From Roseimaritima multifibrata (lineage in GTDB: Bacteria; Planctomycetota; Planctomycetia; Pirellulales; Pirellulaceae): a DNA stretch of 64,000 bases. The stretch is from positions 2,170,001 to 2,234,000 of the forward strand of contig NZ_CP036262.1 in the NCBI RefSeq assembly GCF_007741495.1. Direction: 5' to 3'. The notes beneath the pieces were generated by a model, which made no database searches, was not told the origin of the DNA, and saw nothing but the letters and a program-made list of their open reading frames with translations. Below, piece after piece: positions 1 to 64,000 of the stretch. Made by a program: the position numbers and the translations under genes. How positions within the stretch are numbered: position 1 is the stretch's first letter; each line of letters begins with the position of its first letter.

Positions 1-597
1 GGATCGTCGGCAATGCCGCACAAAATGAACGCTCGGTCTGCGGAACGAATCGACGGTTTTAGCGTGATTCTAAGAGGCTATTTGAGTATGGTCGGTGGGC
101 TGTTAGGCGACCAATGGAACGAAGGGGATGTCAGCTGTAGTGTCGTGCGCCGCGTTGCCCTTCCCGATGCGTTTCTCGCCATCGATGGTCAGTTGGAAAC
201 GTTTTTGACCGTTCTTTTGGATTTCGGGGCTTACCCTGCAGTCATCGAGCGTGAACTGCGCCGCTATCTCCCTTTCCTGGCGACGACGAAGATTTTGGTT
301 GCCGCCGTCAAATCGGGCGTCGGACGCGAAACGGCTCACGAAGCGATTAAAGAACATGCCGTCGCTGCGGCACTCGCAATGCGGGATAGCGGGCGTGATG
401 ACAACGACGTTATCGAACGGCTGGCGGCCGATGATCGGATTCCAATGGACGCCGCAGCTCTGAGTGCGGCCATCGGTTCACCGGCGTTGTTCATCGGAAA
501 TGCGGCAAACCAAGTCGATCAGGTTTTGGGAAAAATCGAAAGTGTCGCGGCAAAGTATCCGGACGCTGCCAAGTATCGTCCCGGTTCGATTCTGTAA
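1..597 (+). CDS. purB: Adenylosuccinate lyase, C-terminal part (5'-truncated by window edge)
   Basis: The reading frame is open from base 1 and begins inside the lyase signature, reading GSSAMPHKMN, so about the last 198 residues are present. The fumarase/aspartase superfamily uses this GSS-x-MP-x-K-x-N loop as the flexible catalytic lid. The enzyme removes fumarate from SAICAR and from adenylosuccinate in cytosolic purine synthesis. The remainder is helical and ends with the C-terminal small domain (KYPDAAKYRPGSIL, stop TAA). The ATG at 13 is internal to the signature and is not a start. The downstream neighbour is a non-coding repeat element, so this is probably the last gene of its transcript. 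Confidence 0.93.
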   Translation, partial: GSSAMPHKMNARSAERIDGFSVILRGYLSMVGGLLGDQWNEGDVSCSVVRRVALPDAFLAIDGQLETFLTVLLDFGAYPAVIERELRRYLPFLATTKILVAAVKSGVGRETAHEAIKEHAVAAALAMRDSGRDDNDVIERLAADDRIPMDAAALSAAIGSPALFIGNAANQVDQVLGKIESVAAKYPDAAKYRPGSIL

Positions 598-712
598 GTC
601 GACGCGGCAAATTGTTGCGGTTATTTTCGTGACGGACGTCAAGTGGTTCGCGGTTTGTTGATTTAGGGATTGTCGCCTTTTGTTTCGCGAAAGCACGCTT
701 CTTTTGAAGTTA

Positions 713-1037
713 CTTTCGCGGGGGACGTGAAACTTATAGGTGACGATTTCAACCCTGCCCATCCGAGTCTGAGTGCAGTGCTTTCAGCCCAGCGGGCGGC
801 AGATACTTGCCGTTGGCGTAAGCCAACGGAAACCTAGCGTGCGCATGAAAGCCCAGCGGGCGACAGACCAGGGTGGTTCTGTCGCCCGCTGGGCTTTCCT
901 TTCGCGATACCCACTCCGGCGGCTGACGCCGCCGGCAAGTATCTGCCGCCCTCCGGGCTACCTGGTTACTCGATCCCATGTAGGCTCGTCAACGGCTGCA
1001 GACCCTTCGTTTATAGATTTCAGGTCCCGAGCGAAAG
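713..1037 (+). repeat. Nested inverted-repeat element, long copy A
   Basis: This is one of three related elements (others at 33431-33597, reversed, and 51754-52098). The left end reads CTTTCGCGGGGGACGTGAAA and the right end is its imperfect inverse, ending GTCCCGAGCGAAAG. The internal left arm (CATCCGAGTCTGAGTGCAGT, 761-780) and the right arm (CTCGTCAACGGCTGCAGACC) are shared by all copies. Between them lie two nested palindromes: 794-812 pairs perfectly with 933-951 (19 bp), and inside it 847-867 pairs perfectly with 878-898 (21 bp). Small hairpins occur near 813-826 and 917-934. The 547-bp gap 598-1144 holds only this element; the short frames crossing it are palindrome artefacts. A transposase-dependent MITE or REP-type element is plausible but not shown. 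Confidence 0.75.
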
Positions 1038-1144
1038 GCGACAATCTTTCTCCGCTTTCGCTTCAATCGACAATCCGCTCGCCCTGTTCCGTTACGAAGA
1101 TTTTCCATGACCATGACCATGACTATTGGTCACAATCTTTTGCA

Positions 1145-2149
1145 CTACGTTTCTCGAAACCAGTTTCCGTCATTCGTCGCTGGTTCGATGGTGCACTGCA
1201 GGGAAGCGAAGGCAGAGACCAGTTCCTGTACGGCCCAGTCTTCGTCGTCAATTTCCAGCCGATATTCCGGCCAGTCGCCGCCGGTTGGCCACATCTGATG
1301 GGGCGCTGGCCAGCGATGTGCCGCGGCGGTTTGCTGTAGACGGACGACCAATCTTGGCCAGTCGGGGCGCCAGGTTCGTTCGGGTTCGTCGGCAGGTAGT
1401 TCCTGCCGGGATGGAAGTTTCGGTAGGGAGGCTGCGATCCATGGTCGGTCGGATGGTGCGTTCCAACCTTCGTCTGCACGGTTGAGCCCCGCCGACGACC
1501 AGTCGGTTGTGTGAAGACTGTCCGGAGTCGGGGCGAAAACCGCGTTTGGTAAATCCTCTTCATCGGGTACCGATTCGGACAACGCCGAGGCTGGGAGCGA
1601 CTGAATCTGAAGCTTTTTGGCAACCCTGTTGCAGATGCGATTGCGTGTTTCTAGGTCTCCACCGACAAGAGCCAACGACGGCGGGGCGGCCTGTAGGTGG
1701 TCGACCATGCGTTGAATCGACCAGCCGAATCGTGGGTCTTTCCATTCGGGAACAACGTCGCATGCAGGTTTCAAGACAAACATACGGGCGGTGTAGCGGG
1801 GATGGGGAACGATCAGGTCGGATCCGCCGCCCGTTAAATCACCGTACAGGACGACGTCCAAGTCGATCGATCGAGCATCCCAGCGGATCTTTCGCGTCCG
1901 CCCCAGTTCCGTTTCGATCTGCTGCAGCCAATTTAAAACTTCGCGTACCGAAGCGTCTGTCTGGAAAGCAGCCACCGCATTTAGAAACGGTTCTTGACCG
2001 CCTGGACCGCCGATCGGAGGCGTCGTAAATAATCGGCTGGCCCGGAAATTTTTGATTTCTGGATGCTGCGACAGTCGCAGTGCCCCCTCGGACAATAGCG
2101 TCAGACGATTGCCTAGATTGGATCCTAAACTGATTAAGCAGTAGGGCAT
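1145..2149 (-). CDS. folK: 2-amino-4-hydroxy-6-hydroxymethyldihydropteridine pyrophosphokinase with unknown C-terminal extension
   Basis: Residues 1 to about 155 are a complete HPPK. The start is MPYCLISLGSNLGNR, followed by the SRLFTTPPIGG loop, QEPFLNAV, and the metal and substrate motif RWDARSIDLDVVLYGD, with PHPR further on. The family transfers pyrophosphate from ATP to hydroxymethyl-dihydropterin in folate synthesis. HPPKs normally end near 160-180 residues. This protein has 334, with a Trp- and Pro-rich tail of roughly 170 residues that begins LALVGGDLETRNRICNRVAKK and ends WFRET. I do not recognise the tail. The start ATG is directly supported by the homologous N-terminus. No folate neighbour is present in the window. 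Confidence 0.9.
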   Translation of the reverse strand: MPYCLISLGSNLGNRLTLLSEGALRLSQHPEIKNFRASRLFTTPPIGGPGGQEPFLNAVAAFQTDASVREVLNWLQQIETELGRTRKIRWDARSIDLDVVLYGDLTGGGSDLIVPHPRYTARMFVLKPACDVVPEWKDPRFGWSIQRMVDHLQAAPPSLALVGGDLETRNRICNRVAKKLQIQSLPASALSESVPDEEDLPNAVFAPTPDSLHTTDWSSAGLNRADEGWNAPSDRPWIAASLPKLPSRQELPADEPERTWRPDWPRLVVRLQQTAAAHRWPAPHQMWPTGGDWPEYRLEIDDEDWAVQELVSAFASLQCTIEPATNDGNWFRET

Positions 2150-2190
2150 TTCTTAGGATCTTTGCCAGTCATTGAGGAATGCGATTCTTG

Positions 2191-2403
2191 TCACTTGGCG
2201 TTATCGTTCTTTTCGATCGCATGCCAATATTGCATTCGCTGACGGATTTGATCCAGGGGGCGAGGCGGCAAAGAGGCGGCACTCGCTTCACGCACCCCGG
2301 GAAATCCATCTGCGATTTTATAAGCCGCTGATTTCAACCGGAGCGTGAGTTCGATTTCTCCACGCCACTCGAAGACCGCATGTTTGCGGCCGAGTGGCTT
2401 TTT
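2191..2403 (-). pseudogene. Open frame without a normal start, possible gene remnant
   Basis: On the minus strand a 70-codon frame runs from an in-frame TAG at 2404-2406 to a TGA at 2191-2193. The translation looks protein-like (KHAVFEWRGEIELTLRL, later FPGVREASAASLPPRPLDQI and a QRMQYWHAIEKND end), but there is no ATG or GTG near its beginning. The first alternative start is a TTG in LRLKSAAY. It lies between folK and the DUF5684-type gene on the same strand. It may be a small gene using TTG or the decayed 3' end of a longer one. No function is assigned. Confidence 0.3.
2364..2403 (+). terminator. Intrinsic-terminator-like hairpin on the plus strand
   Basis: GCCACTCG (2364-2371) pairs with CGAGTGGC (2391-2398), the interior can form CCGCA/TGCGG, and TTTTT follows at 2399-2403. 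The shape is that of a rho-independent terminator reading plus. There is no plus-strand gene upstream, and the U-tract is absent in the minus direction used by the flanking genes. It may therefore block antisense transcription or be incidental. Confidence 0.4.
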
Positions 2404-2425
2404 CTAAGAGCCTTCCGGAAAGGAT

Positions 2426-2842
2426 TTAGAAGGAGGTCGGAGGAGGCGCTTGCTGGCTATTTCCGAGGTATCGTGCATCGCCAAAGCCAAGGATCGGAAA
2501 GAAAATCGGCCCCAGGAAGGCAAGTCCCAGTCCAAAAGCCTGACTCTTGCCGAAGTATTTGGCGACATCCAGGCTGACCAAAATGGCGATGATGAAATTC
2601 ACCAACGGGATGAAAAACAAAACAACCCACCACAGAGGTCGTTTGGCGATTTCAAGCAGGACAATGATGTTGTAGATCGGCACGATTGCTGCCCAGCCAG
2701 GTTTGCCAGCTTTGACAAAAACCTTCCACATGCCCGCGATCACCAAGATCAGCACAGCAATATAAATAACGAAGATAACTAGGCCGCAGATTGCGCCCAC
2801 AATTCCTGCAGCTGCGTCACCGTTGTTTAGTTGTTGGTCCAT
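2426..2842 (-). CDS. Small integral membrane protein, DUF5684-like
   Basis: I place the start at the ATG at 2842 (MDQQLNNGDAAAG), giving 138 residues; a longer frame upstream has no membrane-protein character. The N-terminal segment GIVGAICGLVIFVIYIAVLILVIAG is one long membrane span. It is followed by WKVFVKAGKPGWAAIVPIYN, the hallmark of DUF5684-type proteins often seen near signal peptidases. Two more hydrophobic segments (PLWWVVLFFIPLVNFIIAIL and FGLGLAFLGPIFFPILGFG) follow, and a Pro-rich tail ends the protein. The family function is unknown. The gene is not obviously in an operon, as folK lies 276 bp downstream. Confidence 0.75.
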   Translation of the reverse strand: MDQQLNNGDAAAGIVGAICGLVIFVIYIAVLILVIAGMWKVFVKAGKPGWAAIVPIYNIIVLLEIAKRPLWWVVLFFIPLVNFIIAILVSLDVAKYFGKSQAFGLGLAFLGPIFFPILGFGDARYLGNSQQAPPPTSF

Positions 2843-3055
2843 AATGAAATTCCAGTCGAAAGACTTTAGCGATAAGAGAAGGAGAAGGGGGGTACGATCG
2901 CACCATGATAGCAATACGGGGTGCAGGTTTCTAGATCGATCTGAAAAGTCCAATCGAGCGTTCTATGGGCAATGGGCTTGTCGGCAGGTAAGCTTTGAAC
3001 AGACAGCGAAGCGGTTTTTTAACCGTTGTTTAAGCCTTCCTTTTTTCTGTTGATT

Positions 3056-4123
3056 ATGCGTAACCCCGATCGTTATGACCGCCAGCGGCGATTCGCTCTG
3101 GTGGGGGAAAGTGGTCAACGCCGACTGCTGGAATCCCATGTTGCGGTGCTGGGGTGTGGTGCCCTGGGAACGGTTGCGGCTGAAATATTGGCTCGAGCGG
3201 GCGTCGGCCGGCTTCATTTGATCGACCGCGACACGGTGGAGTTGACCAACCTGCAACGCCAGAGTTTGTTCAATGAAGCGGATGCCGAAGCGGGCCGTGC
3301 CAAGGTGGATGCGGCGACAGAACGCCTGCGAGCGATCAATTCTCAGATCGTCATCGAACCGCATCTGGTCGATGTCCGAGCCGACAATATTGCAGCGTTG
3401 CTTTCCGGTGCGGACCTTGTGATTGATGGCACCGACAACTTTGGAGTTCGGTTTCTGCTGAATGATTATTCGCTGGAAACAAAGACCCCTTGGGTTCACG
3501 GCGGGTGTGTGGGGGCCACCGGGCAAGTCGCATTTTTCACAGGCCGGGGATCGCCCTGTTTTCGTTGCTTGATCCCTTCGCCACCCGACCCTTCGACCGT
3601 TCAAACATGTGACACCGCCGGAGTGATTGGAGCCGCAACGCATACCATTGCCAGTTTGCAGGCGATGCGGGCAATCCGTTTTCTAAGTCACGATTCGGCC
3701 GTTGGTGAACAGGACGAAGCGACGTCGGCGGACGCATCGGAAGTCCTCTCGCTTGATATGTGGCGAAACCGCATTCGCACGCTAAATATTGCAGATGACA
3801 ACTGCCCTGCTTGCAAACAGGGCAAGCGAGATTTCTTGCATGGGACGATGTCTGCGGTGGCGGATCAAAGTGCGGTCCTCTGTGGACGCAACGCGGTGCA
3901 GATCCATCCGCAGGGAAATTCGCCAAACCACCGCATCGATTTTGACCGTATGCAGAAGGCTTGGCTGAACATTGGCTCGCTGGACCGCAACGCGTTTTTT
4001 ATCCGTTTGCACCTTCCGCAGGACCAATCTTTGACGCTCTTTCGCGACGGACGAGCGGTGGTCGGTGGTACGGAAGATCTAGCGATTGCCCGTTCAATCT
4101 ACGCAAAATATGTGGGAGGCTAA
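3056..4123 (+). CDS. moeB: MoeB/ThiF/HesA-family adenylyltransferase
   Basis: E1-like enzyme of 355 residues that adenylates the C-terminal Gly-Gly of a sulfur-carrier protein (MoaD or ThiS type). I use the ATG at 3056 (MRNPDRYDRQRRF), which matches the usual family N-terminus; a TTG ten codons upstream is possible. Visible are the nucleotide loop VLGCGALGTVAAE (31-43), DRDTVELTNLQRQ (57-69), the DGTDNF motif near 124-129, zinc pairs CFRC (168,171) and CPAC (250,253), and Cys185 in TVQTCDTAGV, where the family carries its conserved cysteine. The C-terminal 100 residues are not a clear rhodanese. moaC follows after 5 bp, which favours a molybdopterin role over thiamine. Confidence 0.85.
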   Translation: MRNPDRYDRQRRFALVGESGQRRLLESHVAVLGCGALGTVAAEILARAGVGRLHLIDRDTVELTNLQRQSLFNEADAEAGRAKVDAATERLRAINSQIVIEPHLVDVRADNIAALLSGADLVIDGTDNFGVRFLLNDYSLETKTPWVHGGCVGATGQVAFFTGRGSPCFRCLIPSPPDPSTVQTCDTAGVIGAATHTIASLQAMRAIRFLSHDSAVGEQDEATSADASEVLSLDMWRNRIRTLNIADDNCPACKQGKRDFLHGTMSAVADQSAVLCGRNAVQIHPQGNSPNHRIDFDRMQKAWLNIGSLDRNAFFIRLHLPQDQSLTLFRDGRAVVGGTEDLAIARSIYAKYVGG

Positions 4124-4128
4124 GAAAT

Positions 4129-4614
4129 ATGGCAAGCAACCACTTCGGTCCCGATGGGCAGGCACGGATGGTCGATGTCAGCGAGAAAGCGGTGACCGTC
4201 CGAACCGCAACCGCCGAGACGATCGTCCTCATGCAACCGAAGACGATGGAAATGATTCAGGCCGGTACGCATCGCAAAGGAGACGTTTTGGCGGTCGCAC
4301 GTTTGGCGGCGATCATGGGCTGCAAGCAGACCGCCAGTCTGATTCCGCTGTGCCATGCGATCCCGATCGAAGGGGTGGATGTCACCTTCGAACCCTTCGA
4401 GGAACCAACGGCCACCGAAGCGAGACTTCGCTGTCAGGTGACGGTCCGCACGACCGCGAAAACTGGGATTGAGATGGAAGCGATGACGGGAGCGTCGATC
4501 GCTGGTCTAACGCTGTACGACATGTGTAAATCGGTCGATCGCCGAATGGAGCTGGAATCGATCCGCGTCGTGGCTAAAGCGGGTGGCAAATCAGGCGACT
4601 GGTCCGTCGATTAG
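4129..4614 (+). CDS. moaC: Cyclic pyranopterin monophosphate synthase
   Basis: MoaC acts with MoaA to turn GTP into cyclic pyranopterin monophosphate, the first molybdenum-cofactor intermediate. The protein has 161 residues, the family's normal length. Clear motifs are HRKGDVLAVARLAAIMGCKQT (48-68), LCHAIPI (74-80, with Ala in place of the usual Pro), KTGIEMEAMTG (111-121), YDMCKSVDR (130-138) and KAGGKSGDW near the end. The ATG at 4129 is preceded by GGGAGGC overlapping the end of moeB, so the two are probably translated together. Longer frames upstream are shadows of moeB. The gene converges on the next small gene with a 4-bp overlap. Confidence 0.95.
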   Translation: MASNHFGPDGQARMVDVSEKAVTVRTATAETIVLMQPKTMEMIQAGTHRKGDVLAVARLAAIMGCKQTASLIPLCHAIPIEGVDVTFEPFEEPTATEARLRCQVTVRTTAKTGIEMEAMTGASIAGLTLYDMCKSVDRRMELESIRVVAKAGGKSGDWSVD

Positions 4615-4862
4615 GTTAGTTTTGCCAATTCGTTTGCGACCAGGGTCGGGTCGTCTTTTTCTTGCAAATAGGCGACTCGGTCGGCTGGCAGCCCTGCTTT
4701 TTCCAGGTGTCCCGCAAGCCGTTTCCAGACCGATTCTCGTTTCTTGCCTTCGCTTAAAAATAATTCAGTCACCAATTCCTGCGATTTTTGCAATGCAATC
4801 GCATCGCGGTTCTTGTAGTAGTTCTTGATAATCTTCTCTTGGTGTCGAGAATGATTGGCCAT
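4611..4862 (-). CDS. Small conserved-looking hypothetical protein
   Basis: An 83-residue, highly charged, helical protein starting MANHSRHQEKIIKNYYKN; an ATG five codons earlier (4877) is also possible, and neither has a good ribosome site. The composition (many K, E, R and L, with no signal or membrane segment) and the regular helix pattern suggest a small soluble protein. It contains LFLSEGKKRESVWKRLAGHL and ends DPTLVANELAKLT. The stop overlaps the moaC stop on the opposite strand by 4 bp. I do not recognise a family domain. Confidence 0.65.
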   Translation of the reverse strand: MANHSRHQEKIIKNYYKNRDAIALQKSQELVTELFLSEGKKRESVWKRLAGHLEKAGLPADRVAYLQEKDDPTLVANELAKLT

Positions 4863-5044
4863 GAAAGGGCTCTTCATGAAGGAGATTCGAAATGGGCAAG
4901 TTCCGCAGCCAAAACAGACGGTGCGGGGGGCTACGTCATGACGGGACGTGGCTTATAGTAGTCTATCGTCAAATGCCGCTCGGCAATCAAGTTCCTGTGG
5001 CCGATTTGCCAGTTCGGCCTTAAACGTACTGAATTTTCCTAAGA

Positions 5045-5515
5045 ATGTCTGTTCAAAACGAACCCTCGCCGGAAAGGCGCTGGATGTGTCGCGGAGTCCG
5101 TGGCGCGACAACGGTTTCAGCCAACGATCGCGATGAGATTCTGACCGCGACGCGTCAACTGTTGGCTTTGGTGGTCCGCCGCAATTCGATCCAACCGCGT
5201 GATGTCGCCAGCGTCACGTTCACGGTCACGAAAGAACTGGATGCCGAATTTCCCGCGTTGGCAGCCCGCCAATTGGGTTGGAACGACGTCCCCCTGCTCT
5301 GCAGCTACGAAGTTGCGGTCCCAGGATCTTTGCCCAACTGTATTCGGGTCATGATCCTCTGGAATACCGATCGGGCGCAACAGGACATTCAACATGTTTA
5401 CATCAAAGGGGCGAAAGCGCTGCGCCCTGATCTTTCCAAGCTGCCTCCGGTCGACTTTGATGAATTGGAAAGTTGGATCCAGCAGCATATGAACGACAAT
5501 CAACCCAGCGCCTAA
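5045..5515 (+). CDS. aroH: Chorismate mutase, AroH (trimeric pseudo-alpha/beta barrel) type
   Basis: Rearranges chorismate to prephenate for phenylalanine and tyrosine synthesis. The N-terminal RGVRGATTV (16-24) matches the start of Bacillus AroH and carries the arginine that binds substrate. [42 protein letters not shown] (the conserved Glu and Arg) and [14 protein letters not shown] follow in order. The length is 156 residues against about 127 for the Bacillus enzyme; the excess is a 12-residue leader and an acidic C-terminal tail. The next gene starts 23 bp downstream and is probably cotranscribed. Confidence 0.92.
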
Positions 5516-5538
5516 GCAGGCCTTTACACAAGCGTGAC

Positions 5539-6420
5539 ATGACGACGATCAAGTGGACCCATAGTGCCCCAGGCAGCGTGCTTTATGCCGCGGGTGCTGT
5601 TGCCCTGAACCGGCCGATCAGCGATCCGGAGGTCGATGCCCTTCTGATCGGGCCCGTTACCGATATCAACAGCCAAATCGGTTCGACGGACCTGGAACTG
5701 ACGACGTTTTGGGAAGCTTTGATCGCGGCCGGATTTGAAGATTCCGACGACCCGAAGCGGTGCGAGCAAGCGCTGGCCGCCGCCGGTTGTTCCCCTCTGG
5801 CACTCGATACCTTGGCACGTGCGGTCGCCGGTAAACTGACCGAAATTCGACTTGCCTATAATGAACGGTTTCCGAAGTTAGCCGAACAGTTGCCTCTTCG
5901 CGGACGTCCCCTGCAAACGGCTTGGGATGAACGAGGACGTGGGATGTTAGTGCAAATCGGCCAACAAACGCATGCCGATCTGTTGCCTAAGAAGGTGGAG
6001 ATTCGACTGGTGCAGCCGGTCAGTGGCGGAGGCGGTTATGTCGATTTTCAGCATCAAGCGATCTGGGTCGAAGCGATGCTGACCAACGTCGATCCTCAAG
6101 TCCCCGAACTGTTGCGAATCGCCTGGCTGGTCGCCCGTTTGGGGATTGGACAAGGGGGCGCGAACCGGATGGTCGAAGCGACACACCTGCCGGTTGTCGC
6201 CGCCCTCGGTCTGATTCCAATCGTGCTACAGGCGGGGCAGAATCTGGACCTTGTGCCGCCGGGAGAATTGCCGATCCAACGGACTTTGGACCTCTGGCAG
6301 CAGGGGGCCGCGCCCGCGACAACCCTCGTCCTGCAAGATTGGTGGCGTCAGGTGAACAGCGGTTCAACCCCCTTCCCCGTCGCTTTAAAAGCACTGGACC
6401 GGATGCTTGCGTCGGAGTAA
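5539..6420 (+). CDS. Hypothetical protein downstream of aroH
   Basis: I use the ATG at 5539 (MTTIKWTHSAPGSVLYAAG), giving 293 residues; the upstream part of the frame overlaps aroH. The protein appears soluble, with no signal peptide. It contains an Ala- and Leu-rich helical middle (DTLARAVAGKLTEIRLAYNERFPKLAEQL), then a Gly-rich turn SGGGGYVDFQHQAIWVEAML and a hydrophobic stretch PVVAALGLIPIVLQAG. I do not recognise a domain. The short distance from aroH and same strand suggest one transcript. A link to aromatic amino acid metabolism is inference from position only. Confidence 0.75.
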   Translation: MTTIKWTHSAPGSVLYAAGAVALNRPISDPEVDALLIGPVTDINSQIGSTDLELTTFWEALIAAGFEDSDDPKRCEQALAAAGCSPLALDTLARAVAGKLTEIRLAYNERFPKLAEQLPLRGRPLQTAWDERGRGMLVQIGQQTHADLLPKKVEIRLVQPVSGGGGYVDFQHQAIWVEAMLTNVDPQVPELLRIAWLVARLGIGQGGANRMVEATHLPVVAALGLIPIVLQAGQNLDLVPPGELPIQRTLDLWQQGAAPATTLVLQDWWRQVNSGSTPFPVALKALDRMLASE

Positions 6421-6490
6421 ATGTCTGCTCCATTGCTCGCCACATCCGATCGCCACATCCGATTGCCAAAAACGCTCGGACGGCCGGCTT

Positions 6491-7549
6491 TTAAACGCTT
6501 TTCTTTTTCATCATGTGGAACAACCATTCCGGTGAACCGTGTCGAAGTTGGTCGACGATCACGGCGATAATGATGATCCCACCGATGATGATATGGGTGT
6601 AGGTGTTGGGAATCGCCAGTTGGCTACAACCGCTCCGGATGACGGTAATGATCAATGCCCCGATCATCGATCCCCAGATCGACCCCCGTCCACCACTAAG
6701 GCTGCCTCCCCCTAGCACGACCGCCGCGATGATCTCCAGTTCCTTGCCGGTGCCATCGGTCGGGTTCCCGTTTTTGACATCCGCAAAATAGAGCAGTCCC
6801 CCAAGTGCCACAAACAAACCGGCCAAGGCGTAGACCGATACGGTCATTGCGGGAACATTGATTCCGCATAATCTGGCGGTTGATTCGCTTGATCCAATCG
6901 CAAAAATGTTTCGCCCGAACACCGAATACCGCATCATCAACCCCACCCCAAGCGCCAACAGCCCCGCGATAATCACACTGCTGGGAATTAGCAGTCCCGG
7001 AATCAGGTAGTGGCTGGGATCGGAACCGGTGTAGCAAAGGTATTTAAGCCATTCGGGAATGTTCTCCTTCGGCGCATAGACCGTCGAAGAATCGGACAAG
7101 ATCTGCCCGATCCCCAAAAAGATGGTCATTGTTCCCAGGGTCACAATGAAGGGAACGACTCGGGTCAGGCTGATCAGAAGACCGTTGGCTAAACCACATA
7201 GGCATCCTGCAAAAATGGTCGCCGCCAGGGCGGTCCCCATGACCATCGCAAACCCTGGATCTGCAGCGGCCACTTCCGAATTCTTCAGTTGCAGGGCGAG
7301 GACCGTCCCGGACAACGTCAACGCGGTCCCTGCCGATAGATCGATTCCTCCTGCGATGATGATGATTGTCATTCCGCAAGCGGGGACGGCAATCAACGCG
7401 GCGCTGCTCATCATCACGCGCAGATTTCGCCAGGACAGAAAATAACCTTCACTCCACATCCGGTCCGCCAGAACGAACAGAACGTAAATGACGATCAGTG
7501 CCACAAAGGGGCCCATCGCGCCGCCCCATTTTTTTATCAGTCGAAACAT
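6491..7549 (-). CDS. Ribose/xylose-type ABC transporter permease
   Basis: Membrane subunit of a CUT2-class sugar importer, 352 residues. It shows roughly ten hydrophobic segments and the family signature IAGGIDLSAGTALTLSGTV early on. The EAA-like cytoplasmic loop region GRNIFAIGSSESTARLCGI and NPTDGTGKELEIIAAVVLGGGSLSGGRGSIWGS are typical of RbsC relatives. Start MFRLIKKWGG is the only reasonable ATG. It lies 12 bp after the ATPase gene and ends the three-gene operon binding protein, ATPase, permease. The substrate cannot be told from sequence, and no sugar kinase or isomerase is adjacent. Confidence 0.92.
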   Translation of the reverse strand: MFRLIKKWGGAMGPFVALIVIYVLFVLADRMWSEGYFLSWRNLRVMMSSAALIAVPACGMTIIIIAGGIDLSAGTALTLSGTVLALQLKNSEVAAADPGFAMVMGTALAATIFAGCLCGLANGLLISLTRVVPFIVTLGTMTIFLGIGQILSDSSTVYAPKENIPEWLKYLCYTGSDPSHYLIPGLLIPSSVIIAGLLALGVGLMMRYSVFGRNIFAIGSSESTARLCGINVPAMTVSVYALAGLFVALGGLLYFADVKNGNPTDGTGKELEIIAAVVLGGGSLSGGRGSIWGSMIGALIITVIRSGCSQLAIPNTYTHIIIGGIIIIAVIVDQLRHGSPEWLFHMMKKKSV

Positions 7550-7561
7550 AGTCTTCTTTGT

Positions 7562-9055
7562 CTAAATCGTATCGGTGCCAAGGGCAACGGCAGTGGTCAT
7601 GATTTCGTCTGCCGTCCAGTCCGCGGCATCGCGAACCTCGCGGACTTCGCCACGTGCCATCACGCCAATCCTGTCGCAGACAGCAAGTAATTCCGGAAGA
7701 TAGGAACTGACGAAGACGACGGTTTTTCCTTCCGCGGCAAGGTTGCCAATCATTCGGTAGATCTCGGCTTTTGTGCCAACATCGATCCCTTTGGTCGGTT
7801 CGTCTAGTAGTAGCAGCTCAGCTCCTTGGTGCAAGATTCTTGCCAGCGCAACCTTCTGTTGGTTTCCGCCGGATAGTTGGGAGACCGGCTGAGTGGCGGA
7901 AGCTGCTTTCACTTCCATCCGTTTCATCCACTCGGTCGCCGAGCGGTGTCGCTTTCGCAAATTCAGCCATCCCCAGCAGGAGTAGGGTTGCAGGGCACCC
8001 AGCGTAATGTTTTCAAGAATCGATAAATCTTGAGCCAGCCCTTCGCCTTTGCGATCTTCAGAGAGGAATCCGAATCCGGCGGCACGTCTAGCTCTGACGG
8101 AATTGCCTACGACTCTTTGATGGACCAGGATCTTCCCTTTATCGGTCGAATCCAATCCAAAAAGGGTCCGCAGCAATTCGGTTCTACCGGCTCCCACCAA
8201 CCCCGCCACGCCAAAGACTTCACCGCGATGCAGTTGCAGAGAAACGTTTTGAGGAGTTGGGTTGCCGGATAATTCTTGGATTTCGATCCACGGTTCAGCG
8301 ACCGAATGAGGCACTGCCGGATAAAGCTCCTTCACGTCGCGACCGACCATTAAAGAAACAATTTGATCATCAGAAATGTCGTTGATTGATCCGTCACCGA
8401 CGTTTTGTCCATCACGTAGTACCGAATAAGTGTCCGTGATATCGCGAACCTCTTCCAAAAAATGGCTGATGTAAACGATGCCGATTCCACGATCTTTCAG
8501 CTTGCGAATGATATCGAATAAGCGGGCAACATCCGCTTGGGGAAGGGAACTGGTCGGTTCATCAAACAGAATGATCCGGGCGTTGCTGACCAAAGCACGC
8601 GCGATTTCGACCAGTTGCTGCGTGGCAACGGATTGTTCGCCGACAATGGCTCGGGGATCTAGGTCGCTCAGGCCGACCGTCTGTAAGGCTTCGCGGACTT
8701 GAGGACGGTCGCGATGTCGCAGCAACAGTCCGAAACCGCCCTGCCCCAGTTGAAGGTTATCTTCAACGCTCAGCTCGGGTGCTAGGTTCAGTTCCTGGTA
8801 GATCATTCCGACGCCTTGGCGTCGCGCGTCGGCAGGTCCCGCAGGTCGAAAATCCTTGCCGTCGATTTTCATCTGTCCACGGTCGGCAAAGTGAGCACCA
8901 CTCAGCACTTTTAACAAAGTGCTTTTACCGGCTCCGTTTTCACCGATCAACGCTAAGACTTCCCCAGCGCGTACCGTTAGTGAAACATTGCGAAGCGCCT
9001 CGGTCGGGCCAAACCGCTTGCATACGTTCGATACTTGAAGTAGCTCCGTGGACAT
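7562..9055 (-). CDS. Ribose-type ABC transporter ATP-binding protein (double ATPase)
   Basis: 497 residues with two ABC cassettes fused head to tail, as in RbsA, MglA and XylG. The first has Walker A GENGAGKSTLLKVLSG and Walker B IILFDEPTSSL. The second starts near residue 250, where its P-loop is degenerate (GVAGLVGAGRTELLR, normal for this class), and carries LSGGNQQKVALARIL and LLLDEPTKGID. It powers import by the permease encoded 12 bp downstream. The binding-protein gene ends 46 bp upstream, so all three are probably one transcript. Confidence 0.93.
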   Translation of the reverse strand: MSTELLQVSNVCKRFGPTEALRNVSLTVRAGEVLALIGENGAGKSTLLKVLSGAHFADRGQMKIDGKDFRPAGPADARRQGVGMIYQELNLAPELSVEDNLQLGQGGFGLLLRHRDRPQVREALQTVGLSDLDPRAIVGEQSVATQQLVEIARALVSNARIILFDEPTSSLPQADVARLFDIIRKLKDRGIGIVYISHFLEEVRDITDTYSVLRDGQNVGDGSINDISDDQIVSLMVGRDVKELYPAVPHSVAEPWIEIQELSGNPTPQNVSLQLHRGEVFGVAGLVGAGRTELLRTLFGLDSTDKGKILVHQRVVGNSVRARRAAGFGFLSEDRKGEGLAQDLSILENITLGALQPYSCWGWLNLRKRHRSATEWMKRMEVKAASATQPVSQLSGGNQQKVALARILHQGAELLLLDEPTKGIDVGTKAEIYRMIGNLAAEGKTVVFVSSYLPELLAVCDRIGVMARGEVREVRDAADWTADEIMTTAVALGTDTI

Positions 9056-9101
9056 TTATTTAACAACTTCCTCGCTGAAAGACTGAGGGATCATCCAATG
9101 C

Positions 9102-10091
9102 TTATTCTAGGATTTTGGGTTTAAGCAATGATTGGATCTCTGGCTCCTTCATGTTTTCAGGGGTCGCAACATGTTCACCGGTATTGATGACCGCTTCGGT
9201 CGGCTTGCCGTCCAGTTCGGCTAAGATTGCTTTCACCGCTTGGTAGCCCATCGCGATGGGGTCCTGAAGAACGACGCCGCTGCAAGACCCATCCGACATC
9301 GCTTCGATCAGGGCATCGCTTGTATCAAACGCGACAAGTTTGACTTTGCCATTCAGCCCTGCGTTTCGCAGGGCTTCTAATGTTCCGTTTGCGTTTGGTT
9401 CACAGACTGCAAAGATTCCGGCGAGGTCTTTGCCATGTTGTTGCAGCAATTGATCAGCCATCTGTTTGGCCGTGGTGGCACTTTCTCCCGCATACTGATC
9501 TGACGAGACGACTTTGATTTCTGGGAAGTCTTCCAGGCCGGCAAGAAAGCCTTCTTCGCGCTGTTCGGTACTCTCGCTGCCAGGTAGATAGCGAAGCAGA
9601 ATCACGTTCCCTTTTTCGTTGATCGATTTTGCCATCTGTTGGGCAGCCAGTTTGCCACCGTGGTAATTGTCGGTTGCGACGTAGCTGATGATTTCGGGCC
9701 CTTCATCCAGCCCGCTGTCAAAAATGACGACCGGGATTCCTTCGGCGATCGATTCCTCGACCGCGTCGACCAGGCCTCCTTTTTGATTAGGGGCAAGCAC
9801 GATTCCGTCAACGTTCATCGTGATCATGTTCTTGACCGTTTCGATTTGGCTGCCGGTGTCGCTTTCGACAACAGGTCCACGCCAAATAATTTCGACGTTC
9901 CCTGCTTCGTCAGCAGCCTTTTGGGCTCCGAAGTGAACCGATTTCCAGAATTCGTGACTGGTTCCTTTCGGGATGACAGCGATACGCCGCATGCCGTCCG
10001 CGGTTGAATCCGACACTGTGGAGGAGGACGAACCGCAGCCAATAAACAAGAGAGCGGACAGACTGAGCAAGGTGAAACGCAGAGGATTCAA
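9102..10091 (-). CDS. Sugar ABC transporter substrate-binding lipoprotein
   Basis: Periplasmic-binding-protein-fold receptor of the ribose type. I choose the TTG at 10091, because it gives MNPLRFTLLSLSALLFIGC, a clean lipoprotein signal with lipobox LFIGC (lipidated Cys19), and has GGAG about nine bases upstream. The longer ATG frame to 10289 would run across the divergent promoter region. The protein is then 329 residues. Family motifs include IAVIPKGTSHEFWKSVHFGAQKAA, DGIVLAPNQ, GIPVVIFDSGLD and GIFAVCEPNANG. It is the first gene of the importer operon and is divergent from the keto-acid decarboxylase. Confidence 0.9.
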   Translation of the reverse strand: MNPLRFTLLSLSALLFIGCGSSSSTVSDSTADGMRRIAVIPKGTSHEFWKSVHFGAQKAADEAGNVEIIWRGPVVESDTGSQIETVKNMITMNVDGIVLAPNQKGGLVDAVEESIAEGIPVVIFDSGLDEGPEIISYVATDNYHGGKLAAQQMAKSINEKGNVILLRYLPGSESTEQREEGFLAGLEDFPEIKVVSSDQYAGESATTAKQMADQLLQQHGKDLAGIFAVCEPNANGTLEALRNAGLNGKVKLVAFDTSDALIEAMSDGSCSGVVLQDPIAMGYQAVKAILAELDGKPTEAVINTGEHVATPENMKEPEIQSLLKPKILE

Positions 10092-10232
10092 AACAAGGGC
10101 TCCGCTGATGAGGCAAAAAGAATGAAGCAAATGGACGTCAAGGGCCGGTTGAGTGACCGAAGCTGCCATAATAGTAATGGATGTTGCCCCTTGCCTGTAT
10201 CTTTTCTCGATGCGTTTTTGGAGGAATTCCGA

Positions 10233-11903
10233 ATGAATGGCGTCCGACAACCGACAGCGAATCCAACGATAGGCCAATACCTTATCCAACGCTTGCAGGA
10301 CTACGGTATTCGAGACATCTTCGGGATCCCGGGAGATTACGTCCTTTCTTTTTATGGGCAGCTGGAACAGAGTGATTTAAACGTCGTTGGCTGTACCCGT
10401 GAGGACTGTGCAGGGTTTGCCGCCGATGCGTATGCCCGTCTGAATGGAATCGGGGCGGTCTGCGTAACCTACTGTGTGGGGGGATTTAGTGTCGCGAACA
10501 GCATTGCGGGGGCGTTCGCTGAAAAATCACCCGTCGTTGTGATTAGCGGTTCGCCGGGAATGAACGAACGTCAGCACGGAACTTTACTGCATCACAAAGT
10601 CCGAGACTTTCGCACTCAATTGGAGGTTTTTGAAAAACTGACCATCTGTGCGGTGGAATTGTCGGATCCTCTGGAAGCGTTTGCTTTGATCGATCAGGCG
10701 CTTGAGGCAGCCGATCGGTATAAACGCCCCGTCTATATCGAATTGCCTCGAGACATGGTGCATGTCGTCCCACCGATGAATCATGCTTCTCACCGGCCCC
10801 CTGTGGAAACCCATCCGCAGGCGCTTGACGAAGCGATTCGCGAAGTGGTCCAGCGACTGCAGAAAGCAGAACGCCCGCTGATTTTGGCGGGAGTCGAAAT
10901 CCACCGTTTCGGTTTGCAGGATTCGTTGTTGGCGCTGGCCGAGGCGACGCGGATTCCCATCGCAGCGACGATCCTTGGAAAGAGTGTCGTTAGTGAACAA
11001 CATCCCTTGTTCGTCGGTTTGTACGAAGGGGCGATCGGGCATCCCGAAATCACTCAATATGTCGAGGAGAGTGACCTGATCTTGATGCTGGGGACTTTTT
11101 TGACCGACATCAATATGGGAATTTTTACGGCGAATCTAAAACCGGACCAGTGCGTGTTGGCAACCAGTGAGCAACTTCGGATCTCGCATCACTACTTCCA
11201 CGACGTTCCGCTTGAGCCGTTTTTACAAGCCTTGATCGCGGAGGATTTGTCTCCTACCACTCGCCAGGTTCCGGATCCACTGCGCGCGCTAAGAAGAATG
11301 AAAGCGATCGAAGTCCAGCCGAATGAACCGCTGCGAACCAGCCGCATGATGTCGCTGCTAAACCGTTATCTCGATCCTCAGACCGTCGTCATCGCGGACG
11401 TGGGGGACTGTTTGTTTGCGGCAACGGAACTGGTAACCCATGATCGAGGTGAATTTCTTAGCCCCGCCTATTACACGTCGATGGGGTTTGGAATCCCTGC
11501 CGGCTTGGGGGCAGCGGTCGCGAAGAGCGACCATCGAATTGTGATTCTGGTTGGCGACGGCGCCTTTCAGATGACCGGCCAAGAAATGTCGACTCTGATT
11601 CGGATGGGCGCTGCCCCGATTGTGATCCTGTTGGATAACCATGGGTACGGAACCGAACGGTACCTGCACCCAGGTGAATGGAAGTACAACGAAATTCAAC
11701 CTTGGAATTACGCTCGGTTACCAGAGATCTACGGAGGTGCCCGAGGGACGCTTTGCACGACGGAAAAAGAATTCGAATCCGCCTTGACCGTCGCATGGGA
11801 TGATCGCTCGAAGTTGCATTTGCTTCAGTGTCGGCTGGCAGAGAACGACGCAAGTGAGACGCTGAAAAATATCGCGGCCCGAATGGGAGAGCGAGTCGGT
11901 TAA
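10233..11903 (+). CDS. Thiamine-diphosphate 2-keto acid decarboxylase (pyruvate/indolepyruvate decarboxylase family)
   Basis: The start at 10233 (MNGVRQPTANPTIGQYLIQ) is fixed by GGAGG at 10220-10224; this gives 556 residues, typical of the family. The N-terminal cofactor domain has IFGIPGDYVLSFY and the catalytic Glu57 within TREDCAGFAADAYAR. A histidine pair lies in HGTLLHHKV. The C-terminal half has the diphosphate and metal motif GDGAFQMTGQEMS ending LDNHGYGTE. Such enzymes decarboxylate pyruvate, indolepyruvate or branched keto acids to aldehydes. The precise substrate cannot be read here, and acetolactate-synthase-like relatives are a less likely alternative. It is divergent from the sugar importer. 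Confidence 0.85.
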   Translation: MNGVRQPTANPTIGQYLIQRLQDYGIRDIFGIPGDYVLSFYGQLEQSDLNVVGCTREDCAGFAADAYARLNGIGAVCVTYCVGGFSVANSIAGAFAEKSPVVVISGSPGMNERQHGTLLHHKVRDFRTQLEVFEKLTICAVELSDPLEAFALIDQALEAADRYKRPVYIELPRDMVHVVPPMNHASHRPPVETHPQALDEAIREVVQRLQKAERPLILAGVEIHRFGLQDSLLALAEATRIPIAATILGKSVVSEQHPLFVGLYEGAIGHPEITQYVEESDLILMLGTFLTDINMGIFTANLKPDQCVLATSEQLRISHHYFHDVPLEPFLQALIAEDLSPTTRQVPDPLRALRRMKAIEVQPNEPLRTSRMMSLLNRYLDPQTVVIADVGDCLFAATELVTHDRGEFLSPAYYTSMGFGIPAGLGAAVAKSDHRIVILVGDGAFQMTGQEMSTLIRMGAAPIVILLDNHGYGTERYLHPGEWKYNEIQPWNYARLPEIYGGARGTLCTTEKEFESALTVAWDDRSKLHLLQCRLAENDASETLKNIAARMGERVG

Positions 11904-12012
11904 GGAGAGAGGATCCCGTGCAAATCGAACCGGCAGAACTTACGTCGCTGCGAATGCACCAGCGAGAAAGGGGGGCTGAGGATTCGAAAGCTGCGGCAGA
12001 TTTCTGGCCAGG

Positions 12013-12870
12013 CTACACGTCGGTAATGCGCCGGCGAACGGTTGGGGCTGGGCTAGGTGGTGTTTGACGCGTTTCAGTTGCTGGAGTATTGACGTTGAAA
12101 TGAGGCGCCGGGACCGTGGGCGCTGGTGCCTGCCGAGTCGCTGCGCCATCCATGTCTCCCAGGTATTCTTCGCGGACTTGCGGATGGCGTTTGACTTCAT
12201 CCGGACTGCCGTCGATCAATACCTGTCCTTTGCTGATCACATAACAGCGATCGACGGTTCCCAAGATTTCGCGAGCCGCATGGTCGGTGATTAAAACGGC
12301 AATCCCGGCGTCTCTTAATTGGTGGATCACGCCTTGGATCGATTGCACCGTTACCGGATCGATTCCCGCAAAGGGTTCGTCCAGCATCACGATCCGTGGT
12401 TGTGATACCAGGCAACGGGCAATTTCTAATCGTCGTCGTTCTCCACCGGATAGCCCGGACGCCCGGCTCCGGCGGATGTGGGTGATGTTGAACTCTTCCA
12501 GCAGCTGATCGGTCCGCATGTTGCGTTCTTTGCGGCCGACGCCCAGCAGTTCGAACAGCGATGAAATGTTTTGCTCGACGGTCAATTTGCGAAAGACGCT
12601 GGGTTCCTGTGGCAGGTATCCCATGGCTCCGTCGCGGGCTCGCCGGAACATCGGCCAGTCGGTGACGTCTTGGCCGCTTAGAAATACGCGTCCACGGTCC
12701 GGTTCGACCATGCCACAAATCATCCGGAAGCTTGTCGATTTACCCGCCCCGTTGGGCCCCAGTAAACCAACAATCTCCGCTTCGCCGACGTGCAAACTAA
12801 CGCCATCGACAACGCGCCGGCGGCCATATGTTTTTTGTAAATTGACTGCTTGAAGAATCGGTTCGTGCAT
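12013..12870 (-). CDS. lptB: LptB-like lipopolysaccharide export ABC ATPase
   Basis: 285 residues with a full ABC cassette: Walker A GLLGPNGAGKSTSFRMICG, Q-loop GYLPQEPSVFRKLTVEQN, signature LSGGERRRLEIARCL, Walker B VMLDEPFAGIDP and the H-loop VLITDHAAREIL. The phrase DEPFAGIDPVTV and the overall order match LptB, the cytosolic ATPase driving LPS extraction from the inner membrane. About 45 extra residues at the C-terminus, rich in Pro, Ala and Thr, are outside the usual family length. It lies 15 bp after lepB and is probably cotranscribed. Its permease partners are not in the window. Confidence 0.88.
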   Translation of the reverse strand: MHEPILQAVNLQKTYGRRRVVDGVSLHVGEAEIVGLLGPNGAGKSTSFRMICGMVEPDRGRVFLSGQDVTDWPMFRRARDGAMGYLPQEPSVFRKLTVEQNISSLFELLGVGRKERNMRTDQLLEEFNITHIRRSRASGLSGGERRRLEIARCLVSQPRIVMLDEPFAGIDPVTVQSIQGVIHQLRDAGIAVLITDHAAREILGTVDRCYVISKGQVLIDGSPDEVKRHPQVREEYLGDMDGAATRQAPAPTVPAPHFNVNTPATETRQTPPSPAPTVRRRITDV

Positions 12871-12885
12871 CCTGCTTTACCTTAC

Positions 12886-14754
12886 TTATCGAATCAATTT
12901 GATCCGTTTGACATTCGGAGTAAACGGGACAGGGCGGTTCCAAGGATGGGGCCAGAAGACCAGCAACGCTTTGCCGACCAATAGATCACGTGGCACAAAG
13001 TGGCTTCTGGCAAATTTATAAGCGTCTTCATCGGGGACCGGTGGGAATTGATAGGAGACCCAGCTGCGGGCGTCTTTGCTTTCCGGGCTGTTGTCGCCCA
13101 TCGGAAAGAACTGATCGGCCTCTAGTTCGAATTCGATGATCCGCCGTTGGCTGAACAGATTGGTTTCGGCCCACAATTGTGGTTCGTCCATAATGCGATG
13201 GATTTGATTTGTGCTCGGCGAGCTTTCATAGTCGTTCATCTTCATGCCACCACGACTGGCGATGTAGTACTGGTCGCGGTACAGCCGAAATCCGTCGACC
13301 GTGGCGGTTCCCCCGGCAACGGCGATTCCGACAGGGGCTGCGTCTAGTGGATCGGCGGAAGATGTGTGGGGACGGTCTTCGAAGGAGCTGCCATAAGTGG
13401 CTGGGTCAAAGGTCGCCAAGCGATCAAATTCAATGGAAGAACCATCGACCCAAAGACGTAGCTGATTGTCGATGTTGGAAAACCGCAAAGTGTGGCTCTG
13501 CCCTGCGAGGACGGATGTGGTCGCTGTGCGATTTTTTTCCCCATCGTCGAATGTATAGGGTTCGCTACCATCAATCGAAAGGGTCGCGGTTCCCGAGGTT
13601 AGATCGATTGTGCATCGATAATGAACGCCCGCTTCGACGATCTGTAAGACCGCTTCTTTGACATTCGCATCCGTTTCCAAATCGACTTCAAACGTCAGGT
13701 CGCCAACCCAGTGCAGTCCGCCTCTCAATAGACCGTTATCTGACGAACCGCGAGGAAGCACCCCGTCGCTGTAACCTAAACTGAAACCGTTGGGCCCGCG
13801 GACTTCGCCACGATTGGCGGTAACGTAAGAATCGTATTGATAGAAATCGGTGATCGCTGTGCTGTGATATGGGGAACCGGTAATTTCCCCGCCATCATCT
13901 AGTTGGGCTCTCTGTACATCGGACAGGACGTTGTGGAAGTATCGCAACCACTCCAGTTTGTCATTCGCCTGTACCGTTGCCGTCAGGCCCTCTTTCGATT
14001 GCTCGATCTGCCACGAATCGGTTGGTGGTTCGGTCGCATCCAGACGCCATGGTTGCAGGCGACTAGGGAAGCCTGCCTCTAACAAGTCGGTCGCCTGGTA
14101 GGCCGAATCGTAAACGATATGAGCCGTTGGCATCACCTTGTAGTCTGGTTTCCGAGCGATCGAGAAAACATCCGAGCCCAGTGGACGGGTATAGATGTCG
14201 CCGCGGTCGACTCGCAATGTTTCTTCAGGAAGACCAACCAGTCGTTTGATGTAGTTCTGTTTTGGGTTGCCCGGATATTTGAAAACGATCACATCCCATC
14301 GTTTCGGCTCTTGGATCGCGTACGCAAACTTACTAACCAAAATTCGGTCGCCGCTAAAAGTGGCATCATTTGCTTCGGCTTGAAGGCTGAGGATGTTCTG
14401 TTTCCGACAGATCGGGCAACGTCCGGCGACAACATCTTGGGAATGGCCCATTTGCCCGCCGTAGGTTTGTGGATCCAGGTTTTCGACACTAGCGCCAACC
14501 CGGAAATTGTATCCACACTCTTCGCAGAAAAGGTCTTTATGGGCTCCCATCAGGGTCGGAGCCATCGAACCGGTGGGAATCACAAACGCTTCCGCTACGA
14601 AGCCGCGAAAGAGCAACGCCAGGATAATGGCGACGCAAACCGATTCGACCGATTCGCGGAGCCCGGCAACGGAACGCTGGTAGCGCTTTTGTGCTGCTTG
14701 ATCGGTTGCGTCTCCAGCAGTCGACTTCGAGCCGGATTTCGTAGAAGTTGCCAT
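12886..14754 (-). CDS. lepB: Signal peptidase I with zinc-ribbon and large insertion
   Basis: Start chosen at ATG 14754 (MATSTKSGSK); the longer frame to 15075 is unsupported. The protein has 622 residues, about twice the usual size. One membrane span lies near 38-57, followed by the catalytic serine box PTGSMAPTL (Ser63). The catalytic lysine is Lys170 in YIKRLVGLPEE. Between them sit two Cys pairs, CEEC (77,80) and CPIC (113,116), which look like a zinc ribbon. Roughly residues 210-545 are inserted and include a beta-rich LamG-like stretch (LTFEVDLETDANV, LRLWVDGSSI). Core box E resumes at FFPMGDNSPESKDARSW. It cleaves signal peptides at the outer face of the inner membrane. Confidence 0.9.
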   Translation of the reverse strand: MATSTKSGSKSTAGDATDQAAQKRYQRSVAGLRESVESVCVAIILALLFRGFVAEAFVIPTGSMAPTLMGAHKDLFCEECGYNFRVGASVENLDPQTYGGQMGHSQDVVAGRCPICRKQNILSLQAEANDATFSGDRILVSKFAYAIQEPKRWDVIVFKYPGNPKQNYIKRLVGLPEETLRVDRGDIYTRPLGSDVFSIARKPDYKVMPTAHIVYDSAYQATDLLEAGFPSRLQPWRLDATEPPTDSWQIEQSKEGLTATVQANDKLEWLRYFHNVLSDVQRAQLDDGGEITGSPYHSTAITDFYQYDSYVTANRGEVRGPNGFSLGYSDGVLPRGSSDNGLLRGGLHWVGDLTFEVDLETDANVKEAVLQIVEAGVHYRCTIDLTSGTATLSIDGSEPYTFDDGEKNRTATTSVLAGQSHTLRFSNIDNQLRLWVDGSSIEFDRLATFDPATYGSSFEDRPHTSSADPLDAAPVGIAVAGGTATVDGFRLYRDQYYIASRGGMKMNDYESSPSTNQIHRIMDEPQLWAETNLFSQRRIIEFELEADQFFPMGDNSPESKDARSWVSYQFPPVPDEDAYKFARSHFVPRDLLVGKALLVFWPHPWNRPVPFTPNVKRIKLIR

Positions 14755-15096
14755 GACAAAACTAAATAATGAAAGGTTAGGGGGAATTGGAAGTTTAGTA
14801 AGTTCCCCCAGCGAGCGATACGCCGAAAGAGCTCGATCACGGTCGGTGACCGCGAGACCGGAAAGCGGTGTGGAACCCTTTCCTTTTCTCGCATCGAGGC
14901 AAAACCTCCTGAACGGAAATTCCCGTCCGTGCTCGACTATCTCCTGCACAGCCATTCGTAAGTTGCAGATCACATGTTCTTGCGATATTTCGCAAAGCGG
15001 GCGATCCATGCGTTGGTTTTGATCAGGTCCCGATTCCGGTCGCAGAGTGCCCCCCACGAGGGGATTTCCGGCCAAGCATCGGTGAACTAACAGGTT
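14755..15096 (-). other. Intergenic region upstream of lepB, no gene seen
   Basis: 342 bp between nrdR and lepB. The frame of lepB stays open through part of it, but the translated extension has no family resemblance and lacks a ribosome site. I see no RNA gene and no convincing hairpin. It probably carries the lepB-lptB promoter, which I could not place. Confidence 0.5.
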
Positions 15097-15546
15097 CTAC
15101 CCATGAATGGATTCGATCGCGCGGAAGAAATCTTGGACATTTGCGAAATCTCGATAGACGCTAGCGAACCGAACGTAGGCGACTTCGTCGATCGGCCGCA
15201 GCCGGCGGAGGGTGATTTCCCCGATCTCCTGACAGAGGATTTCCTGGGAATTGCGCAGAAGGACCTCGCTCTCGATTTCCTCCACCACCAATTCGATACG
15301 CTCGGTGCTGACGGGCCGTTTCCAGCAAGCCCTTTCGATCCCGCGACGGATCTTTTCCCGATCGAACGGCTGCCGGCTCTCGTCCCGTTTGACGACGCGT
15401 AGGCTTAGTTCTTCCAGCCGTTCGTAGGTCGTGAACCGTCGATGGCAGGAACCACAGCTCCGGCGTCGCCGGATCATGAATCCATCTTCCATCGCCCGGG
15501 TATCGATAACCCGGTCGTTGTCACGTTTACAGAAAGGACATCTCAT
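15097..15546 (-). CDS. nrdR: Transcriptional repressor NrdR
   Basis: 149 residues, full length. The N-terminal zinc ribbon has Cys3/Cys6 and Cys31/Cys34 (MRCPFCKRDND and RSCGSCHRRF). The ATP-cone follows with VVKRDESRQPFDREKIRRGIERAC. NrdR senses adenine nucleotides and represses ribonucleotide reductase genes by binding NrdR boxes. The gene starts 10 bp after adk, an unusual partner, although both handle adenine nucleotides. No nrd gene is in the window. Confidence 0.95.
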   Translation of the reverse strand: MRCPFCKRDNDRVIDTRAMEDGFMIRRRRSCGSCHRRFTTYERLEELSLRVVKRDESRQPFDREKIRRGIERACWKRPVSTERIELVVEEIESEVLLRNSQEILCQEIGEITLRRLRPIDEVAYVRFASVYRDFANVQDFFRAIESIHG

Positions 15547-15556
15547 CGATCAATCC

Positions 15557-16150
15557 TCATTGCGATTGTCGCTTTGGATCGACGGAGGAATGGGTAATGT
15601 GCCCTCGGATTTGAGCGGTTACTTCTACTGGAGAGAGTGTCCCGTCGATGGTCCGCAGGATCCCGTGCCGTTCGTAGTAATCAAGCAGCGGGGAAGTCGT
15701 GGTACGAAAAATATTCAGGCGAGCCGAGATGGCGTCCGCGTTGTCATCCGCTCGGCATTCGATCGTCGCCCGCTTAAGCAGTCGTTTGACCAGCTCTTCC
15801 TGGGGACATTGCAGATAAAGGACTAGATCGATTGCGTCGTCTAGTTCCTGCAAGTGTTCGTCCAACAACTGAGCCTGAGGAATGGTTCTGGGGAAGCCAT
15901 CGAATAGACAACCCTTTCGGCAGTCTCGATCACGCAGTCGCTGCTTGACCATTCGCATCACAAGATAGTCGGGGGCAAGATTCCCGCCGTCGATGTAACC
16001 AGCGATTTGCCGGCCAAGAGCCGAACCTTGCTGTAGAGTCTCCCGCAGCATCTCTCCAGTCGAGAGATGCGGGATCTGGAGGAACCGGATCAAGCGATCA
16101 CATTGGGTCCCTTTACCAGCACCCGGCGGTCCGATGAAAACAATCCGCAT
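15557..16150 (-). CDS. adk: Adenylate kinase, short-lid form
   Basis: Interconverts AMP, ATP and ADP. I use ATG 16150; a GTG one codon earlier also reads in frame. Of 197 residues, the P-loop GPPGAGKGTQCDRL lies near the N-terminus, then HLSTGEMLRETL, the DGFPRT motif and RATIECRADDNADAISARL. The LID is short and lacks the four-Cys zinc site. It sits directly after secY, as in many bacterial spc operons, but map, infA and rpmJ do not follow; nrdR does. Confidence 0.94.
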   Translation of the reverse strand: MRIVFIGPPGAGKGTQCDRLIRFLQIPHLSTGEMLRETLQQGSALGRQIAGYIDGGNLAPDYLVMRMVKQRLRDRDCRKGCLFDGFPRTIPQAQLLDEHLQELDDAIDLVLYLQCPQEELVKRLLKRATIECRADDNADAISARLNIFRTTTSPLLDYYERHGILRTIDGTLSPVEVTAQIRGHITHSSVDPKRQSQ

Positions 16151-16206
16151 CACGTACTTTTGAAGCCGAGGTTGTTAATACCGGATCGCCGTCGCCTAAA
16201 AGCATT

Positions 16207-17553
16207 CTAGCTTTCAAGCATGCCACGATAGTTTCGCATCACCAAGTGACTGTCGATCTTCTGGATCAAGTCAAACGCCACACTAACAGCGATCAGCAGT
16301 CCAGTACCGCCATAAAAACCGGCGATCGAATAAGGCACCCCAAGGGAAGCGTAGACGATCGTGGGGACGATTGCGACAATCGCGAGGAAGGCCGCTCCGA
16401 CGTAAGTGATTCGAACCATCACCCGTTCCAGGTGATCGGTCGTGCGTTTCCCGGGACGATACCCAGGAATGAACGTTCCACTCTCCTTCAACTGGTCAGA
16501 CATTTCCTTCGGATTGAAGGTGATCGCCGTCCAGAAGTAGCAGAAGAAGAAGATCAGCAGAATGTAAAGCATGTTGTAGAAGTAAGACGTTCCGTCGCTC
16601 AGCGTTGTGCTGGCACGAAGCATCATTTCACTGGTTCCACCCTCAAACCTAGCCGCCAAGAAACCCAACATCACACCGGGGATCATCAGAAGGCTACTGG
16701 CGAAAATGATCGGCATCACGCCGGCTTGGTTGATTCGAAGTGGAAGGAACTGTTTGGTTCCGCCGTAGACGCGGCGTCCACGGGTGAACTTCGCACTTTG
16801 AGTTGGGATTCGTCGCTGTCCCAAGGTGATAAAGACCACCCCGAAGACAACACTCACGAACAGGACAACGAGGATGATCAATGTTTCGACACCGATCGTT
16901 CCACTGCCAAGTCCAACCAAGTTGTATTCCATATTTCCGATCAGCTCGTAAAGCGCGATCGGCATCTGAGCAAGAATCCCGGCCATGATCAACAAACTGA
17001 TCCCATTGCCGATCCCGTACTCGTCGATTTGTTCTCCAAGCCACATCAGGAAGACCGTGCCGCAGGTCATCACAAGGACCGCGACGACTTGCCAACCTAT
17101 GCCTAGACTGCCGTTGACCAGGAAGTCCGGATCGATTCGATCCCCTCCGACCAACATCAGGCTGAGGTAGAGGTAGCTTTGCACCAAACAGATGATCACT
17201 GTTAGGTAACGAGTGTATTCGTTCAGCTTTTTCCGTCCCGCTTCGCCTTCTTTCTTCAGTTCTTCGAGAGGTTTCCAGACGCTACCTAGCAGTTGGAAAA
17301 TAATCGAAGCCGAGATATAGGGCATAATGCCCAGGCCGAAGATCGTTGCGTTACGCAAGTCACTGGCGGCGAAGATACTGACTTTTTCAAAGAAGTCCGC
17401 TGCCCCGCCACTAGGTTCCGCGCCATCCGAAGCGGCGATCATTGGGAGAGGGATGTGAAAACCGATCCGATAAATGGCAAGCAAACCAAGCGTCAGCAAG
17501 ATTTTGCGTCGCAATTCAGGGATTGACCACATGATGCGAAGCTTTTCGATCAT
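16207..17553 (-). CDS. secY: Preprotein translocase subunit SecY
   Basis: Central channel of the Sec translocon, 448 residues with ten hydrophobic helices. Start MIEKLRIMWSIPELRRKIL is normal. Recognisable landmarks are the plug region after IPLPM, GLGIMPYISASIIFQLL, GIGNGISLLIMAGI, RRVYGGTKQFLPLRINQAGVMPIIFASSL and EMSDQLKESGTFIPGYRPGKRT. It follows rplO after 134 bp, and that gap contains a strong intrinsic terminator. secY, adk and nrdR may therefore be expressed at least partly separately from the ribosomal genes. Confidence 0.96.
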   Translation of the reverse strand: MIEKLRIMWSIPELRRKILLTLGLLAIYRIGFHIPLPMIAASDGAEPSGGAADFFEKVSIFAASDLRNATIFGLGIMPYISASIIFQLLGSVWKPLEELKKEGEAGRKKLNEYTRYLTVIICLVQSYLYLSLMLVGGDRIDPDFLVNGSLGIGWQVVAVLVMTCGTVFLMWLGEQIDEYGIGNGISLLIMAGILAQMPIALYELIGNMEYNLVGLGSGTIGVETLIILVVLFVSVVFGVVFITLGQRRIPTQSAKFTRGRRVYGGTKQFLPLRINQAGVMPIIFASSLLMIPGVMLGFLAARFEGGTSEMMLRASTTLSDGTSYFYNMLYILLIFFFCYFWTAITFNPKEMSDQLKESGTFIPGYRPGKRTTDHLERVMVRITYVGAAFLAIVAIVPTIVYASLGVPYSIAGFYGGTGLLIAVSVAFDLIQKIDSHLVMRNYRGMLES

Positions 17554-17622
17554 CGCAAGTTGTCCATTCGTCCGACGGGAGGACTGTCGCAGCGATCAAG
17601 CTACGTGTGAATTATGAATTAC

Positions 17623-17649
17623 AAAAAAAGGCGACCGCCATCGGTCGCC
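17623..17649 (-). terminator. Rho-independent terminator between rplO and secY
   Basis: On the minus strand GGCGACCG (17649-17642) pairs perfectly with CGGTCGCC (17637-17630) across a four-base loop, and is followed by seven T (17629-17623). It lies 39 bp after the rplO stop and 69 bp before the secY ATG, in the direction of transcription of both. It should end, or attenuate, the ribosomal transcript before secY. Confidence 0.85.
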
Positions 17650-17687
17650 AACAATTTACTGTTTTTCAGCAAACGAAGCGAGACGAG

Positions 17688-18191
17688 TTAGGCTTGCTTT
17701 TGTTCTTCAGCAAGAGCCGCAACACGTTCTTTCGGAGTTCGCTTCGGGGCGATCCGGTTAACGGTACCGCCGGCAGCCTTGATCTTTTCTTCAGCCTGCT
17801 TGCTGAAGCGATGGGCAGTCACGGTAAGTTTCTTGGTCAGTTCGCCTTCGCCCAGGATTTTGACTTCGTCAAAAGTTCCTTTAGCGATGTGCTTTTCAGC
17901 TAGCAATTCGATGGTGACTTCTGCACCTTCGTCGAACGATTTGTCCAAGTCGCCAACATTGACTGCAAAGACTTCAACGCCCCATTTATTGTTGAATCCA
18001 CGCTTTGGGATTCGACGAATCATGGGCATGGCACCCCCCTGGAAAATTGGATTCCGGGAGTAACCACTGCGGCTCTTGTGACCCTTGTGTCCACGAGCGG
18101 CTGTTTTGCCCGTACCGGACCCAGGTCCACGACCAATTCGTTTGCGCGGTTTGTGCTTCAGAATACCGCGATGGACGTCTTCAAGATTCAT
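17688..18191 (-). CDS. rplO: 50S ribosomal protein L15
   Basis: 167 residues. The N-terminal half has the Gly/Lys-rich RNA-binding region [24 protein letters not shown], then [15 protein letters not shown], as in all bacterial L15. The C-terminus is about 20 residues longer than usual ([16 protein letters not shown]). It follows rpsE by 46 bp with no rpmD (L30) gene between them, although L30 is present at this place in many bacteria. Last ribosomal gene before the terminator. Confidence 0.96.
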
Positions 18192-18237
18192 TGGATTGTC
18201 TTTGGCTTACAAATCTAAAATGGGAACGGGCAATCGC

Positions 18238-18783
18238 CTAGGCGGATTGTACCGGCGCGGCAGCTTTAACGGGAGCCGACGAGGTTTCGCCTCGAAGCTC
18301 ATCCGGATCCAGTCCACGCAAAGCAGCAACTTCATCGCGGGTTCGCAATTTGCTGAGTGCATCAATGGTCGCTTTGACCAGAGTGACAGGATTGTTGGTG
18401 CCGTAGCTTTTGGTCAAAATGTCGTGGATGCCGCATGCTTCGCAAACCGAACGAACGGCTTGTCCAGCAATGATACCGGTACCAGCACCGGCAGGGATCA
18501 ACAAAACCTTGGCAGCTCCGAAACGTCCCCAAACTTGGTGAGGGATCGAACCCTCAACAACAGGAACGTTGATCAGACTGCGGCTGGCTTGCTTCTGGCC
18601 TTTTTGGACGCTTGGTGGAACTTCGTTGGCTTTACCGTAGCCCCAGCCCACGCGACCTTTGCCATCACCGACGACGACCATTGCTGCGAAACTAAAACGG
18701 CGACCACCTTTAACAACGGCGGCACAGCGTTTGATTTTCACAACGCGGTCAAGCAATTCGCCTGGTTGGTTTGATTGCGACAC
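18238..18783 (-). CDS. rpsE: 30S ribosomal protein S5
   Basis: 181 residues, starting with GTG at 18783 ([20 protein letters not shown]). It has the S5 motif [32 protein letters not shown] and [25 protein letters not shown]5 contributes to translational accuracy and sits near the mRNA entry. The last 14 residues are an Ala/Pro tail beyond the usual end. Spacing to rplR is 33 bp. Confidence 0.96.
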
Positions 18784-18816
18784 GATCGACTCAAATGTTT
18801 GTTGGAGATTGGCTTG

Positions 18817-19185
18817 TTAGAACTGCAAACCAGCTTCGCGAGCTGCATCCGCAAAGGCTTTCACACGACCGTGGTAACGGTTGTGTCCGCGGTCAAGCCG
18901 CACTGATTTAATTCCTGCTGCAATCGCTTTTTCAGCGACAGCTTTCCCGACAGCAGCAGCGGCGTCGCAGTTTCCACCGTAAGGACTTGCGTCCCGGCCG
19001 GCTTGATCACGAGTGCTGGCAGCGACCAAGGTCTTGCCTGCGGTATCGTCGATCAATTGACATGCGAAGTGCTTCAAGCTGCGTTCGACCGACATACGCG
19101 GCGAATCGGCAGTGCCACGCAACTTGTTACGAGTGTGGCGACGTCGACGTAGCCGACGTTCGTTTAATTTCTTTTGTTTATCCAT
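18817..19185 (-). CDS. rplR: 50S ribosomal protein L18
   Basis: 122 residues with a very basic start ([24 protein letters not shown]) followed by [20 protein letters not shown] and the conserved end [28 protein letters not shown]18 binds 5S rRNA with L5 and L25. It lies in its standard spc position between rplF and rpsE. Confidence 0.96.
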
Positions 19186-19237
19186 CGTCTTATCTCGCAG
19201 CGAACCGGTTGAATGATCCGTTCTTATTAGGTGCGGG

Positions 19238-19783
19238 TTACTTACCGGCTGCCTTACCTGGTTTCAGTTTGATTTGTTCGCCTTGGTAACGAACGCCTTT
19301 GCCCTTGTAGGGTTCAGGTTTTCGCAGCGAGCGAACTTCTGCGGCAAACTGGCCAACCTGTTGTTTGTCACAGCCGCGAACCACCACGTGGGTTTGATCG
19401 GGGCAGGTCACGTCAAGGTGGCCAGGAATCTTCTTGTGCAGTTCGTTAGCATACCCAACTCGCAGCTGAAGGGTATCCCCCGAGATTGCTGCCAGGTAAC
19501 CGACGCCTACGATTTCCAATTTCTTTTCGTAGCCCTCGGTGACACCGATGAGCATGTTTTGGACCAGAGTTCTAGTCAGTCCGTGGAAGGCACCCGCTTC
19601 GCGGGTTTCCGATTCACGGACGACGTTGACCTGGTTGGTTTCGCTGTCAACGTTGACCGAAACTTCGGGTCGGTGTACGTATTCCAGCTTACCCTTCGGT
19701 CCTTCAACATTAATCGTGCGCCCTTCGACGGAGATACTTGCTCCGTTGGGAATAGCGACAGGTTTTTTACCTAAACGACTCAT
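19238..19783 (-). CDS. rplF: 50S ribosomal protein L6
   Basis: 181 residues, start MSRLGKKPVAIPNGASISVEG. It has the twin L6 folds, with NMLIGVTEGYEKKLEIVGVGY in the middle and the signature RKPEPYKGKGVRYQGEQIKLKPGKAAGK at the end. It binds 23S rRNA near the sarcin-ricin loop. Gap to rpsH is 64 bp. Confidence 0.96.
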   Translation of the reverse strand: MSRLGKKPVAIPNGASISVEGRTINVEGPKGKLEYVHRPEVSVNVDSETNQVNVVRESETREAGAFHGLTRTLVQNMLIGVTEGYEKKLEIVGVGYLAAISGDTLQLRVGYANELHKKIPGHLDVTCPDQTHVVVRGCDKQQVGQFAAEVRSLRKPEPYKGKGVRYQGEQIKLKPGKAAGK

Positions 19784-19847
19784 AACAACTGCAAAGGTTT
19801 ATAAGGATGAAGGAGGTCAGTTGAACGATGAACCCATTGGGATTTGC

Positions 19848-20243
19848 TTAAGCCACTTCGGCCAAGACTTCACCACCAACGTTATCGCGTCGAGCTTCGC
19901 GATCGCTCATGACACCACGACTGGTGCTAATGATGCGGATCCCTAGGCCACCCAGGACGGGCTTAAGCTCACGACTGCCGGAATACAACCGACGGCCTGG
20001 TTTACTAACGCGTTTGATCGTTTGGATCACGCGTTCACCATTGGGCCCATATTTTAATTCTATTCGCAGGATATTAGCCGGCGACTCTTCGACATCCTTC
20101 CAGTCCCAGATGAAACCTTCGCGTTTAAGCACGTCGGCGACACCTCGTTTTACACGACTGGTCGGAATATCCACAAAGCGTCGTTCTACGCGAACGGCGT
20201 TGCGGATTCGGGTTAACATGTCTGCAATCGGGTCGGTCATCAT
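19848..20243 (-). CDS. rpsH: 30S ribosomal protein S8
   Basis: 131 residues, start [18 protein letters not shown] (a second ATG directly follows the first). The C-terminal motif [31 protein letters not shown] is diagnostic. In E. coli S8 represses the spc operon by binding its mRNA near L5; whether that operates here is not visible. It lies 13 bp after rpsN. Confidence 0.96.
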
Positions 20244-20256
20244 GGTATAAGTTCCC

Positions 20257-20442
20257 CTACCAGCTGCTCTTACGGACGCCTGGAATTAAACCCCGGTCGG
20301 CCAACTGGCGAAAGCAAATCCGGCAGAGGCCGAACTTGCGATACACTGATCGCGGACGTCCACAAAGGTTACAACGGTTTTCACGACGAGAGGAAAACTT
20401 CGGTTCTCGTTTCGCCTTGGCGACTTTTGATTTGCTGGCCAC
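20257..20442 (-). CDS. rpsN: 30S ribosomal protein S14, zinc-binding short form
   Basis: 61 residues, the short type Z form. It has the two Cys pairs CNLC (24,27) and CRIC (40,43) that hold one zinc. The start is GTG at 20442 ([16 protein letters not shown]). The end [11 protein letters not shown] is conserved. Gap to rplE 44 bp. Confidence 0.95.
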
Positions 20443-20486
20443 TGGGCGGCTACCTATCGGTTTCGTATCAAATGATTGGCGGTAAA

Positions 20487-21059
20487 CTACGCTGCGGAGC
20501 CTTTAGGCTTCGCTTCGCGGAACGGCATCCCGAGGGCACGCAACAATTCGCGGCCGTGCTCATTGGTCGTCGCTGAGGTGACGACCGTGATGTTCATTCC
20601 TTGAGGCCGGGTGAATTTATCCGGATTCAATTCTGGAAAGACCAACTGCTCAAGCAAGCCCATGCTGTAATTGCCACGGCCGTCAAAAGCGTTTGGATTC
20701 ACTCCGCGAAAGTCACGAACTCGTGGCAGTACGACAGAGATCAAACGGTCCATGAATTCGTACATCCGTGAACGACGAAGAGTTGTCATACAACCGATCG
20801 GCATACCTTCACGAAGGCGGAAATTCGAAATCGACTTACGGGACAAAGTAAAGACTGGTTTCTGACCAGCGATCTCTGTCATCGCTTCGTAAGCGAGGTC
20901 CAAGTGCTTCTTATCTCCCACAGCGGAACCGACACCCATATTAATGGTGACTTTTTCCAAGCGGGGAATCTGATGCGAATTCTGGAACGCAAATTGTTCT
21001 TGAAGAGCGGCGCGAACCTGCTCTTGGTATTTTTGCTGTAACCGTGGTATGGATGCCAT
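20487..21059 (-). CDS. rplE: 50S ribosomal protein L5
   Basis: 190 residues, binds 5S rRNA and the P-site tRNA. Motifs: [71 protein letters not shown] and the end [13 protein letters not shown], followed by a short extra AKPKGSAA. Standard place between rplX and rpsN. Confidence 0.96.
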
Positions 21060-21139
21060 GGTTGGGGGTTCTCGTTAATGTGCTCGGCGATAGTGGTCGA
21101 GCGGGGTGGAAAACGTGTCTGCCGAAGCAGCCAGCAGGT

Positions 21140-21490
21140 TTAAGCCTGTTGGGCGTATTTTGGATTGGGAGGGCTGATTTCGCCAAGTCCGGTGTTGGAC
21201 TTCTTAGCGTAACGTTCTTTGCTGCCGTTGCTAAGGTACCGGATGCCGATGCGAGTCGCTTCGCCGTTGGTTGGGTCAACCAACATCACGTTCGATGCGC
21301 TGATCGGCATTTCTTTGCTCAGCCGCCCACCCTGTGGGTTCTTCTGGCTGCGGCGAACATGTTTGTATACCCGAGCCACACCCTCGACGATCACCTTGTT
21401 TTTTTGGCGGTCAACCTTCAGGATCTTGCCTTTCAGGCCACGGCTGGCTCCGGCAATCACGACGACTTGGTCATCAACGCGAAACAACAT
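21140..21490 (-). CDS. rplX: 50S ribosomal protein L24
   Basis: 116 residues with the KOW motif at the start (MLFRVDDQVVVIAGASRGLKGKILKVD) and VIVEGVARVYKHVRRSQKNPQGG. L24 is an assembly initiator that binds the 5' part of 23S rRNA. Gap to rplN 62 bp. Confidence 0.95.
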   Translation of the reverse strand: MLFRVDDQVVVIAGASRGLKGKILKVDRQKNKVIVEGVARVYKHVRRSQKNPQGGRLSKEMPISASNVMLVDPTNGEATRIGIRYLSNGSKERYAKKSNTGLGEISPPNPKYAQQA

Positions 21491-21552
21491 TGCAATACTT
21501 GAGGTGAGTAGGGTAATTCTGTGTGGAATACGAACAATCAGGTAGAAGCGTT

Positions 21553-21921
21553 TTAAACGACTTCGTTGGCCAGACTGACGATCTTCATGTAGTTTTGCTC
21601 ACGCAGTTCACGAGCGACCGCACCAAAGATACGAGTCCCGCGAGGCGACTTATCTTTGTCGATCAGAACGACGGCGTTGCTGTCAAACCGAATGTAACTG
21701 CCATCGGCTCGGCGGGTTGGCGTTTTGGTGCGAACGATTACCGCTCGAACGATTGCCTTCTTTTTAACGTCGCTGCCCGGGATCGTGCTCTTGACACTAC
21801 AAACGATGATATCACCGATCGTAGCGAAGCGACGCCGCGTACCGCCCAACACTTTGATGCACATTACTTCACGAGCACCCGTGTTGTCGGCGACATTCAG
21901 TCGTGTTTCTTGCTGAATCAT
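21553..21921 (-). CDS. rplN: 50S ribosomal protein L14
   Basis: 122 residues, start [30 protein letters not shown], an almost invariant L14 beginning. [34 protein letters not shown] closes it. L14 forms an intersubunit bridge. Gap to rpsQ 56 bp. Confidence 0.97.
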
Positions 21922-21977
21922 GGATCTACGCTGCGCGAGGCAACTTCAATTAGTTAAAAATGGTTTAGTATCGTATT

Positions 21978-22334
21978 TTAGGAGTCGCTGGATTCGCCAG
22001 CGGCTTCATCGTCACCGATGTGAGCGGTTTCAATCGCTTCGGCTTCGGCAGCGTTCTTACGAGCGGCACGCAAAGCGGCAACATCGACTGCGGTGCTCTT
22101 TTCGATCACGCGAGTCAATTCCCAACGCTTCAGTTTGCTCATCGGTCGTGATTCGATCAGTTCCACCAAATCACCAACCCCGGATGAATTTTCTTCATCG
22201 TGAGCGTAACAAACCGAACGTTTTTTGACGAACTTCTTGTATTTGGGATGCTTGACCAGGCGGTCGATTTCGACACGCCGCGTCTTGCTCATCTTGTCGC
22301 TGGTGACGACGCCGGTAACAACGCGCTTAGGCAT
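21978..22334 (-). CDS. rpsQ: 30S ribosomal protein S17 with acidic tail
   Basis: I take ATG 22334 (MPKRVVTGVVTSDKMSKTRRVEIDRLV); the frame's earlier ATG runs into rpmC spacing and lacks family similarity. The core is normal (KRSVCYAHDEENSSGVGDLVELIESRPMSKLKRWEL). The protein is 118 residues against about 85 usually, owing to an Ala/Glu/Asp-rich C-terminal tail (AAEAEAIETAHIGDDEAAGE). Gap to rpmC is 48 bp. Confidence 0.94.
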   Translation of the reverse strand: MPKRVVTGVVTSDKMSKTRRVEIDRLVKHPKYKKFVKKRSVCYAHDEENSSGVGDLVELIESRPMSKLKRWELTRVIEKSTAVDVAALRAARKNAAEAEAIETAHIGDDEAAGESSDS

Positions 22335-22382
22335 AATGGACTGACTGAATCTATAAAGTGAATCGGAAAACGACCTGGGCAA

Positions 22383-22577
22383 CTAAGCCTTGGTACGTTC
22401 GGTTTGGATTGTCTTGATACGAGCGATTAAGCGTCGATTCTTCCGCAGTTCGCTGGGAACATCCAGTCGTTCGGACTGGGATTGGAACCGCAGTCGAAAC
22501 AGCTTTTCGGCTGTTTCTTTGCTGGTCAGTTCCAGCTGTTCGTCGCTCATTTCGCGAAGTTCAGCGGCTTTGGTCAT
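22383..22577 (-). CDS. rpmC: 50S ribosomal protein L29
   Basis: 64 residues, two helices: MTKAAELREMSDEQLELTSKETAEKLFRLRFQ and RKNRRLIARIKTIQTER. L29 lies at the polypeptide exit tunnel and contacts signal recognition particle and trigger factor. It is separated from rplP by 118 bp, one of the larger gaps of the operon. Confidence 0.95.
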   Translation of the reverse strand: MTKAAELREMSDEQLELTSKETAEKLFRLRFQSQSERLDVPSELRKNRRLIARIKTIQTERTKA

Positions 22578-22695
22578 CGGAATGTCTCAATGTTCACAAA
22601 TGAATTGGGTTCAAGGCGTTGCCGCCTTGACTTTGCTTGCCTCCAGTTTCTCGCTCCCGAGGGAGACGAGGTCTGGTAATCATCATCGACGTCCG

Positions 22696-23112
22696 CTACG
22701 CGGGTCGTCGACTAACGAATCGCACTTTAACCGGCATTTTGCTGGCGAGTCGTGCAAAACATACTTTTGCTTGTTGTTCGGTCACACCGCTTAATTCATA
22801 CAGGATCGTCCCCGGTTTTACCGAAGCAGCCCAAAAGTCGGGCTCACCCTTACCCTTACCCATCCGGGTTTCTAGCGGAGTGCTAGAGACGGATTTGTCT
22901 GGGAAGATGCGAATGTACAATTTGCCTTCACCGCGAACGTATTGCTGAGCAGCGATACGGCCTGCTTCGATCGTCGTGGCTTTGATCCAACCCGGTTCCA
23001 GAGACTGGATACCGAAGTCGCCAAAGACCACGCGATTTCCGCGAGTCGCGCTACCTTTTATACGTCCTCTTTGGCTTTTGCGATGCTTGACCCGTCGCGG
23101 CATCAGAGCCAT
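22696..23112 (-). CDS. rplP: 50S ribosomal protein L16
   Basis: 138 residues, start MALMPRRVKHRKSQRGRIKG, with SLEPGWIKATTIEAGRIAAQQYVRGEGKLYIRIFPDKSVS and ETRMGKGKGEPDFWAASVKPGTILYELSGV. L16 organises the tRNA A-site on 23S rRNA. The start lies 62 bp inside the 3' end of rpsC in another frame; even the next ATG (23103) would overlap by 53 bp. Confidence 0.95.
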   Translation of the reverse strand: MALMPRRVKHRKSQRGRIKGSATRGNRVVFGDFGIQSLEPGWIKATTIEAGRIAAQQYVRGEGKLYIRIFPDKSVSSTPLETRMGKGKGEPDFWAASVKPGTILYELSGVTEQQAKVCFARLASKMPVKVRFVSRRPA

Positions 23113-23761
23113 CGGCTTCGTCTCCGTAAGTACCTTGGTTGACCCACACTTGAATACCGATGTGCCCCTGTGGCGTCATCGCTTCGGTGAATCCGTAATC
23201 GATTTTTGCGTTCAATGTGCTCAGCGGGATCGAGCCGCTGCTCTGCTTCTCGCGGCGGGCCATTTCTGCCCCACCTAACCGGCCTGCCAACTGGATCTTG
23301 ATCCCTTTGGCTCCGGCATCCATGGTCTGTTCCATCGATCGTTTCATCGTGCGACGAAAACTGGAACGTTTTGCCAATTGCTGAGCGATATCCTCGGCCA
23401 CCAACTGGGCTTGCAGTTCGGGACGTCCCACTTCTTCAACCTTAAGGTTGACGCGACGACCGATCAGGTTCTGGACCTCACCTTGCAGGACTTCGACTTC
23501 TTGGCCTTTCTTGCCAATGATCAAACCTGGGCGAGCGACGTACAGGATGACGCGAACTTCATCTCGCGTTCGTTCGATCTCAATGCGATCGATTCCTGCA
23601 TTTTTGTATTGTGTTTTCTTGGGGTGCTTCTTGATGAAGTTACGGATTGTATGGTCTTCCAGCAACAACTCCGCGAAGTCCTTCTTAGACGCATACCAGC
23701 GGCTGGACCAGCCACGAGTGACGCCCGTACGGAATGCAATTGGATTGACTTTTTGTCCCAT
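23051..23761 (-). CDS. rpsC: 30S ribosomal protein S3
   Basis: 236 residues, start MGQKVNPIAFRTGVTRGWSSRWYASKKDFAELL. It has the KH domain (VARPGLIIGKKGQEVEVLQGEVQNLIG) and the C-terminal GAKGIKIQLAGRLGGAEMARREKQSSGSIPLSTL. S3 has mRNA helicase activity at the entry channel. About 22 extra C-terminal residues (DEADGSDAATGQASQKPKRTYKR) are encoded in the part that overlaps rplP. Confidence 0.96.
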   Translation of the reverse strand: MGQKVNPIAFRTGVTRGWSSRWYASKKDFAELLLEDHTIRNFIKKHPKKTQYKNAGIDRIEIERTRDEVRVILYVARPGLIIGKKGQEVEVLQGEVQNLIGRRVNLKVEEVGRPELQAQLVAEDIAQQLAKRSSFRRTMKRSMEQTMDAGAKGIKIQLAGRLGGAEMARREKQSSGSIPLSTLNAKIDYGFTEAMTPQGHIGIQVWVNQGTYGDEADGSDAATGQASQKPKRTYKR

Positions 23762-23803
23762 AACCTTACTCGTTCGTTCTTGCCGTTAAGAAAAGGCGGT
23801 AGT

Positions 23804-24166
23804 TTAGCTGAGTTCGCTGATCGGCGTCAGGCCGACAGTGATGTGACTGGTTCGTTTTTTGATCATAAAGGCCATTCCGCGAGCTCGAGGTCGAATTCGC
23901 TTGAACATCGGGCCTCCGTCGACGCGGACGTCCGTCAGTACCAGTTCTTCGATTCGAAAGCTCTGGCCGCCGTTCTGATCCGCATCGGCCGCGTTGCCAA
24001 CAGCACTTTGAATCACCTTCTCCAAGAAGCGAGCTCCGCGTTGCGGTTGGTACCGCAGCAGGTCAAGGGCTTCGTCGGCATATTTGCCCCGTACCATGTT
24101 GGCAACTAAGCGTACCTTTTGGGCACTCATACGGGCGTTTTTGTGTCGAGCTGTAAAAGTGGTCAT
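23804..24166 (-). CDS. rplV: 50S ribosomal protein L22
   Basis: 120 residues. MTTFTARHKNARMSAQKVRLVANMVRGK begins the globular part. The long beta-hairpin that lines the exit tunnel is seen as RIRPRARGMAFMIKKRTSHITVGL. Gap to rpsS 50 bp, to rpsC 42 bp. Confidence 0.96.
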   Translation of the reverse strand: MTTFTARHKNARMSAQKVRLVANMVRGKYADEALDLLRYQPQRGARFLEKVIQSAVGNAADADQNGGQSFRIEELVLTDVRVDGGPMFKRIRPRARGMAFMIKKRTSHITVGLTPISELS

Positions 24167-24216
24167 AGCTATCTGCCGCTTACGCGGATGTGTGATTCTT
24201 GGACGGGAAGGTGTCT

Positions 24217-24489
24217 CTAGCGTTTGTTGCCCTTGCCACCGTGACCTCGAAAGGTGCGGGTGGGAGCAAATTCGCCCAGTTTGTGGCCGACCATGTCTTC
24301 ACTGATCAGCACTTTGACGTGTTTCCTGCCATCGTGAACCATGAAAGTCACGTTGACAAACTCAGGGACGATCGTACAGGATCGAGCCCAAGTCTTAATC
24401 GGTTCAGATTTGCCGGTTTCGGCCTGCTTCTGGACCTTGAAATACAGCTTGGGGTCGACGTGGGGCCCTTTTTTCGCGCTGCGACTCAT
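24217..24489 (-). CDS. rpsS: 30S ribosomal protein S19
   Basis: 90 residues, start [22 protein letters not shown], motif [53 protein letters not shown] split over its conserved core. S19 forms a complex with S13 in the subunit head. Standard order after rplB. Confidence 0.96.
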
Positions 24490-24560
24490 GGCAATTGTGG
24501 GTGCGGGTGTAGTTATCTAGTAAATTTCGACTTGGCATCCGGCGGACGTCGGAATGCGGC

Positions 24561-25421
24561 TTACTTGTGCAGCTTCAACTGACCGTTACGACGGCTCTTG
24601 CGGCGTCGAACGATCGAGCTGTTGCTTGGTTTACGCTTCTGGCGAGTTCCGCCACCCTTGGCACTCTTGCCTTGAGGACTGACTGGGTGACGACCACCCT
24701 TGGTCCGACCTTCACCACCACCGTGCGGGTGATCGACCGGGTTCATGGCGGTACCACGAACATGCGGACGACGTCCCAACCAGCGTGAACGACCGGCTTT
24801 TCCAAGCCGAACCTTGCTGTGGTCCGTGTTGCCAACTCGTCCAACGGTCGCTCGGCATACCGATGGTACGCGACGAACTTCACCACTTGGAAGTGACAGC
24901 TGAGCCCAGTCCCCTTCGCGAGCCATAAGCAACGCTTCGGTTCCTGCTGAGCGGCACATCGAAGCACCGCCACCAGGGCGAATTTCGATGCAGCTGACAG
25001 TTGTTCCCACGGGAATGTTTTTCAGTGGCAAGCAATTGCCGGTTGTTGCAGGGGCTTCCGGGCCGTTCATGACCTGGTCGCCAGCTTTCAGGTGCACAGG
25101 AGCGACGACATATCGCTTGTCACCATCGGCGTAATGCAACAGTGCAATGCGAGCCGATCGGTTCGGGTCGTACTGGATCGAATCAACCTTTGCAGGGATT
25201 CCATCTTTGGTGCGACGGAAATCGATGATTCGATATTGCCGTTTGTGACCACCACCGCGATGGCGGGCGGTGATCTTACCTTGGTTGTTGCGTCCACCAT
25301 TTTTCTTCTTCGGAACCAAAAGGTTCCGTTCCGGTTTCGCACCTGGCGTCAGTTCAGCGAAATCGCTGACCGAAGCGTTGCGTCGCCCGTTGGTGGTCGG
25401 TTTGTATATTCGGATGCCCAT
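24561..25421 (-). CDS. rplB: 50S ribosomal protein L2
   Basis: 286 residues, start [26 protein letters not shown]2 is among the largest rRNA-binding proteins and supports peptidyl transfer. The conserved residues near the catalytic centre are in [29 protein letters not shown], split from the RNA-binding SH3-like part. The basic end [25 protein letters not shown] is slightly extended. Confidence 0.97.
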
Positions 25422-25490
25422 GGCTTTACCTGTTAGTCAGTCGGAGCGGTTTCAACATTGGCCGAGCAGAGTCCTAAAACCCTGTCAGAC

Positions 25491-25814
25491 TTAGAAGAAA
25501 TCGATGCGATGCTCCCCGTTCAAGGAAACGATTGCTTTCTTCCAAGCTCCGGTGCGGCCGATCCGCTGCTTAAATCGCCGAGCCTTGCCCTTGCGGGTTT
25601 GGGTGCGAACTTTGGCAACCTTAACGTCAAACAGCGATTCAACAGCTGTTCGGACGTCGGTTTTGGTTGCGTCTTTATGAATTTCGAATGCGTACTGATT
25701 GTTCCTGGAAGCGCGATGGACGCCCTTCTCGGTAACCAAAGGCCGCAGGAGAACCTGATGCGGTTCAAGCTCGAGCCCGCCTTCGGGTTTCACAGGAGGT
25801 TGAATTCTTTTCAT
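25491..25814 (-). CDS. rplW: 50S ribosomal protein L23
   Basis: 107 residues. The core LRPLVTEKGVHRASRNNQYAFEIHKDATKTDVRTAVESLFDVKV and KARRFKQRIGRTGAWKKAIVSL is typical. L23 docks trigger factor and SRP at the tunnel exit. An N-terminal leader (MKRIQPPVKPEGGLELEPHQ) is longer than usual. It starts 11 bp after rplD. Confidence 0.95.
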   Translation of the reverse strand: MKRIQPPVKPEGGLELEPHQVLLRPLVTEKGVHRASRNNQYAFEIHKDATKTDVRTAVESLFDVKVAKVRTQTRKGKARRFKQRIGRTGAWKKAIVSLNGEHRIDFF

Positions 25815-25825
25815 TGATTCGTTCC

Positions 25826-26479
25826 TTAACCTTGGCTGTCGCTTGAGGAGGAAGCGAACGTACCATCTTTAATCTTGTCCAGGGCGTCGCGGGTTACCAA
25901 CAACCGGCGAGGCTTGAGGACCGAAAGGGCATTCAGTTCGCGAACCGGCGATACGCCGACTCCGCTAATGTTTCGAATGCTTTTGTAAACCATGCCGTCA
26001 AGTCCGGCCGTTGCAACCAGCGTGGTGGTGCTTTCAAGGCCAAGAGCCTTGAGGACCGCTACCATCTGCTTGGTTTTTGGCTCGCTGAATTCCAGTTTGT
26101 CGATAACGACAACCTGTCCATCAGAGATCTTGCTGGCGATCGCCATACGAGTCGCTAGGCGAATTGCCTTTTTCGGCAATCGATAGCTGTAATCGCGAGG
26201 CTTGATCGTGCGAGCAACACCACCACCGCGGCGGATGTTCGTTCGCTTGCTACCGGCTCGGGCGTTGCCCGTACCTTTTTGGCGATACATCTTCTTAGTG
26301 CTACCGCTAACCTGTCCACGAGTACGCGTGTTATGCGAGCCCTGGCGTAGGTTAGCCTGGTACATAACGACAACGTCGTGCAGCAATTGCTTGCTGATTT
26401 TAGGCGCGATCGCGGCGGGATCGATGTCGTAAGAACCGACACTCTCTCCACTGGCATCATATACCGTCAAAGTGGCCAT
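25826..26479 (-). CDS. rplD: 50S ribosomal protein L4
   Basis: 217 residues. Diagnostic: NTRTRGQVSGSTKKMYRQKGTGNARAG, followed by PRDYSYRLPKKAIRLATRMAIASK. L4 lines the exit tunnel with L22 and in E. coli represses its own S10 operon through the mRNA leader. The C-terminus carries a Ser-rich tail. Gap to rplC 60 bp. Confidence 0.96.
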   Translation of the reverse strand: MATLTVYDASGESVGSYDIDPAAIAPKISKQLLHDVVVMYQANLRQGSHNTRTRGQVSGSTKKMYRQKGTGNARAGSKRTNIRRGGGVARTIKPRDYSYRLPKKAIRLATRMAIASKISDGQVVVIDKLEFSEPKTKQMVAVLKALGLESTTTLVATAGLDGMVYKSIRNISGVGVSPVRELNALSVLKPRRLLVTRDALDKIKDGTFASSSSDSQG

Positions 26480-26539
26480 GCGAACAAAACTCCAAATCCA
26501 AATATTCTTAAGCGGGGGGCAATCAAGCCGAAACCAAAA

Positions 26540-27220
26540 CTAGCGAAGACGATTCGTTTCCCGAATCGAAACAAAGCCACCATTGGGGCCTGGAATCGCA
26601 CCACGCACTAACAGCAAGTTGTTTTCTTCATCAACACGGACAACCTTCAGGTTTCGTGTTGTGATCTGAGCAGCTCCATAATGTCCCGCCATTTTGCGAC
26701 CTTTGAAGGTCCTTGATGGCGAAGCACTGCAGCCCGTACCACCAGCGTGGCGGTGGACTTTCTTGACACCGTGAGAAGCACGTTGCCCTTGGAAATTGTG
26801 TCGTTTCATGACCCCGGCAAAACCGCGGCCCTTGCTCGTTCCGGTAACATCGACGGCGTCGATGCCTTCGAAGACGCTGACGGTAATCTTGGTACCGACT
26901 TCATCAGCGGTTTCGCCGCGGAACTCACGAATGAACTTTTGTGGTTCGCAGTCGGCTTTCGCGACAGGCTCAACCGACGCACGACCTTTTTGCCGCTTGC
27001 TGTCAAGCTTAGCAACGTGGCCGCGTTCGCTACGGATAGCTAAACGTCGAGGCTTGTCTTCAAAGCCGATTTGCACAGCTTCGTAGCCATCTCGCTCCTG
27101 GGTGCGCACTTGCAATACATTGCATGGCCCTGCCTGGATAACCGTTACCGGCACGGCAGTACCGTCTTCCAAAAAGACTTGCGTCATCCCGACTTTACGG
27201 CCGAGGATTCCCCGTGGCAT
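26540..27220 (-). CDS. rplC: 50S ribosomal protein L3
   Basis: 226 residues, start MPRGILGRKVGMTQVFLEDGTAVPVTVIQAGPC. The loop reaching the peptidyl transferase centre reads GVMKRHNFQGQRASHGVKKVHRHAGGTG, split by the conserved GQ-x-A-S motif. It lies 353 bp after rpsJ, an unusually long gap for this operon. Confidence 0.96.
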   Translation of the reverse strand: MPRGILGRKVGMTQVFLEDGTAVPVTVIQAGPCNVLQVRTQERDGYEAVQIGFEDKPRRLAIRSERGHVAKLDSKRQKGRASVEPVAKADCEPQKFIREFRGETADEVGTKITVSVFEGIDAVDVTGTSKGRGFAGVMKRHNFQGQRASHGVKKVHRHAGGTGCSASPSRTFKGRKMAGHYGAAQITTRNLKVVRVDEENNLLLVRGAIPGPNGGFVSIRETNRLR

Positions 27221-27573
27221 ATCTAGTGCCTTCAGTAAACAAAGTTAGTGGAGCGAGTCGCCTCCCGAACCTGGCCGACACTGGTGTGTCAGGGGTTATC
27301 GGGACGGCTTCCGTTTCAAATGGAATACCGCACTTGCGAAACTACAGTCCGTTAAACCAATATATTGCTAACCCAAGGCCCCTACACAAGGCTTGGGAGG
27401 TCATGGACCCTTGCGGATACCATGTGGGTCGAAATCTTAACGTGGAACGTCTGGGCTGATAGCCCTAAAACGGAGTTTCCAGCAAGTTTCGAGTGATTCT
27501 TTTGCTCGGCCGCTTTTCAGGGCGGTCGAAATTGACTGGCGAAGACGAAGCGTCTTGGTCGGTCGTAAGTTTA
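27221..27573 (-). other. Long untranslated spacer between rpsJ and rplC
   Basis: 353 bp with no gene on either strand, inside an operon whose other gaps are 11-118 bp. It can form an imperfect hairpin, CCCAAGGC with GGCTTGGG, around 27372-27397, and AT-rich stretches follow (AATATATTGG). It could hold a second promoter or an autoregulatory leader for rplC onwards. I see no standard L4-type leader. Confidence 0.45.
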
Positions 27574-27900
27574 TCAGCGAGCTGAGGCTTTGATCTTGAT
27601 GTCAACACCTGCAGGCAGGCTTAATTTGTTCAGTGCTTCAATTGTCTTAGCGGTTGCCGAAACAATATCGATCAGCCGTTTATGCGTTCTGATCTCGAAT
27701 TGCTGGCGAGACTTCTTGTCGACAAATGGTCCTGACAAGACAGTGTATTTCTCGATCCGAGTTGGCAGAGGAATTGGTCCATGGACCTCACTGTGAGTAC
27801 GTTTAACCGTTTCCACAATGTCCTGTGCACTCTGGTCTAAGACCGAGTGGTCGTACGCTTCCATACGGATGCGAATGACTTCGTGCGACCCAGCCGCCAC
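27574..27900 (-). CDS. rpsJ: 30S ribosomal protein S10
   Basis: 108 residues, GTG start at 27900 ([22 protein letters not shown]) with AGG about nine bases upstream. Core motifs: [42 protein letters not shown] split across the family signature and [12 protein letters not shown]10 also works as NusE in antitermination. First gene of the ribosomal cluster, preceded by the promoter at 28065-28093. Confidence 0.96.
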
Positions 27901-28064
27901 GGCAAATACCTAATTTACAAGTTCTGAAGCGTTCTGAAGCAACGGCACGGTGTGAACTGACCCGGTGGTTCTGGATCGGCCTGAGATTGTCTGGCCGCCA
28001 AGAATCCGACATTGCTGTCGGGGATCAGCACCCTTTGTGGACGCTGCTTCGTTAAGAAGGGGAG

Positions 28065-28093
28065 AATCTAGCCGCACCCATACAGTCGGTCAA
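28065..28093 (-). promoter_or_regulatory. Sigma-70-type promoter of the S10 operon
   Basis: On the minus strand TTGACC (28093-28088) and TAGATT (28070-28065) are separated by exactly 17 bases. Transcription would start near 28058 and leave a leader of about 155 nt before the rpsJ GTG. It is the best promoter match I found by eye in the window and sits where the ribosomal operon promoter is expected. Confidence 0.7.
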
Positions 28094-28572
28094 CGGCTGA
28101 ACGCTTTTTTTGAACTGAAAATTCATGTTTTTCTTTGCATGTTGGTGAACCTGGCCTGCCGTACCTTCTCTAAACTGCGCCGTCGGTAGAGGACGTCCCG
28201 CCGCTTGAGCCCGGTTTTCTACCCCATCTTTACCGAAAAAGGGGCGATAAATGCTAGCAATGGCGATGGGCGGGGCGGCAGGATGTGGCGCGCCCAGAAT
28301 TTCTTGCGTCGGTCCTGAATCCGCCGATGGTTGGTTGATTAAAAATGTTTACCAGCATCGTTGTTGGTTCTTGATAGGCATTGGATGGCTGCATGGGGAG
28401 CCGATTTCGGCTGGGCGATTTTGGCGATCGGCGTGTGATGTCCGTAGAAATCGGGGCCGTTGGTGCGTTGTTTCTTGTTGCCTTGTCTTGCTTTGGTCTG
28501 CGCTTGTGGTTTTGAAATGGGCTGCTTTTTTGGTCAGAAACGGCAGGGATTTGTTGCCTTTCGATTAAATCA

Positions 28573-28623
28573 GCAACCCGGTAAGCGAGGGATAGCGGGT
28601 TGCGTTTTCGGTCCCTCGCTTAC
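28573..28623 (+). other. Two overlapping, mutually exclusive hairpins
   Basis: GCAACCCG (28573-28580) can pair with CGGGTTGC (28596-28603), or GTAAGCGAGGG (28581-28591) with CCCTCGCTTAC (28613-28623). The first stem's right arm lies in the second stem's loop, so the two exclude each other as simple hairpins. There is no T-tract. The rest of the 987-bp gap 27901-28887 holds the rpsJ promoter and no gene that I can support. The structure is about 265 bp before the next gene; it may instead be a REP-type repeat. Confidence 0.5.
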
Positions 28624-28887
28624 GCGGCGGGTTGGGATTTGGCGGCCTGTGGCGTTGCTCGCAACTTATTGGTCGCTCGTTCCCCGCGGAGGTCGTGTTG
28701 AGGGGCGTTTTTCGTGGAGCGAAAACGGGCATTCACTTGATCGACAGTTCGGCCACGCCTGACGGGGATCGTCCGGGCCTGTTTGTCGTTCGGCAATTGG
28801 CGACCGACGTCCCGGTGTGGTTAAACTAGTGGCTTCCTTCCCGGAGATTTCTCCATCTTCGTTTGCCCCCGTTTCGCGAGCCTGCCG

Positions 28888-31800
28888 ATGCCTTTCCTTT
28901 GCCTGCCCGATCGTCGATCGATCTTTCCTCTATTGCTCGGCTTTTGCCTGTTCAGCGTTTCGGCGCAAGCTCAGACAACGGAGCCTGCGGAAATTCCGCC
29001 AGCGGACAATGGTGAATTGGCTGGAAATGATGAAGTGGCTCGCGTGATGCGTGAATTTAAGGGGCGAGGGGATTTGGGGGATGGTTCGCAACCTGCGACG
29101 CCGCTGGAAACTTTGAAGCGACTGAAGACACCGGAGGACGTGCAGGTGGATCTGGTCACGGCTGAATCAACGATCGCACAGCCTTTGCACATCCATTTTG
29201 ATTTTCGCGGCCGGATGTGGGTGGTTCAGTATCGTCAGTATCCGTTTCCTGCCGGGCTGAAAGTCGTGCGATACGATCAGCATCTGCGAGCCGTTTTTGA
29301 CAAAGTGCCTCCCGCTCCGCCGCACCATACGCCAGGAGCCGACTGTGTGACGGTGTTTGAAGATACCGACGGGGACGGTACCTATGATTCGCATCGCGAT
29401 GTTATCACGGGGCTGAATATCGCTACCAGTGCAGCCGTTACACCGGAGGGGATTTGGGTGATGAATCCTCCTTACTTGCTGTTCTATCCCGATGCGGACC
29501 AAGATGCGGTCGTCGATGGTGATCCTGAAGTTCATCTAACCGGTTTTGGTATTGAAGATACGCATGCGGTTGCCAACAGTTTACGTTCGGGGCCGGACGG
29601 TTGGTTGTACGGTGCGAATGGTAGCACGACCACGGCATCGGTTCGTGCTCCGCTTTCAGAGAATCCAGAGCAAGCGACCTCTTTTCAGGGACAGTGCATC
29701 TGGCGGTACCATCCCCAGCAACATCGTTTTGAGGTATTCGCAGAAGGGGGCGGCAATACCTTTGGGATGGAGATCGATGCGGCGGGGTTGACGTTTTCGG
29801 GCACCAATGGTGGTTCGACGCGGGGGATGTTTTACCCACAGGGAAGCTATGGGCATAAGTCCTGGGGGAAGCATGGTCCACTAACCAATCCGTATGCGTT
29901 TGGCTTTTTCCCTCACATGCGTTTTGAGGGGGACACCCGGCGTTTTACGCAGGCATTGGTTGTTTATCAGGACGATGCGATGCCCGAACGCTATCGGAAC
30001 CAGATTGTCGCAATCAATCCGCTGCAACGTTGTGTTATCAGCAGTAACTTGGAGCCCGATACATCGACGTTTCGTACTGCTGATTTTGAGCAAACGGTCG
30101 AGACCGATGACCGCTGGTTCCGACCGGTTGCGATCGCCGTGGGTCCGGACGGAGGCGTTTACTTGGCGGATTGGTACGACACTCGCTTGACCCATGTCGA
30201 TCCTCGAGACAATTGGCACAAGACAAGTGGGCGGGTTTACCGGTTGAGCGGAAAAGAGACGCCTGCAGAATCGAAAGCTGAATTCGAAGCGATTCTTCCT
30301 TCTCGGACACGTTTCGATCTGTTGGCTATGGAGACTTCCAGTCTGTTGGAACTGCTGAAACACCCAAGCCGGACCATCCGGTTTTTGACGTTGGACGCCA
30401 TCGTCGATCGCGACGATCAGGCCGCGATCCCGTCGGCGAACGGTACGCAGCAGACGCTTGATCAACAGTTGCAAGCGATCATCGATGATTCGGCGGATAG
30501 TCGTCGCCTTTTGGCGTTATGGGCATTGGAACGTCGTGGGGCTTTGACGGAAGCGACATTGGTGGAACGCCTGAGTGCATCGGAGTCCGGTCCGGATCTG
30601 CGGCGATGGGCGATTCGAATTCTCGGAGACCGCGGGACGGCAAATGCTTCAGAGCGATCGGCTTTGGTGCGGTTGGCGAACGAAGAGACCGACGTGCGAG
30701 TGAGGTCTCAGTTGGCCTCCAGTGCCGCTCGCCTGCCTGCCGATGTGGCGTTGCCTGTGATCGATCGAATGTTACGCAAAGACGCCGACCAGCAGGATTT
30801 GCAATTGCCCCTGCTGATCTGGTGGGCGTTGGAAGCCCACTGCGGTTCTTCTGCGGATTCCGTTGCTGCGATGTTCGAGGATCCGGACCTCTGGCAGACC
30901 GCGCTCGTTCGTCAGACGATCCTGTCGCGATTGATGCGTCGCTTTGCTGCGGAGGGGACTTCCAAAGCGTATGAAGTTAATGGGCGGTTGTTGGCTCAGG
31001 CTCCCGATATGGAGTCCAAAGCAATTTTGATTCGAGGGTTTGAGGAAGCGTTTGCGGGCCGGAAAGTGGAAACGCTGCCAAAATCTCTTCAGGATCAGCT
31101 TGCCATCTATCGCAAGGAGCGTCCTGAATCGGATCTGCCGCTTCGGTTACGTCAGGGGGATAAGGAGGCCGTCGCATTGGTGCTGAAACGGATCACGGAT
31201 CCAAAGGTTTCCATTAGCGAGAAGGTTGAATTGATCTCGATTTTGGGAGAAACCCGAGACAAACAGGCGGTTTCTGGACTGTTGCGTCGTCTGACCAGTG
31301 ACCCATCGGTCGCGGTCAAGCAAGCAGCCCTGCAGGCCCTATCGCGGTTTCCAGATCCCAGCATCGGGCGAACGATAGCGGGCGCCTATCACAGTGCGAT
31401 GGATGACAGTACCAATTTGCGAGAGATGGCGATTCGCGTTTTGGGCAGTCGACCTGAGTGGGCCGCGATGCTGCTGAACGAAATCGACGCCGCGAAAATC
31501 GCCGTCGAACGCGTACCGGCGGATGTTGTCGTCCAAATGCAATCTTTAGGAAGTGAGCCCCTGAAACAACGGCTTTCCCAGCACTGGGGAACCGTTCGAG
31601 CGACTCCGGCAGAAAAGCAGACACTGATCCAAGAAATCGAACAGATCGTAAAATCGCGGCAAGCCGCGGACGATGGTCACGGACAGGCATTGTTCACGAA
31701 ACACTGTGGAGCTTGTCATAAGATGTTCGGTGCAGGGGGCAAGGTCGGTCCCGATCTGACGGGGTACGAACGTTCCAATCTTGATTTTTTGACATTGGCC

Positions 31801-32082
31801 GTTGTCGATCCGTCGGCGGCGATTCGCGAAGAGTTTACGAACTATCGATTGCTTACCGTCGATGGGCAAGTCATTGGTGGCTTGCTGGAGAACCAAACAC
31901 CTGATACCTACACGATTCGGACCGCCGAAGGGCAAGCCATCCAAATCAACCGTGAAGACGTTGAAAGTTTGCAGGCCTCGCCGGTTTCGTTGATGCCTGA
32001 AAACCTATTGGCCCCATTGTCTCCCGAAGAGATTCGTGATCTGTTTGCATACCTGCAACGACGCGGCCAACCCTCCAACTGA
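28888..32082 (+). CDS. PVC-type membrane-bound dehydrogenase with HEAT repeats and C-terminal cytochrome c domain
   Basis: 1064 residues with an N-terminal signal peptide (LLLGFCLFSVSAQAQ). Residues about 55-450 form a beta-propeller glucose/sorbosone-dehydrogenase-like domain of the planctomycete/Verrucomicrobia type, with DVQVDLVTAES, FDFRGRMWVVQYRQYP, TPEGIWVMNPPYLLF and GPDGGVYLADWYD. A long helical middle (about 480-900) has HEAT-like repeats. The C-terminal heme domain has CGACH (Cys940, Cys943, His944), then GGKVGPDLTGYERSNLDFLT and an end typical of TIGR02603. It should oxidise a sugar-like or alcohol substrate in the periplasm and pass electrons to heme. The MFS exporter follows after 31 bp. 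Substrate unknown. Confidence 0.88.
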   Translation: MPFLCLPDRRSIFPLLLGFCLFSVSAQAQTTEPAEIPPADNGELAGNDEVARVMREFKGRGDLGDGSQPATPLETLKRLKTPEDVQVDLVTAESTIAQPLHIHFDFRGRMWVVQYRQYPFPAGLKVVRYDQHLRAVFDKVPPAPPHHTPGADCVTVFEDTDGDGTYDSHRDVITGLNIATSAAVTPEGIWVMNPPYLLFYPDADQDAVVDGDPEVHLTGFGIEDTHAVANSLRSGPDGWLYGANGSTTTASVRAPLSENPEQATSFQGQCIWRYHPQQHRFEVFAEGGGNTFGMEIDAAGLTFSGTNGGSTRGMFYPQGSYGHKSWGKHGPLTNPYAFGFFPHMRFEGDTRRFTQALVVYQDDAMPERYRNQIVAINPLQRCVISSNLEPDTSTFRTADFEQTVETDDRWFRPVAIAVGPDGGVYLADWYDTRLTHVDPRDNWHKTSGRVYRLSGKETPAESKAEFEAILPSRTRFDLLAMETSSLLELLKHPSRTIRFLTLDAIVDRDDQAAIPSANGTQQTLDQQLQAIIDDSADSRRLLALWALERRGALTEATLVERLSASESGPDLRRWAIRILGDRGTANASERSALVRLANEETDVRVRSQLASSAARLPADVALPVIDRMLRKDADQQDLQLPLLIWWALEAHCGSSADSVAAMFEDPDLWQTALVRQTILSRLMRRFAAEGTSKAYEVNGRLLAQAPDMESKAILIRGFEEAFAGRKVETLPKSLQDQLAIYRKERPESDLPLRLRQGDKEAVALVLKRITDPKVSISEKVELISILGETRDKQAVSGLLRRLTSDPSVAVKQAALQALSRFPDPSIGRTIAGAYHSAMDDSTNLREMAIRVLGSRPEWAAMLLNEIDAAKIAVERVPADVVVQMQSLGSEPLKQRLSQHWGTVRATPAEKQTLIQEIEQIVKSRQAADDGHGQALFTKHCGACHKMFGAGGKVGPDLTGYERSNLDFLTLAVVDPSAAIREEFTNYRLLTVDGQVIGGLLENQTPDTYTIRTAEGQAIQINREDVESLQASPVSLMPENLLAPLSPEEIRDLFAYLQRRGQPSN

Positions 32083-32113
32083 TACAGCAGCCATTTCTCC
32101 TCCGACCACTGAC

Positions 32114-33382
32114 ATGACGTCTTCCTCGCTGTCCGATTCCACACCGGCAGCGTTTGAGAAACCGAAAACCTGGGAACCGATGCGGTTCCCACTTTTTCGC
32201 ATGTTTTGGGCGGCTTCATTGGCGTCTAATTTAGGGACGTGGATTCACGAGATCGGGGCCAGTTGGCTGATGACCGACCTGAGTGATTCGCCGTTGCTGG
32301 TTTCCGCGGTGAGGACTTCGATGTCCTTGCCGATTCTATTATTAGCACTCCCCGCGGGAGTTTTGGCGGACCGAATCGATCGTCGCCGGTTGTTGATCGG
32401 CACCCAGTTCTTGATGTTGGTCGTTGCCGCCAGCATGGCCTTTTTGACCTGGACCAATCAGGTGCATCCCGCCGGTTTGTTAGGTTTGACCACGTTGATG
32501 GGGCTGGGGATGGTGTTGCACGTGCCGACCTGGCAGGCATGTACGCCGGAGTTGGTGCCGCGCCGTTTGTTGCCTCAGGCAGTATCGCTGGGAAGCATCA
32601 GTTTCAATCTTGCACGGTCGGTTGGGCCAGCAATCGGCGGCTTTTTGATCGGCGTTTGGGGGCCATGGTCCGCCTTTGCAATGAATGCCGTGTCGTTTGC
32701 CGGCGTGTTGTTTGTGTTGTTGACTTGGAAAAGGGAGACGACCGAGCAGCATTTTGGGAAATCGTTTTCGCAGTCGATGATGGAGGGGCTTCGGTTTGCC
32801 CTTCATGAAAGAATCATGCGGAACGTACTGCTCCGCGTGTTCCTGTTTGTCTTGCCCGCCAGTGCCCTTTGGTCGCAGTTGCCACTATTGGCGCGGTTTC
32901 AGTTGCAGTGGGATTCTCGCGGGTACGGATTGATGGTTTGCGGTTTGGGAGTCGGAGCGGTGCTCGCCGCTTTTTCGATCGACCGGCTGCGCTATCGATT
33001 CGGTAGCGATCGATTATTAGCCGGGGCGATGTTGCTGTTTTCAGTCTTCTTGGCATTGTTAGCCGCATGCACCGAGCAACTGCCAGCCCTGCTATTGATG
33101 TTGCCAATGGGAGCTTGTTGGATGATCGTGTTAACCACTTTAAACGCGACCGCGCAAATGACACTTCCGCAGCCGCTAAGGGCCAGAGGTATGGCTTGTT
33201 ATCTAACCAGCCTAGCGTTGGCGATGAGCGCTGGTTCAATGATTTGGGGGCAGGTTGCAGAACTGGGGTCGCCCGCCGTCAGTTTGGTTGTCGCCGCCGG
33301 TTTAATGGCGATCCTGGTCCTCCCCACAAGGCAAGCCTCCATCGGAACCGCGTTAACCGAAACCGAAGAATCGAACGGATAG
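32114..33382 (+). CDS. MFS exporter, EntS-like family
   Basis: I take ATG 32114 (MTSSSLSDSTPAAF); an in-frame ATG at 32036 overlaps the previous gene. The protein has 422 residues and about eleven or twelve hydrophobic helices. It starts FPLFRMFWAASLASNLGTWIHEIGASWLM, a hallmark of MFS_3 transporters, with loop 2-3 PAGVLADRIDRRRLLIG. The family includes enterobactin and macrolide exporters. It begins 31 bp after the dehydrogenase gene and is probably cotranscribed. Substrate not predictable. Confidence 0.87.
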   Translation: MTSSSLSDSTPAAFEKPKTWEPMRFPLFRMFWAASLASNLGTWIHEIGASWLMTDLSDSPLLVSAVRTSMSLPILLLALPAGVLADRIDRRRLLIGTQFLMLVVAASMAFLTWTNQVHPAGLLGLTTLMGLGMVLHVPTWQACTPELVPRRLLPQAVSLGSISFNLARSVGPAIGGFLIGVWGPWSAFAMNAVSFAGVLFVLLTWKRETTEQHFGKSFSQSMMEGLRFALHERIMRNVLLRVFLFVLPASALWSQLPLLARFQLQWDSRGYGLMVCGLGVGAVLAAFSIDRLRYRFGSDRLLAGAMLLFSVFLALLAACTEQLPALLLMLPMGACWMIVLTTLNATAQMTLPQPLRARGMACYLTSLALAMSAGSMIWGQVAELGSPAVSLVVAAGLMAILVLPTRQASIGTALTETEESNG

Positions 33383-33430
33383 ACGGTCAATCAGTCGTCA
33401 TAGCCGGGCTGTCGATTTAGTGAAAGACGC

Positions 33431-33597
33431 CTTTCGCTCGGGACGTGAAATGTATTGGTGAAGGGTTTGCAGCCGTTGACGAGTCTCCATGGGGCTGAGT
33501 GAACAGGTAGCCCGCTGGGCTAAAAGCACGGCACTCAGACTCGGATGGGCAGGGGGGGAATCGTCATCTATAAGTTTCACGTCCCCCGAGCCGAAAG
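33431..33597 (-). repeat. Nested inverted-repeat element, short copy B
   Basis: Reverse-oriented and the shortest copy (167 bp). Its reverse complement aligns with copies A and C along both arms (GTGAAACTTATAGATGACGA, CATCCGAGTCTGAGTGC and GACTCGTCAACGGCTGC). The centre is only the small hairpin AGCCC-AGC-GGGCT. Copies A and C have large, different insertions at this apex. Just beyond the element, 33591-33601 pairs perfectly with 33609-33619 (CCGAAAGCGTT, 11 bp). A further GAGCGAAAGGCGAC near 33690-33703 is inverse to the sequence at the other end. The 520-bp gap 33383-33902 otherwise shows no gene. Confidence 0.75.
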
Positions 33598-33902
33598 CGT
33601 TCGTCCGCAACGCTTTCGGTTCGGAGAACCGAGCGACATTGAATGCTCCGCTATGATTGAAATCCCGCAGTAATAAAATCGACGTCGCGGAGCGAAAGGC
33701 GACCATCGAAGATTCACCGCCTTGCACCTGTGCGCACGCTACGGAATTGTCCGAGATACGTTTTGCGTCTGTTGGGATTGGCGGCGGGCTGAGGATTTTG
33801 CTTCGAAAGAGTTTCACAATTTGCTTGGTGGTTCGGCTAAACTGGAGAGGAGACGTTCGTCTTGCTTAAGCTTGCCTGATTCTTCGGGAGCCTCGTTTCG
33901 TA

Positions 33903-36311
33903 ATGAATTTGCACTTCTTTGCTGCGATTATTGCGTGTCGGAACGCTGTTTCTCTTGGCGTGCTGATTCTGTTTGCCGTCTTGCCTGGCACGGTTCGTGG
34001 GGATTGGCAGGATGCGGATCTCGATTCGGTTGCTCGATTTGTTTCGTCGCATTGCGTGGATTGCCATGCCTCGGGTGATGCGGTTGGTAACTTTGATATC
34101 GAAGCGATTCCGCTTTCGGTTGCGGAGCTGAATTTGGCCGATTTTGATACGGCCCCCTGGGAACGAATCCTGCGACGGATCGATACTCGGCAGATGCCGC
34201 CTCCGGATGCTGATCGCCCGGCGGAGGCGGAATACGTTGCCGCGGCGGAAGCCCTTGGTCGAATACTTGCCGAGCGTGCGGAAGTGTTTCCGCGCACCGG
34301 TAAAGTTGCGGCGATCCGCCGGATGACGCGGATGGAATATCAAAATGCGATTCGCGATCTGTTGGGCGTTTCCATCGATGCTGCCTCATATCTTCCCAAA
34401 GACGAAGCGAGTCACGGATTTGACAATATTACGGTCGGCGAACTCTCGCCGACGCATTTGAATCGATACCTCTCGGCGGCTCAGGCGATCAGCCGTGCAA
34501 GTCTGGGTGGGATTGGTAATGGCCCCAGCGGTGTCACGATCCGTGTTCCTGCCGACCGCTCGCAAGAAGATCATGTCGCAGGGCTTCCTTTTGGGACTCG
34601 CGGTGGCACCCGTTTTGAGCATCTGTTTCCGCAGACCGGCGAATATGAGTTCGAACTGAAATTGACGCGGGATCGTGATGAGAAAGTGGAGGGGCTTTTT
34701 CAGTCTCATGATATTGACGTTCTGGTGGACCGCGAACCGTTGCATCGCTTTACGGTCCACCCACCGGGCAAAACGGCGGGATCGAATCGCAATGACTATA
34801 CCCATGTCGATTCGCATTTACGGTGTCGCGTGCAAATCGACGCAGGGCTCCGTTCCGTTGGCGTCACCTTTCCAAAAACATTTGCGTCACTGGTTGAGTC
34901 AAAGCGTCAGCCGTTTGATGCTAGTTTTAATCGCCACCGGCATCCCCGCCGGACGCCCGCGATCTATCAGATTTCGATCGTAGGGCCGTTTAACGGGAAA
35001 GGCCCCGGCAACACGCTCAGCCGAAGAATGATCTTTGGTGATTCCGGGGTCCCACAAGCGACCGACCGCGACCAAGCAAAGTCGATTCTGGCAAAGGTGG
35101 CCCGCATCGCCTATCGAAGGAATCTTGACGAACAGGATTTGACGGTCCTGATGCGTTTTTTTGATCTTGAATCCGATGTTGGATTTGAAGCGGGGATTGA
35201 ATCCGGGATCGCTGCGATATTGGTTAACCCGAATTTTCTGTTTCGCGTCGAGCAAACGCCGGCGGTTGAAGAGGGGGCGGCGGTCGGATTCATTAGCGAT
35301 TTCGAATTGGCTTCGCGTCTCTCTTACTTCTTATGGAGCAGTTTGCCGGATGAACGGCTGCTGCAGCTGGCGGAAAGCCAGCAACTGCACAAGCGGGATG
35401 TCCTTCGCACCGAAGTGGAGCGGATGTTGTTGGATGATCGCTCTCGTTCATTGGTCGATAACTTTGCTTCCCAGTGGCTCTATTTGCAAAATCTAGAATC
35501 GATTACCCCCGACTTACGGTTGTTTCCAGACTTTGACGACAATCTTCGTCAAGCTTTTCAGCAAGAAACGAAACACCTCTTTCTGCAGGTTCTTCGCGAT
35601 GATCGAAGTGTCTTGGATCTGATTCGATCGAAGCACACGTTTTTGAATGAGCGGCTTGCCACGCATTATGGGATTGCGGGCGTCACTGGCAGTGAATTTC
35701 GACGCGTTGAACTGGACGGTAACAGCCATCGCGGAGGGATCTTGCGGCATGGCAGTATCCTGATGGTGACCTCTTACGCGACTCGTACATCGCCGACGAT
35801 TCGTGGTAACTGGGTTCTTGAAAATATCTTTGGCACCCCCGCGCCACCTCCGCCACCGGACATTCCAAATTTGAAGGAAATGTCATCGGTGAAAGCGTCG
35901 ACGGTTCGCGAGCGTTTAGCGGTCCACCGTCAGAACCCGGCCTGTGCAAGTTGCCATGATCGAATCGACCCGGTTGGATTTGCGCTTGAAAATTTTGATG
36001 CCGTTGGCCGCTGGCGGACTTTTGAAGGAACCCTTGCTGTCGATTCACGCGGAGCGCTGCCGGATGGATCGGAAGTGCTGTCGGTTGACGATCTGGAAAA
36101 CGGGATCGTGAATCGGCCGACGATTTTTGCTCGGACGTTGACCGAGAAACTGATGACGTTTGCACTCGGCCGATCCGTTGAAGCGGCGGACGGTCCTGCA
36201 GTTAGACAAGTTGTTCAGAACGCAGCAAGACAAAACTATCGCTTTTCAAGCCTCCTTACCGAGATCGTGCTAAGCGATCCATTCCGTTTGCGGAGTACCG
36301 TTGAACCATGA
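33903..36311 (+). CDS. Planctomycete cytochrome protein with PSCyt and DUF1587/1595/1592/1588/1585 domains
   Basis: 802 residues, secreted by an N-terminal hydrophobic signal (AVSLGVLILFAVLPGTVRG). The first heme-type motif CVDCH is at 51-55. The DUF1587 region follows (RRMTRMEYQNAIRDLLGV). After a beta-rich stretch come DUF1595 (RIAYRRNLDEQDL), DUF1592 (FELASRLSYFLWSSLPDERLLQLAESQ) and DUF1588 (GGILRHGSILMVTSYATRTSPTIRG split, with a second motif CASCH at 681-685, then HDRIDPVGFALENFDAVGRWR). DUF1585 ends it (TEKLMTFALGRSVEAAD). Enzymatic role unknown; periplasmic redox work on polymers is often suggested. It overlaps the next gene by ATGA. Confidence 0.88.
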   Translation: MNLHFFAAIIACRNAVSLGVLILFAVLPGTVRGDWQDADLDSVARFVSSHCVDCHASGDAVGNFDIEAIPLSVAELNLADFDTAPWERILRRIDTRQMPPPDADRPAEAEYVAAAEALGRILAERAEVFPRTGKVAAIRRMTRMEYQNAIRDLLGVSIDAASYLPKDEASHGFDNITVGELSPTHLNRYLSAAQAISRASLGGIGNGPSGVTIRVPADRSQEDHVAGLPFGTRGGTRFEHLFPQTGEYEFELKLTRDRDEKVEGLFQSHDIDVLVDREPLHRFTVHPPGKTAGSNRNDYTHVDSHLRCRVQIDAGLRSVGVTFPKTFASLVESKRQPFDASFNRHRHPRRTPAIYQISIVGPFNGKGPGNTLSRRMIFGDSGVPQATDRDQAKSILAKVARIAYRRNLDEQDLTVLMRFFDLESDVGFEAGIESGIAAILVNPNFLFRVEQTPAVEEGAAVGFISDFELASRLSYFLWSSLPDERLLQLAESQQLHKRDVLRTEVERMLLDDRSRSLVDNFASQWLYLQNLESITPDLRLFPDFDDNLRQAFQQETKHLFLQVLRDDRSVLDLIRSKHTFLNERLATHYGIAGVTGSEFRRVELDGNSHRGGILRHGSILMVTSYATRTSPTIRGNWVLENIFGTPAPPPPPDIPNLKEMSSVKASTVRERLAVHRQNPACASCHDRIDPVGFALENFDAVGRWRTFEGTLAVDSRGALPDGSEVLSVDDLENGIVNRPTIFARTLTEKLMTFALGRSVEAADGPAVRQVVQNAARQNYRFSSLLTEIVLSDPFRLRSTVEP

Positions 36312-37648
36312 GAAAGCTATCCATATCCCGGCGAACGATGTTACGCGGTACCGGGACTGCGATTTCACTTCCGTTGCTTGACGCGATGGTTCCCGCAATG
36401 ACGGCATTGGCCGACACCGTCGCTGCCGATAACCATTTGAAGCGGATCGGTTATATCTATGTTCCGATGGGCTTTAATCCGGCGCACTGGACGCCAACGG
36501 ACGATACTCTGGAGCAGCTTCCTTCCAGTTTGGAACCGCTTCAGGCGATCAAGGATCAAGTCACCGTCATCACGAATACCGATCTGAAGAATGCCTACCC
36601 AGGATCACATGCGACATCGAATTCGACGTTCTTGAGTGCCGCTAGGGCTAAGCAGACGGAGAGCAGCGACTATCGCAGCGGCACGACGGTTGATCAAATT
36701 GCGGCCCGCCATATTGGACAGGATTCGCAGCTTCCTTCCCTTGAGCTTTCGATGGACCTGTTGTCGACCGTCGGGCAGTGCGACAACGGATACGCCTGCG
36801 TCTACCAGAACAGTTTGTCTTGGTCGTCGCCAACCGCTCCGCTTCCCTCCGAGGCACACCCGCGGATCGTGTTTGAGAGCTTGTTCGGTGAAGGAGGTAC
36901 GCCCGAGCAACGTCGGATCGCCCTGCAAAAGCGAAGCAGTTTGCTGGATTTGGTTACCGGTGAAATCAAACGGATTAAACAGCGAGTGGGGCCGGGCGAT
37001 CGAAACAAGATCGACGGATACCTTGATAGTATTCGCGAAGTCGAACGCCGGATCCAAAATGCGGAACGCAATGCTGCTGACAATCCGCTGCCGGATCTGG
37101 ATCGGCCCGTCGGCGTGCCGACTGACTATGCGGAACATGCGGCGCTAATGTTCGAGCTTCAATTGTTGGCATTTCAAGGTGATATTACCCGCGTTGTCAG
37201 TTTCCAGTTGGCTCGCGAGGCAAGTACACGCACCTATCCGGAAATTGGTGTTCCCGAACCGCATCACCCGATTACCCATCACGGGAAAGATCCCGAGAAA
37301 CTAGAAAAGGTGGCGAAGATCAATCGCTTTCATCTGTCGTTGTTCGCTGATTTTCTGAAACGGATGCAGGAAACGCCTGAGGGGAACGGGAATTTGTTGG
37401 ACCATTCCCTCTACATGTATGGGAGTGGGATGGGAGATCCCGATAAGCATGACCACACCAATTTGCCGTTGGTGATTGCCGGAGGGGCTGCGGGACAGAT
37501 GCGCGGTGGAAGGCATATTCAGTACGACGACCCGATGCCGCTGTCCAATGTGCACTTGACCCTGCTGAACAAGATCGGTGTGCCGCTAGAATCCTTTGCC
37601 GACAGTACGGGCACGATCGACGAACTGTTTGATCCCGTGACGCTTTAA
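36308..37648 (+). CDS. DUF1552 (HxxSHH-type) protein with Tat-like signal
   Basis: 446 residues. Twin-arginine leader SRRTMLRGTGTAISLPLLDAM suggests Tat export, fitting a folded, metal-containing enzyme. DUF1552 landmarks: YVPMGFNPAHWTPT, SHATSNSTFLSAARAKQTE, SLELSMD, YDSIREVERRI-like helices and the metal-type motif HHPITHHGKDPEK (Thr in place of Ser in HxxSHH). The end has YMYGSGMGDPDKHDHTNLPLVIAGG. It resembles DUF1501, a sulfatase/phosphatase-fold family. Start overlaps the previous stop (ATGA), so the cytochrome and this protein are translationally coupled and probably act together. Confidence 0.9.
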   Translation: MRKLSISRRTMLRGTGTAISLPLLDAMVPAMTALADTVAADNHLKRIGYIYVPMGFNPAHWTPTDDTLEQLPSSLEPLQAIKDQVTVITNTDLKNAYPGSHATSNSTFLSAARAKQTESSDYRSGTTVDQIAARHIGQDSQLPSLELSMDLLSTVGQCDNGYACVYQNSLSWSSPTAPLPSEAHPRIVFESLFGEGGTPEQRRIALQKRSSLLDLVTGEIKRIKQRVGPGDRNKIDGYLDSIREVERRIQNAERNAADNPLPDLDRPVGVPTDYAEHAALMFELQLLAFQGDITRVVSFQLAREASTRTYPEIGVPEPHHPITHHGKDPEKLEKVAKINRFHLSLFADFLKRMQETPEGNGNLLDHSLYMYGSGMGDPDKHDHTNLPLVIAGGAAGQMRGGRHIQYDDPMPLSNVHLTLLNKIGVPLESFADSTGTIDELFDPVTL

Positions 37649-37694
37649 CCCGATTGGACGATTCCAGGCACGCTTTCGATCCTTTGTTTTAAGG

Positions 37695-39137
37695 TTGTCT
37701 GTTTTGTTGACTCTTCTGAACATCCGGCAGGGATTCGTCTTGATGGTCCTTACGATTGCAACGCCAGTGGTGGTCGCTGCGCCGCCTCAAACCCTGGCCG
37801 ATTTGGCGGAAGGGAAGGACTGGGATCGCGTCAGCGCGATGTTGGAGAAAGGGGAGGACGCCGGTTCGAAGCAGCCGGATGGAACGACGGCTTTGCACTG
37901 GGCGGCATTCTACGATCAGGCCGAAATGGTTAAACGCTTAGCAAAGCACGGTGCGGACCTGGACGCATTGAATCGCTATCAGGTGTCGCCGCTGAGTCTG
38001 GCGTGCGAATATGGGAATGCCAAAGCGGCGATGGCACTGATCGAATTGGACGCGGATGTCGAATCGAAACGGATTGGCAAAGAGACGCCCTTGATGCTGG
38101 CTGCGCGAAACGGAGATCCGCAGATCGTGAAGAGGCTTCTCCAGCATGGTGCCTCCGTCAAATCACAAGAGGTTGGTGGGCAAACCGCTCTGATGTGGGC
38201 TGCCGCCGCAGGGAATGCTGAAGCGGCTGCGCTGTTGATCGATGCGGGAGCCGATATCCATCGAACATTGCGGGCGTCTGGGTTTTCTGCGCCCATGTTT
38301 GCGGCTCGCCAAGGGCAAACCGACGTGATGATGAAGTTCATCGAATCGGGGTTTGACGTCCACACGGTCATCCAGCCGAAAAGGAGTGGGGCCCGTGATC
38401 CGCGGAAGGGGACGTCGGCGTTGCTGTTGGCCGTCGAAAGTGGGCATTTAGACCTTGCCCTTCGTCTGGTGGAAGCGGGCGCGGACCCGAACGACCAACG
38501 CAGCGGTTTTGCGCCGCTGCATGCAATCACGTGGGTGCGACGAACCGAACGAGGAGACAACCCGGCGGGGGATCCTGCGCCACGGATTACGGGGGACTTA
38601 AGTACGCTGGATTTTGTCAAAGCGATCGTCGCGGCGGGAGCGGATATCAACCTTCGGATTCACAACGGGAAACCTCGCGGAGGCCGTTTGAATCCGAAAG
38701 GGGCCACCCCCTTCTTGTTGGCGTCGCGGGGCGCCGATATTCCGCTGATGCGATTGATGTTGGAACTGGGGGCCGATCCAACGATCCCGAACGCCGATGG
38801 GACAACACCCCTGTTGGCGGCCGCCGGGGTGGGCGTGATTGCGGTGGGCGAAGAACCGGGGACGGAGGAAGAAGTGAATCTCGCGTTGCGAATGTTGTGC
38901 GATCTTGGCCTGGATCCGAACGCGGTCGATCGCAAGGGAGAAACCGCCATGCATGGTGCTGCACTCCGCACTTTCCCAAAAACCGTCGCGGTCCTGGCTG
39001 AGCTTGGGGCCGATCCCAAGATCTGGAATCGTGAAAACAGACGCGGGTGGACGCCTCACGAGATCGCTGCCGGGCAGCGTCCAGGCAGTGTAAAACCGTC
39101 GCCGGTGACCATCGCGGCTCTCGACGAAGCTCTGTGA
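37695..39137 (+). CDS. Secreted ankyrin-repeat protein
   Basis: 480 residues from a TTG at 37695, which gives a plausible signal peptide (LLNIRQGFVLMVLTIATPVVVAAPP); an internal ATG at 37743 is the alternative. Ankyrin repeats run nearly the whole length, for example DGTTALHWAAFYDQAEMVKRL, IGKETPLMLAARNGDPQIVKRL, GGQTALMWAAAAGNAEAAALLI and KGATPFLLASRGADIPLMRLML, each followed by xxGAD or ELGAD. It follows the DUF1552 gene by 46 bp, which fits the common pairing of ankyrin and cytochrome genes in planctomycetes. A scaffold role is inferred. The stop lies in a 7-bp hairpin (39116-39142). Confidence 0.85.
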   Translation: MSVLLTLLNIRQGFVLMVLTIATPVVVAAPPQTLADLAEGKDWDRVSAMLEKGEDAGSKQPDGTTALHWAAFYDQAEMVKRLAKHGADLDALNRYQVSPLSLACEYGNAKAAMALIELDADVESKRIGKETPLMLAARNGDPQIVKRLLQHGASVKSQEVGGQTALMWAAAAGNAEAAALLIDAGADIHRTLRASGFSAPMFAARQGQTDVMMKFIESGFDVHTVIQPKRSGARDPRKGTSALLLAVESGHLDLALRLVEAGADPNDQRSGFAPLHAITWVRRTERGDNPAGDPAPRITGDLSTLDFVKAIVAAGADINLRIHNGKPRGGRLNPKGATPFLLASRGADIPLMRLMLELGADPTIPNADGTTPLLAAAGVGVIAVGEEPGTEEEVNLALRMLCDLGLDPNAVDRKGETAMHGAALRTFPKTVAVLAELGADPKIWNRENRRGWTPHEIAAGQRPGSVKPSPVTIAALDEAL

Positions 39138-39260
39138 GAGCCGAGAGCGATGTGTCTGGTGTCTTCCCTCCTGCCCAAGGCGCAGCTTCACCGTCTGCTG
39201 ATCCGCGTTCTCAATCAAGGCGTATCGAAAATCTAGCCGTGGCGAGGTGCCGTGGTTCTT

Positions 39261-41264
39261 CTACCTTGCGTTTCGTAGGGTCCACCATAACTGTCGCAGC
39301 GCGACCGCTGGATCGTCGCTGCTGGCTCGCAGATTCTCAGCCGCTTCGCGTTGCTGCTTGCTGGGGGTCCAGTAGCCGGCCGCGTAGAACAGGTGCAAAG
39401 CCTGTTCGTCGTAGGAGTCGATCGAATGGAGCCACTGAGCGGGGATCGTTGCCGACGTTTCGTGGGAAGTCGGAAAGGTGGTTCGCAGCCAATCCTCAAG
39501 CGATACATCCGGTTTGCGCCGGACGTACGGTTTGGTGTATTCGGTCGCGATTGGCTGGGCAAGCGTGGCAGGTACCGCGTTGATGTTGTTGCCGCCGTTC
39601 CACTGCATGGCTAAATCGACCAATCCTTCCAGAGGAAGCGATTCGGTTGCCGCAGGGAAAGCCGCAAAGACGCGTTCTTTAGATTCCGCGTTTGCCAGTT
39701 CGACATTGGATGCCCAGATGCCTTCCTGGGAACGAGCGTCCAAAGCTTGTGATTGATGCATCGGTGGAGCCGTCACGATCCAACTGACCAGTTTGGAGAT
39801 GTTGAAATCATAGGCTCGCGTTTGGCTGGCCAAGTAGTCGCGAATCTGCGTAAATTCCTGCTCACTTGGTGGCGCGTCGGGATCCGAAACCGCTCCCGTC
39901 AATGGACGACCGTAGACGGCACTCCATAGACGATTCACCAGCGCCTGCGCCAGGCGTGGGTTGTTTTTCCAGTAGGATGAAACGGCTCGCAATTCGGTCA
40001 GCTTTAAATCGGTTTGATTTTCGGGGACCAATCCCAGCCAGGCGGCCGGGATCGCGGGTTCGGCATAGCGTTGGCGGCCGTCGGCCAATTCGTAGAACAG
40101 GTCTTTGGGGGAGGTCGGATCTTTGGCAACGCCGCGCTGCAGAACCGAAGCAAACGCCCAGTAGTCCGACTGTTGCAGTTTGCTGTCCAGCGGATGGTCA
40201 TGGCAGCGAGCACAGCCAGCATCGACGTCCAACAGGCTATGAGCAACCTGCTGCGTCAGTTCCAGTCCGCTGTCCCCGCGGAGGCTTTTCTGCCAGATCC
40301 AGGGAGCCGTCGATTTCTCGGGAGCGGAAGCAAACAGTTGTGTGACGATGACGTCAAAACCGGCATCTTCGTTCAGTGCGTCGGAAACAAATTGTTGCAG
40401 CGTTTCGCGTTCGGTTTTATCGAGCGGTTTCCAGTCCCGTCCCAGTAATTGTTCAAGCAGCAATTGACTGATTGCGTCTCGAGCCGCCTCCGTTTTCAGT
40501 TGAGCCTGAACGGTCGTCGCATTGATTTCTTTTGTCGGATCGATTTCGATCGACAACAGGCTTTCCAGTCGCGACGCAACTTCGTCGGAGTTCGCCAATG
40601 CCGTGGGCTGCACGTCGACCTGTTTCCATGCCGCTAAGAAATGTTCGCCCAGTTGTTTCCGAATCACCGGTTCACGGTCCGCGACCGGTGGCAAAACCTT
40701 GGCTTGGGTCAATAGTTCCGCGGTGTAGCGGAAACTTTGCTCCGGCGTGAGCGGGCTCTCTTTCGGGTTCGCGAACGGCTCCAGATCGTTGGGGTCGTTA
40801 GCGTTTGCTAGATCGGTTGTGGAGGCAGGAAGGTCTAGCGGGTAGGAAGGGTCGACCGCTGTGGAATTTGCCAAATCGTTGCGAAGGGTATCGTCCATCG
40901 CCGCTGGATTGTCCGATCTGTTTTGTTCTGGTTCCCCGGTCACTCCGGCGACTTCACTGTTGGGGTCTTGATCGTTGAGGCCGCGAACGGAGACCAGCAG
41001 CAATGTTGCAGCGGCGAGCGCTGCGATTCCCAAGATTGCGACGGAGAACGCGCGACGTTTTTTCGATCTGGATGCCCCATCGACGCCTATACCCAACCGA
41101 TTTTCCGCAAGGGAATCGGCCGGTTCGTTCTGCAAACGCTGCAGAATGATATCGGTCTGGTCCACGGGACGACCGCCACCAAGGATCTCCGTTAGGAAAA
41201 CCTCTAGCGCGGCATCGTCGACGCTGGATCGGGTTAGATCGTGTTGAGTTGGTTCGTCACGCAT
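39261..41264 (-). CDS. Membrane anti-sigma-like protein fused to a DUF1549/DUF1553-type cytochrome domain
   Basis: 667 residues. The first 70 are cytoplasmic, acidic and helical (DDAALEVFLTEILGGGRP), then one membrane span near 72-93 after RSKKRR, so the remaining 570 residues face the periplasm. That part contains the heme-type motif CARCHDHPLD (Cys351, Cys354, His355) and, further on, LVNRLWSAVYGRPLTG and KLVSWIVTAPPMHQSQ. These align with CTQCHNHPF, FVNRMWGHFLGYG and QLIEWITLSRPYQLSSQ of the DUF1549/1553 protein encoded at 43143-44789. No zinc HxxxCxxC anti-sigma motif is visible. The start overlaps the sigma gene by 31 bp. Anti-sigma function is inferred from topology and position. Confidence 0.8.
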   Translation of the reverse strand: MRDEPTQHDLTRSSVDDAALEVFLTEILGGGRPVDQTDIILQRLQNEPADSLAENRLGIGVDGASRSKKRRAFSVAILGIAALAAATLLLVSVRGLNDQDPNSEVAGVTGEPEQNRSDNPAAMDDTLRNDLANSTAVDPSYPLDLPASTTDLANANDPNDLEPFANPKESPLTPEQSFRYTAELLTQAKVLPPVADREPVIRKQLGEHFLAAWKQVDVQPTALANSDEVASRLESLLSIEIDPTKEINATTVQAQLKTEAARDAISQLLLEQLLGRDWKPLDKTERETLQQFVSDALNEDAGFDVIVTQLFASAPEKSTAPWIWQKSLRGDSGLELTQQVAHSLLDVDAGCARCHDHPLDSKLQQSDYWAFASVLQRGVAKDPTSPKDLFYELADGRQRYAEPAIPAAWLGLVPENQTDLKLTELRAVSSYWKNNPRLAQALVNRLWSAVYGRPLTGAVSDPDAPPSEQEFTQIRDYLASQTRAYDFNISKLVSWIVTAPPMHQSQALDARSQEGIWASNVELANAESKERVFAAFPAATESLPLEGLVDLAMQWNGGNNINAVPATLAQPIATEYTKPYVRRKPDVSLEDWLRTTFPTSHETSATIPAQWLHSIDSYDEQALHLFYAAGYWTPSKQQREAAENLRASSDDPAVALRQLWWTLRNAR

Positions 41265-41785
41265 GTTTTTAACTGTTGTTTGGCTCGCTGCATTAAATTG
41301 CGAGCGCCATGTTCGGAAATGCCCAGTGCATCCCCGATTTCGGCTCGGCTTGCCGAGTCGGAGTAACGCATTCGAAGTGCCTTGCGGGCTCGGTCGGTCA
41401 GGGCTGCGAGGCAGTTACGCAGTGCGTCACCCGCTTCGTCCCCCGTTAGATCGGCCCCTGCCCAGCGATCCCAAGATTCATCGAATAATTCAAACGCTGC
41501 GACCGGTTGTTCTTTTGCTTTTCGGCGATGCATTGAAACGACCAAGTTATAGGCCGTTCGCCGCAAGTAAGCCGATGTCGCCGCGTCACTGTGTTGCACG
41601 AAGGTGTCGCGTCGCAACACCTTTAAAAACGTTTCTTGAGTAATATCATCTGCCGTGCTCGCATCGCATCCCAACACGCGCAGGTACCTCCAGACGCCCT
41701 TCTGGTGGCGTTTGATAAGTTCCGCTGGTGTCCGTTCAACGTGTTCGTTAATCGTGGACTTCTGCTTTGAACTAGCAATACTCAA
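41234..41785 (-). CDS. ECF-type RNA polymerase sigma factor
   Basis: 183 residues from a TTG at 41785, 9 bp after the DUF1501 stop; no better start is present. Region 2 is seen in GVWRYLRVLGCDASTADDITQETFLKVLR and AYLRRTAYNLVVSMHRRKAKE. Region 4 is LAALTDRARKALRMRYSDSASRAEIGDALGISEHGARNLMQRAKQQL, with its helix-turn-helix. It should direct polymerase to a small regulon. The rare TTG start suggests low output. The overlapping downstream membrane protein is its likely anti-sigma partner, and the two upstream genes are likely targets or partners. Confidence 0.9.
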   Translation of the reverse strand: MSIASSKQKSTINEHVERTPAELIKRHQKGVWRYLRVLGCDASTADDITQETFLKVLRRDTFVQHSDAATSAYLRRTAYNLVVSMHRRKAKEQPVAAFELFDESWDRWAGADLTGDEAGDALRNCLAALTDRARKALRMRYSDSASRAEIGDALGISEHGARNLMQRAKQQLKTCVTNQLNTI

Positions 41786-41794
41786 AAGGAAAAC

Positions 41795-43081
41795 CTAAAC
41801 GATGAGTTCTCGGATTAGTTTTCCACCGCCTGCAATCTTCATCGGACGGCCATTTTTCGAGGTGTAGGTTGTTTCCAAAGAAATTCCCAACCCACGGCAA
41901 ACGGTTGCCATCAGATCTTCGCTGCTGAATGGTTCGGATTCAACGGTTGAACCATCGCTGCTGGTTTCGCCGACAGCCAAACCACCTTTGAGCCCGCCGC
42001 CACCAACCACGCAGCTCCAGGCTCGTGCAAAGTGGTCGCGTCCCGCACCGGCGTTGATGCGTGGGGTACGGCCGAATTCACCCATCCAGATAATCGCGGT
42101 GTTTTCCAGCAGCCCACGTTGTTCAAGGTCGGCGGTCAGGGCTCCCATTGCCTTGTCCATTTGCGGCAATTTGGTATCGGCCAGGGTTGGGAAAATCCCC
42201 GCGTGATTGTCCCAGCCGCCCAGATCGACTTCGATAAAGGGAACGCTCGCTTCGACAAGGCGTCTGGCCAGCAAGCAACCTTGGCCGAAGCGGTTGGTGC
42301 CGTACATCTCTTTCATCGCTTCAGGTTCTTCGTCAACCTTAAACGCTTTCATCTGTTCGCTTGTCATTAGATCAAGCGTCTTCTTCAGTACTTTTTGGTG
42401 CTCGGTGGCCGCGGAAGCTCGGGTGCGGCCGATGAATCCTGATTCGATTACATCAAGCGCTGCCATTCGTTGCAGTAAGCGACGCTCTTCCAGTTGCATT
42501 TTCAGGTTTCGGATCTGGCCGTTGCTGGTTACCGAGAATGGAGCCCAGGCCATGCCGAGGAATCCTGGTCCAGTGCTGGCGCCGCCGATCGAAACAAACG
42601 GAGGGATCGCTAGTCCGTCGCGTTGGCCGTACAGTTCGTGAGCCAGCACGCTTCCGTAGCCAGGGTGTTCGATGTTCGGGTTAGGAACATACCCGGTGTG
42701 CATGTAGTAGCGTCCGCGATTATGGTCCGCTTCGCGGGTGCTCATCGAACGAACGACCGACAGGTTGTGCATCTGTTTTGCCGTTTCCGGCATGTGCTCA
42801 CAGATTTGCATGTCACCAGAGGTGCTGATGGGATTGAACGGGCCACCCGTTGCGGTTCCCGGTTTCATGTCCCACATGTCGATCGTGGAGGGACCGCCAC
42901 CCATCCACAGCAGAATCGCAGACTTTTGGTTCTTCCGCATTTCTTCCGCATGGACGTTGATGCTGTTGCCCATCAGGGCAGCGGTGCCAGCCATCATCGA
43001 GGCACCCGCCATATGTTTGGCGAAGTGCCGGCGGGTCATCCCTGCAGGCGTTGCCCAGGGTAGGTTGGAAGGACGATGCAT
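41795..43081 (-). CDS. DUF1501 protein with Tat-like signal
   Basis: 428 residues. Leader PAGMTRRHFAKHMAGASMMAGTAALM is Tat-like. DUF1501 has an alkaline-phosphatase/sulfatase-like fold. Here ILLWMGGGPSTIDMWDMKPG, VRSMSTREADHNRGRYYMHTGY, LVEASVPFIEVDLGGWDNHAGIF and IIWMGEFGRTPRINAGAGRDH are seen, the last two holding probable metal ligands. It is encoded 61 bp after the DUF1549/1553 gene, its usual partner in Planctomycetes, and 9 bp before the sigma factor. The substrate is unknown. Confidence 0.92.
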   Translation of the reverse strand: MHRPSNLPWATPAGMTRRHFAKHMAGASMMAGTAALMGNSINVHAEEMRKNQKSAILLWMGGGPSTIDMWDMKPGTATGGPFNPISTSGDMQICEHMPETAKQMHNLSVVRSMSTREADHNRGRYYMHTGYVPNPNIEHPGYGSVLAHELYGQRDGLAIPPFVSIGGASTGPGFLGMAWAPFSVTSNGQIRNLKMQLEERRLLQRMAALDVIESGFIGRTRASAATEHQKVLKKTLDLMTSEQMKAFKVDEEPEAMKEMYGTNRFGQGCLLARRLVEASVPFIEVDLGGWDNHAGIFPTLADTKLPQMDKAMGALTADLEQRGLLENTAIIWMGEFGRTPRINAGAGRDHFARAWSCVVGGGGLKGGLAVGETSSDGSTVESEPFSSEDLMATVCRGLGISLETTYTSKNGRPMKIAGGGKLIRELIV

Positions 43082-43142
43082 TGTGAAGCTCCTAAGCGGA
43101 TTTAGAAAAGTAGTTCAGCGATTCAGAAAAGAGGCTGGGGAT

Positions 43143-44789
43143 TTAGTGTTGCATGATGAATTCGTTGCTATTGAGCAGCGCCCACCACATGTCCTGAAGC
43201 ATCGCAGCTTCGTCACCTCCTCGAGCCGCCAGCAGCTTAGTAGCCATTGTCTGCTCGTTCCGAGTAGGTCGCCGGGCGACCCCCGTCAGGAAGAGTTTGT
43301 CCAACTTTGCTCGAAGCCGTTCGTCCTCGGCACGGATGTCGCCGAGGAAGCTTCCTTTATCGATCGCGGTCGCCTGTTTGATCAGGTCTCCGTTGAACAT
43401 CATTAAAGCTTGTGGAATCGAACCGTTGAAGGTTGTCGCTTCGTCTCCTTCGTCCGTGCCGAAAGCAACCACAAACTGAGACAGCCATTTTCGCCGTGCC
43501 TGTTCTTGCTTTTCGTACGATCCTTTGGCCGAGGCTCCGGATGCGGTTAGCAGGGACTGGTACAGGTCTTCGGCCTGCATTTGGCGAAGGTAAAAATGTG
43601 AGAATTTAGGGGATTCGCCCAGAGTCGGATCGTCCAGTTCATTGTTCGAAGTCATCTGTGAACTGAGCTGATACGGACGGCTGAGGGTGATCCACTCGAT
43701 CAACTGTTTCGGGTCGTAGCTATGTTGCCGCACCTGTTCACCAAGGTACTGCAGCAGTTCAGGGTGGGACGACGGATTGTGTGGACCGAGGTCATCGATC
43801 GGTTTGGTGAACCCGTACCCGAGGAAATGTCCCCACATTCGGTTCACAAACATTTTGTCCAGGAATTCGTTGTCCAGCATCATTTTTGCCAGTTCTTCGC
43901 GGCGATTAACATCGCTCACAAATCCGCTGGCAGGGATTTCGCCTCCGTCGATAAAGACGGGGTATGCGACCTTGGTCAGTCCGTTGCGAAGTTCGTAGAA
44001 GATCATTGCGTCTTCTGGATCGCCCGCTTCGCCTGCGTAGTCTTCGTTTACCAATTCGCCATGATCGATATCACGTGTGCCGTCGACGTATCGGCGGAGC
44101 ATCCGTGATTGTCGGAAAAAGGCGTTGAATTCCCAGAATTTCTGCTGTTTCCATTGGTTAAATGGATGATTGTGACACTGGGTGCACTGGACTTGTTGGC
44201 CCAGGAAAATTCTCGATACGCTGCTGGTCGCCAGGACCCCTTTCTCTTCGTTGACCTTGTCGGCAAGGAAGTTCACGGCGCCGTTGAAGTTCTCGGTTCC
44301 CGGTTTGGTCGATCCGGTGGCCGAAACCAATTCGTAAACCATTTGGTTGTAGGATTTGTTTTGGGCAAACGAATCCCGTAGATATTTTTGCATTCCGTCG
44401 CGGCTGGTCATCGAGCGGCGGTCGGTGCCGCCACTTCGTCCGATCAGGACATTGGTCCAGATCGTCGCCCAGTTGCGAGCGTATTCTTCGGTGTATTTGT
44501 CATCGTGAAGGAGTGTCTGGACCAGTTCGCGACGTTTGTTGCGGTCACGACTTCCCAAGAATTCCGTCAATTCTTCGTACGAAGGAATCCGGCCAAGAAC
44601 GTCCAGATAGACTCGGCGACACCACTGGGCGTCGTCGGCATCGGGCGATGGGCGAATTTCGTAATCCGTCCACGTTTGCTCGATCGCTTTGTTGATCGCG
44701 GCTACCTGAGGCGGAATCGCCGCGGTTTGCGCGAAAACGACTGCCGGCATCAGCAATAGCAGACTGGAGATTATCAACGGTCGAAACAT
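43143..44789 (-). CDS. DUF1549/DUF1553 (PSCyt2/PSD1) cytochrome-like protein
   Basis: 548 residues with a clean signal peptide (LIISSLLLLMPAVVFAQ). The DUF1549 part has RRVYLDVLGRIPSYEELTEFL, VSRIFLGQQVQCTQCHNHPF (heme-type Cys202, Cys205, His206) and QQKFWEFNAFF. The DUF1553 part has FVNRMWGHFLGYGFTKPIDDLG, LIEWITLSRPYQLSS and an end DMWWALLNSNEFIMQH. AAGGAT lies about eight bases before the ATG. First gene of the operon with DUF1501, sigma factor and the fused membrane protein, of which this gene is the apparent ancestor. Reaction unknown; periplasmic redox chemistry with the DUF1501 partner is the usual guess. Confidence 0.93.
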   Translation of the reverse strand: MFRPLIISSLLLLMPAVVFAQTAAIPPQVAAINKAIEQTWTDYEIRPSPDADDAQWCRRVYLDVLGRIPSYEELTEFLGSRDRNKRRELVQTLLHDDKYTEEYARNWATIWTNVLIGRSGGTDRRSMTSRDGMQKYLRDSFAQNKSYNQMVYELVSATGSTKPGTENFNGAVNFLADKVNEEKGVLATSSVSRIFLGQQVQCTQCHNHPFNQWKQQKFWEFNAFFRQSRMLRRYVDGTRDIDHGELVNEDYAGEAGDPEDAMIFYELRNGLTKVAYPVFIDGGEIPASGFVSDVNRREELAKMMLDNEFLDKMFVNRMWGHFLGYGFTKPIDDLGPHNPSSHPELLQYLGEQVRQHSYDPKQLIEWITLSRPYQLSSQMTSNNELDDPTLGESPKFSHFYLRQMQAEDLYQSLLTASGASAKGSYEKQEQARRKWLSQFVVAFGTDEGDEATTFNGSIPQALMMFNGDLIKQATAIDKGSFLGDIRAEDERLRAKLDKLFLTGVARRPTRNEQTMATKLLAARGGDEAAMLQDMWWALLNSNEFIMQH

Positions 44790-45113
44790 ACGACCTATCC
44801 TTCGACTAAACGGAAAAGAAGAGAAATGCGACTTGCATTATGTAGTTAGAACGGTTGACAAGCTGCTCTGTACTCAGGATCGAGTCCGCAAAACCACGAT
44901 CTGTCTCGTTAGGATAAGGATTATGCTTGTTACGAGGCCCCGTTTTTAAGGGCGAAGTCCCTCTGCGGAGCCGCTTGCGAGGCTTTTCGAAGGGAGCTGG
45001 GAAGCTCCGGAAAGAAAAACCTAGGTGGGAATAAAGCCTATCAAACGTCCATTTTACCATGGTTTCAGGGTACTTTGCAAGCAAAACTCGCTTCCGTTGT
45101 TGGTCTGACTCCT

Positions 45114-45141
45114 TCGACAAGAATCGGTTTTCTGCTAGTCT
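45114..45141 (+). promoter_or_regulatory. Possible carB promoter
   Basis: TCGACA (45114-45119) and TAGTCT (45136-45141) are 16 bp apart, about 70 bp before the carB GTG. The minus-10 match is weak. The 423-bp divergent gap 44790-45212 holds no gene; I could not place the promoter of the cytochrome operon within it. Confidence 0.35.
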
Positions 45142-45155
45142 TGCGGCGTTTTGGT

Positions 45156-45174
45156 CTTCTCCGCTGTGGAGAAG
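45156..45174 (+). other. Leader hairpin before carB
   Basis: CTTCTCC (45156-45162) pairs perfectly with GGAGAAG (45168-45174) around a five-base loop, 38 bp before the start codon. No T-tract follows, so a terminator is unlikely. A small 5' structure affecting translation is possible. Confidence 0.4.
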
Positions 45175-45212
45175 GAACTGCTCCTGAGCCGTTGAAGAAA
45201 AAAGAATAAGCC

Positions 45213-48200
45213 GTGCCCCGTCGAGACGATATCAAGAAGATTCTGCTGATCGGAAGCGGACCGATTGTTATTGGCCAAGCCTGCGAATTCGATTATTCCG
45301 GAACCCAAGCCTGTAAGGCTCTGCGGGAAGAGGGGTACGAAGTCGTTTTGGTCAACAGCAACCCGGCCACGATCATGACCGATCCGAATATGGCCGACGC
45401 AACCTATATCGAGCCATTAACTTGGCAGATGATCGAAAAGGTTATCGCGAAAGAGCGTCCCGATGCTCTGCTGCCTACCCTTGGCGGGCAGACGGGGTTG
45501 AACGCGGCAATGGAACTTGAGGCAAATGGCGTCCTTGAGAAATACGGCGTCGAGATGATCGGTGCCAACGCTGCGGTGATTGCCAAAGCCGAAGAACGCG
45601 ACCAGTTCAAAAAGGCGATGGAAAAAATCGGGCTGGATGTCTGCACCGGGGCGACGGTTCATAATCTTGAAGAAGCTCGCAAAATACTGGATGAAATCGG
45701 CCTCCCTTGCGTTGTCCGCCCCAGTTTTACGATGGGCGGAAGCGGTTCGGCGATCGCCTACAATCGGGGCGATTTTGACGCGCTCGTGCAAAACGGACTG
45801 GATCAAAGCCCGGTCACCGAAGTCTTGGTCGAAGAATCGATTATCGGCTGGAAAGAATACGAGATGGAAGTGATGCGAGATGTTGATGACAATGTTGTCA
45901 TCATCTGCTGCATCGAAAACTTCGACGCGATGGGCGTGCACACGGGGGATTCCATCACCGTCGCACCGGCTCAGACCTTAACGGACAAAGAATACCAGCG
46001 GATGCGTGATGCTTCGCTGGCGGTTATCCGTGAAATCGGAGTCGAAACAGGAGGATCCAATATCCAGTTTGCGGTCCATCCCGATACCGGTCGGATGATC
46101 GTGATCGAAATGAATCCTCGAGTCTCACGCTCGTCGGCACTAGCCAGTAAAGCGACCGGATTTCCCATCGCCAAGATCGCCGCCAAATTGGCCGTCGGTT
46201 ACCGCCTGTGGGAACTGCCCAACGATATCACCCAGAAAACGCAAGCTTGTTTTGAACCTTCGATCGATTACGTCGTCACGAAGATTCCTCGCTTCGCTTT
46301 TGAGAAATTTCCCGAAGCCGATGCGACGCTGACGACGCAGATGAAAAGTGTCGGCGAAACGATGGCGATCGGACGCTCCTTTAAAGAGTCCCTGCAGAAG
46401 GCGCTGCGTGGTCTGGAAGTCGGTGCCTTTGGACTCGGCTGCGACGGCAAGGATCTGTGGGGAACCGAAGCACAGCCCGACGCCGAAGAAATTCGAGCTC
46501 GTCTGTCGGTACCTGGTGACGGGCGAATCTTCTACATCCGTTACGCGATGAAGTCGGGGATGAGTAACCATGAAATCCACGAAATCACCCACGTCGATCC
46601 TTGGTTCCTCGATCAACTATCGCAAATCGTCGAGCATGAAGAAGAGCTGAGAAAAATCGGATCCCTCGAGGAAGTCTCGCCGGAACAAATGCGAGAAACC
46701 AAGCGGACCGGGTTCTCCGATCGGCAGCTTGCCCACCTGTTCGAAAAAACCGAAATGCAGGTTCGGCAGTACCGCAAGGATCAAGGGGTGACGCCGGTCT
46801 ATAAGAGCGTCGATACCTGTGCCGCCGAATTCGAAGCCTACACGCCTTATTACTACAGCACCTACGAAACCGAAGACGAATTGCCGGCTCCGTCAGGGAA
46901 GCCACGGGTGATGATTCTGGGTGGTGGTCCCAACCGGATCGGGCAAGGGATTGAATTTGATTACTGCTGCTGCCACGCCAGTTTTGCCCTTCGCGAAACC
47001 GGCTGTGAAAGCGTGATGGTCAACAGCAATCCCGAAACGGTCAGTACGGATTACGACACAAGTGACATGCTGTTCTTCGAACCGTTGACGATCGAAGACG
47101 TGCTGAACATTCAGGATGCGATCAATCCTCAAGGGGTGATCGCTCAGTTTGGTGGGCAAACGCCGCTGAACTTGGCTCGCGGTCTGGTCGATGCGGGGGC
47201 CCCGCTGATCGGGACTTCGGTCGATACGATTGAAGCGGCCGAGGACCGCGAACTGTTCCAACGCCTGATCAACGAATTGGGGCTGAAGCAACCGCCATCC
47301 GGGATTGCCCGAACGATGGAAGAAGCTCGACGCGAGCTGGCCGTGATCGGTTATCCCGCTCTGGTCCGCCCAAGTTTTGTCTTGGGAGGACGGGCGATGG
47401 AAATCTGTTACGACAAGGCTCAGTTTGATCGGTTTGTCGCCGAAGCCTTTGTCGTTGCCGAAGGGCAGCCGGTCTTGATCGATCGCTTCCTGGAAGATGC
47501 GACCGAAGTCGACGTCGATGCCATCGCCGATGGAACCGATTGTGTGGTCATGGGAATCATGGAACATATCGAAGCGGCCGGAGTTCACTCCGGTGACTCG
47601 GCTTGTGCGATCCCGCCATTCAATCTGCCTCAGACGGTCTTGGAAGAAATTCGCACGTCGACCAAGCAGTTGGCGATGAAGCTGAAAGTGATCGGGCTGA
47701 TGAACATCCAGTTTGCTGTGAAGCAAGAGGATGGAAAGCCGGTTGTCTATATCCTGGAAGTCAATCCACGGGCCAGTCGAACCGTACCGTTTGTTGCAAA
47801 GGCAACCGGAGTCGCGGTTGCCGGGTTGGCGACTAAAGTGATGAACGGCGCAACGCTAAAAGAATTGGGGATTACGGAAGAACCGATTCCTCGGCACGTG
47901 GCGATCAAAGAAGCCGTTTTCCCGTTTCGGAAATTTGCCGGAGTCGACATCGTCCTGGGCCCCGAAATGCGGAGCACCGGCGAGGTCATGGGCGTCAGCG
48001 AAAAGTTCTCGATCGCTTTCGCGAAAAGCCAAGTCGCGGCCGGGTCGGTCTTGCCAGAATCGGGGAACATCTTCATCAGCCTGGCCGCCGCTCATAAAGA
48101 TTCGGTGGTCGACTTGGGAACGCGTCTGACCCAGTTGGGGTTCAAGCTGTTGGCAACCGCCGGCACTGCGGCGCGTCTGAAAGATGCGGGGGTCGAAGTT

Positions 48201-48461
48201 CGCCGTGTTAAAAAGATCGCCGAAGGGAACCCGAATCTGATCGACTACCTGAAGAATGGCGATGTTCAGTTGATTTTGAACACGCCAAGCGGCAAAGGGG
48301 CACGAACGGACGAAGGAAAGATCCGAGCCGCTGGAGTCCAGTATGGCGTTCCATGCATCACCACGCTGGCGGCAGCGGACGCCGCGGTAAACGCCATGCA
48401 GGCCCTGCGAGAAGGCGAAATGGACGTCCTTTCCCTGCAAGACCGTTACGCTTCCTTCTAG
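45213..48461 (+). CDS. carB: Carbamoyl-phosphate synthase large subunit
   Basis: 1082 residues with a GTG start ([30 protein letters not shown]). Two ATP-grasp halves are visible: the first with [15 protein letters not shown] and [18 protein letters not shown], the second, from about residue 565, with [32 protein letters not shown] and [18 protein letters not shown]. The C-terminal 140 residues are the MGS-like allosteric domain ([33 protein letters not shown]). It makes carbamoyl phosphate for pyrimidines and arginine with the glutaminase CarA, whose gene is not in the window. An 11-bp hairpin follows the stop. Confidence 0.97.
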
Positions 48462-48480
48462 AGAGCGAAGCCCGTCTCAA

Positions 48481-48509
48481 GGCTAACACGCAAAAGCAGC
48501 GTGTTAGCC
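48481..48509 (+). other. Strong hairpin after carB
   Basis: GGCTAACACGC (48481-48491) pairs perfectly with GCGTGTTAGCC (48499-48509), loop seven bases, 19 bp downstream of the carB stop. There is no U-tract on either strand. It may protect the 3' end of carB mRNA, or belong to the repeat block that follows. Confidence 0.5.
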
Positions 48510-48593
48510 GAGGACTGTACGGCGGTGCGAAGTTATTAGCGAGGCATGAAGGATACAAGCTGCGGCCATGCGGTTCGCGCCCAATGCCATCGA

Positions 48594-48833
48594 CTTTCTT
48601 AGCGGAACGGCGCCAGCCGTCCGGCAATCGCATCGAAAACAGAATGAATTTGCCGGACGGGTTTTAGCGCGCGCTTTCTTAGCGGAACGGCGCGAGCCGT
48701 CCGGCGATCGCATCGAAAACAGAATGAATTTGCCGGACGGGTTTTGGCGCACGCTTTCTTAGCGGAACGGCGCGAGCCGTCCGGCGATCGCATCGAAAAC
48801 AGAATGAATTTGCCGGAAGGATTTTAGCTCGCG
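48594..48833 (+). repeat. Three tandem 80-bp REP-like units
   Basis: Units begin at 48594, 48674 and 48754, each CTTTCTTAGCGGAACGGC onwards, with the palindromic core GGAACGGCGCGAGCCGTCC, then CATCGAAAACAGAATGAATT. They are nearly identical apart from a few substitutions. The core is the reverse complement of the core in the next block, so the two blocks face each other. A partial related sequence lies at about 48560-48593. Short frames crossing the units are not genes. Confidence 0.85.
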
Positions 48834-49327
48834 TTAGGTTGGTTGCTAATTTCTGTGCGGCAGCGGTGCTTTTGGTGTTCGTCGCTTGGCGATGGGGAAG
48901 GGAGAGGCGCTGCGGCTGGACGGCTCGCGCCGTTCCGCTAAGAAGGGTTTTAGCTCCCGTTAGGTTGGTTGCTAAATTCTGTGCGGCAGCGGTGCTTTGG
49001 GTGTTCGTCGCTTGGCGATGGGGGAAGGGAGAGGAGCTGCGGCCGGACGGCTCGCGCCGTTCCGCTAAGAAGGGTTTTAGCTCGCGCTAGGTTGGTTGCT
49101 AAATTCTGGGCGGCAGCGGTGCTTTTGGTGTTCGTCGCTTGGCGATTGGGGAAGGGAGAGGAGCTGCGGCCGGACGGCTCGCGCCGTTCCGCTAAGAAGG
49201 GTTTTAGCTCCCATTAGGTTGGTTGCTAATTTCTGTGCGGCAGCGGTGCTTATGGTGTTCGTCGCTTGGCGATGGGGGAAGGGAGAGGAGCTGCGGCCGG
49301 ACGGCTCGCGCCGTTCCGCTAAGAAGA
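48822..49327 (+). repeat. Four tandem ~127-bp REP-like units, inverted to the preceding block
   Basis: Units begin at 48822, 48948, 49075 and 49202 with TTTTAGCTC, continue through TAGGTTGGTTGCTAA and GCAGCGGTGCTT, and end GGACGGCTCGCGCCGTTCC followed by GCTAAGAAG. The ending hairpin (GGACGGC with GCCGTTCC) is the reverse complement of the core of the 80-bp units. Together the two blocks occupy most of the gap 48462-49390. Tandem, highly similar, with no coding sequence. Confidence 0.85.
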
Positions 49328-49390
49328 CTCCCACCTCCCACCTCCCACCTCCCACCTCCCACCTCCCACCTCCCAACTCCCAACTCCCAG
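49328..49390 (-). repeat. Nine heptamer repeats, G-rich on the minus strand
   Basis: Plus strand CTCCCAC six times, CTCCCAA twice, CTCCCAG once: 63 bp, exactly nine units. It ends at the base before the stop codon of the protease gene (TAG at 49393-49391). In the protease transcript it would read as GTGGGAG repeats, with a run of three G every seven bases, so it can form a G-quadruplex in the 3' untranslated region. Confidence 0.9.
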
Positions 49391-51286
49391 CTAAAGCTGC
49401 TGTAACCGCTCGATCGTATGCCAGACGTCTTCGATTGGCAGGGCGTATGACGTGGTTCGCAGGGCTCGGGATATGTTGACTCCTAGTACCTGGCCGTGAT
49501 GGTCGACTAGGGGACTGCCGCATTCTTCTGGCGGTAGCGGCGTGTCATGCGGGAGGACATGTGGGATTTCGAATCTTCGATCACTGAAGGGGCCTCCGCC
49601 CCAGTTGTCGTACTGGTTCCGCTGGCCTGCGGGCAGCGTAAATGCTCCTAAGGTTGCGGTGACTTGTCGAGCTTCCGTGTCTCGTTTTAGGTGGATTTCG
49701 ATCGTGTCGCCAACGCCCAGCAATGCGATTACCGAAACCAATTCGTCGGCGGAGTGAACGGCTTTACCGTCTAAGCGAAGCACGATGTCTCCGACTTCAA
49801 GGCCCGCTTTGGCCGCCCCGGAATCTTCGACCAAGTTGGTGATTCGCACTCCGTCGGCGTCGCCGCTGACGGAGACGCCCAGCATCGCTCGGTTACGGAC
49901 CAGTGGCGGTTGCCGCAGGCTGAAAGAGCGGGGCGTCGCGCTGACAAAACCGACTAGCGATTTGCCGCCGGTGGTCACCGTTAGGACGGGAACCCCTGGC
50001 TGTACCTCACGTGTTTTGGTCGCGTTGACCTCGTCGGTGCTGTCCGATTCGCTTGCCCATTCCGGTTGGTAATCGATCGCTAAGATGGCAAGGTCGGTTC
50101 GCGAATCGTCCCCCACCCAGGTCGCTGCTCGAGGCTTTTTTTCGCCTGGCAAGCGAACCGAAATCTGTTGGTTTTGTGGGCGGATTCCCAAGAGCGATGC
50201 TTTGGTTGCGATGAACGATTGGTGTTTGGAAATCGGAGCGTCCCACAGCAGAGTCCCGCTGGCCGCTGGAACATCGTCAACCAAGACTTGGCTGGTTACC
50301 TTGTGGGCGGCCTGCTGGGCCACTGCCAAGCCCTTTAGATAGATCGCATCTTGGCGGCCCAGCGGTAGCGGCGGAGACCTTCGCCGATTGGTGGTTGCCG
50401 GGGTTGCTGGTTTCCTAGCCGCATAGGTTTCGCTGGCGATCTCCCCTGGAAAAGGGATTTTCTGCGCCGCAAGGGATTGCCCGTATCCTTCTTCCCATCG
50501 CGGACGTTTGGGAAATAATTTTCCATCGTGGAATTTTGTTAGTTCAACACCTGAGCAAAGTTGCTCCCAGTTGTTGTAAAACCTCGACAGGGGGACGTGC
50601 ACGTTGTAGTTGATTTTGTCTTGGCAGCGGCTGGAAATCCCAACCAAGTTTCCTTCCAGGTCGAAGATCGGGCCGCCCGAATCGCCTCCCATGATGGGGC
50701 AATCGGAAATGAATGCGTCCCCGTGGTCTCTTAGCAGTTGACCAACTCGGACGGCCGGTGGTTTGCCATGCGAAAACGAAACGGGGTAGCCAACTTTCAG
50801 CAGCCAAGATCCGACCGGCGGCAGGTCGACTCTGGAAATTGCGACCGAGGGCCAGGGGCCGTCTCCGTTGATTTTGGCTACCGCGATATCCAGTTCATCG
50901 CAGGTTCCTAGCACCGATGCCCAAGCTCGCTTGCCATCGGAAAAGGTCACCCGTAATCGGCGACCTGGATGGTTGGCGACATGGGCGACCGTTAGCACCA
51001 AGCCGTCGGGGCTGACGACGACGCCGCTACCGCTTCCCAGGCCGACGGTGGCGTGTTGGACTTTGCCGTATGTCTGATGGATCTGGGTTTCAAATCGATC
51101 CAGCTGAGTCGATTCGAAATCGGGGGTATCGAGACTGAGGTTCGCAATCGTGGCAGCTGGAGGAGCTGCAACGGCGATTGCTGGGAAGGCTGTTAGAATG
51201 GCGAGACCGGCATAGATAAAACCGCTCGCAAGTAAAACGCGTCGATTAAAAACTGCCTGCAAAAGCTGTTGGTGCCCGTTTTTCAT
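49391..51286 (-). CDS. Secreted tandem trypsin-like serine protease with PDZ domain
   Basis: I prefer ATG 51286 (MKNGHQQLLQAVFNRR), which puts the signal peptide (VLLASGFIYAGLAILTAFPAIAVAA) near the start; 51328 is possible. The length is 631 residues. The first protease domain (about 75-250) has the full triad: His102 in VLTVAHVA, Asp133 in DELDIAVAK and Ser203 in GGDSGGP. A Pro/Arg-rich linker follows. The second protease-like domain keeps DLAILAIDY and, after the PDZ, ECGSPLVD, but the His box reads FIATKASLLG, so it is probably inactive. The PDZ (MLGVSVSGDADGVRI to GDTIEIHL) is inserted before that last serine region. DegP-like envelope quality control is inferred. Confidence 0.85.
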   Translation of the reverse strand: MKNGHQQLLQAVFNRRVLLASGFIYAGLAILTAFPAIAVAAPPAATIANLSLDTPDFESTQLDRFETQIHQTYGKVQHATVGLGSGSGVVVSPDGLVLTVAHVANHPGRRLRVTFSDGKRAWASVLGTCDELDIAVAKINGDGPWPSVAISRVDLPPVGSWLLKVGYPVSFSHGKPPAVRVGQLLRDHGDAFISDCPIMGGDSGGPIFDLEGNLVGISSRCQDKINYNVHVPLSRFYNNWEQLCSGVELTKFHDGKLFPKRPRWEEGYGQSLAAQKIPFPGEIASETYAARKPATPATTNRRRSPPLPLGRQDAIYLKGLAVAQQAAHKVTSQVLVDDVPAASGTLLWDAPISKHQSFIATKASLLGIRPQNQQISVRLPGEKKPRAATWVGDDSRTDLAILAIDYQPEWASESDSTDEVNATKTREVQPGVPVLTVTTGGKSLVGFVSATPRSFSLRQPPLVRNRAMLGVSVSGDADGVRITNLVEDSGAAKAGLEVGDIVLRLDGKAVHSADELVSVIALLGVGDTIEIHLKRDTEARQVTATLGAFTLPAGQRNQYDNWGGGPFSDRRFEIPHVLPHDTPLPPEECGSPLVDHHGQVLGVNISRALRTTSYALPIEDVWHTIERLQQL

Positions 51287-51710
51287 TCCTGCTCTTTCCG
51301 CTGGAGTGGGTAAACGGCTTCCTGCCATGGCTACTTAACAGACCCATCTCCAAGGCGGTTGGCGAGTTCGCATGGTGGCGAGCTTCGTTCGGATTCCAAA
51401 ACCGAAATCGATTCGCGTTTGCCATGTAAAGCAATTTCTCGCTCCGTTTTGGCGTTTCACCTTGCAACTGGAACTGGACAACCGGCTTGTATGCGGTCCT
51501 TTAAGGGATTCGTCATGAATCAACACGAGGTCGGATATTTTAACCCCGCTGGCAGGCTCCTGTTCCGGAAGCTGCCGAACAATAATGCAGCTGGGGGGCA
51601 GAAAGGCAAGTGTTTGTTCCTCCCGCACGCCCGCTTCTCCTGGTTTTTGCCGTGGTCGTCCGCGTTGGTGAAACGTCTCGCGTCAGGCAAATTGAGACAG
51701 TTAGGCAAGC

Positions 51711-51731
51711 GTAGCTACGTGCCGTAGCTAC
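51711..51731 (+). other. Perfect 9-bp hairpin upstream of element copy C
   Basis: GTAGCTACG (51711-51719) pairs with CGTAGCTAC (51723-51731), followed by CCGTC-GCCA-GACGG. The 1086-bp gap 51287-52372 contains this, the nested inverted-repeat copy C, and no gene I can support; frames at 51335-51727 and 52177-52419 look like shadows. Confidence 0.5.
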
Positions 51732-51753
51732 CGTCGCCAGACGGTGGATCCCG

Positions 51754-52098
51754 CTTTCGCAGGGGGCGTTAAAGCTATTGGTGACGATTTCAACCCTGCC
51801 TATCCGAGTCTGAGTGCAGTGATTTTAGCCCGGAGGACGTGCGATTTATAAATGAGGAAAGTCTGCCTCCCCTCGCGCCTAAGCGAGCTTGTTTTGAGGG
51901 CTAGGGGAGGCAGACTTTCCTCACTTGATCTTTTCACGTCCCCCGAAAGGCCGGGCGTGAGTGAGACGCTGAAGACGTGACCGATATCCGTCACTTATGA
52001 ATCGCACGTCCCTCCGGGCTGCGTGTTCACCTGGCCCCCAATAGACTCATCAACGGCTGCGAACCCTTCATTGATTCTCATCGCGTCCCGAGCGAATG
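51754..52098 (+). repeat. Nested inverted-repeat element, long copy C
   Basis: Shares both arms with copies A and B: left GGTGACGATTTCAACCCTGC and CCGAGTCTGAGTGCAGTG, right ACTCATCAACGGCTGCGAAC and CGTCCCGAGCGAATGG. At the apex it carries its own nested palindromes. Segment 51827-51848 (AGCCCGGAGGACGTGCGATT) is inverse to 51997-52020, and inside, 51854-51873 pairs perfectly with 51903-51922 (GAGGAAAGTCTGCCTCCCCT, 20 bp). An extra terminus-like string, TTTCACGTCCCCCGAAAG at 51932-51949, suggests one element inserted in another. The palindromes differ in sequence from those of copy A. Confidence 0.75.
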
Positions 52099-52372
52099 GC
52101 TGCAAATTCCCACCAAGACGACCGGCTGCGACGCTGCGGGGTGGGTGTCTGTCTGAAATAGGATTGGATTTGCCATTCAGTGCAAATGGGGTTGTTGTAC
52201 GGAAGGGGAATTTCTTGGCCCTTTCCACTGATTTGGCTGTAATAACCCAATAGAAACGGGAGATCGTAAAAATGATTGCATGAAGGCGATGACGGGGATT
52301 GCCAATACGACACCGAATGTGAGACGATACGAAGCATTCCAGTTGATTTCGTTCCTCCAAGCTTGTGCTGAT

Positions 52373-53266
52373 ATGTCTTCACGCCGTGGTTCATCGTTTG
52401 CCGGACTCTCCGTCGCCATCGCTACCCCTTTCCGAGACGGAAAGGTTGACTATGAGCGACTGAAAGAGCAGCTGGAGTTTCAGCTGGAAGCGGGAACGAC
52501 CTGTATTGTCCCTGTGGGAACCACAGGTGAATCGCCCACCCTTACTCATGAAGAACATGAGCGGGTCATCAGCGAAACGATCCAGACCGTCGCTGGGCGA
52601 GCAAAAGTGATGGCGGGTACGGGCAGCAATAGCACGGCCGAAGCCCTCCGGTTGACAAAAAGAGCCGAAAAAGAGGGAGCGGATGCGACACTTCAGGTAG
52701 CTCCCTACTACAACAAACCAACCCAAGAAGGGTTCTTCCAGCATTTCAAAGCGGTTGCCGAAGCGGTTGCGATTCCCGTCTGCGTCTACAACATCCCAGG
52801 ACGAAGCGCCGCAAATATCGAAGCCACCACGATCCAGCGGTTGGCCGATGTCCCCGGAATTGCAATGGTCAAAGAGGCTACAGGGAAACTGGATGCTTGC
52901 TCTGAAATCCTCGGAACGACCGACCTGACCGTTCTCTGTGGCGATGATAGCCTGACCTTGCCAATGATGTCTGTCGGCGGCGAAGGGGTGATCTCGGTGG
53001 TCGGAAACCTTGTCCCACGCGATATGCTTCAGCTGGTCCAGTGCTTCCGTGCTGGCGATTTGGCCGGGGCTCAGCAATGGCACCACAAATTGTTCTCGCT
53101 CTGCCGAGACATGTTGGGATTGGCGACAAACCCGATCCCGCTGAAAGCAGCCATGCAAATGGTAGGGCGTGACAGTGGCGAACTTCGCCTTCCGATGACC
53201 CCTCTGGACGAAACAGAGCTCGGAAAACTGCGAAAAACGCTCCAGACCTACGGATTGCTGAATTAA
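52373..53266 (+). CDS. dapA: 4-hydroxy-tetrahydrodipicolinate synthase
   Basis: 297 residues from ATG 52373 ([23 protein letters not shown]); the frame's earlier ATG adds a non-family leader. The aldolase-type TIM barrel has GTTGES (49-54), Tyr139 in VYNIPGRS and the Schiff-base Lys167 in AMVKEATG. It condenses pyruvate with aspartate semialdehyde in lysine and diaminopimelate synthesis. The C-terminal part is of the usual dimer-of-dimers length. It stands alone, preceded by repeat element C and followed at 168 bp by the EF-hand gene. Confidence 0.93.
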
Positions 53267-53433
53267 ATAGCGTTTCGGAACTTCGTGGCAAAAACGGGGT
53301 TAGAATTAGTAGTGGTGTACCGAATTCGGGAATCTGGATTCGTTTCACGGCTGCTTCGGCCCAAACGCCTGCCATCGAACTGGGATTGAAGCATCCTTTT
53401 GTTTTCTTCTCTGGTCCTTTCCGAGCCAAATCG

Positions 53434-54795
53434 ATGTTCCGCATCCAATTGTATTCCTTCTGTAAATCGGTTGCTCTGCTGGTGCTTGCTGGTGGATTAG
53501 TCTGTCAGCAGGTCGCGATTGCCCAGCCCCCAGGGCGTGGGGGCGATGATCGTGGACGTGGAGGCGATCGAGGAGGTGACCGGGGGGGCGATCGTGGACG
53601 CGGTGGCGATGACCGAGGTCGTGGCGGCGACCGCGGCCGCGGTGGTGATGACCGCGGGCGAGGAGGCGATCGAGGCCGAGGCGGTTTCGATCCGAGCGAA
53701 TTCCTGAAACGGCTGGACCGCAACGGCAATGGAATGATCGATATGGATGAGCGGGAAGGACCGGCTCAATTCATGCTTGCCCGTATTCAACGCGATCACC
53801 CGCAAATCAAAATCGACCGTCCGATTTCGATCAAGGATCTTTCGGAGTCAATCTCCCGCGGTCGAGGTGAAACCAGTTCCACGACCGAGCAGAAATCGGC
53901 GCTGGAAACCGAGTTGCTTGTCCCCGGGTTTGGCGAGGAAGTCATGCTTGAACCCATTCCTGGATTTGGGTCCGCAGCTGCCCTGTTTGATGTGACGGTT
54001 ACCGAAGAGGATGAACGGGCCGCAGCGGAATTGGTGCGCCGCTACGACCGCAACCGAGACGGATTTGTTAACTCCAGTGAATTGAGTAGTCGCTGGGAAG
54101 GGAATCCAATGGATTTCGATCGCAATCGCGATGGAAAACTTTCGGCGTCCGAACTGGCTGTTCGCAATGGACGACGACGCGAAGTCAAAGCAACTGAAGA
54201 GAATCGCCAAACCGAACGTCGCCGGGATGATCGCCGCCGAGACGAAGACGAAGTGGTCGATATCTACAACGGAGCCAAATCGTTCAGAAATTTAGGGTAC
54301 CCCGATTCCGGTGACGAATTGCCCGACCTTTTTAAAGAACGTGACGAGAATGGTGACCTGCAAGTCTTGATGAGCGAATTTGCTGCGGAGTGGAGTGAAG
54401 AAAAGGTGCGCGAATTCTATGCCCTCGACCACAACAAAGATGGGGCCATTACATTGGCAGAATTCCGCTCTGAAGCTCGCAGCGAATCGATGGAAGAGGA
54501 ACGTGGTACCGGGGACGAAAGCCGCACCGCATCTAGCAGCAAACGTTCAAGTGGGGGGAGCAGCCGGACTTCGTCGGGGGCATCGTCTAGTGCGGGTGCC
54601 GGTGGAGACGACCGGAGCGCGAAATACCTGAGCTATGCAAAACGTATCATCGACAAGAATGACACGAATAAAGATGGTGCCCTTCAAGCTTCGGAGTGGA
54701 AGGAAATGCTGATCGATCCTTCTCCCGCCGATAGGAACAAGGACAATAAAATTACGGTGGAAGAATACACCGATTACCTGCTTCAGAAGAAATGA
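53434..54795 (+). CDS. Secreted EF-hand (calcium-binding) protein with Gly-Arg-Asp-rich region
   Basis: 453 residues from ATG 53434 (MFRIQLYSFCKSVALLVLAG), which gives a signal peptide ending near AIA-QPP. A low-complexity GGDRGRGG-type region covers residues about 35-85 (53535-53690). Seven EF-hand-like loops follow: DRNGNGMIDMDE, DRNRDGFVNSSE, DRNRDGKLSASE, DENGDLQVLMSE, DHNKDGAITLAE, DTNKDGALQASE and DRNKDNKITVEE. A Ser-rich linker lies before the last two. It probably binds several Ca2+ outside the cytoplasm. The stop overlaps the mnmE start (ATGA), an odd pairing of an exported protein with a tRNA enzyme. Confidence 0.85.
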   Translation: MFRIQLYSFCKSVALLVLAGGLVCQQVAIAQPPGRGGDDRGRGGDRGGDRGGDRGRGGDDRGRGGDRGRGGDDRGRGGDRGRGGFDPSEFLKRLDRNGNGMIDMDEREGPAQFMLARIQRDHPQIKIDRPISIKDLSESISRGRGETSSTTEQKSALETELLVPGFGEEVMLEPIPGFGSAAALFDVTVTEEDERAAAELVRRYDRNRDGFVNSSELSSRWEGNPMDFDRNRDGKLSASELAVRNGRRREVKATEENRQTERRRDDRRRDEDEVVDIYNGAKSFRNLGYPDSGDELPDLFKERDENGDLQVLMSEFAAEWSEEKVREFYALDHNKDGAITLAEFRSEARSESMEEERGTGDESRTASSSKRSSGGSSRTSSGASSSAGAGGDDRSAKYLSYAKRIIDKNDTNKDGALQASEWKEMLIDPSPADRNKDNKITVEEYTDYLLQKK

Positions 54796-56147
54796 TAGCC
54801 AACGTGCTGGATACGGAAGAAACCATCTGTGCGGTCGCTTCGGCCCCCTCTGGAGCCGCCCGCGGGATTGTCCGTGTCAGCGGACCGGCTGCCCTGTCTG
54901 TCGTTGCCAAATTACTGGTAAGCGACGAACCTTTTCCGGAACGCATGGGAAAGCGGATCGAAGGGGTTTTTCAGTTGCCGGCTCCCTTAGGGGACGTCGC
55001 AGGCGCCGCGTTGTTGTGGCCAACGGAGAAAAGCTATACAGGGCAACCGGCGGCGGAATTGCATCTGCCCGGCTGCTTGCCGTTGCTGGATGCTGCCGTG
55101 GAAGCTCTGGTGCATGCAGGCGCTCGACCCGCAAGGCCAGGGGAGTTTACACTGCGAGCCTTCTTGGCTGGTCGGCTTGATTTGACTCAGGCCGAAGCCG
55201 TGCTGGGGGTTATCGATGCCGATGATCAGCAATCGCTGCAGTTTGCGCTCCATCAGTTGGCCGGTGGGCTGTCGGAACCGCTACAGGACATCCGCCTAGA
55301 ATTGCTTGGCCTACTGTCGCACCTAGAAGCTGGCCTTGATTTCGTTGAAGAGGATATCGAATTCATTTCGACCCAAGAGCTGGTTGAATCGCTCGGGAGC
55401 ATTCAGTCTCGCTTGCTGGCCGTTCAGCAGCAAATGTCCAGTCGAGTCTCCTCGAAAGACCTGCCGCTGATTGTGCTCCGCGGGCGTCCCAACGTCGGGA
55501 AAAGTCGCTTGTTGAATGCACTCTCGGGGGAAGAGGCGGCCATCGTCGCGGATATCGCTGGAACGACTCGCGATTCGGTACAGGTCGTTTGTCAATTGAA
55601 TGGCCATACGGTTTGCCTGACCGATACGGCTGGTCTGGAGGAAGGCCGGAATCCAATTGAACGCGAAGCCCAACAGCTGGCTGCGGGAATTGAACAGCAT
55701 GCGACGATCCGTGTTTTTTGCAGTGATCGCCCGGAAACGGAATCGACGCTGCTGGCCTCGGCCGATTCCATTCCAACGGTTTGGGTAAAAACGAAATCCG
55801 ATTTAGGCGGGGGGGGAACGCCTGCTGAATCAGGGTGGTTGGAAACGAGCAGCGAAACCGGAAGCGGGATCGAAACGCTTCGCTCTGAATTGGCTGAACT
55901 GTTGGATCAGTCGACCGCTGGTGAATTGAAAGGGATCGCCGGAACCGCAGCTCGGTGTGCGGATTCTTTGCAGCGTGGGCTTGTCGCTCTGGACGACGCG
56001 GTAACCATCGCGGTGGGCGAAGGAGGCCAAGAATTAGTGGCGGCCGAGATGCGATTTGCACTGGCCGCGATTGGCGAGGTTACCGGAGAGGTTTATACCG
56101 ACGATATTCTTGATCGAATCTTTAGTCGGTTTTGTATCGGCAAATAG
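54792..56147 (+). CDS. mnmE: tRNA uridine-5-carboxymethylaminomethyl modification GTPase MnmE
   Basis: 451 residues. The N-terminal folate-binding domain has TICAVASAPSGAARGIVRVSG and RPGEFTLRAFLAGRLDLTQAEAV. The GTPase domain, within the helical domain, has G1 GRPNVGKS (231-238), G2 GTTRDSV, G3 DTAG (278-281) and, for G4, TKSD (334-337) in place of the usual NKxD. The end FCIGK carries the catalytic cysteine. With MnmG it modifies U34 of several tRNAs. The start overlaps the EF-hand gene stop by 4 bp. The G domain is slightly short. Confidence 0.94.
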   Translation: MIANVLDTEETICAVASAPSGAARGIVRVSGPAALSVVAKLLVSDEPFPERMGKRIEGVFQLPAPLGDVAGAALLWPTEKSYTGQPAAELHLPGCLPLLDAAVEALVHAGARPARPGEFTLRAFLAGRLDLTQAEAVLGVIDADDQQSLQFALHQLAGGLSEPLQDIRLELLGLLSHLEAGLDFVEEDIEFISTQELVESLGSIQSRLLAVQQQMSSRVSSKDLPLIVLRGRPNVGKSRLLNALSGEEAAIVADIAGTTRDSVQVVCQLNGHTVCLTDTAGLEEGRNPIEREAQQLAAGIEQHATIRVFCSDRPETESTLLASADSIPTVWVKTKSDLGGGGTPAESGWLETSSETGSGIETLRSELAELLDQSTAGELKGIAGTAARCADSLQRGLVALDDAVTIAVGEGGQELVAAEMRFALAAIGEVTGEVYTDDILDRIFSRFCIGK

Positions 56148-56148
56148 C

Positions 56149-56430
56149 TTAGGCGGCTCGCTGAAGCGGTATCGCGGATTCTTTGTCGCGAGTCCCCGTG
56201 CCGCCGTAATAAATCACGTTTTTCTTCTGTAGGTCACAGATCGCCGTCAATTTGACGTTTCGGGGGCCATGCAGACAAAAATAGATCCCGCATGCTTCTC
56301 CCTTCTTAACGACGACTCGCTCTGTTAGGGGGAACGCGTTTGGTTCCAATTGGCCTAAGTCCGCGAGGACGTTGGTGACCAATTGCCTTAGTTCGGTGTA
56401 GTCGATCTGGGTTGGTTGCAGTGCGATCAT
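56149..56430 (-). CDS. Small conserved-looking hypothetical protein
   Basis: 93 residues, start MIALQPTQIDYTELRQLVTNVLADLG. The middle has a beta-rich part, GEACGIYFCLHGPRNVKLTAICDLQKKNVIYYGGTGTRDK. It has no signal or membrane segment. The stop is one base from the mnmE stop, converging. I do not recognise the family. Codon use resembles the neighbours, so I regard it as a real gene. Confidence 0.65.
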   Translation of the reverse strand: MIALQPTQIDYTELRQLVTNVLADLGQLEPNAFPLTERVVVKKGEACGIYFCLHGPRNVKLTAICDLQKKNVIYYGGTGTRDKESAIPLQRAA

Positions 56431-56782
56431 ATGCAGTCGGCAAAATCAAATGGTGTGATAGAACAAACGAGCGAACCTTGAATGCGATGTCTATCGGCCT
56501 CTGGTCCAGCCAAGATTAACATCCAAAAAAGATCGAAGTTCGACTTTGATGGCATTGTCCCCGAGTTTGTTGATCGTGCGGACAGAACCGTCTGATTGCC
56601 GTGGAGATCGCAAATCCTTGGCAGATAGACTCAAGGATCGACCCGTAGGATTCGCGAACGTCGCCGCGGAGAAAGAGGCTGCCATTTCTCTGGCGAATTC
56701 ACCAAATCCCTTTAAAGAATTCGCAGAAAGCAATCGGCCGGGACGTTCGCATGGATGCGAAAGCGTTCGCGGAGATCGGCCA
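56431..56782. other. Gap without a supported gene
   Basis: 352 bp between the 93-residue gene and the lipoprotein gene. Long frames exist on both strands (56491-56940 minus and 56546-56959 plus), but each overlaps the lipoprotein gene in another frame and has no recognisable domain. The minus-strand end (SLSAKDLRSPRQSDG, ELRSFLDVNLGW) is the only protein-like part. No RNA gene or strong hairpin seen. Confidence 0.4.
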
Positions 56783-57427
56783 TTAATGATGCAAGATTTT
56801 TTTGCGATCGGCTTTGGTAATACGCCCTTGAATATCTTGCAAAATCGATTGTTCCAAAGTGGCGTCGCGTCCCAGCGGAATCCAGCCAAGGGTCGTTTGC
56901 GTCGATGGCAAAACGTCATTGGAACGCTCGACGGTACCATCGTTGCGCCGCGATGCTAAACCTTCGGTCGCTTCCATGCCCCGGTTTGTGTCTTCCAGTT
57001 CTTTCTGGACGACGACTTCAATCTGGTACCCGGTGCCATTGGGACGGACAAAGACCGTTGCACGGCGGCGAATCGACTGAAGCGTGCTTTGCCATCGTTC
57101 GAATCCCTTGGTGCTATCCTTACGCCAAGGTTCAAAAATCGACGCACCAACACGATAGGACGTATCCAGTCGTCCTTCCATCACCAGGCCAGGATGGTTC
57201 TGGACAGGTCTTTCGCGTTGCACATGGAAGTAATCGTCGACAACATCAACAACTTGCAGCCAAACGAAATCGTCTGCGACGGGCGGCAATTCCAGCGGAT
57301 TGGGAACGTAGGTTTGTGGGACGGGAGTTTTCACTCGGTACAGCAGTCGACCACAACCACTCAGCAGCAATACGCTGCATAAGAGGATCCAGATGAGTGG
57401 CCTAGTGGGTTGCCAATACCGCGTCAC
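56783..57427 (-). CDS. Predicted lipoprotein of unknown function
   Basis: I choose GTG 57427, with AAGGA about nine bases upstream, because it gives MTRYWQPTRPLIWILLCSVLLLSGC, a standard lipoprotein signal with Cys25. An ATG at 57586 would add 53 residues before it. The mature part of 214 total residues has PNPLELPPVADDFVWLQVVDVVDDYFHVQRERPV and ATVFVRPNGTGYQIEVVVQKELED, a beta-rich soluble domain. Family not recognised. The gap of 359 bp upstream separates it from the giant protein gene on the same strand. Confidence 0.72.
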   Translation of the reverse strand: MTRYWQPTRPLIWILLCSVLLLSGCGRLLYRVKTPVPQTYVPNPLELPPVADDFVWLQVVDVVDDYFHVQRERPVQNHPGLVMEGRLDTSYRVGASIFEPWRKDSTKGFERWQSTLQSIRRRATVFVRPNGTGYQIEVVVQKELEDTNRGMEATEGLASRRNDGTVERSNDVLPSTQTTLGWIPLGRDATLEQSILQDIQGRITKADRKKILHH

Positions 57428-57786
57428 GCAAAACGTCCTTGCTAGCAATTGTTTCGCTCCGCACCGATCGGAGACTCTGCCGGGGTAGATTCGTAAGAAA
57501 CGGTCCTCGGCCGCAAGACCAATTTGAAAAGCCGTATTTTTCCCATTCGAATCTTCTGCGAGATTGATAACGTTCGTGGTGGCCATTTTTGCTGGCGTTA
57601 CCGCGACAGAAGGTGATTCTCCTTGCGTCGCGGTAAAATCGACCCTCCTTCGGATCGCCCTTGCCTAAAACAGAGGGAAGTGTGTGCGAGCCAACGGCAG
57701 CACCAAAAGGATTTGTTGCCTCAGAGAGCTGGCATCGTCTTTGCGCCGGTGAACTGCCCTGAATCCCCTTCAAAGCAGAAATTGTT

Positions 57787-60700
57787 TTATTTTTTGACGT
57801 CAGGGGTAACGTTGAAAAGTTGTTCGGTGGAATCTAAATCGTCGGACGATTGGCGATAGCTTTCCAGAATGGTGGACGGATCTAACATGCGCCATGCAGG
57901 TAGAGAACTGAGGGCGGCTGTCACGAACGCACCGCCGCGAAGGAGCCAAGCGACATATCCCAGGGAGGCAAGGCCTGCACTGACGCCAACGGCACCAATA
58001 CTGATCGAGACACTGTCAGCATGGTCCTGTCGCATGTAGTCGTCCCATTGATGCCAGGAGATCGCCTGAGCAATGTCTTGTTGCAAAAGGTCTCGGATCT
58101 GGGCAAGTTCCAACTCGCTCATTTGTAGGTTCCGCCCCGAATGGGCGTGGGAATCGACGAGTGTTTCCCAAGATTCCAGTTCGGACCTGCGATTGAAAAG
58201 CGGTTTTGTGCGGTCGCCATTTTCACGGTCGTGATCCGATTCTGCCAAGCCAACGGGAGCGTCAGCGTCACCGGAATGATGGTCCCGTCTTCCTGAGTTG
58301 TCAGGGGCATAGGGATTAATAAGCAGCGGGGTTTCGTTGTTGCCAGGAGAGTTTTCGGTGGAATCGTCCCGGTCACCATTGTCGGATGATTCGCTGTCAT
58401 TCCCGACACCAATTGGTCCTGGATCTCTCGATCCTAAGGACGATCCTGGATTGGAACTTGCTCCCGAAGCGAATCCGGATCCAGGACCTGCGATCGCTTG
58501 GACCCGAATCGTAACGTGCGTCAGATTGCTTTCTTGGTTCCCGTCAAAGGCACGGTAGTACCAGACATCTTCTCCGATAAATCCTGAAGAAGGGGTGTAC
58601 AACCATTCGCCGTTTGGCGTTTGAGAAAGCTGACCATGCGCGGGGGGAGTAACCATCGTGATGAATAGGTCGTCCCCTTCGGCGTCCCTGTCGTTTGCCA
58701 ATGGGTTTGGTGAGGAGAGGGTGATCGATGTGCCGTAGTTGGTGGTGTAGGAATCAGGGACCGCCTCGGGCGCCGAGTTATCGTTGATGATCCGCACGGT
58801 GATAAATTGTTCTGCCGATAAACCGCCTGCATCGGTCGTGCGGAGGAGGACCTGGTATTCCGATTGACTGGCGACGTCTAGGACTGGCGTTTGGAACAGC
58901 AATGTTGCGCCAGCGGCACCTCCCAGACTGAATTCAGCCTGATCAATACCCCCAACTATTTCATAGCGGAAATGATCGATCAGATCCGGGTCGCTAGTGA
59001 TCAGTTCCCCCAGGACAATTCCTGCCGATGTATCGGTCGTCTTTGAAACGGCAAATTGATTCGGGGTGATGCCTGTCGGAGCATCGTTGACATCGCTCAC
59101 GTCCACGGAAATGTTTTCGCTGTGAGTGTTGCCTTCGCTATCGGTAACAAGGACCTGTACCTGATACGTTGCCTGTCGTTCATGATCCAGGATTCCGTCC
59201 GTTAGGACCAGTTGGTCGCCATCGATCGAGAATTTTGCTTGGTCAACGCCGCCGGCGATTGAATAACGAAACGTGTCACCTGAATCAGAGTCGATGGCGG
59301 TCAGAGTGCCAGCGCTGAATCCGCTAGACGTGTCGGTGTTTTCGTCGACGCTAAACGTGGAAGGAAGAATGGCCGTCGGCGCTTCGTTGATGTCGCGTAC
59401 GTCAACGTCAATGGCTTCACTGTAAGTGTTTCCCGCGCTGTCGGTAACCAGGACCTGAACGTTGTAGGTCGGTTGCCGTTCATGATCCAGGATTCCATCG
59501 GTCAAGATCAATTGGTCGCCAGTGATCGAGAATTTGGCTTGATCGGCTCCGCCGGCGATCGAGTACACAAACGCTTCGCCAGAATCTGGGTCGACGGTCG
59601 TTAATGTCCCCACGCTGATTCCGCCAGCGGTATCGATGTTTTCGTCGACGTTAAACGCAGTGGGAAGGATTGCGGTAGGCATTTCGTTGCTGTCGCTTAC
59701 TGCAATGGCAATGTTTTTGCTGTGAGTGTTCCCCGCACCATCGGTCACCAGGACCTGAACGTCGTAGGCCGCTTGCCTTTCATGATCGAGGATCCCATCG
59801 GTCAAAATCAGTTGGTCGCCAGCGACCGAGAACTTAGCTTGGTCGGAGCCACCGCTGATCGAGTATGCGAACGTATCGCCCGAATCCGGATCGATGGTTG
59901 TCAGTGTCCCAACGCTGTAGCCGCTGGCCGTATCGGTATTTTCGATAACACTAAATGCATCGGGAACGATTGCGGTCGGCGCTTCGTTGATGTCATTCAC
60001 GTCGACGGAAAGGGTATCGCTGTAGGTGTTGCCCCCGCTGTCGGTTACCTGGACTTGGACGTCATACGTTGCTTGCCTTTCATGATCCAGGTGTCCGTCC
60101 GTTAGAATCAGTTGGTCGCCAGCGATGGAGAACTTGGCTTGATCGGCGCCGCCAGTGATTGAATAGGTGAAGGTTTCGCCAGAATCCGGGTCGGCCGCCG
60201 TTAAGGTTCCGACACGGTATCCGCCAGCCGTATCGATGTTTTCATCGACATTGAACGCGCTGGGAAGGATGGCCGTCGGTGCTTCGTTGACTTCACTTAC
60301 GTTAACGTAAATCGTTTCGCTGTAAGTGTGTCCCGCTCCATCGATCACCTGCACATCAACCAGGTAGGTCGCTTGCCGCATACGATTAAGAACGCCGTCA
60401 TCGAAGATCAGTTGGTCGGCGTTGATGGAAAAATTCGCTTGGTCTGGCCCTCCATTGATCGTGTAGGCAAAGGTTTCTCCTGAATCGGGGTCGACGGTTG
60501 TTAGCGTTCCCAGGATGAGCCCACCGGAAGTGTTCGTCAATTCTGTGACGTTAAACGCATCTGGGGTGATATCGGTGGGTGTTTCGTTGATGTCATCAAC
60601 GTTGACGGAGATGGTTTCTCGGAAAAGGTTTCCGGCACCGTCCGTAACCAGGATCTGGACTTCGTAGGTAGCCTGTCTTTCATGGTCCAGGATCCCATCG

Positions 60701-63700
60701 TCCAGCGACAACTGGTCGCCACTGATGGAAAATTTCGCTTGGTCGGATCCGCCGCTGATCGAGTACGAAAACGTTTCTCCGGAATCCGGGTCGGTCGTTG
60801 TAAGGGTTCCGACGCTGTACCCCCCCGTCGTATTCGTGTTCTCGCTTACGGAAAAGGTATTTGGATTAATGTCGGTGGGCGCTTCATTGATGTCGATGAC
60901 GTTTACGGAAATTTTCTCTTTGTGACGGTTTCCGCCACTATCGGTGACCTGGACATCGACGCTGTAGCTGTTCTGGTTTTCATAATCCAGGATGCCGTCG
61001 TCCAGGGTTAGTCGATCGCCGCTGATAGTAAATTTTGTTTGGTCGGTTCCGCCGATAATTGCATAGGTAAACGTTTCACCTGAATCGGGGTCATCCGCGG
61101 TAAGGATCCCTACGTTGACACCGTTATTGGTGTCGGTGTTTTCATCGATTGAGAATGAATGTGGCGTGATGTCGGTCGGTGCTTCGTTGATGTCGGCAAC
61201 GAAGACCGTCAGTGTTTTGCTGTACTGGCTTCCGCCGCTATCGGTGGCCAGCACGTCGACGGTGTAGTGATCCTTCCGTTCGTGGTCCAGCAGGCCATCG
61301 TTGAGTATTAAGTTGTTTGAATTGATGGTGAAATTGCCTGCATCTGCTCCGCCGTCGATGGAGAAGACAAAAGAATCACCTGCATCGGGATCGACGGCCG
61401 TCAGCGTTCCGACGACTTGTCCCAAAGAGGTGTCAACGTTTTCGTTAACCGAAAAGGAATTCGGGTTGATATCGGATGGAGCGTCGTTTACCTGTGTGAT
61501 ATCGACGCGAATCGACCCCAGATTTTGGTCGGTTCCTCCGCCGAAGCCTGTGTTTCCGTTGTCTTTGACAGCAACCGAAACGCTGTCGGCATTGTTTCCT
61601 GCCGTGTCGGCTGTTTGGTGGAGGTATTGGATATTGCTGATCGTATCGAGATAGCTATTTAGATTCGTCAGTGATCCCGTTAGCGTCAGCGACGATGAAC
61701 TTGTACCCCCGATCACGACCCCTCCGCTACTTGTTGCATACAAACTGCCTCCTCGGGCCGTTGCAATGGTGACCGTCAATAGTCCGTTGGCATGGTCAAC
61801 GTCGGCAATCTGTACGCCCGATAAATCGATGTTGCTTTTGACGTCCTCGGTGACCACAACGTTGGCAGGAAGCGTTCCCGAATTAAACGGTGCGTCGTTG
61901 ATCGCCATGATTTGAATGGTTTGTTCGTTGATGCCGACTTCGCTGTTCGCATCGCCCGTCGTGCCAGGGTCGGAGCCTGAATTTCCATGGTCATTCACGG
62001 TGACCGAGATAAGCGTCGATGTCGCTGGGGTATCGCTATCGTTAAGGTAGGAAACCGTTCCAGAGCTTGTGCCTGTTAGCAGTTGATTGATTGCATCGAC
62101 GGTACCAGTCAGAACGACGGAGGCGGAGGCATTGCCTGATTCGATGACGACTCCGCTGTCGCCCGCGGTGACGTTCAGTATCCCTTCGCCTACTTCGATG
62201 GTAGTGGTGACAGAGGAGCCTGCGCTGTCAGCATCGCTGATGCTGAAGCCGATACCATGTAGGACAAGTTTCTGGTTTTCGATGGCGGTTAGAGAGTTGT
62301 TCGGCACTACCACAAGCGGTGTGTCGTTTACCGCTGCGGTCGTGATCGTGCTACTAGCAACGACCGAGTCTAACCCGCTAGAATCCGTTACCGAAAACTG
62401 AAAAGTCCGATCTCCCTCAAGTAGATTGTCACTGCTGTTTTCGTAGGTCATCGACTGAATCAACCAAGCGAGATTAGTGGCACTGAGTGAGTCACCACTT
62501 GCTCGTGTAACGCTAAATTCAGTTCCGTCGTAGACGATCCGGACTTCGGTTCCTAAGGCTGTCGCAAAATCGGTTTTAGGTTCGGTTGCGTTAAAATCGA
62601 CACCCGCGAAACGGACGATTTCTTGGTTCCCGTTTAGGATCCCACTGAAACGAACCGTCAGGCGGTTGAAGCTGGCATTGTCTAGATCCGAGACGGCTAC
62701 ATCATTGTCCGCGATCGCGACCGGCATCCCATTTTCGATGTAGCTGGTGGTGTATCCGGTTCCGGGTTGAGGACCATTTAGGTCAATGACCGGCGCGTCA
62801 TTGATCGCCACGATATAGACCGTGGTGATGCCGCTGACCTGCTTCGCATTGCCACTCCCCTGCGAGCTATCGTTTTGGTCATCAAAGGTCCAGGTGATTT
62901 CTACCGTCGACGGAGGCGCGTCACTGCGATGAGAGTACGCGATAGACCGGATGACCTGGTTGACTTCAGTCCCTGTGGTGTTGGCAGCGAATGTGATCGT
63001 TAGTTGACCGTCTACGTTTACCAAAGAACCGACGATCGATCCGGAAAGTTTTACGTCGGAACCGTCAAACAGAAGATTCCCCGTCGCCGTGAATACATCG
63101 TTGATGTCAGGCCCGGTGCTGCGTGAGAGCGTCAGCGTTGAATCGCCAAAATCGTTGGCGTTGGAGAGTTCTTGATCGAAAACACTCCCCTCGGCGTCAA
63201 GCACTACGGGCGTGCCGTTTTCCACAAACGCGGCCGTTCCGCCAAGGGATTCGGTTCCGTGAAAGAACGGGTCTTCCGTTCCGTCCGCTGAAAGATGTTG
63301 AACGAAACTTTCGTTGCGGCCGCTCGCTGCCGTTCCAACAAGGTATAGAGAACCATCGATCCCTTCGATGATGTCATGGGCGGAGCTTTCGTCGGTGCCG
63401 ATGTCACTTATCAGCCAGCCGTTGTTCGCAAATCCGGTATCGACGGTTCCATTTTCCAGAAAGCGTAAAGCCATGGCTTCCTCGGTACCCGAGACGTCGG
63501 ACGAGCCGACCAGGATGATTTTGCCATCCTCAAGGATCTGAAGCCGATGAATGGTTTCCGTTCCACCGGAATCGACGGTGGTGTAGCCAGAGGACCCAAA
63601 CGAATTATCTAACGCGCCTGAGTGTAGGAAACGAGTAAGTCCAGCATCGCCGTTTCCAAGGTCTCCGGTAAGTAAATATTTTCCGTCGGCCTGAATTCCA

Positions 63701-64000
63701 AGACCTGTCACTTTTGTGGCCGAACCGTAGATGAAAATATATTTGCCGTCTGTCGAGAAGGTCGTATCTAATACGCCTACATCGGTGTAGCGTGCAATAA
63801 ATCCGTAATTGCCGTTAGCCAATCCGGCCATCACGATATTGCTACCACCCGTGCCGTCGTCCTCGACTTCTAAGTCAAGCAACTGATCGGTATTGGCTGT
63901 CAACGCGATGTCCAGACGTCCTCCGGTTCCAAAACCATTGTCCATCGTCCCTGTGGAATCGATCCGAAATGCCACCAAGTCCGAATCGCCAGATTGAACG
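57787..64000 (-). CDS. Giant secreted cadherin-repeat protein with delta-60 repeats and C-terminal membrane anchor (5'-truncated)
   Basis: About 2070 residues are present and the frame is open to the window edge; the GTG at 63978 lies inside a repeat (SDLVAFRIDSTGTMDNGFG) and is not the start. In order: delta-60 (beta-propeller-like) repeats such as YLLTGDLGNGDAGLTRFLHSGALDNSFG; several beta-sandwich regions (FVENGTPVVLDAEG, NTLLEG-type spacers); nine cadherin-like units of exactly 100 residues (NEAPTDI, VDENTDT, DPDSGETF, DHERQATY); and a Big_9-like unit (APEAVPDSYTTNYG). A polar linker rich in Asp and Ser leads to LASLGYVAWLLRGGAFVTAALSSLPAWRMLDP, a membrane-anchor type end found in planctomycete giant proteins. 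Surface adhesion or matrix is inferred. Confidence 0.88.
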   Translation of the reverse strand, partial: VQSGDSDLVAFRIDSTGTMDNGFGTGGRLDIALTANTDQLLDLEVEDDGTGGSNIVMAGLANGNYGFIARYTDVGVLDTTFSTDGKYIFIYGSATKVTGLGIQADGKYLLTGDLGNGDAGLTRFLHSGALDNSFGSSGYTTVDSGGTETIHRLQILEDGKIILVGSSDVSGTEEAMALRFLENGTVDTGFANNGWLISDIGTDESSAHDIIEGIDGSLYLVGTAASGRNESFVQHLSADGTEDPFFHGTESLGGTAAFVENGTPVVLDAEGSVFDQELSNANDFGDSTLTLSRSTGPDINDVFTATGNLLFDGSDVKLSGSIVGSLVNVDGQLTITFAANTTGTEVNQVIRSIAYSHRSDAPPSTVEITWTFDDQNDSSQGSGNAKQVSGITTVYIVAINDAPVIDLNGPQPGTGYTTSYIENGMPVAIADNDVAVSDLDNASFNRLTVRFSGILNGNQEIVRFAGVDFNATEPKTDFATALGTEVRIVYDGTEFSVTRASGDSLSATNLAWLIQSMTYENSSDNLLEGDRTFQFSVTDSSGLDSVVASSTITTAAVNDTPLVVVPNNSLTAIENQKLVLHGIGFSISDADSAGSSVTTTIEVGEGILNVTAGDSGVVIESGNASASVVLTGTVDAINQLLTGTSSGTVSYLNDSDTPATSTLISVTVNDHGNSGSDPGTTGDANSEVGINEQTIQIMAINDAPFNSGTLPANVVVTEDVKSNIDLSGVQIADVDHANGLLTVTIATARGGSLYATSSGGVVIGGTSSSSLTLTGSLTNLNSYLDTISNIQYLHQTADTAGNNADSVSVAVKDNGNTGFGGGTDQNLGSIRVDITQVNDAPSDINPNSFSVNENVDTSLGQVVGTLTAVDPDAGDSFVFSIDGGADAGNFTINSNNLILNDGLLDHERKDHYTVDVLATDSGGSQYSKTLTVFVADINEAPTDITPHSFSIDENTDTNNGVNVGILTADDPDSGETFTYAIIGGTDQTKFTISGDRLTLDDGILDYENQNSYSVDVQVTDSGGNRHKEKISVNVIDINEAPTDINPNTFSVSENTNTTGGYSVGTLTTTDPDSGETFSYSISGGSDQAKFSISGDQLSLDDGILDHERQATYEVQILVTDGAGNLFRETISVNVDDINETPTDITPDAFNVTELTNTSGGLILGTLTTVDPDSGETFAYTINGGPDQANFSINADQLIFDDGVLNRMRQATYLVDVQVIDGAGHTYSETIYVNVSEVNEAPTAILPSAFNVDENIDTAGGYRVGTLTAADPDSGETFTYSITGGADQAKFSIAGDQLILTDGHLDHERQATYDVQVQVTDSGGNTYSDTLSVDVNDINEAPTAIVPDAFSVIENTDTASGYSVGTLTTIDPDSGDTFAYSISGGSDQAKFSVAGDQLILTDGILDHERQAAYDVQVLVTDGAGNTHSKNIAIAVSDSNEMPTAILPTAFNVDENIDTAGGISVGTLTTVDPDSGEAFVYSIAGGADQAKFSITGDQLILTDGILDHERQPTYNVQVLVTDSAGNTYSEAIDVDVRDINEAPTAILPSTFSVDENTDTSSGFSAGTLTAIDSDSGDTFRYSIAGGVDQAKFSIDGDQLVLTDGILDHERQATYQVQVLVTDSEGNTHSENISVDVSDVNDAPTGITPNQFAVSKTTDTSAGIVLGELITSDPDLIDHFRYEIVGGIDQAEFSLGGAAGATLLFQTPVLDVASQSEYQVLLRTTDAGGLSAEQFITVRIINDNSAPEAVPDSYTTNYGTSITLSSPNPLANDRDAEGDDLFITMVTPPAHGQLSQTPNGEWLYTPSSGFIGEDVWYYRAFDGNQESNLTHVTIRVQAIAGPGSGFASGASSNPGSSLGSRDPGPIGVGNDSESSDNGDRDDSTENSPGNNETPLLINPYAPDNSGRRDHHSGDADAPVGLAESDHDRENGDRTKPLFNRRSELESWETLVDSHAHSGRNLQMSELELAQIRDLLQQDIAQAISWHQWDDYMRQDHADSVSISIGAVGVSAGLASLGYVAWLLRGGAFVTAALSSLPAWRMLDPSTILESYRQSSDDLDSTEQLFNVTPDVKK
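58801..61500 (-). repeat. Nine coding tandem repeats of exactly 300 bp
   Basis: Boundaries fall at 61500, 61200, 60900, 60600, 60300, 60000, 59700, 59400, 59100 and 58800. The string GCTTCGTTGATGTC or a close variant ends just before most of these. There are no insertions or deletions between units. The units encode the cadherin-like domains of the giant protein; the outer two diverge most, the central ones are most alike. Confidence 0.9.

Follow-up and report, generated by a model that had tools for sequence, protein, structure and literature searches.

BlaR1 and MecR1 carry sensor domains that are relatives of an enzyme from the pathway they control, and their signal is passed on via a protease and a repressor. 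In RsgI of Clostridium thermocellum, as outlined in the relevant parts of PMC12203970 and PMC6056542, an N-terminal sigma-binding part is followed by one membrane helix and an outer sensor, which includes an enzyme module (GH10). CnrY of Cupriavidus metallidurans is, in the passages of PMC7406223 that treat it, a class II anti-sigma factor with two helices, compared to the four of class I. A literature search for DUF1553, sigma factor and Planctomycetes returned one paper, PMC2754498, the pertinent part of which reports the proposal that the ECF sigma factor RB10049 of Rhodopirellula baltica regulates RB10051 (PSC2+PSD1) and cites Studholme et al. None of the papers covered by our search treats DUF1549 along with both ECF and anti-sigma; a group described in work on the classification of planctomycetes or of ECF sigma factors may overlap. 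The passages of PMC8103513 and PMC8999054 that were consulted make no mention of the four-gene system described here.

This system was found in a window of 64,000 nt, the whole stretch of DNA analysed, from Roseimaritima multifibrata. We propose, with a probability of roughly 68%, that its genes form a self-regulating ECF sigma/anti-sigma circuit, the periplasmic sensor of which is a duplicated gene 1 that no longer resembles a working enzyme.

Gene organisation and products

All four genes lie on the minus strand, and positions are given in the numbering of the window. Gene 1 (43143..44789) encodes a DUF1549/DUF1553 protein of 548 aa (PF07583, E 9.6e-47; PF07587, E 3.3e-29) with a start that by eye resembles a signal peptide. 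Gene 2 (41795..43081; 428 aa) encodes a DUF1501 protein (PF07394, E 1.8e-103), near the start of which, also by eye, TRRHFAKH resembles the Tat consensus. Gene 3 (41234..41785; 183 aa) begins with TTG, the sole start codon before residue 37. Its product shows sigma-70 regions 2 (E 7.6e-11; PF04542 at residues 23-91) and 4 (E 2.2e-10; PF08281 at residues 120-172) above cut-off, while the region 3 model PF04539 reached just 13.6 bits against a cut-off of 25.3. Judged by its sequence, this short protein with regions 2 and 4 and without region 3 is an ECF sigma factor. Gene 4 (39261..41264; 667 aa) encodes a fused membrane protein, the proposed anti-sigma sensor, with partial matches to PF07583 (E 2.1e-12) and PF07587 (E 6.8e-8). 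Both are above cut-off, so that by Pfam genes 1 and 4 are members of the DUF1549/DUF1553 family, the latter through partial matches. The ORF coordinates agree with the gene order and spacing given in the original prediction, with 61 bp and 9 bp between the first three genes and a 31-bp overlap between the last two. An Rfam scan of the window gave no match above the gathering scores.

Gene 4 had been read as a cytoplasmic head, one span and a periplasmic part with a CARCH motif, and this layout fits both the sequence and the AlphaFold2 model. The head (41127..41228, minus strand; residues 13-46) is modelled with moderate confidence (block pLDDT 60-75) as two helices, 13-27 and 37-46, around a turn; the family has GGxxPPD, which is GGGRPVD here. 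Residues 49-56 are weakly modelled ahead of the single membrane helix (40983..41066, minus strand; residues 67-94), which is followed by a predicted disordered linker (40761..40976, minus strand; residues 97-168; pLDDT mostly <50). The globular part of the model covers residues 174-666, and the outer domain (39264..40661, minus strand; residues 202-667) aligns with residues 29-548 of gene 1. CARCH, a CxxCH motif, occupies residues 351-355 (40200..40214, minus strand). Counts of K+R favour a cytoplasmic N-terminus in 72 of 86 cases.

Conservation of the locus and promoter motif

We compared 87 sigma loci, namely the window, 6 further genomes and 80 hand-picked from the 152 genomes that matched. 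The enzyme and DUF1501 genes are located upstream of the sigma gene in 74 of them, and the four-gene order sought in relatives is conserved. Neither gene adjoins the sigma gene in 12 loci, including one (L113) near a contig end. Directly downstream of sigma, 81 loci encode a complete protein of 633-825 aa; this protein is cut at a contig end in four loci, and two carry a short frame (L067, L083). A plain-sequence search of the genome contigs revealed no relative.

An ECF-type promoter motif, TGAGTAC-N16-CGTT, is located upstream of the operon on the minus strand (44850..44876, with GTAC..CGTT at 44850-44873) and occurs in orthologous loci as well. In the form GTAC-N16/17-CG[CT]T it precedes the operon in 61 of the 74 enzyme-first loci and the sigma gene in 11 of the 13 others, a count that is partly circular, as 17 regions, the majority if not all of which belong to these loci, had yielded the motif in the first place and it was then relaxed on loci that lacked it. 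The opposite strand of the same regions contained it once in 87, and segments elsewhere in the loci 69 times in 3147. Seventeen of the 74 enzyme-first loci also carry the motif before sigma, inside the operon; it was absent upstream of DUF1501 (0/74) and from the displaced enzyme genes of two genomes (G034 and G229). Across the window's genome, the strict form showed no excess, with 15 occurrences versus 16 in a reversed control. The conserved, promoter-like motif before the operon fits the self-regulation that had been suggested for this locus, with the gene 3 sigma factor as its presumed user.

Origin of the outer domain

BLASTP aligned gene 4 with gene 1 over 265 columns (22% identity, E 8e-18), running through the blocks quoted in the original prediction, which had described the outer domain as copied from the cytochrome of the same operon. 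Profile-profile alignment of sensors and enzymes with hhalign extended this match to the full length of the domain (E 1.9e-85). The window sensor by itself does not identify its source: when it was searched against the genome it comes from, the operon enzyme ranked ninth among 58 rows, the first of which was the query, below seven other DUF1549 places, and the claim of a copy therefore needs the relatives. Identity was 16% to its own enzyme versus 19% to the best paralogue, and just 17 of 66 sensors were closer to the enzyme of their operon than to every one of 30 paralogues. Pairwise identity was thus dropped as a guide to the nearest paralogue; it fails for most sensors because they have diverged, the mean identity between loci being 23% for the sensor and 64% for the enzyme.

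The relatives gave a clearer picture. In a tree of 77 rows, with 30 other DUF1549/1553 family members for comparison, sensors and enzymes formed one clade (100/100), within which enzymes (99/99) and sensors (93/90) separated. The AU test rejected a grouping of eight fast sensors, the one in the window included, with the other family members (p 0.0002). The slow sensor of G006 matched its own operon enzyme with 582 bits, compared to 229 for the next gene in that genome, and in the window's genome it matched P0002 with 553 versus 196 bits. Furthermore, W40, W219, G270, A275 and W535 are common to enzymes and sensors, rare in paralogues and present in the window sensor. The relatives hence show that the outer domain is, as far as sequences can tell, a full-length, much-diverged copy of gene 1, and the profile match, tree, AU test, slow sensors and rare residues together bear out the proposed duplication of the enzyme and its fusion to a head.

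Gene 1 itself contains CTQCHNH (CxxCHxH; 44166..44186, minus strand; residues 202-208) in a segment modelled with pLDDT <50, the mean for the model being 79.5. CxxCHxH is present in all 73 enzymes. CxxCH is kept in 79 of 81 sensors, the two complete sensors without it being L105 and L126; most sensors have lost the second His, which the window sensor still has, and most also lack residues that almost every member of the enzyme family has. Retention of CxxCH together with these losses is the pattern that a pseudoenzyme would show, and the losses count against a sensor that reads the substrate of the enzyme through an active site still intact. As the fold and CxxCH are kept while these residues are lost in most members, the domain probably senses without turnover. 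For a possible c-type cytochrome, which would call for CxxCH, export and heme attachment, the observations are the CxxCH of the sensors and two PF01578 matches in the window's genome. Searches of the PDB gave no fold match with E <0.001 for the models of genes 1 and 4 and no significant sequence relative of the enzyme family (best E 0.85).

The cytoplasmic head

An ECF sigma gene lies within 900 nt upstream of the head in 56 of 58 head-anchored loci. The outer domain in 20 further hand-picked head loci was of the VWA/YfbK type in 17 and DUF1549/1553 in three, and an earlier reading in which only the DUF1549/1553-type sensor has this head was dropped. One genome, G058, has a sensor of each type (L379 and L380). 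Within the 87 sensors, the head is in tandem in eight, and its profile misses four. No Pfam family, including the known anti-sigma domains, matched the head above cut-off, and its profile had no sequence match among PDB chains; in one head-bearing protein (L375), PF11859 (DUF3379) covered residues 12-69 below cut-off (E 3.6e-5; 23.6 vs 33.2 bits). Sigma-head coevolution was analysed in 88 pairs with an Meff of 67. At 1.71, the top score was within the range of 15 shuffles (maximum 1.80); the fifth and tenth scores (1.48 and 1.24) exceeded all shuffles (1.33 and 1.18), an excess that relatedness alone can cause. Given that it occurs beside ECF sigma factors and is combined with two outer domains that are unrelated to each other, the head is likely to be a portable anti-sigma module, which lends indirect support to the role assigned to it in the original prediction.

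Discussion

In the self-regulating circuit that we favour, the gene 3 sigma factor would transcribe the operon from the TGAGTAC-N16/17-CG[CT]T promoter, and the two-helix head of gene 4 would hold it at the membrane. The outer domain would probably report the heme or redox state or a ligand of the fold, and upon this signal sigma would be released, leading to more enzyme and DUF1501 protein. Alternatively, the outer domain could bind the DUF1501 protein or the enzyme, in which case the circuit would gauge free partner instead of a ligand or redox state. The presence of both genes upstream of sigma in most loci is compatible with partner binding, as is a sensor that keeps the fold after losing the family residues. 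However, a fast-evolving sensor beside a hardly diverging enzyme is unexpected with a shared conserved partner, and in 12 of 87 loci neither gene adjoins sigma; we consider partner binding unlikely.

Gene 4 might also encode a redox protein anchored in the membrane that happens to lie in the operon and is no anti-sigma factor. This would agree with the lack of a known anti-sigma domain above cut-off and with the top coevolution score, but the head follows ECF sigma in nearly all head-anchored loci, also carries the unrelated VWA/YfbK domain there, and is fused to a domain that has lost enzyme-family residues, which makes this explanation improbable. An origin of the outer domain from another DUF1549/1553 gene would account for the seven higher-scoring places in the window's genome and for a raw identity to the own enzyme no higher than to paralogues; it is contradicted by the tree, the AU test, the slow members and the shared rare residues, and appears extremely unlikely.

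In Pfam, DUF1549, DUF1553 and DUF1501 are still families without a known function, although the window's genome alone contains 61 PF07583 matches. These families gain a genetic handle from an operon that combines a sigma factor of its own with a conserved promoter motif and an enzyme-derived sensor, and the signal that releases sigma, once found, would tell what the enzyme meets. The locus would be a clear example of the conversion of an enzyme-like protein into a sensor within one operon of a planctomycete group, and it suggests that two kinds of planctomycete sensors share an anti-sigma-like module for which Pfam has no family. It is possible, though somewhat less likely than not, that the head represents a new minimal and portable anti-sigma class of about 35 residues, with two helices and two unrelated kinds of outer domain. 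Here it would read a heme-bearing pseudoenzyme copied from the enzyme it regulates, and the cell would gauge the condition of this enzyme class via a dedicated, fast-evolving replica.

Like BlaR1 and MecR1, the system has an enzyme-related sensor domain; unlike the route through protease and repressor, which involves no sigma factor, it would act through one. In G187, presumably strain SH1 of Rhodopirellula baltica, the orthologue of gene 3 is a 194-aa frame on the minus strand. RB10049, likewise an ECF sigma factor proposed as regulator of a DUF1549/1553 protein, has 217 aa and lies on the plus strand according to the relevant part of PMC2754498, and its locus is probably another one. The head, as modelled, does not show the three-helix bundle and helix 4 of class I anti-sigma factors, since AlphaFold2 models two short helices with moderate confidence and no Pfam family matches. 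Class II factors wrap sigma4 and sigma2 with two helices, and CnrY is portrayed with two in parts of PMC7406223; for the head modelled here sigma binding is proposed, the outer part is another one, and the PDB search linked the head profile to no chain by sequence. With RsgI, as far as the pertinent sections of PMC12203970 and PMC6056542 describe it, the locus shares the layout and a sigma-anti-sigma operon, for which autoregulation is usual. Its gene 3 matches ECF models best, and in gene 4 Pfam recognises nothing besides PSCyt2 and PSD1; where RsgI has SigI as partner, an N-terminal domain of its own type and carbohydrate-binding or hydrolase modules, this system combines an ECF sigma factor, another head and a putative CxxCH-bearing copy of the first gene of the same operon.

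Conservation of the operon

The four open reading frames of the original prediction were confirmed, together with their gaps and overlap, when the coordinates were re-read in the window. According to Pfam, gene 1 encodes a DUF1549/DUF1553 protein (the enzyme), gene 2 a DUF1501 protein and gene 3 a sigma factor containing regions 2 and 4; the product of gene 4 (the sensor) has DUF1549 and DUF1553 matches above the cut-off, both of them partial. The operon is adjoined by a convergent gene group (window 33903-39137) encoding a DUF1587/1592/1595/1588/1585 protein, a DUF1552 protein and an ankyrin-repeat protein. The genome, a single 7.2 Mb contig, also contains a second ECF sigma factor gene (locus L281:2010-6753), followed by a frame for a small membrane protein of 199 amino acids that appears anti-sigma-like by eye, with a DUF1549 gene two frames beyond it.

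A sigma factor orthologue (E <= 1e-45) was found in 152 of the 241 genomes of the family. We examined 87 loci, namely the window, six further genomes and 80 of the 152 sigma-matched genomes, the 80 being chosen by score and so as to cover different genera. As predicted, the gene order is conserved in relatives: enzyme and DUF1501 genes lie upstream of the sigma factor in 74 of the 87 loci and a complete protein of 633-825 amino acids follows it in 81. One locus (L091, which ends at a contig end) has DUF1501 without the enzyme and 12 have neither gene, one of them (L113) about 0.9 kb from a contig end. The protein after the sigma factor is truncated by a contig end in four loci, and a short frame is found there in two (L067 and L083). 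In genomes G034 and G229, the enzyme orthologue is located elsewhere in the genome.

Origin and divergence of the outer domain

Profile-profile alignment of sensors and operon enzymes gave a probability of 100 and an E-value of 1.9e-85, spanning the sensor from residue 202 and the enzyme from residue 29 to their ends, which is almost the whole enzyme beyond its signal-peptide-like start. In a search of its own genome, the window's sensor ranked seven other DUF1549 places above its own operon enzyme, and its raw identity was 16% to this enzyme versus 19% to the best of 30 paralogues (other DUF1549/DUF1553 family members). Compared with these paralogues, the own enzyme was nearest by raw identity in 17 of 66 loci. 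It was via relatives that the predicted duplication of the operon's enzyme could be substantiated. The sensor of genome G006 matches its own operon enzyme with 582 bits (49%) and the next gene in that genome with 229 bits. Searched against the window's genome, the same sensor matches protein P0002 with 553 bits and the runner-up with 196 bits. We built a tree from 26 sensors, 21 operon enzymes and the 30 paralogues, which were drawn from the matches of this search in seven genomes; support was 100/100 for sensors plus enzymes, 99/99 for enzymes and 93/90 for sensors. A grouping of eight fast sensors, including that of the window, with the paralogues was rejected (p-AU 0.0002). Furthermore, five enzyme residues (W40, W219, G270, A275 and W535) hardly vary among enzymes, are frequent among sensors and are seldom seen in paralogues; the window's sensor carries them as W213, W369, G396, A401 and W660. 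Taken together, the G006 sensor, the tree, the AU test and the shared residues fit a single duplication, after which the copy changed fast. Mean identity across 2145 locus pairs was 64% for enzymes and 23% for sensors, the sensor being less alike than the enzyme in every pair.

The CxxCH motif is present in 79 of 81 complete sensors; the two exceptions, L105 and L126, are full-length and lack it although both have an enzyme gene upstream. All 73 enzymes and 29 of the 30 paralogues have the longer CxxCHxH, compared with only 20 of the 81 complete sensors; its second histidine is still there in the window's sensor. Sensors keep on average 35% of 155 positions that are at least 97% conserved in enzymes, paralogues 46%; the window's sensor agrees at 33 of the 155. 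Both cysteines and the histidine of CxxCH (0.98), R59 (0.93) and W319 (0.99) are retained in sensors, and losses affect sites near universal in paralogues, namely D63 (0.00), Y373 (0.00), R58 (0.22), N466 (0.16) and D332 (0.31). Judged by its residues, the sensor pattern is that of a pseudoenzyme with CxxCH retained.

The sensor head and its linkage to ECF sigma factors

The AlphaFold2 model of the sensor (62 aligned sensors, mean pLDDT 77.7) comprises head helices at residues 13-27 and 37-46 (block pLDDT 60-75), a membrane helix at residues 67-94, a mostly disordered linker at residues 97-168 and a globular domain at residues 174-666. Lysine plus arginine counts averaged 4.8 N-terminal to the membrane helix versus 1.7 after it in 86 sensors, and favoured a cytoplasmic N-terminus in 72 of them. 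The enzyme model (window 43143-44789) had a mean pLDDT of 79.5 and was poor near its CxxCH (below 50 at residues 202-213). Its top Foldseek matches were weak and to phycobilisome linker proteins (best E-value 0.18, probability up to 0.35), with which the model perhaps shares a helical unit.

A head profile (29 rows, 38 columns) matched no Pfam family above the cut-off and had no significant hit in the PDB (best E-value 1.9). Residues 12-69 of one head-bearing protein (L375:1790-4309, minus strand) matched PF11859 (DUF3379) with an E-value of 3.6e-5 but a score short of the Pfam cut-off, making this family a possible distant relative of the head. The profile matched 83 of 87 sensors, part of which had been used in building it. 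By this profile, eight of the 87 carry at least two heads in tandem (L063, L066, L067, L072, L099, L103, L128 and L129), with a third copy visible by eye in L072 and L129.

Across the order, the head was detected at E <= 1e-5 in 87 of 296 sampled genomes. Among 58 head-anchored loci (L286-L301 and L346-L387, with four genomes counted twice and the weaker L302-L315 left out), an ECF sigma factor gene lies within 900 nt upstream in 56; the remaining two are one locus of G042, with the sigma factor about 1 kb upstream. The outer domain was DUF1549-like in eight of the first 11 head loci and not in three. In 20 further loci, hand-picked mostly from other families or for long frames and thus not a fair sample, it was VWA/YfbK in 17 and DUF1549/1553 in three; genome G058 encodes one head protein of each type. 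Heads joined to VWA/YfbK with an ECF sigma factor gene upstream occur at L368-L378, L380, L381 and L384-L387, for the most part in the order's other families. Since the head stays beside an ECF sigma factor whatever outer part it carries, its most likely role is sigma binding.

A conserved promoter-like motif

Over-represented word pairs upstream of 17 non-redundant enzyme genes yielded TGAGTAC and CGTT at a spacing of 16; the window's site lies at 44850-44876 on the minus strand. The relaxed pattern [AG]GTAC-N16/17-CG[CT]T, partly fitted on the loci counted, occurs in 61 of 74 enzyme-first loci (three of the 13 misses have upstream regions below 50 bases) and upstream of the sigma factor in 11 of 13 other loci, compared with 69 of 3147 windows taken from other parts of these loci and a single match on the opposite strand of the 87 regions. 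Inside the enzyme-first operons it was found upstream of the sigma factor in 17 of 74 and upstream of DUF1501 in none. The strict CGTT form, derived without the sigma-first loci, occurs in 53 of 74 enzyme-first and 7 of 13 sigma-first loci (controls: 85 of 1740 windows placed at random in these loci, from which true sites had not been removed, and one match in 87 on the opposite strand). The circuit looks narrow, since a strict form showed no excess across the window's genome (15 versus 16 for the control) and the motif was not found at the displaced enzyme genes of G034 and G229. In genome G002, an identical 26-base match to the promoter pattern occurs at six places, probably inside a repeated element.

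Proposed mechanism and comparison with known systems

Building on the operon, the copy origin, the conserved motif and the head-sigma linkage, which sequence comparison establishes, we propose that the head of gene 4 would sequester the sigma factor and release it upon a signal, and that the conserved motif would be used by the operon's own sigma factor. The CxxCH motif may carry heme; the genome has two matches to PF01578 (cytochrome c assembly), so heme attachment is possible.

In Rhodopirellula baltica, the ECF gene RB10049 adjoins the DUF1549/1553 gene RB10051; RB10049/RB10051 was described as a proposed regulator pair and as upregulated in three stresses (PMC2754498). Strand and length suggest that this locus is distinct from the present operon. 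The head is similar in size to CnrY, described as two helices wrapping sigma4 and sigma2 (PMC7406223). Known systems that work like the proposed circuit are the RsgI anti-sigma factors, some of which are described as carrying enzyme modules on the outside (PMC12203970, PMC6056542).
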